A program made the translations under genes and the position numbers. This document shows, piece by piece, positions 1-15,796 of a stretch of 15,796 nt of DNA. The DNA comes from Candidatus Zixiibacteriota bacterium (GTDB lineage: Bacteria; RBG-13-66-14; B26-G2; WVWN01): positions 1 to 15,796 of the forward strand of contig JAUWLW010000060.1 of assembly GCA_030613505.1 (NCBI GenBank), in the 5' to 3' direction. The notes below the pieces were generated by a model. The model made no database searches. It had not been told where the DNA came from and saw nothing but the letters and a program-made list of their open reading frames with translations. Each line of letters starts with the position of its first letter. Within the stretch, counting starts at the first letter, position 1.

Positions 1-163
1 ATTCGTTAGTAGGCAAGCGTTAGCTTATCTCGCCGCCGATACGGGGGATAATAAAAAAGCTTGACTTAGCCGTAGTACCGGGTTTGGCCCTATGTCGATT
101 CGCGCTTGTAGTGTGCCGGCTCGGCGAGAATGTCCCACGCCAGGATGAGCCAAAGGAATGCGT
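1..163. other. Left-edge region with no supported gene
   Basis: I see no gene I can defend here. In the plus frame starting at base 2 there are 20 sense codons ending in TGA at 62-64. This could be the C-terminal tail of a plus-strand gene that began outside the window, but 20 codons are too few to judge. On the minus strand, read-through beyond the asnA terminator gives a short hydrophobic stretch ending at about base 90, with no start codon of its own. Confidence 0.3.
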
Positions 164-189
164 AAAAAAAGCCGACCCGCGGGCCGGCT
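164..189 (-). terminator. Rho-independent terminator of asnA
   Basis: Read on the minus strand, a GC-rich hairpin (arms 181-189 and 170-178, one G-U wobble) is followed at once by a run of seven T (complement of the A run at 164-170). It lies about 25 bases past the asnA stop codon. The innermost pairs must open because the gap between the arms is only two bases. This is a standard intrinsic terminator. Confidence 0.88.
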
Positions 190-214
190 CTTACTATATC
201 CGTTAAAGGGGATT

Positions 215-1351
215 CTATTCCAAACAGTGGATGTTCCGCTTGGCGGACATCTCCTTGAGTATGTCGGGCCACACCGTGACGCTGACCTCGCCCAGGTGAG
301 CCGTGCGCAGCAGGTACATGTACGTGCGCGACTGGCCTATGCCGCCGCCGATGCTCAAGGGGATCTCGTCGTTCATTATGGCCTGGTGGTAGGGCAGCTT
401 CAGGAAGTCCATCTGGCCCGTTATCTCGAGCTGCTTCACGAGCGTGTCCTTGGTTACGCGAATCCCCATGGAGGTCAGCTCGTGACGCCGCTTGGTCACC
501 GGGTTCCACACCAGGATGTCGCCGTTCAGGCCGTGCACGGGCCGGCCGTCGGCGGAGACCGTTTCCGTAATCCAATCGTCGTAGTCCGCGGCGCGCATCT
601 CGTGCGGGTAGCCGTCGTCGAGGGTCCAACCGATGCCGTATATGAAGACCGCGGGGTATTCCTGAATGATCGCCGTCTCGCGCTGCTTGCGCGGCATGTC
701 CGGATATTTGGCGAGAATATCCTCGGCGTGGATGAAGGTGAGCTCCTCCGGGATATCCGGGTATTTGTCGGTCTTGAGCTGCGGGAAATTCTCCTTGGCG
801 AACTCGCCGGCGCCGTAGATGACCTTCCATATCTTCTTCACGGTGTCGGTGAGGTATTCCAGCGTGCGTTCTTTTTCCGTTATGACTTTCTCCCAGTCCC
901 ACTGGTCGACGTAGCAGCTGTGGTCGTGGTCAAGGAAGTAGTCCTTGCGGACGGCCTTCATGTCGGTGCAGATCCCCTCGCCCACCTCGCAGCCGAACTC
1001 TTTGAGCGCGGGGCGCTTCCACTTCGTCGCCGCCTGGACGACCTGGGCGTCTATGGGGTTCTTATCGTAGTCGTTGGAGATGTGGAATTGGATGGGCGAG
1101 CGCGAGCCGTCGCGGTCGAGGGAGTCGTTGACGCCGCTGCGGACGTCGACGATCAAGGGCACCTGGACCATGAACAAGTTGAGTTCCTTGCACAGGTTCT
1201 CCTCGATGTAGCCCTTCACCGCGAAGAGGGCTTTCATCCGGTCCTTGGCGTTGAGCAGCGGCTCGTAGTCGTTGGGGAGGACCTTCTCCAACTCGTCGTA
1301 GCTGCCGATGCCGGGGCCCGCGAGGTCCGCTTTTTTATCCGCTTTCGCCAT
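215..1351 (-). CDS. asnA: Aspartate--ammonia ligase (asparagine synthetase A)
   Basis: The enzyme makes asparagine from aspartate, ammonia and ATP (releasing AMP and pyrophosphate) in the cytoplasm. It belongs to the class II aminoacyl-tRNA-synthetase-like fold. Family signatures are visible along the protein: VPLIVDVRSGVNDSLDR (about residues 64-80), a basic AATKWKRPALKEF segment (107-119), GEGICTDM (124-131), HSCYVDQWDWEKV (144-156) and, near the C-terminus, GGGIGQSRTYMYLL. At 378 residues it is longer than the E. coli enzyme (about 330), with extra length mainly in the middle. The ATG start is supported by an AGGAAGG ribosome-binding site six bases upstream. The gene stands alone: a terminator follows it, and the divergent AT-rich operon lies upstream. 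Identity is near certain from the motifs. Confidence 0.95.
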   Translation of the reverse strand: MAKADKKADLAGPGIGSYDELEKVLPNDYEPLLNAKDRMKALFAVKGYIEENLCKELNLFMVQVPLIVDVRSGVNDSLDRDGSRSPIQFHISNDYDKNPIDAQVVQAATKWKRPALKEFGCEVGEGICTDMKAVRKDYFLDHDHSCYVDQWDWEKVITEKERTLEYLTDTVKKIWKVIYGAGEFAKENFPQLKTDKYPDIPEELTFIHAEDILAKYPDMPRKQRETAIIQEYPAVFIYGIGWTLDDGYPHEMRAADYDDWITETVSADGRPVHGLNGDILVWNPVTKRRHELTSMGIRVTKDTLVKQLEITGQMDFLKLPYHQAIMNDEIPLSIGGGIGQSRTYMYLLRTAHLGEVSVTVWPDILKEMSAKRNIHCLE

Positions 1352-1411
1352 TACGTACCTTCCTTGTCGTTGAAATCAATGAGCGTATAGAAATTTTATT
1401 CGAAGGCCGGG

Positions 1412-1440
1412 ATTATAATATATTTCTAGGTTTTACTAAA
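1412..1440 (-). promoter_or_regulatory. Possible asnA promoter
   Basis: On the minus strand a perfect -10 box TATAAT (complement of 1412-1417) lies upstream of asnA. At a 17-base spacing there is only a weak -35 (TTTAGT, complement of 1435-1440). The predicted transcript would start near 1405, giving a leader of about 54 bases. The -10 is convincing but the -35 is poor, and the region is AT-rich, so chance matches are likely. Confidence 0.45.
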
Positions 1441-1497
1441 GCTTTTTCGTGACCGAAGACTCCGAGGTTGTATAAGGGGCCACGTAATATTACCTTA

Positions 1498-1525
1498 TTG
1501 ACATATCTAAATATTTTCGTATAGT
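1498..1525 (+). promoter_or_regulatory. Promoter of the DGQHR-HEPN operon
   Basis: A perfect -35 TTGACA (1498-1503) is followed after 16 bases by TATAGT (1520-1525), a good -10. Transcription would start near 1532, about 33 bases before the ATG. The signal is close to housekeeping sigma-70 consensus, so the operon looks constitutively expressible unless repressed. Surrounding AT richness lowers certainty a little. Confidence 0.72.
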
Positions 1526-1564
1526 ATATATTTGAAAAGGATTTTAACAGGTAAAGGAGTAATT

Positions 1565-2830
1565 ATGGTTACTAAACAAGCCCAAATAATAATACCTAAA
1601 GATTACGAAGTCCCGGACATCGTTTTAGAAATGGCAAAGGAGTTTTTAAAATTATTTAAGCCTTCTGAATCGGTAATCGGTATACCCTTGATTATATACT
1701 TGGACAAAAAAAGCGAAGCATTTTATATTATTTGCCACTTGAAAGGGAGTACAATAGTTTCTAAAACTGATTTAGACGCCGTTTTGGACCCCGAAGAGAG
1801 TGAGGATTATAAACTCAATAGGAATCTATATTTAAATACTTTTGCTTATAATAGAATGGAAAACGATGCCAAAGGGGGTCGTAGTTTCGAAGATATCGTA
1901 ATAGAGTATGACACTTCCTATAGGTCCGAAGTCCCTTTAAAAGTGTTCGGCGGTCAGCACAGGGTTAAAGCAATTGAAGCTGCTCTGAAGGATAAGGTTA
2001 ACGAGAAACACGGTTTAAGGGTATATCTAGATTTAACTACCGAACAAAAATTCGATATAGCCACCGCTAATAACACTTCGATCGCCGTATCAAACGATTT
2101 GCTGGACAGGATGCAGGAAGACCTTTTAGGCGCCGAGCTAAGGAATTGGTGTCAGCGGGTAGGTTTATTACGTGAAGGGGAGCATTTCGCTGATAGACGT
2201 AGCGCCGAAGGTATACCTACGGTTAGGATTGCCAGGACTATTGTAGTTAATTATTTTATTGGTCGCGGAGTTAAGGAAGATATATTGCATACCCCAGTCG
2301 TATGTAAATCAGGTCCGGAAGTAGATAAAAAATACATTGAAATAAGGGTTAATATAGATTGGGGAGACGCGCGTCTCGTACTAATGGGGAAAGAATTCGC
2401 CGAGTTACATAAATTACAAAGGGAACGAGTTCTTAACCGCGACAAAGATAATTACTTAGAATTCGCGAATAAAGCTGTACATCCATCTATTGCTGCTAGT
2501 TGGGCTTTTGCGGCCGGATATTTAGAAAGGGAAAGGGAGTCACAAAAAGCGCATTACGGTTTACGGAACGCGGTAGAAGCTCCTGCCGACCCGTTAAACG
2601 CTGCGGCTTTGCTAAAGGCTCGTTTAAAAGGCGCAGACCCCGATACTTATAGAGGTTTGGGTTCTCGTATTAACGCCGAAGAGCTTAGGAGAATGTTCGA
2701 AGTTTTTTCGTTACAGGCTACGAAGGCTAGTAAACGAGGTATCAATTTAAAACTAGCTAACGCTGCGATACAAACTTATCACGCTAAGAAAGCGAAATTC
2801 GATGCGGATAAAGCTGTGGAGAAAATTTAA
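1565..2830 (+). CDS. DGQHR/DndB-like domain protein
   Basis: This protein of 421 residues carries the motif GGQHR (residues 129-133) in the context LKVFGGQHRVKAIEAAL. It matches the DGQHR signature of DndB-related proteins; DndB is the regulator of DNA phosphorothioation genes. The motif also recalls the ParB/sulfiredoxin-fold box (GxHR/GERR followed by a helix). The segment after it (LDLTTEQKFDIATANN, 155-170) fits the strand-helix pattern seen after that box in DndB-like proteins. The C-terminal third is helical and Lys/Arg-rich, plausible for nucleic-acid contact. I chose the ATG at 1565 because AAAGGAG (1553-1559) sits five bases before it; an in-frame TTG at 1532 lacks such a site. The stop TAA abuts the next gene's ATG. 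No dnd sulfur-modification genes are nearby, so a Dnd regulatory role is not supported. Function unknown; DNA- or nucleotide-related activity is inferred. Confidence 0.78.
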   Translation: MVTKQAQIIIPKDYEVPDIVLEMAKEFLKLFKPSESVIGIPLIIYLDKKSEAFYIICHLKGSTIVSKTDLDAVLDPEESEDYKLNRNLYLNTFAYNRMENDAKGGRSFEDIVIEYDTSYRSEVPLKVFGGQHRVKAIEAALKDKVNEKHGLRVYLDLTTEQKFDIATANNTSIAVSNDLLDRMQEDLLGAELRNWCQRVGLLREGEHFADRRSAEGIPTVRIARTIVVNYFIGRGVKEDILHTPVVCKSGPEVDKKYIEIRVNIDWGDARLVLMGKEFAELHKLQRERVLNRDKDNYLEFANKAVHPSIAASWAFAAGYLERERESQKAHYGLRNAVEAPADPLNAAALLKARLKGADPDTYRGLGSRINAEELRRMFEVFSLQATKASKRGINLKLANAAIQTYHAKKAKFDADKAVEKI

Positions 2831-3358
2831 ATGTTTGAAGATTATCTAGAAGACGCTTATCATTTTGCTAAAGAAGCTAACCTTTTAACCGACGATAAAG
2901 AAGCGAACCGTTATTTCCGGGCTTCTATATTCTACAGTATTAGCGCAGTCGAAGCATTCGTTAATTTCGTAGGAGATACTTTTTTGAAGGGCGGTAAAAC
3001 GGAGCCTTATGAAGTTGCTTTTCTACTCGATAGGAAATTCTGGATTTCCGGAAATAAGTTCTTAATATTAGAAAAAATAGAGTTACATAGGTTAGAAGAT
3101 AAGTTGAAATATCTTATTAAAAAGTACGTTAGGGATTTCGACTTCGAAAAAGAAATTTGTTGGTCGAGATTTATAAAATTCAAACGCTTTAGGAACAGTT
3201 TAGTCCATCCATCTGAGGATACCGAGGGTATAGTGCGAAAAGAATACTTAAGACAAGTAACTGATGGTTTTCCCGCGGTTATAAGCATTATGGATACGAT
3301 ATTCCAAGGGGTTTTTGGTAAACCACTCCGCCGTAGTTTAGCCGACCTTACTATCTAA
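2831..3358 (+). CDS. HEPN-like domain protein, possible RNase
   Basis: The protein has 175 residues and looks mainly helical. Residues 121-126 read RNSLVH inside RFRNSLVHPSED, which fits the Rx4H motif (R121, H126) that forms the RNase active site in HEPN proteins. An earlier helix with RASIFYSISAVEAFVNF (30-46), including E41, matches the conserved first helix of several HEPN families. Many HEPN proteins are RNA-cutting toxins or effectors in toxin-antitoxin, abortive-infection and CRISPR systems. Its ATG follows the upstream TAA with no gap, so the two genes are almost certainly co-translated and their products likely act together. There is no adjacent MNT nucleotidyltransferase, the usual HEPN antitoxin partner. 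A non-catalytic helical role is possible; the HEPN assignment is by motif and pattern only. Confidence 0.7.
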   Translation: MFEDYLEDAYHFAKEANLLTDDKEANRYFRASIFYSISAVEAFVNFVGDTFLKGGKTEPYEVAFLLDRKFWISGNKFLILEKIELHRLEDKLKYLIKKYVRDFDFEKEICWSRFIKFKRFRNSLVHPSEDTEGIVRKEYLRQVTDGFPAVISIMDTIFQGVFGKPLRRSLADLTI

Positions 3359-3369
3359 TTTAACCGGTA

Positions 3370-3393
3370 AACCGGCTTTCGGTTAGGTTTTTT
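3370..3393 (+). terminator. Terminator of the DGQHR-HEPN operon
   Basis: A short hairpin, AACCG (3370-3374), loop GCTTT, CGGTT (3380-3384), is followed by six T at 3388-3393 and further T-rich sequence. It starts 12 bases after the HEPN gene stop. An alternative six-pair stem using TAACCG at 3361-3366 is possible. The stem is short but position and T run fit an intrinsic terminator. Confidence 0.65.
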
Positions 3394-3400
3394 CTTTTCT

Positions 3401-3450
3401 TAACGATCCGCGATTCACGCGTTAACGAGTTACGTTCAATCGGATCGTTA
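3401..3450. repeat. 10-bp perfect inverted repeat at island edge
   Basis: TAACGATCCG (3401-3410) and its exact reverse complement CGGATCGTTA (3441-3450) flank a 30-base spacer. The spacer contains an 8-bp palindrome, CGTTAACG (3420-3427), nearly at its centre. The repeat lies between the end of the AT-rich operon and the convergent toroid gene. It is not followed by a clear T run on the minus strand and only weakly on the plus strand, so it is not an obvious terminator. It could be a protein-binding or recombination site, or a relic of insertion. Confidence 0.7.
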
Positions 3451-3468
3451 TATTTGTGTTTCGCCGCC

Positions 3469-4305
3469 TCAGTTTAGATCGAGGCGGTATCTCGCTAGCA
3501 GCGCGACAACGGCCGTAGTCCGGTCCGGGTGCGATTCGTCGCCCGCGAAGTAGGGCCAGCCGCCGTCGTCGTTCTGCGTCTCGGCCAGAAGCTTCAAACA
3601 TTCCTGGACGTCGCCGTCGGCGGCGCGCCGGCCCAGCCCCAGGAACGCCGGCAGCGGGTTCTCGATAGGATTGCGCCAACCGTCTTTCTGCCGGACGAGC
3701 GCGCCGGCCAGGCCGGCGAAGACGTCGTGGTTGGCGCTTACGCCCGCGGCGAGCAGACCTTGTACGACGCCCGGTATCGTCCACAGATCCGTCCGGTCGG
3801 GATAGCCTTCGGCAACTTGCCCCGGCCACCCGCCGTCCTTGTTGCGCGCCCGCAACAGGAAATTGCGGGCGAGGGTAATATTATTATCGAAACCGCCTAC
3901 GGCCGCGAGCGCCACCATCGCCTCGCCCGTTATCCACGTAACCGGGTTCTCGGCCGAGTACCAATCCCACTCGGGTTTTAACGTCTCGGCCAACGCGGCG
4001 TTCTCGCTGAAGCCGCCGTCGTCGCGCTGCATGGAGGCGAGCCACGCCCCCCCTTTTTTCGCGGCCTTACCCTCGCCGGCGCGCGCGAGTAATTCGACCC
4101 TCCAGGAGGTAACGGGGACGCTCCCCGGTTCCCCCTTCGGGCGCGAGCCCGCGAAGGAGCCGTCGTCGTTTTGGGAACCGGTTATTTCGGCGACGAGTTC
4201 GGCTTTGGCGCGCGGAACGTCGACGCCGGCGAGGGCGAGTTCGAGGTGGTGATGAGCCTTCCCGGCCGAGATTACGTAATCGGAGGCTTTCTGAAGAGAT
4301 GCCAT
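3469..4305 (-). CDS. Prenyltransferase/terpene-cyclase-like alpha/alpha-toroid repeat protein
   Basis: The protein has 278 residues and repeats resembling the QW motif of the terpenoid-cyclase/prenyltransferase toroid fold: QNDDGSF (45-51), QRDDGGF (93-99), NKDGGW (155-160), QKDGW (206-210) and QNDDGGW (244-250). Each is preceded by a helix, as expected for a barrel of paired helices. I see no DxDDTA catalytic motif of squalene-hopene cyclases, and the length is under half that of those enzymes, so cyclase activity is unlikely. No signal peptide is visible, so the protein is probably cytoplasmic. It is the last gene of the coiled-coil/cyclase operon, 55 bases after the preceding stop. A small hairpin (3464-3470 with 3481-3487) overlaps its stop codon. 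Function unknown; a binding or scaffold role is possible. Confidence 0.75.
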   Translation of the reverse strand: MASLQKASDYVISAGKAHHHLELALAGVDVPRAKAELVAEITGSQNDDGSFAGSRPKGEPGSVPVTSWRVELLARAGEGKAAKKGGAWLASMQRDDGGFSENAALAETLKPEWDWYSAENPVTWITGEAMVALAAVGGFDNNITLARNFLLRARNKDGGWPGQVAEGYPDRTDLWTIPGVVQGLLAAGVSANHDVFAGLAGALVRQKDGWRNPIENPLPAFLGLGRRAADGDVQECLKLLAETQNDDGGWPYFAGDESHPDRTTAVVALLARYRLDLN

Positions 4306-4360
4306 GTTACCGTCCTCTCGGCGGCGGGCCCCGACGTCCGGGTATGAATCGTGTGGGGTG

Positions 4361-4954
4361 TTAAGGCCGGGCGCGGTAGTGGAAGTCCTGGAAGTAATAT
4401 TCCCGCGACGGCGCCAGCTCTTCCGGCTTGGAGCGGTACTTCTTCGGTGCGTTAAGGATGCGCTGGTGGACCTGGGCGATAAGGTCGCTGCTGATTTCTC
4501 GCTGCTCTATAAGCACGTCGGCGACGGGGACCTTGGACTCGGCTTTGCCCTGCAAGACATCGACGATGTGGGCGTCCGCCGCCAGCGAACTCACCGTCGC
4601 GTCGATGATCTCGAGGCGGAGTTGCTCGCCCCATTTCGTATCGGGTACGTACGCGGCGCAGAAGTCGACCGCGGCCTTGGCCGCCGGTACCGTCTGGTTG
4701 ATAATGGCTTGCTCCAGCCGGCCCGGGTCGTCGGCGAAGCCCCCCGCTTCCACCAATTCGTCTAGATCGTTCCGTGTTTCCAGGAAGGCCTCGAAGACCG
4801 TCTGACACTCGGCGAGCCAGACCGCGGTTGGGACGGTTCCGACCCTCTTGGCTTTTATGACGCCTTTGGGTAGGGGCCCGGCCTCTCCCAGCGCGAGGCC
4901 GACGAATGCGGCCAGCGTCGAGAGTAGTATAAAAGTATAAAGTTTTTTATCCAT
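4361..4954 (-). CDS. Exported protein of unknown function
   Basis: The protein has 197 residues. The N-terminus shows a classic signal peptide: MDKK, then a hydrophobic core to about residue 22, then ALGEAG as a probable cleavage region. The mature part is mostly helical and acidic, with two cysteines (C50, C99) that could form a disulfide. I do not recognise a family. The ATG at 4954 was chosen because it begins exactly at the signal peptide and lies eight bases after the cyclase gene's stop; a longer reading from 5068 would overlap the cyclase gene with low-complexity Arg/Gly sequence and bury the signal peptide. Context suggests a periplasmic partner of the membrane coiled-coil protein and cyclase in the same operon; this is inference from gene order only. 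Confidence 0.7.
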   Translation of the reverse strand: MDKKLYTFILLSTLAAFVGLALGEAGPLPKGVIKAKRVGTVPTAVWLAECQTVFEAFLETRNDLDELVEAGGFADDPGRLEQAIINQTVPAAKAAVDFCAAYVPDTKWGEQLRLEIIDATVSSLAADAHIVDVLQGKAESKVPVADVLIEQREISSDLIAQVHQRILNAPKKYRSKPEELAPSREYYFQDFHYRARP

Positions 4955-4962
4955 GCCGGATT

Positions 4963-6189
4963 TTACGGCGTCTCTTTGGGGCCTTGGCGGGCCGCCTCGC
5001 CCGCGGCCCTCCCGATGATTGCTTTCGCCGTGGGGTTGCCGGGGTCGAACATCATTATGTCCGCGCAATGTTTCGTGGCCGCTTTAAAGTCGCCCGCTTC
5101 CAGGAGGTACCGGGCGAGGTGGAGGCGCGCCGGTATGTTTTGCCGGTCTATTTTAGTCAGCGTGGCATTGAAGATCTTCCGCGCGAAGAGTTGGTCGGAC
5201 TCGAGGGCGCGGGCGGTGTAGGCGAGGGCTATCATGTTGTTGACCGAGGAGAGGTAGTCCCGGAGGTACGTCTGTTCCGGTTTGCTAAGTTGGGAGGCGA
5301 AGTTCATTACCGCGGACCCGAGGCGGATTATGCGGTCCGCGGCTTCCCGCGAATCCTCCTTGCCGGTGACGTCCATCAGCCAGAGCCTCATGACCAGCAA
5401 GTATAACCAGAAAATATCCCGGCGCAGATGGGCGGTCTGTACCAGCTCCAGCACGCGGTCGAGGGTGCGTTTCTTGAGCGCTTCGGGGAGGAACACGAAT
5501 ACCTCGTGGTCGAGGAAAGAGACCACTTCGAAAATGGCGATGGTGATCGCGGAATCCTTGAGTTTTTGTTGCTTGTCGGAGGAGAACTTCACGGCGAAAT
5601 TTTTACCTTGCTCGAGTATGGAGCGCACGTTTCCACTCACGAAGAGTTTGTAGCCTTGGCCCGAGCGGGAGAACCCTTCCACCTTTTTCCCTATGTTTAT
5701 GGTGAAGCCGTCGATGCGCGGTACGGTGTCGCGGCTGCGCATCCGCCAATCTTTCGTCTCGCGTATTACTTTCCCGGTGTGAACGCCTATGCCGACGTCG
5801 AATACGAGCCCCTTGTCCTCGAAAGCCCCGTAGTTGAAGTCCGACGTAAGCCAGGCCAATTTCATTTTCAAGCCCAGCTGCAGCGCGGAGCGCACGTCGT
5901 ATTCGGTGTTTCCCGAGTACAGGAATACTCGCACCTCGTCGCCCTCGATGTCCCATTCGTAGTCGTCGCCCACCCGAATGTCCACGCCGCGGCCGGTCAT
6001 GTTTTCGCGGGGTTCGTAGCGGTAGCGCAGGACGTGGTCCACGATAACGTCGAACATCAGCGATTGGAATTCGGTCAGCATCTTATTGTAGCTGGCCGCG
6101 TCCTGCACGCCCGAGATCCCGGTCGAGTTTATGATGTCCACGAATAGAACCGTGGCCCGGATTTCGTTGTTATTCTCTTTCTCGGCCAT
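4963..6189 (-). CDS. Class III adenylate/guanylate cyclase-domain protein with helical TPR-like tail
   Basis: The N-terminal 195 or so residues form a class III nucleotidyl cyclase homology domain. It has the first metal Asp in LFVDIINSTG (D18), the second in EGDEVRVF (D84), the central strand DVGIGVHTGKV (131-141), the dimer-interface segment FTINIGKKVEGFSRSG (162-177) and LFVSGNV (182-188). Such enzymes make cyclic nucleotides from NTPs. Odd points: the metal Asps are further apart than usual because of an insert at roughly residues 56-80, the Arg of the usual NxxxR pair is Lys (N165, K169), and the substrate-selecting position appears to be R158. Residues 230-400 are helical, and the last part (LARYLLEAGDFKAATKHC) looks like a TPR. 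No TM segment is seen. The ATG lies seven bases after the coiled-coil gene. A cyclase or signalling role is likely, but the product nucleotide cannot be told. Confidence 0.85.
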   Translation of the reverse strand: MAEKENNNEIRATVLFVDIINSTGISGVQDAASYNKMLTEFQSLMFDVIVDHVLRYRYEPRENMTGRGVDIRVGDDYEWDIEGDEVRVFLYSGNTEYDVRSALQLGLKMKLAWLTSDFNYGAFEDKGLVFDVGIGVHTGKVIRETKDWRMRSRDTVPRIDGFTINIGKKVEGFSRSGQGYKLFVSGNVRSILEQGKNFAVKFSSDKQQKLKDSAITIAIFEVVSFLDHEVFVFLPEALKKRTLDRVLELVQTAHLRRDIFWLYLLVMRLWLMDVTGKEDSREAADRIIRLGSAVMNFASQLSKPEQTYLRDYLSSVNNMIALAYTARALESDQLFARKIFNATLTKIDRQNIPARLHLARYLLEAGDFKAATKHCADIMMFDPGNPTAKAIIGRAAGEAARQGPKETP

Positions 6190-6196
6190 ACGCGTT

Positions 6197-6832
6197 TTAG
6201 ATCTGCAGGCTTTTACGTTTTTCGCGGATGAAATCTTCCAAATAGGAGACTCGTTCGGCCAGGCTGGCCTCTATGACTCCGCGGAAGTGGTGTTCGTCGG
6301 TGGTGAAGCTGTCGAACTCTTCCCTGAAGTCGGCGAGTAGCTTCGTCGTCTCTTCCCGGTAATTCTCCAGCTCGCTCACCCGTTCGTGAAGGACCGCCGC
6401 CTTCTTGTCCAAGACCTGCTTGGTTTCGTTCACCGTCGACGTTGCTTTTTCGATTTGGGCCGCGAACCGGGCGAAGACGTCGTTTACGGTTTTTCGCAAC
6501 GCGGCGTTGTCTTGGGAGCTCTTTTCGTTCGCCGCCCGCACTTGTTCCCGCATCGTACGGGTGAGGCGCTCGATCTCGGCGAACGATTTGTCGAGCGCTT
6601 CGCGGTGCTCCGCGGCCTCTTGTTCCTGCGTGGCGAGCCGCCGCTCCACCGTCTCCACGATGCCGCCCAGTTTGGCGCGCACCGTTAGGTAGAGGAAGGT
6701 CGTGGCGCCGGCGGCGAAGGCCGCGACTATCACCGCGGGGTAGGGCGTTACGAGGTAAAAAGCGCCGGCTACGGCGACTGCCGCCAAAACGAGCACTACC
6801 GCGAATAAAATGTCGAATAAGCGAAATCCCAT
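6197..6832 (-). CDS. Two-TM membrane protein with long coiled coil
   Basis: The protein has 211 residues. Two hydrophobic segments lie at about 7-28 and 31-50, separated by a short TPYP turn, which suggests a membrane hairpin with both ends in the cytoplasm. Residues 55-205 are a nearly unbroken charged helix with heptad character (IVETVERRLATQEQEAAEH and onward), so a long coiled coil. I do not recognise a named family; the layout recalls membrane-anchored scaffolds or receptor-like partners. It is the first gene of the operon, with a promoter just upstream, and is followed seven bases later by the cyclase gene, so it may anchor or regulate the cyclase. The start has only a weak upstream GGGACGG as a ribosome-binding site. 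Confidence 0.8.
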   Translation of the reverse strand: MGFRLFDILFAVVLVLAAVAVAGAFYLVTPYPAVIVAAFAAGATTFLYLTVRAKLGGIVETVERRLATQEQEAAEHREALDKSFAEIERLTRTMREQVRAANEKSSQDNAALRKTVNDVFARFAAQIEKATSTVNETKQVLDKKAAVLHERVSELENYREETTKLLADFREEFDSFTTDEHHFRGVIEASLAERVSYLEDFIREKRKSLQI

Positions 6833-6882
6833 CGCTACCGTCCCGGGTTGCGTCCGCGCCGTTTGCGTTACCCGTCACCTAC

Positions 6883-6911
6883 ATTCTATCACACAGCGGC
6901 TTTTTGGTCAA
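6883..6911 (-). promoter_or_regulatory. Promoter of the coiled-coil/cyclase operon
   Basis: On the minus strand, TTGACC (complement of 6906-6911) is separated by exactly 17 bases from TAGAAT (complement of 6883-6888). Both boxes match sigma-70 consensus at five of six bases. Transcription would start near 6876, leaving a leader of about 44 bases before the ATG at 6832. In this GC-rich setting such a match is unlikely by chance. Confidence 0.75.
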
Positions 6912-6965
6912 CAAGCCTTTGTCGTTGAAAAATAATGATTTACGTGCGCTCGCGGGCCGCGCGCG

Positions 6966-7709
6966 TCACGTCCCCGGCCGCCGGTCCCGGGTCCGCCACA
7001 CCCGCCACCAAAAACGGCTCATCTCGGTCAATATTTTCAGGATGACGCCCGGCGACGCGAGCGTCGAACGGCCGGAGCGCCTCGGGAAGTAGTGGACGCC
7101 GAGCCGGGCGACGCGCATCCGCGCCAACTTTGCCCGGGCGAGCATCTCGGCGTCGATGAAAGACCCCTCCGACGTCAGCGGAAGCTTCTGCAAGGCCTCG
7201 TTGGTGAATAACTTGTACGAGAAGTTAACGTCTTTCGCGCCCAGGCCGAATAGCGCGTTTATCAGCCGGTTGTATACGACGGAATATATGCCGCGCCACC
7301 AGCTGTCGCCGCGTTCGAGCCGGTGGCCCGCTACGACGTCGGCGCCGTCGCGGAGCAGGAGCTCAACGCCGCGGTGGATATCGCGGAAGTCTATGGGGAG
7401 GTCGGCGTCGGTGTAGAAGACGAGGTCTTTGGTAGCCGCCGCGAAGCCGGTGCGCAGCGTTCGGCCCAGCTTGTAGTTGCGGTCGTGGTGTACCGTCTTG
7501 ACCTCGGCGTATTCGGCCGCGAGCTCGTCGGCCAAGGCCGACGTCCGGTCCGTCGAGCCGTCGTCCACCACGACGATTTCGAAGTCGTCGTGGCGAGTTC
7601 GCAGCGCCTCGCGCACGCTCTCCACCGACGCGACGACGGTGGCTTCCTCGTTCAACGTGGGGAATATTACCGTTATCGAGGGTTTTACGGTTTCGAGCCT
7701 TTTTGCCAT
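6966..7709 (-). CDS. Family 2 glycosyltransferase, dolichyl-/polyprenyl-phosphate sugar synthase-like
   Basis: The protein has 247 residues and is a single GT-A domain: ITVIFPTLNEEATV (12-25), IVVVDDGSTDRT (45-56) with the nucleotide-binding Asps, and YTDADLP (99-105) carrying the DxD metal motif (D101, D103). This pattern is closest to the DPM1/GtrB type of GT2, which moves a sugar from a nucleotide to a polyprenyl phosphate on the inner face of the membrane. There is no C-terminal TM pair, so it resembles the soluble DPM1 form; the aromatic and basic tail (SRFWWRVWRTRDRR) could hold it at the membrane. It lies 236 bases downstream of the aroB-like gene on the same strand. The sugar donor cannot be deduced. 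Fold assignment is firm; the precise substrate is open. Confidence 0.9.
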   Translation of the reverse strand: MAKRLETVKPSITVIFPTLNEEATVVASVESVREALRTRHDDFEIVVVDDGSTDRTSALADELAAEYAEVKTVHHDRNYKLGRTLRTGFAAATKDLVFYTDADLPIDFRDIHRGVELLLRDGADVVAGHRLERGDSWWRGIYSVVYNRLINALFGLGAKDVNFSYKLFTNEALQKLPLTSEGSFIDAEMLARAKLARMRVARLGVHYFPRRSGRSTLASPGVILKILTEMSRFWWRVWRTRDRRPGT

Positions 7710-7945
7710 AAACGGCTATTGTTTAAATTATTACCATAACGGCGCGAGGGGGCCGAGGTTTATAACGGCGGGCGCCGCGCTGAGCGAAATCGCGCGCGGG
7801 GCCGGGTTCGTTCACGTGTCGCGGGCCCCGGGGCGGCCTTCACCGAACGGCCCGTTTCCCGTCGCGCCCCGCTCGAGAGGAATATGGCCGGGGACCGGGA
7901 CCGCGCCCTTTTCGGCGTGCGCGCGGCGCAACGCTTCGACCGGCG

Positions 7946-9043
7946 CTACGCCATGCTTCGGGCGAGGCGGTGGATCTGCGGGAGGAGTTCGGCGACGGCG
8001 CGTACGGCGACGGGTTCCACGACGACCTGTCCGATATCGCGCGGCAAGGCCACGTAGATTTCGCCGCCGGCCGTCGGCTTTCCGGCGACCAGAGCCTCGA
8101 GCGTTTTGTCCAGATTCAAGGTGGGTAAATAAGTGGGGAGGTTGAAGCGCCGCAAAAGCGCCGCGACGCGGATGACGGCCTCGGTTGCGATTTCCCCTCG
8201 TAGCTCCGCGAGGAGGCCGGTGTATACCAGGCCCACGGCAAGCGCTTCGCCGTGGCTGAGGGCGAACCGACTCGCGCTCTCGAAGGCGCGGCCCAGCGTG
8301 CGCCCCAGGTTGAGGAGATGACTCTCACCCCGTTCGCGTTCGCTCGAGGCCAGCACCGAGGCTTTGTACCGCAAACCCCTTTCGACGACGGCATCCAATT
8401 CGGCGCCGGCGCGCATGACCAACGGCGCGTTGTCTTCGAGGTACGCGAAGGCTTCCTCGCCGCCGAGTACGGCGTATTTTACCGCTTCGGCGACGCCGGC
8501 GGAGAGATGCTTGGCCGGCAGCGTGGCCAGCAGCTCGCCGTCTACTATCACCGCCGTCGGTTGGTGGAAGGTGCCGACCTGGTTTTTAAGGCCGTCGACG
8601 TCGACGCCTACGTCGCCGCCCAAGCACAGGTCGATCTGAGCCAAGAGCGTCGTGGGGACCACGGCCCAGGGTACGCCGCTTTTGAAAGTGGCCGCGGCGA
8701 AGCCGGCGACGTCGCACACGCTCCCGCCTCCCAGCGCTACCACGACGTCCGACCGGCTGACCACCACGGCGGCGAACTCCCGATACAAGTCGGCGAGTTG
8801 GGCGAAGTTTTTAGCCTCGTCGCCCGCGGCGACGGTGGCGGACCTGACCGCGAAACCCGCGCGCTTGAGCGCGGGGGCGAGCGCTTTGAGGTACAGCGGC
8901 TTAACGTGTTCATCCGTGACGACGACGGCCCGGCGGGCGTCGGGCGCCGCGGCGCGGAGGATGTTGCCTGCGCGCGCGAGGGCGCCGCGCTCGCCGTGGG
9001 CGCGGTAGGTCGCGCCTCCATATTTGACCTCTATATCGAACAT
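7946..9043 (-). CDS. AroB-like sugar-phosphate cyclase homologue with altered active site
   Basis: The 365-residue protein aligns by eye with 3-dehydroquinate synthase along its length: GGGSVCDVAGFAAATF (105-120), VPTTLLAQID (129-138), GTFHQPTAVIVD (157-168), AGVAEAVKYAVL (182-193), LLNLGRTLGRAFE (243-255), LSHGEALAVGL (262-272). Typical AroB turns DAHP into 3-dehydroquinate, step two of the shikimate pathway. Here several usually invariant residues differ: the zinc ligand His of LGHT is R248, the next His (GHA) is R252, the Lys of GGK is D144, and the Arg four before the LLN Asn is S241. Other active-site residues remain (D138, K153, N154, E186, K189, H264). Loss of one zinc ligand makes normal activity doubtful. 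It may be a pseudoenzyme or carry out other chemistry, with a true AroB elsewhere. The start has GGAAAG upstream. I withhold the symbol aroB. Confidence 0.82.
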   Translation of the reverse strand: MFDIEVKYGGATYRAHGERGALARAGNILRAAAPDARRAVVVTDEHVKPLYLKALAPALKRAGFAVRSATVAAGDEAKNFAQLADLYREFAAVVVSRSDVVVALGGGSVCDVAGFAAATFKSGVPWAVVPTTLLAQIDLCLGGDVGVDVDGLKNQVGTFHQPTAVIVDGELLATLPAKHLSAGVAEAVKYAVLGGEEAFAYLEDNAPLVMRAGAELDAVVERGLRYKASVLASSERERGESHLLNLGRTLGRAFESASRFALSHGEALAVGLVYTGLLAELRGEIATEAVIRVAALLRRFNLPTYLPTLNLDKTLEALVAGKPTAGGEIYVALPRDIGQVVVEPVAVRAVAELLPQIHRLARSMA

Positions 9044-9059
9044 TTATCTTTCCAGCGTG

Positions 9060-9088
9060 AAAATACCACATCGGTTTCCCCGGGGCAA
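9060..9088 (-). promoter_or_regulatory. Possible promoter of the AroB-like gene
   Basis: On the minus strand, TTGCCC (complement of 9083-9088), a 17-base spacer and TATTTT (complement of 9060-9065) form a plausible sigma-70 promoter. Transcription would start near 9053, right at the GGAAAG ribosome-binding site (complement of 9048-9053), giving an extremely short leader of about 10 bases. It lies back to back with the promoter of the plus-strand gene within the same 88-base gap. Confidence 0.5.
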
Positions 9089-9095
9089 GATATTC

Positions 9096-9124
9096 TTGAC
9101 CTCGCCGAGTCGAAGCCCTATAAT
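9096..9124 (+). promoter_or_regulatory. Promoter of the NAD(P)HX repair gene
   Basis: TTGACC (9096-9101), a spacer of exactly 17 bases and a perfect TATAAT (9119-9124). Transcription would begin around 9131, one base before the proposed GTG start at 9132, so the mRNA may be leaderless. Confidence 0.8.
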
Positions 9125-9131
9125 TAATTTA

Positions 9132-10733
9132 GTGAAAGTTGTGACGCCCCTGCAGATGCGCGACGTCGACCGTCGCGCCGTGGACGGATTCGGCGTCCCG
9201 TCGTCCGTCTTGATGGACCGGGCGGGTGCGGCTGCGGCCGCGGTCGCGCTCGAGCTCGCGGAAGGGGGCCGCGCGGTAGTCGCAGCCGGCCCGGGCAATA
9301 ACGGCGGCGACGGTTTCGTGGCGGCCAGGTATTTATCCGATGCCGGCTTCGACGTTGCCGTATACTTGCTCGGGCGGGCGGGCCGCCTGAAGGGCGACGC
9401 GGCCGCGAATTGCAAGTTGTTCGTTAATTGCGGCGGCCGGCTGGAGGAGTACGAGCGTCGTCGCTTCGGCCGGGACGTCGCCCGGGCGGGCGTCGCCTTG
9501 GATGCCATGCTGGGGACCGGCAGCCGCGGCGGCTTGACGGGCGCGTTTGCCGAGGCGGCGACGGCGTTGTGCCGAGCCGGCGGGCCGGTAGTCGCGGTCG
9601 ACGTGCCCTCCGGCGTCGACGCCGCTACGGGCGCGGTGCCGGGCGAGGCCGTAGTTGCTGACGCCACGGTCACCTTCGGATTGCCCAAGATCGGCCTTCT
9701 ACAATACCCCGGGCGCGGTTACGCCGGCGAGGTCCACGTGGCCGACGTCGGCTATCCCGGCGCCGCCGTCGACGAGTTGACTTTCGAACCTTCGGGCGAA
9801 GCGCCGGGCTACGTCGCGCGGATACCGGCGGTAGATGAGGTCGCGGTGTTGCTGCCTCCCCGGCCGTTGAATTTGCATAAGGGCGCCGCCGGCCGGGCGT
9901 ACATATTGGCCGGTTCGCGCGGCATGAGCGGCGCCGCGGCGCTGGCGGCGCAGGCTTGTTTGCGGGCCGGCGCCGGTTTGGTGGAAGTGGGCCTGCCGGC
10001 CGAGCTCGACGTTATCTTCAGCGCGGCGACGTTGGAATGTCTGTCGCACCCGCTGCCGGAGACGCCGGAGGGCGCGCTCGCCGCCGAAGCCGCGCCGGCG
10101 GTCGCCGAGAAGCTTGCCGCGGCCGACGCCGCCGCTATCGGCCCGGGCCTGGGCCGCGCCGAGGCGACCGGCGATTTACTGAGCGAAGTGACGCGCCGCG
10201 TGAAGTGCCCGGTCGTAGTCGACGCCGACGGCCTATTCCTCCTCGGCCTGGACGGGCTGACGCGGCGGCGGCTGCGCGGCGTGTTGACGCCTCACCCGGG
10301 CGAGATGGCGCAGCTCTTCGGCGTGAGCGCGGGCGACGTGCAGCGCGACCGGCCGCGGTGGGCGCGCGAGCTTGCGGAGCAAACGGGTATGGCGGTCATT
10401 TTAAAGGGCTACCTGAGCGTAATCGCCGCGCCGGGCGAGGAGACCTGGCTCAACCCGACCGGGAACCCGGGCCTGGCCAGCGGCGGCAGCGGCGACGTCT
10501 TGACGGGGGTCGTGCTCGCGCTGCTCGCGGGGGGCTCGTCGCCCGCGGCGGCGGCGCGCGCCGGCGCGTACGTCCACGGCCTTGCCGCCGACGTAGCCGC
10601 GGAGGCTTCGGGGGAGCGGTCGTTGGTGGCGGGCGACGTTCTGGAGGCGCTGCCGGCGGCTATAAAAGTGATAGAGGAAGGCCCGGGCGAAGGCGACCCG
10701 GGTTGGGATAATCTATTCGCGTCGTACGGCTAG
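9132..10733 (+). CDS. nnr: Bifunctional NAD(P)H-hydrate epimerase / ADP-dependent NAD(P)HX dehydratase
   Basis: The protein repairs hydrated NAD(P)H: the N-terminal epimerase (YjeF_N) interconverts R- and S-NAD(P)HX, and the C-terminal ribokinase-fold dehydratase (YjeF_C) restores NAD(P)H using ADP. Epimerase marks are GPGNNGGDGFVAARYL (53-68), DAMLGTG (124-130) and VDVPSGVDAATG (156-167). Dehydratase marks are HKGAAGRAYILAGS (249-262), IGPGLG (336-341), VVVDADGL (361-368), LTPHPGEM (385-392) and the catalytic GGSGDVLTG (451-459, D455). At 533 residues it has the normal size of the fused enzyme. I chose GTG at 9132 because it gives the family-typical beginning MKVVTPLQMRDVDRRA; the ATG at 9024 would run through the promoter and overlap the divergent gene. 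No ribosome-binding site precedes the GTG, consistent with leaderless translation. Confidence 0.93.
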   Translation: MKVVTPLQMRDVDRRAVDGFGVPSSVLMDRAGAAAAAVALELAEGGRAVVAAGPGNNGGDGFVAARYLSDAGFDVAVYLLGRAGRLKGDAAANCKLFVNCGGRLEEYERRRFGRDVARAGVALDAMLGTGSRGGLTGAFAEAATALCRAGGPVVAVDVPSGVDAATGAVPGEAVVADATVTFGLPKIGLLQYPGRGYAGEVHVADVGYPGAAVDELTFEPSGEAPGYVARIPAVDEVAVLLPPRPLNLHKGAAGRAYILAGSRGMSGAAALAAQACLRAGAGLVEVGLPAELDVIFSAATLECLSHPLPETPEGALAAEAAPAVAEKLAAADAAAIGPGLGRAEATGDLLSEVTRRVKCPVVVDADGLFLLGLDGLTRRRLRGVLTPHPGEMAQLFGVSAGDVQRDRPRWARELAEQTGMAVILKGYLSVIAAPGEETWLNPTGNPGLASGGSGDVLTGVVLALLAGGSSPAAAARAGAYVHGLAADVAAEASGERSLVAGDVLEALPAAIKVIEEGPGEGDPGWDNLFASYG

Positions 10734-10789
10734 CGTACCGGGCGGCAAAGCAGGCTGGGATTGGCAAATATAAAGCAGGAGGTGCGTTT

Positions 10790-11296
10790 GTGAAACGGCT
10801 CGTCTTTCTGGGCGTAATCGGTATCGTGCTGGCGTCGACGGCTTCGGCCGGGCGCCTCGGCTTCGGCCTGGGCGTAGCGTTCTTCAAACCGGCGGAAGAG
10901 GGGTCTTCGTATACGCCGATGTTTTCCGGGAACGGCTATTACTGGGTGAACAAACACGTCGTGCCGTCGCTCGAGGTCGGCTACGCGCGCTATTCGATCC
11001 ACGATACGACGTACAACTTCATGCCGATAATCCCCCGCGTAACCTATCACTTCGTATTGACGAAGAATTTCGACCCCTACGCCGGCCTGGGGCTGGTTTA
11101 CGCCCGAAAATGGTGGAGCGGCGCGCTTCAAGGCAACGATAATATGTGGGGTTACGCCGGCTCGGTCGGGTTAAACGTCGCGGCGACGGAGAACTTCGGC
11201 CTCGGCCTCGGCGTGGATTACGTCGTTCCTGACGCGGGCAATTTCGATAGCGGTTACCCCGCGTTCAGGCTTAGCCTCGGCGCCGGCGGTTTCTAA
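10790..11296 (+). CDS. Small outer-membrane beta-barrel protein
   Basis: The protein has 168 residues with a clear signal peptide (MKRLVFLGVIGIVLASTASA, cleavage after about residue 20). The mature part is rich in alternating Gly/aromatic strands (RLGFGLGVAFF, PSLEVGYARY, PYAGLGLVYAR, FGLGLGVDYVV) and ends FRLSLGAGGF, with a terminal Phe as is typical for barrels inserted by the BAM machinery. This fits the OmpW/OmpA-like or porin-like eight-strand barrel superfamily, though I cannot name the family. The GTG start is fixed by a strong AGGAGGT (10777-10783), six bases upstream. It follows the NAD(P)HX gene by 56 bases and is probably co-transcribed. Function unknown; it is surface-located in a diderm cell. 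Confidence 0.75.
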   Translation: MKRLVFLGVIGIVLASTASAGRLGFGLGVAFFKPAEEGSSYTPMFSGNGYYWVNKHVVPSLEVGYARYSIHDTTYNFMPIIPRVTYHFVLTKNFDPYAGLGLVYARKWWSGALQGNDNMWGYAGSVGLNVAATENFGLGLGVDYVVPDAGNFDSGYPAFRLSLGAGGF

Positions 11297-11302
11297 CGTT
11301 CC

Positions 11303-11611
11303 GTGGCCTTCATCCGCTTCAAAGGGCCGTACGCGTACCTGGTGGAGAACGAGCGCCGCAAGGTTGGCGGCAGGAGCTACGTCCGCCAGCGCGTCCTCTA
11401 CTACCTCGGCCGCGAGCCGGCGATAGACGACGCCGTTATCGCCGAGGTGGAGAGTCGCTTTCCCGACGCGGCCGTGGATTGGCGAGCGTTGAGGGAGGAA
11501 CTGGCCGGCGGTCGCGTCTCGAGCGAGCGGCGGCCGGTCCGCAGGCGTCCGCCGAGGCCCGATAAGCGTAAACGTAAGGAACGGGAGGACGAGTGGCTCG
11601 AATGGGATTGA
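11303..11611 (+). CDS. Small basic protein with transposase-N-terminus-like domain
   Basis: The protein has 102 residues and starts with GTG six bases after the barrel gene's stop. Residues 1-36 (IRFKGPYAYLVENERR then YVRQRVLYYLG) resemble the short beta-rich N-terminal segment seen at the start of IS1634/IS4-type transposases, where the pattern YLVEN-x-R followed by VRQRVxxxLG is common. No catalytic transposase domain follows. Instead there is a short helical part and a very basic C-terminal tail (RRPVRRRPPRPDKRKRKER) ending in an acidic DEWLEWD. This suggests a stand-alone nucleic-acid-binding protein rather than a broken element, since the reading frame is complete and followed by a terminator. 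There is no good ribosome-binding site, so it is probably coupled to the upstream gene. Function unknown. Confidence 0.62.
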   Translation: MAFIRFKGPYAYLVENERRKVGGRSYVRQRVLYYLGREPAIDDAVIAEVESRFPDAAVDWRALREELAGGRVSSERRPVRRRPPRPDKRKRKEREDEWLEWD

Positions 11612-11678
11612 GCGTTTCGCGGCGCCGTCGACGGCCGCGGCGACCGGCCGTAACGGAACCGCGTGGATTCGCTCGACT

Positions 11679-11703
11679 ACGCCGGCCGTGCGGCCGGCGT
11701 TTT
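11679..11703 (+). terminator. Rho-independent terminator
   Basis: A perfect nine-base-pair GC-rich stem (11679-11687 with 11692-11700), a four-base loop GTGC, and T at 11700-11703. It closes the nnr, barrel and basic-protein gene group and separates it from the sulfur-carrier operon. The T run is short but the stem is very stable. Confidence 0.82.
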
Positions 11704-11763
11704 CAATCGCCTGCGTCCCGCCCTGCGGATGAACGGCCGGCTGGAAGGTCAGGCCGGTTATGT

Positions 11764-11794
11764 TTGACAAATATGCTTATGATTATGTTATAAG
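11764..11794 (+). promoter_or_regulatory. Promoter of the dsrE2-tusA pair
   Basis: Perfect -35 TTGACA (11764-11769), followed after 18-19 bases by TTATAA/TATAAG (11788-11794). The spacing is slightly long, but the region is a small AT-rich patch between a terminator and a gene start in otherwise GC-rich DNA. The leader would be about 75 bases, and I see no riboswitch-like structure in it. Confidence 0.65.
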
Positions 11795-11875
11795 AACGGC
11801 GTACGAGCTACGATTGCGGCGGGCGGCGCGGGAAATTGCCGCGGCGGCGACGAGTTCTTAAAAGGCAGGAGCGAT

Positions 11876-12403
11876 ATGGCTGACGGGAAGAAGAGAAAGA
11901 TGGCGCTGGTGTTATGCGCGGGCGAGCTGGACCGCGTGCTGGCCTGCATGAATATCGCCGTCGGCGGCGCGTCGATGGGTATGGACGTGGCCGTCTTCTG
12001 CACCTTCTTCGGCCTGAACGCCGTCAGGAAGGACGGCGTGGCGGCGGCGCCCGCGCCGGAGGAGGAGCCGAAGCGCGTCGGCCTCTTCGGCGCCCGGGCG
12101 CTCCGGCGCGCGTTCAGGCGCCTTAACCCGGGCGGCGGCAAGTACATGAACCCGAGCCGGTTCTCGTTCTGGGGCCTGGGACGGCGGTTGATGGCGCGCC
12201 TCATGCGCGACTCGCGCATGGCGAACGTCGACGAGCTGATCAAGCTCGGCTCGAGCTTGGGCGTAAAATTCATCGCCTGTACGACGTCGCTCGAGGCGCT
12301 GGGGATTCCCCGCGACAGCTTGCGAGCCGAAGTCCGCGAGTTCGCGGGCGTGGCCACCTTTCTGGCCGAGGCGGTCGAGAGCGACGTGCAGCTCTTTATA
12401 TAA
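11876..12403 (+). CDS. DsrE2-like (DsrE/DsrF/DrsH superfamily) protein
   Basis: The protein has 175 residues. It has the DsrE2-family layout: an N-terminal strand (MALVLCAGELDRV), GGASMGMDVAVFCTFFGLNAVRK split between residues 30 and 52, a basic middle with NPGGGKYMNPSRFSFWG (84-100), LIKLGSSLGVKFIACTTSLEALGI (121-144) and GVATFLAEA (158-166) with ending VQLFI. C135 in the IACTTS segment matches the conserved Cys of the family. DsrE2 proteins are associated with trafficking of protein-bound persulfide sulfur and are commonly encoded beside TusA and rhodanese genes. Here TusA follows after 45 bases, which supports the call. The ATG has AGGAG four bases upstream. The N-terminal alanines and the hydrophobic stretch near residue 30 may associate with the membrane. 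No rhodanese or dsrAB gene is present in the window. Confidence 0.85.
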   Translation: MADGKKRKMALVLCAGELDRVLACMNIAVGGASMGMDVAVFCTFFGLNAVRKDGVAAAPAPEEEPKRVGLFGARALRRAFRRLNPGGGKYMNPSRFSFWGLGRRLMARLMRDSRMANVDELIKLGSSLGVKFIACTTSLEALGIPRDSLRAEVREFAGVATFLAEAVESDVQLFI

Positions 12404-12448
12404 ACGACGGCGCCGACCGGCCGGCGCGAATGCGAGCGGAGATTTCGT

Positions 12449-12691
12449 ATGGCGGATAAAACCGTGGATTGCATAGGGCTCTATTGCCCGGTGCCCATCG
12501 CCCAGGCCGCGGAGGCGATGAACGACGTCGACGAGGGCGATACGGTTACGATTCTGGCCGACGACCCGGGCGTGGAGAACGACTTCCCGAGTTGGTGCCG
12601 GGTGACCGGCCACGAGCTGGTATCGTTGGATAAGGCCGACGAGGGGTACAAAATAGTCATCCGCAAGAGGTCGGCCGCCGGCGGGGGATAG
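12449..12691 (+). CDS. tusA: TusA-family sulfurtransferase
   Basis: The protein has 80 residues, the usual size for TusA/SirA-like sulfur carriers. The signature CPxP motif is present: VDCIGLYCPVPIAQA with active Cys C13 and Pro14/Pro16, followed by the family helix-strand pattern and DDPGVENDFPSWCRVTGHEL (38-57), which matches the second conserved block (D-x-x-x-x-x-D-x-x-x-W-C). It passes persulfide sulfur between partner proteins in the cytoplasm, for tRNA thiolation, molybdenum-cofactor maturation or dissimilatory sulfur oxidation. Pairing with DsrE2 suggests a dedicated sulfur-trafficking role. The CGGAG site (12437-12441) lies seven bases before the ATG. The gene symbol is by family; the exact partner is unknown. 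Confidence 0.87.
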   Translation: MADKTVDCIGLYCPVPIAQAAEAMNDVDEGDTVTILADDPGVENDFPSWCRVTGHELVSLDKADEGYKIVIRKRSAAGGG

Positions 12692-12719
12692 AGTTCGCGC
12701 CGTTGCGCCGCGACGCACT

Positions 12720-13460
12720 TCATTCGATTTCGGCCGAGGCCGCCGGGTCGAACGGGTTGGTCCGGACCGCGAGCGAGAAGAGGTACGGATACTTCCGCTG
12801 GAGGTGTTCCATGTATGTGAGCCACTCGCCGATGGTCCGCGCGTACGCCCGGCTGACGTCACCGGCCAGGTGCTCGTAATCCGCCGCGGGCAGGCCGTAC
12901 GCCGTAGCGCGGTGGGATAACTCCTCGGCCAGGTGGGTAACGGCCCATAGCACGTCGGTGAAGGATTCGTGTTCCAGCAGGTTGGGGTTTTCCAGCAGCC
13001 TTAGCAGGAATTCCCTTTTGGCGAGGAGGAAATCCCGAAGCTCGTCGAGGGCTTCCGGTTTGACCTCGATGCTGTAGTCGTATTCGGCCATACGTTTGCC
13101 GGCCTGGGCGAAGTCGCGACGCGTCCAATCTTTATTTAAGAGTAGGTTTTGGCGGACTTCGTCGAAGTCTTCGTCGAGGGCGATAATGCGTTTTAAGAGG
13201 TCGGTCCCGACCTCGTTGAAGAAGGCGCCGATGACCATATTCAATTTATTTAGCAGGGCGCGCTTCTCGCGGTGGCGGAGTAGGCGGTGTATGATGACCG
13301 TAACGAGCAGGACCTCGATCGGGACGAAGGCGATGTCGCCCACCAGGTAGATGAATATGTGGTGGACGTCGCGGAAGATGGCGAAATGGAGCACGTAAAC
13401 GAGCGTCGACAGGACGACCAGCGCGACGGTCAGATAGATGAGCCAGTTCGTGCGTTTCAT
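12720..13460 (-). CDS. Two-TM membrane protein with helical cytoplasmic domain, unknown function
   Basis: The protein has 246 residues. Two hydrophobic helices lie at about 7-28 and 35-59 (IYLVGDIAFVPIEVLLVTVIIHRLL), followed by a basic RHREKRALL that should stay in the cytoplasm. The remaining 180 residues are predicted helical with many Leu, Glu and Arg, ending in a long HLQRKYPYLFSLAVRTNPFDP segment. The region KLNMVIGAFFNEVGTDLLKRI (about 72-92) looks conserved in style, as in a family of uncharacterised two-TM proteins, but I cannot give it a name. It is transcribed alone, convergent with tusA (28 bases between stops) and divergent from the TPR gene. The ATG has an AGGGG site eight to nine bases upstream. 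No enzymatic motif is seen. Confidence 0.8.
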   Translation of the reverse strand: MKRTNWLIYLTVALVVLSTLVYVLHFAIFRDVHHIFIYLVGDIAFVPIEVLLVTVIIHRLLRHREKRALLNKLNMVIGAFFNEVGTDLLKRIIALDEDFDEVRQNLLLNKDWTRRDFAQAGKRMAEYDYSIEVKPEALDELRDFLLAKREFLLRLLENPNLLEHESFTDVLWAVTHLAEELSHRATAYGLPAADYEHLAGDVSRAYARTIGEWLTYMEHLQRKYPYLFSLAVRTNPFDPAASAEIE

Positions 13461-13475
13461 AACGACGACCCCTTT

Positions 13476-13503
13476 TTGGTGGTTTTTTAACGGCGACTAT
13501 AAT
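13476..13503 (+). promoter_or_regulatory. Possible promoter in divergent gap, AT-rich box
   Basis: TTGGTG (13476-13481), 16 bases, then a perfect TATAAT (13498-13503). The AT box continues as TATAATATAATATT, which also reads as a -10 on the minus strand for the two-TM gene, although I find no good minus-strand -35. The plus transcript would have a leader of about 120 bases containing the palindrome at 13585-13603. Confidence 0.4.
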
Positions 13504-13584
13504 ATAATATTTGCGGCGTCGCGACGTGATAAAAAGGCGGCCGCGTAGACCTACTCGGAAGAATCGACGGGGGTAAAGCGTATA

Positions 13585-13603
13585 GTTCTTTTAAATAAAG
13601 AAC
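13585..13603. repeat. AT-rich palindrome upstream of TPR gene
   Basis: GTTCTTT (13585-13591) and AAAGAAC (13597-13603) form a perfect 7-bp inverted repeat around TAAAT. It overlaps TATAGT (13581-13586), a possible -10 without a clear -35, and lies 25 bases before the TPR gene start. It could be a dimeric repressor operator or a small leader hairpin. It has no T run for a terminator and no homologous copy was seen elsewhere in the window. Confidence 0.55.
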
Positions 13604-13628
13604 GAGGGCCGGGATTGGTGAATGGTTT

Positions 13629-14378
13629 ATGAGGAAATTGGCCATATTCGGGTTTGTGGCTTTAGCGGCCGCGGCCGGGGCGACGCAGACGACGCCCGAG
13701 GCCGCGGCCTTCTTCAACGACGGCCTCGCGAAGGCGAACGCCGGCCGGCACGAGGAGGCCATGGCGGCGTTCGAGAAAAGCCTGGCCCAGGCCCCCAACC
13801 TCGTCGAAGCCCATGAGTGGATTGCGCATATTCTGATTCTGCAAGGGGACTACGACGGCGCCATCGAGCGTTATCAGCGCATCGTCGCCCGCCGCCCCTC
13901 GACCGATTCGAAGGTGAATCTGGGGCTGGCGTACCTCCGCGTGGGCGACGTCGAAATGGCGGTCAAAACGTTGTCGAACGCCGTGGCCGCGGCCCCGAAC
14001 CATTGTAAGGGGTGGAATAATCTCTCCATAGCGTACCTGCGGCAAGGGAAAGTCGCCGACGCCCGCGCCGCGGCCGAGCGGGCGGTAGCCCTCGAGCCGA
14101 ACTTCGCCTCGGCACACGTCAACCTCGGCAACGTCGAGCTGCGCGATGGGAACGCGGCGACCGCCGTCGCGGCCTTCGAAAAGGCCTTGGCGTTGAAGGC
14201 CGACCAGGCCGACGCCTATTACGGCCTGGCCGAAGCCTATAATTATCTGGGCGAGGAGGGGAAGGCGGGCGATTACTACGTGCAGTACCTGAAACGCGCC
14301 GGCCAGGATCAGGCGAGGCGGGATGGCGCGGTCAAATGGCTATGGGAGCACGGCCGCGGCGCGGAGGTACCCAGGTAG
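13629..14378 (+). CDS. Secreted tetratricopeptide-repeat protein
   Basis: The protein has 249 residues. A signal peptide (MRKLAIFGFVALAAAAGA) is followed by about six TPR units covering residues 22-224, with the usual spacing of about 34 residues and pattern of small and aromatic residues: GLAKANAGRHEEAMAAFEKSL, LILQGDYDGAIERYQRI, NLGLAYLRVGDVEMAVKTL, NLSIAYLRQGKVADARAAAE, NLGNVELRDGNAATAVAAFE, GLAEAYNYLGEEGKAGDYY. TPR arrays bind other proteins; this one would act in the periplasm. The last base of its stop codon TAG is the first base of the next gene's GTG, so it is translationally coupled with the rRNA methyltransferase gene, although their functions look unrelated. The weak site GGTGA lies seven bases before the ATG. 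The binding partner is unknown. Confidence 0.85.
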   Translation: MRKLAIFGFVALAAAAGATQTTPEAAAFFNDGLAKANAGRHEEAMAAFEKSLAQAPNLVEAHEWIAHILILQGDYDGAIERYQRIVARRPSTDSKVNLGLAYLRVGDVEMAVKTLSNAVAAAPNHCKGWNNLSIAYLRQGKVADARAAAERAVALEPNFASAHVNLGNVELRDGNAATAVAAFEKALALKADQADAYYGLAEAYNYLGEEGKAGDYYVQYLKRAGQDQARRDGAVKWLWEHGRGAEVPR

Positions 14379-15160
14379 TGGCGCGTCGCAGGCGCCGCTT
14401 GAGTACGCCTTTCGACGTCGTCGTGGGTCGCAACAGCGTTACGGCGGCGCTCGCGGCCGGGACGCGTGCCGTGCACACGGTGATAGTGGACCGTGCCGGC
14501 GGCGGCGAAGCGGTGGACGAGATAAGACGGCTCGCCCGGGCGGTGGGCGCGGAATTGAACGTGGTCGAGAACCGGGAGTTGACGAAGCTCGCGGGAGGGG
14601 ATTTTCACCAGGGCGTCGCCGCGTACGTCGCCAAGAGGCCGACGCCGCCTTGGGAGGAACTCGTCGCCGGGCCGCGGGCCGGAAGGCCGTTCGTCGTCCT
14701 CGACCACGTGGAGGACCCGCGCAATTTAGGCTCGGTCGTCCGTTCGGCGGCAGCGTTCGGCGCGGGGGGCGTCTTCTTCCCGCCCCGGCGCCAGGTTCAG
14801 GTTACTCCTTCGGTAGCGAAGGTGGCGGAGGGCGGCTTGGAGTACGTACCGGTCGTGCCGTTAACCAACGTCGCCCAATTCTTGCGGCAAGTAAAAGAAG
14901 CGGAGATTTGGTGCTACGGCTTGGAGGCGGACGGCGAAGCGCGGATGGGAGAGCTCGAGTTCGGCCGGAGTGCGTCGTTCGTCCTGGGCGGCGAGGGTGT
15001 CGGCCTGAGCGCGGCGGCGCGGAGAGAATGCGACGCCGTCGTGGCCATTCCGCTCGCCGGCGACGTACCGCCGCTAAACGTGGCCGCCGCGGCGGCCGTA
15101 ACCCTTTACGAGTTTCGGCGCCAGCATCCGCTGGCCGGAGCCGTAGATAGAAAGGGGTAA
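14378..15160 (+). CDS. rlmB: SpoU-type rRNA 2'-O-methyltransferase, RlmB-like
   Basis: The protein has 260 residues. The N-terminal substrate-binding domain begins at VVGRNSVTAALAAG (15-28), as in RlmB/TrmH-like enzymes. The C-terminal SPOUT knot domain carries motif 1 LDHVEDPRNLGSVVRSA (108-124, N116 and R122), the middle ITPS-like region VTPSVAKVAEGGLEYVPV (142-159), motif 2 FVLGGEGVGLS (201-211) and motif 3 IPLAGDVPPLNVAAAAAV (224-241). RlmB methylates the 2'-OH of G2251 in the 23S rRNA P-loop using SAM. One odd point is that motif 3 reads PLNVA where SLNVS is usual. I chose GTG at 14378: it overlaps the preceding stop by one base and has GGAGG (14363-14367) ten bases before. An ATG at 14336 would overlap the TPR gene more and lacks this site. 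The exact target base is inferred from family. Confidence 0.9.
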   Translation: MARRRRRLSTPFDVVVGRNSVTAALAAGTRAVHTVIVDRAGGGEAVDEIRRLARAVGAELNVVENRELTKLAGGDFHQGVAAYVAKRPTPPWEELVAGPRAGRPFVVLDHVEDPRNLGSVVRSAAAFGAGGVFFPPRRQVQVTPSVAKVAEGGLEYVPVVPLTNVAQFLRQVKEAEIWCYGLEADGEARMGELEFGRSASFVLGGEGVGLSAAARRECDAVVAIPLAGDVPPLNVAAAAAVTLYEFRRQHPLAGAVDRKG

Positions 15161-15164
15161 ATAT

Positions 15165-15548
15165 ATGAAACTAAAGGCGTTATTAACCGGATTGTGTTTC
15201 GTCGCGATAGGCGCAACCCTTATATTGGCCGGCTGCAGCCCGTCGGGGGAATTCGGGGCCCCGATAATAGTCAAGGAAGAGACCGCCATCCCGAACATCC
15301 TGGACGACCCGGCGTCATTCGACGGCAAGACCGTTATGGTGAAGGGCCAGGTAGTGACGGTGGACGACGACGGCCTCGGCTTCCAATTGGACAACGGCCT
15401 CGGCAGCTTGCTTTACGTGAAGGTCGCCGGCGATTTCAAGATATCGGGCGGGGCCAAGTACCATCTCGCTACGGCCGAGGGGAAGATCGCGGTCGATAAG
15501 GATAACGGAAAGCCCCGTTTAATGGCTTCGGGCGTCGAAGTTAAATAA
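15165..15548 (+). CDS. OB-fold-like lipoprotein
   Basis: The protein has 127 residues. A lipobox LILAGC (19-24) with Cys24 after a hydrophobic stretch marks a lipoprotein signal peptide; the mature protein is anchored by lipid to the inner or outer membrane and faces the periplasm. After a short Ser/Gly linker, the rest (ILDDPASFDGKTVMVKGQV, FQLDNGLGSLLYVKV, KYHLATAEGKI, RLMASGVEV) shows the alternating strands of a small OB-fold, similar in style to the BOF/YgiW and tRNA-anti-like families that bind small cations or oligomers. The specific family is not certain. It starts four bases after the rRNA methyltransferase stop, with GGGG (15154-15157) as ribosome-binding site inside that gene's end, so it belongs to the TPR-methyltransferase operon. 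Confidence 0.8.
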   Translation: MKLKALLTGLCFVAIGATLILAGCSPSGEFGAPIIVKEETAIPNILDDPASFDGKTVMVKGQVVTVDDDGLGFQLDNGLGSLLYVKVAGDFKISGGAKYHLATAEGKIAVDKDNGKPRLMASGVEVK

Positions 15549-15564
15549 GTTGCTCCTATCGAGT

Positions 15565-15591
15565 AGCCGGCGCCGGCCGCGCCGGCTTTTT
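15565..15591 (+). terminator. Rho-independent terminator
   Basis: A nine-base-pair perfect stem (15565-15573 with 15579-15587), five-base loop CGGCC, followed by T at 15587-15591 and a further CGTTTT. It lies 16 bases past the lipoprotein stop and ends the TPR, methyltransferase and lipoprotein operon. Confidence 0.85.
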
Positions 15592-15628
15592 CGTTTTCCG
15601 TGCCCGTGCCGTTGTGGTAATATGCCGC

Positions 15629-15796
15629 GTGAAGGTACTCGCCGAAATCCTGCGCAACAGGTACATATTGGCGTTGGCCGCGTCTTTGGCCGCGCTTTTT
15701 GCCGCGAGCTTTCTTATGCCGCCCGCGGCGCGCGCGCTGGCGCGCTTCTTCGCGTACATGTCGCTGGCCTCCAACACCATCCCGTTGCCGGCGACG
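15629..15796 (+). CDS. Probable membrane protein, 5' end only
   Basis: An open frame from GTG (15629) runs to the window edge as 56 codons without a stop. It begins MKVLAEILRNRYILALAA, then has a hydrophobic helix at about residues 12-30 and a second hydrophobic segment starting near 40 (FFAYMSLASNTIPLP). This is typical of the start of a multi-pass inner-membrane protein. The final NTIPLPA resembles the Pro-rich re-entrant part of VTT/SNARE-associated-type proteins, but too little is present to be sure. No clear ribosome-binding site is seen; TAATAT (15618-15623) six bases before the GTG could be a -10, which would make the mRNA nearly leaderless. The competing ATG at 15622 is in another frame with unlikely amino-acid content. 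Confidence 0.5.
   Translation, partial: MKVLAEILRNRYILALAASLAALFAASFLMPPAARALARFFAYMSLASNTIPLPAT

Follow-up and report, generated by a model that had tools for sequence, protein, structure and literature searches.

A foreign two-gene cassette coding for putative remote relatives of DGQHR/DndB and RiboL-PSP-type HEPN proteins: a candidate conflict module with a PD-T4-2-like layout

Two abutting genes of the window (as the whole analyzed stretch of 15,796 nucleotides is called here) raise the question of whether they form a conflict system and, if so, whether its composition is new. A first-pass annotation, made from the sequence alone, had described a GGQHR protein of 421 residues and a 175-residue protein with an Rx4H motif (R121, H126), the TAA of the first abutting the ATG of the second, and the open reading frames are exactly so (Table 1). 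It had also proposed that a protein of the ParB/sulfiredoxin (Srx) fold may control a HEPN RNase in a conflict system. This is still the best available reading; both domains survive weakly, and from them we infer the function.

Table 1. Coordinates of the features of the two-gene locus in the window.
Feature	Position	Strand	Remarks
Promoter-like site, sigma-70 type, TTGACA-N16-TATAGT	1498..1525	+	Consensus scan, 11/12 matches
Gene A	1565..2830	+	421 aa; ATG 1565, TAA 2830; remote DGQHR/DndB relative; probable sensor/regulator
GGQHR codons of gene A	1949..1963	+	Residues 129-133; V127-F128 directly before; aligns to DGQHR in hmmsearch
Gene B	2831..3358	+	175 aa; ATG 2831, TAA 3358; putative RiboL-PSP-type HEPN; probable RNase effector
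R121-N-S-L-V-H126 codons of gene B	3191..3208	+	Rx4H, putative RNase active site
Intrinsic-terminator-like hairpin, then T-rich tract	3370..3384	+	Consensus scan
Perfect 10-nt inverted repeat TAACGATCCG/CGGATCGTTA	3401..3450	.	30 nt between the arms; single copy in genome

The genes had been called fused, under one strong promoter and one terminator. With 0 nt between them they abut and encode separate polypeptides, and the two expression signals are in the right positions. Nevertheless, the counts given by the promoter and terminator scans of the region were not above the shuffled expectation (7 found vs. 4.6 expected and 2 vs. 2.6, respectively). Therefore, it is the position of these signals and not their number which argues for a promoter 5' of gene A and a terminator 3' of gene B. 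A ribosome-binding site (AGGAG) is located just 5' of the ATG of gene A, while the program-made ORF list starts this gene upstream, at TTG 1532. No Rfam families were found in positions 1340-3600. The inverted repeat that follows the genes is possibly a shared or reverse-side terminator, or the edge of the cassette; as an integron attC site it was rejected, since by eye its ends depart from the core-site consensus and the genome has no further copy.

The profile matches of gene A were below the cut-offs, both for DGQHR TIGR03187 (E = 0.017, 14.9 bits vs. a cut-off of 58.85) and for DndB PF14072 (E = 0.1, 12.1 bits vs. 29.1). For residues 125-188, hhalign gave an alignment with 25 DGQHR proteins at P = 5e-4, the aligned segment being F-GGQHR-VKAI ... 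IATAN-NTS-AVS; the score was 35.1, the best of 40 shuffles reached 26.8, and the other ORFs of the window that were tested all scored lower. The pentapeptide, FxxxN and QR are among the features of the DGQHR domain (PMC4619093). In gene A, the pentapeptide is GGQHR, with G replacing the D of the nearly invariant DGQHR; I165-A-T-A-N169 stands at the expected FxxxN position (hhalign) as IxxxN; and for QR there is just an NR (96-97) upstream, where the alignment is not established. Given the sub-cut-off matches and the degenerate diagnostic motifs, gene A would be a very remote DGQHR relative short of formal membership. Its likeness to the DndB/DGQHR proteins (PF14072, TIGR03187) lies in the core, which aligns at the pentapeptide and the following IxxxN, whereas the D to G change and the scores set it apart. 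The F-G-G-Q-H-R of gene A is also near the sulfiredoxin signature F-(G/S)-G-C-H-R (PMC4619093), but the catalytic Cys is Gln in gene A and the Pfam scan gave no Srx family match. Neither GmrSD_N/DUF262 (PF03235) nor a nuclease domain was recognized in gene A by the same scan, its motif is not (I/V)DGQQR, and an alignment of 11 DUF262 partners did not match it (hhalign P = 0.15, outside the motif). Its fold would be that of the ParB/Srx superfamily, in the DGQHR (DndB-like) branch. In the DGQQR motif of DndI, mutation of the arginine abolished ATP hydrolysis (PMC11662687), and the equivalent arginine is retained in the GGQHR of gene A. It may be speculated that gene A binds an NTP without hydrolyzing it, provided that hydrolysis needs the aspartate of the motif.

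The best Pfam match of gene B was PF18735 (RiboL-PSP-HEPN), with E = 6e-4 and 20.2 bits, which is below the cut-off of 28.4; it covers residues 11-155 and positions 15-186 of the 191 of the profile. When this family was searched in 386 genomes, the genome of the window was one of 31 with a match at E<=0.001. The hhalign score against HEPN was 30.1, with a shuffle maximum of 23.5 and one unrelated ORF of the window at 26.7. In addition, R121-N122-S-L-V-H126 fits Rx4-6H, the proposed HEPN RNase site (PMC3710099), with a polar residue after R, and resembles the RNSIAH, RNDIAH and RNEFAH of other loci (L003, L010, and L009, respectively). Gene B would thus be, weakly but detectably, a remote relative of the RiboL-PSP-type HEPN proteins and not a formal family member, and an RNase activity can be predicted for it with good reason from the PF18735 match and the Rx4-6H motif. 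In short, the DGQHR and HEPN calls of the first-pass annotation withstood shuffling and are weak, and the profile searches that it had suggested gave DGQHR/DndB and HEPN matches of which none exceeds its cut-off. The AlphaFold predictions of the single proteins, which it had also suggested, were too poor to use: the models, built from single sequences, had a mean pLDDT of 52 and 39, the former for gene B. In this low-confidence, all-helical model of gene B, the motif lies where helix 109-123 ends and a loop starts, an arrangement like that of HEPN domains; Foldseek found no significant fold match to the model.

The annotation had known of no described system with exactly this composition; that the composition is undescribed is not supported. 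Operons of ParB with RiboL-PSP-HEPN were reported in 2013 (PMC3710099), and the same superfamilies meet in PD-T4-2 and in 11 of 30 PF18735 loci of other genomes. In these 11 loci a DUF262-like (GmrSD_N) gene is directly upstream of the HEPN gene, with a spacing of -20 to +18 nt. It was recognized by its DGxQR-type motif, and Pfam confirmed three of these genes; two further loci (L002, L008) carry, by eye, DUF262-like fragments at the locus end beside the HEPN gene. When three DUF262-HEPN pairs were scanned with PADLOC, every upstream gene matched both NsnA and PD-T4-2_A; among the three HEPN genes, that of L009 alone matched PD-T4-2_B. Neither gene A nor gene B matched any PADLOC model, PD-T4-2_A/B included, at E<=1. 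PD-T4-2 came out of a functional selection in E. coli. Its protection of the native strain against T4 is established by experiment: T4 plaquing rises strongly when it is deleted from that strain (PMC9519451); its domains, according to a review, are DUF262 and a PF18735 HEPN (PMC10952713). Profile similarity and a predicted ParB/Srx fold link the DUF262 of GmrS to DGQHR (PMC4619093), and both DUF262 and DGQHR/DndB are members of a single ParB/Srx superfamily (PMC4619093, PMC11662687). The window pair and PD-T4-2 share two genes at near-zero spacing, a ParB-superfamily gene first and a PF18735-type HEPN gene second, but the first protein of PD-T4-2 is a DUF262 protein while gene A is DGQHR-like, and the window proteins are without PADLOC matches. 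Likewise, Table 1 of Anantharaman et al. (2013) lists RiboL-PSP-HEPN with "operon with ParB" (PMC3710099), i.e., the HEPN family and the partner superfamily of the window pair, although the ParB subtype is unstated and a DGQHR partner is not named in that row; the same survey reports MAE_28990 as operonic with ParB nuclease and DNA methylase genes (PMC3710099). The HEPN-MNT and HEPN-ParA dyads (PMC3710099) are also two-gene HEPN dyads with a regulator-like partner, but gene A is neither MNT nor ParA (Pfam scan).

Novelty is hence limited to the DGQHR/GGQHR-type partner in the place of DUF262, and its recurrence was not found. The proposed neighborhood survey did show that the order of a ParB-superfamily gene and a HEPN gene recurs, with DUF262; a second DGQHR-HEPN pair was not found in the collections searched. 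At the TIGR03187 loci of 25 genomes no protein was close to gene A and no neighbor was a HEPN gene (phmmer with the window HEPN), and the PF14072 search matched largely the same genomes. No homologues of gene A were found in 98 and 386 whole genomes, where the sub-threshold matches looked chance-like, nor by tblastn in plasmids and phages, nor in viral contigs (IMG/VR) with four pattern designs. Two pattern scans of GTDB (about 85,000 genomes) gave 63 and 246 candidate stretches, none of them confirmed; pattern scans reach those relatives that share short peptides and do not prove absence. Some patterns (A1, A3, A4) were chosen from the window protein aligned with made-up variants, which constitute no evidence. 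Among the inspected sub-threshold matches of the whole genomes, that in L066 lies in an aldo-keto-reductase-like gene. Plain protein searches with gene B gave no relatives in plasmids, phages and viral contigs and only weak short matches in a set of 327 genomes, and a PDB sequence search gave no match. Since no recurrence was found, the functional linkage of both genes rests on their abutment, on the expression signals and the foreign composition that they share, and on the analogous order in the DUF262-HEPN loci.

Some PF18735 HEPN genes have other types of partner, as judged by reading the sequences. In L023 (1489-2157 and 2150-3382, -) the RiboL-PSP-HEPN gene has an 8-nt overlap with an apparent RecF/OLD-like ATPase gene, and in L006 (152-1441 and 1468-2007, +) it adjoins a HerA/FtsK-like ATPase gene. 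In L027 (71-1102 and 1450-2223, -) a HEPN gene that weakly resembles PF18735 is near a SIR2-like-looking gene, possibly another defense context.

The cassette is clearly foreign, on the contrast in GC3 and its absence from the junction of congeners. The G+C content drops from about 0.6 to 0.34-0.43 over both genes, whose own values are 0.37-0.41, and GC3 is 0.37 in gene A and 0.35 in gene B vs. 0.79-0.89 in seven other genes of the window. In a Pfam profile scan, the nearest flanking genes encode AsnA, a prenyltransferase-toroid-like protein and a cyclase-like protein. In two congeners, the toroid-like flanking gene (79 and 72% identical) stands between gatE and gatD, named by Pfam in congener G003, and the pair is absent at the matching junction. 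The pair was thus either gained by the lineage of the window or lost from the congeners, and its composition would favor gain. At the same junction, G003 has a radical SAM/SPASM gene where the cassette would be (L077 6152-7579, +); with different inserts at one junction, insertions may have occurred repeatedly between the toroid-like gene and gatD. The corresponding places in the window are 215-1351 (-) and 3469-4305 (-), where the congeners (L076, L077) carry gatE, the toroid-like gene and gatD, and where an AsnA (aspartate-ammonia ligase) gene occupies the site in the genome of the window. This genome, which is 93% complete so that absence is uncertain, gave no gatD match, and its sole GatB/E-type match is partial (33%) and elsewhere. 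AsnA in place of gatD/gatE possibly reflects a switch in Asn/Gln supply for tRNA. Among the profile-scanned flanking genes of the window no defense genes were recognized. The annotation had pointed out that neither an MNT antitoxin nor Dnd modification genes are nearby, and no dnd genes were recognized among the scanned genes of the window; in particular, dndC/D/E of the phosphorothioation locus were not among the nearest genes of gene A.

Taken together, the HEPN match, the DGQHR-core alignment, the layout of the PF18735 loci, the defense by PD-T4-2, the foreign G+C content and the absence of the cassette from the junction in the congeners point to a horizontally acquired two-gene conflict module with a PD-T4-2-like layout, in which gene A would sense and restrain and gene B would be an RNase effector released on infection; we give this reading a probability of roughly 0.55. 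Gene A would most likely bind nucleotide and/or DNA and keep gene B in check. An infection-linked change (in nucleotide level or DNA modification, or the loss of gene A) would free gene B, which would cut RNA through the R121/N122/H126 site, and this would halt the cell (abortive infection), or else gene B would act as a toxin with gene A as antitoxin. That the two proteins are active and interact, and that the module serves in defense, is presumed. Against this reading count the sub-cut-off domain matches, the lack of PADLOC matches, the degenerate DGQHR signature, the poor models, the lack of a second pair and the lack of recognized defense genes among the scanned flanking genes. Most likely the pair belongs to a known kind of defense operon, as a divergent variant, and does not form a new category.

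A close rival is a plain type II toxin-antitoxin pair, which differs from the sensor/RNase module mainly in the release trigger: gene A would be antitoxin and autorepressor of the HEPN toxin, and the pair would be kept by addiction and not by selection for phage defense. Abutting genes in a foreign cassette, with the regulator first, the HEPN gene second and one promoter and terminator, suit this explanation, as do the reading of MNT-HEPN and ParA-HEPN dyads as toxin-antitoxin systems (PMC3710099) and the description of DndB as a transcriptional regulator (PMC10853773). Nevertheless, 421 aa are long for a typical antitoxin, the characterized members of the superfamily hydrolyze NTP or nick DNA in defense, and the nearest layout is that of a phage-defense system, so that we regard the explanation as possible and clearly less probable than the conflict module. 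Tentatively, and with similar reserve, the pair may represent an undescribed ParB/Srx-HEPN branch, in which the GGQHR protein would have replaced DUF262 as a non-hydrolyzing sensor of nucleotide or modification directly gating the HEPN RNase.

It is improbable that gene A is the effector (nucleotidase or DNA nickase) and that gene B is an RNase in an accessory or backup role. Nucleotide degradation and DNA nicking are both known from ParB/Srx conflict proteins (PMC10853773, PMC12839542), but with glycine in the place of the acidic first residue of DGQHR a catalysis like that of DGQQR NTPases is doubtful in gene A, in which no nuclease domain is recognized. Equally poor is the chance that the domain matches are spurious and that the genes are unrelated orphans of a mobile or viral remnant under a common promoter, as could be argued from scores all below curated cut-offs and from a gene A without homologues in any collection searched, because two weak matches, both above their shuffled controls, are unlikely to coincide in a known operon order at the expected spacing.

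If the conflict module is real, RiboL-PSP HEPN effectors can have partners from different branches of the ParB/Srx superfamily, whose role as sensor or gatekeeper would be conserved while the subtype changes, and the biochemistry of DndB and SspE could serve to interpret the DUF262 half of PD-T4-2. It must be noted that both genes are invisible to PADLOC, a warning that defense-gene catalogues miss divergent pairs. Elsewhere in the window, a long ORF (9024-10733, +) reads like a putative fused NAD(P)H-hydrate epimerase/dehydratase, and a putative 3-dehydroquinate-synthase-like ORF (7946-9043, -) is divergent from it and slightly overlaps it.
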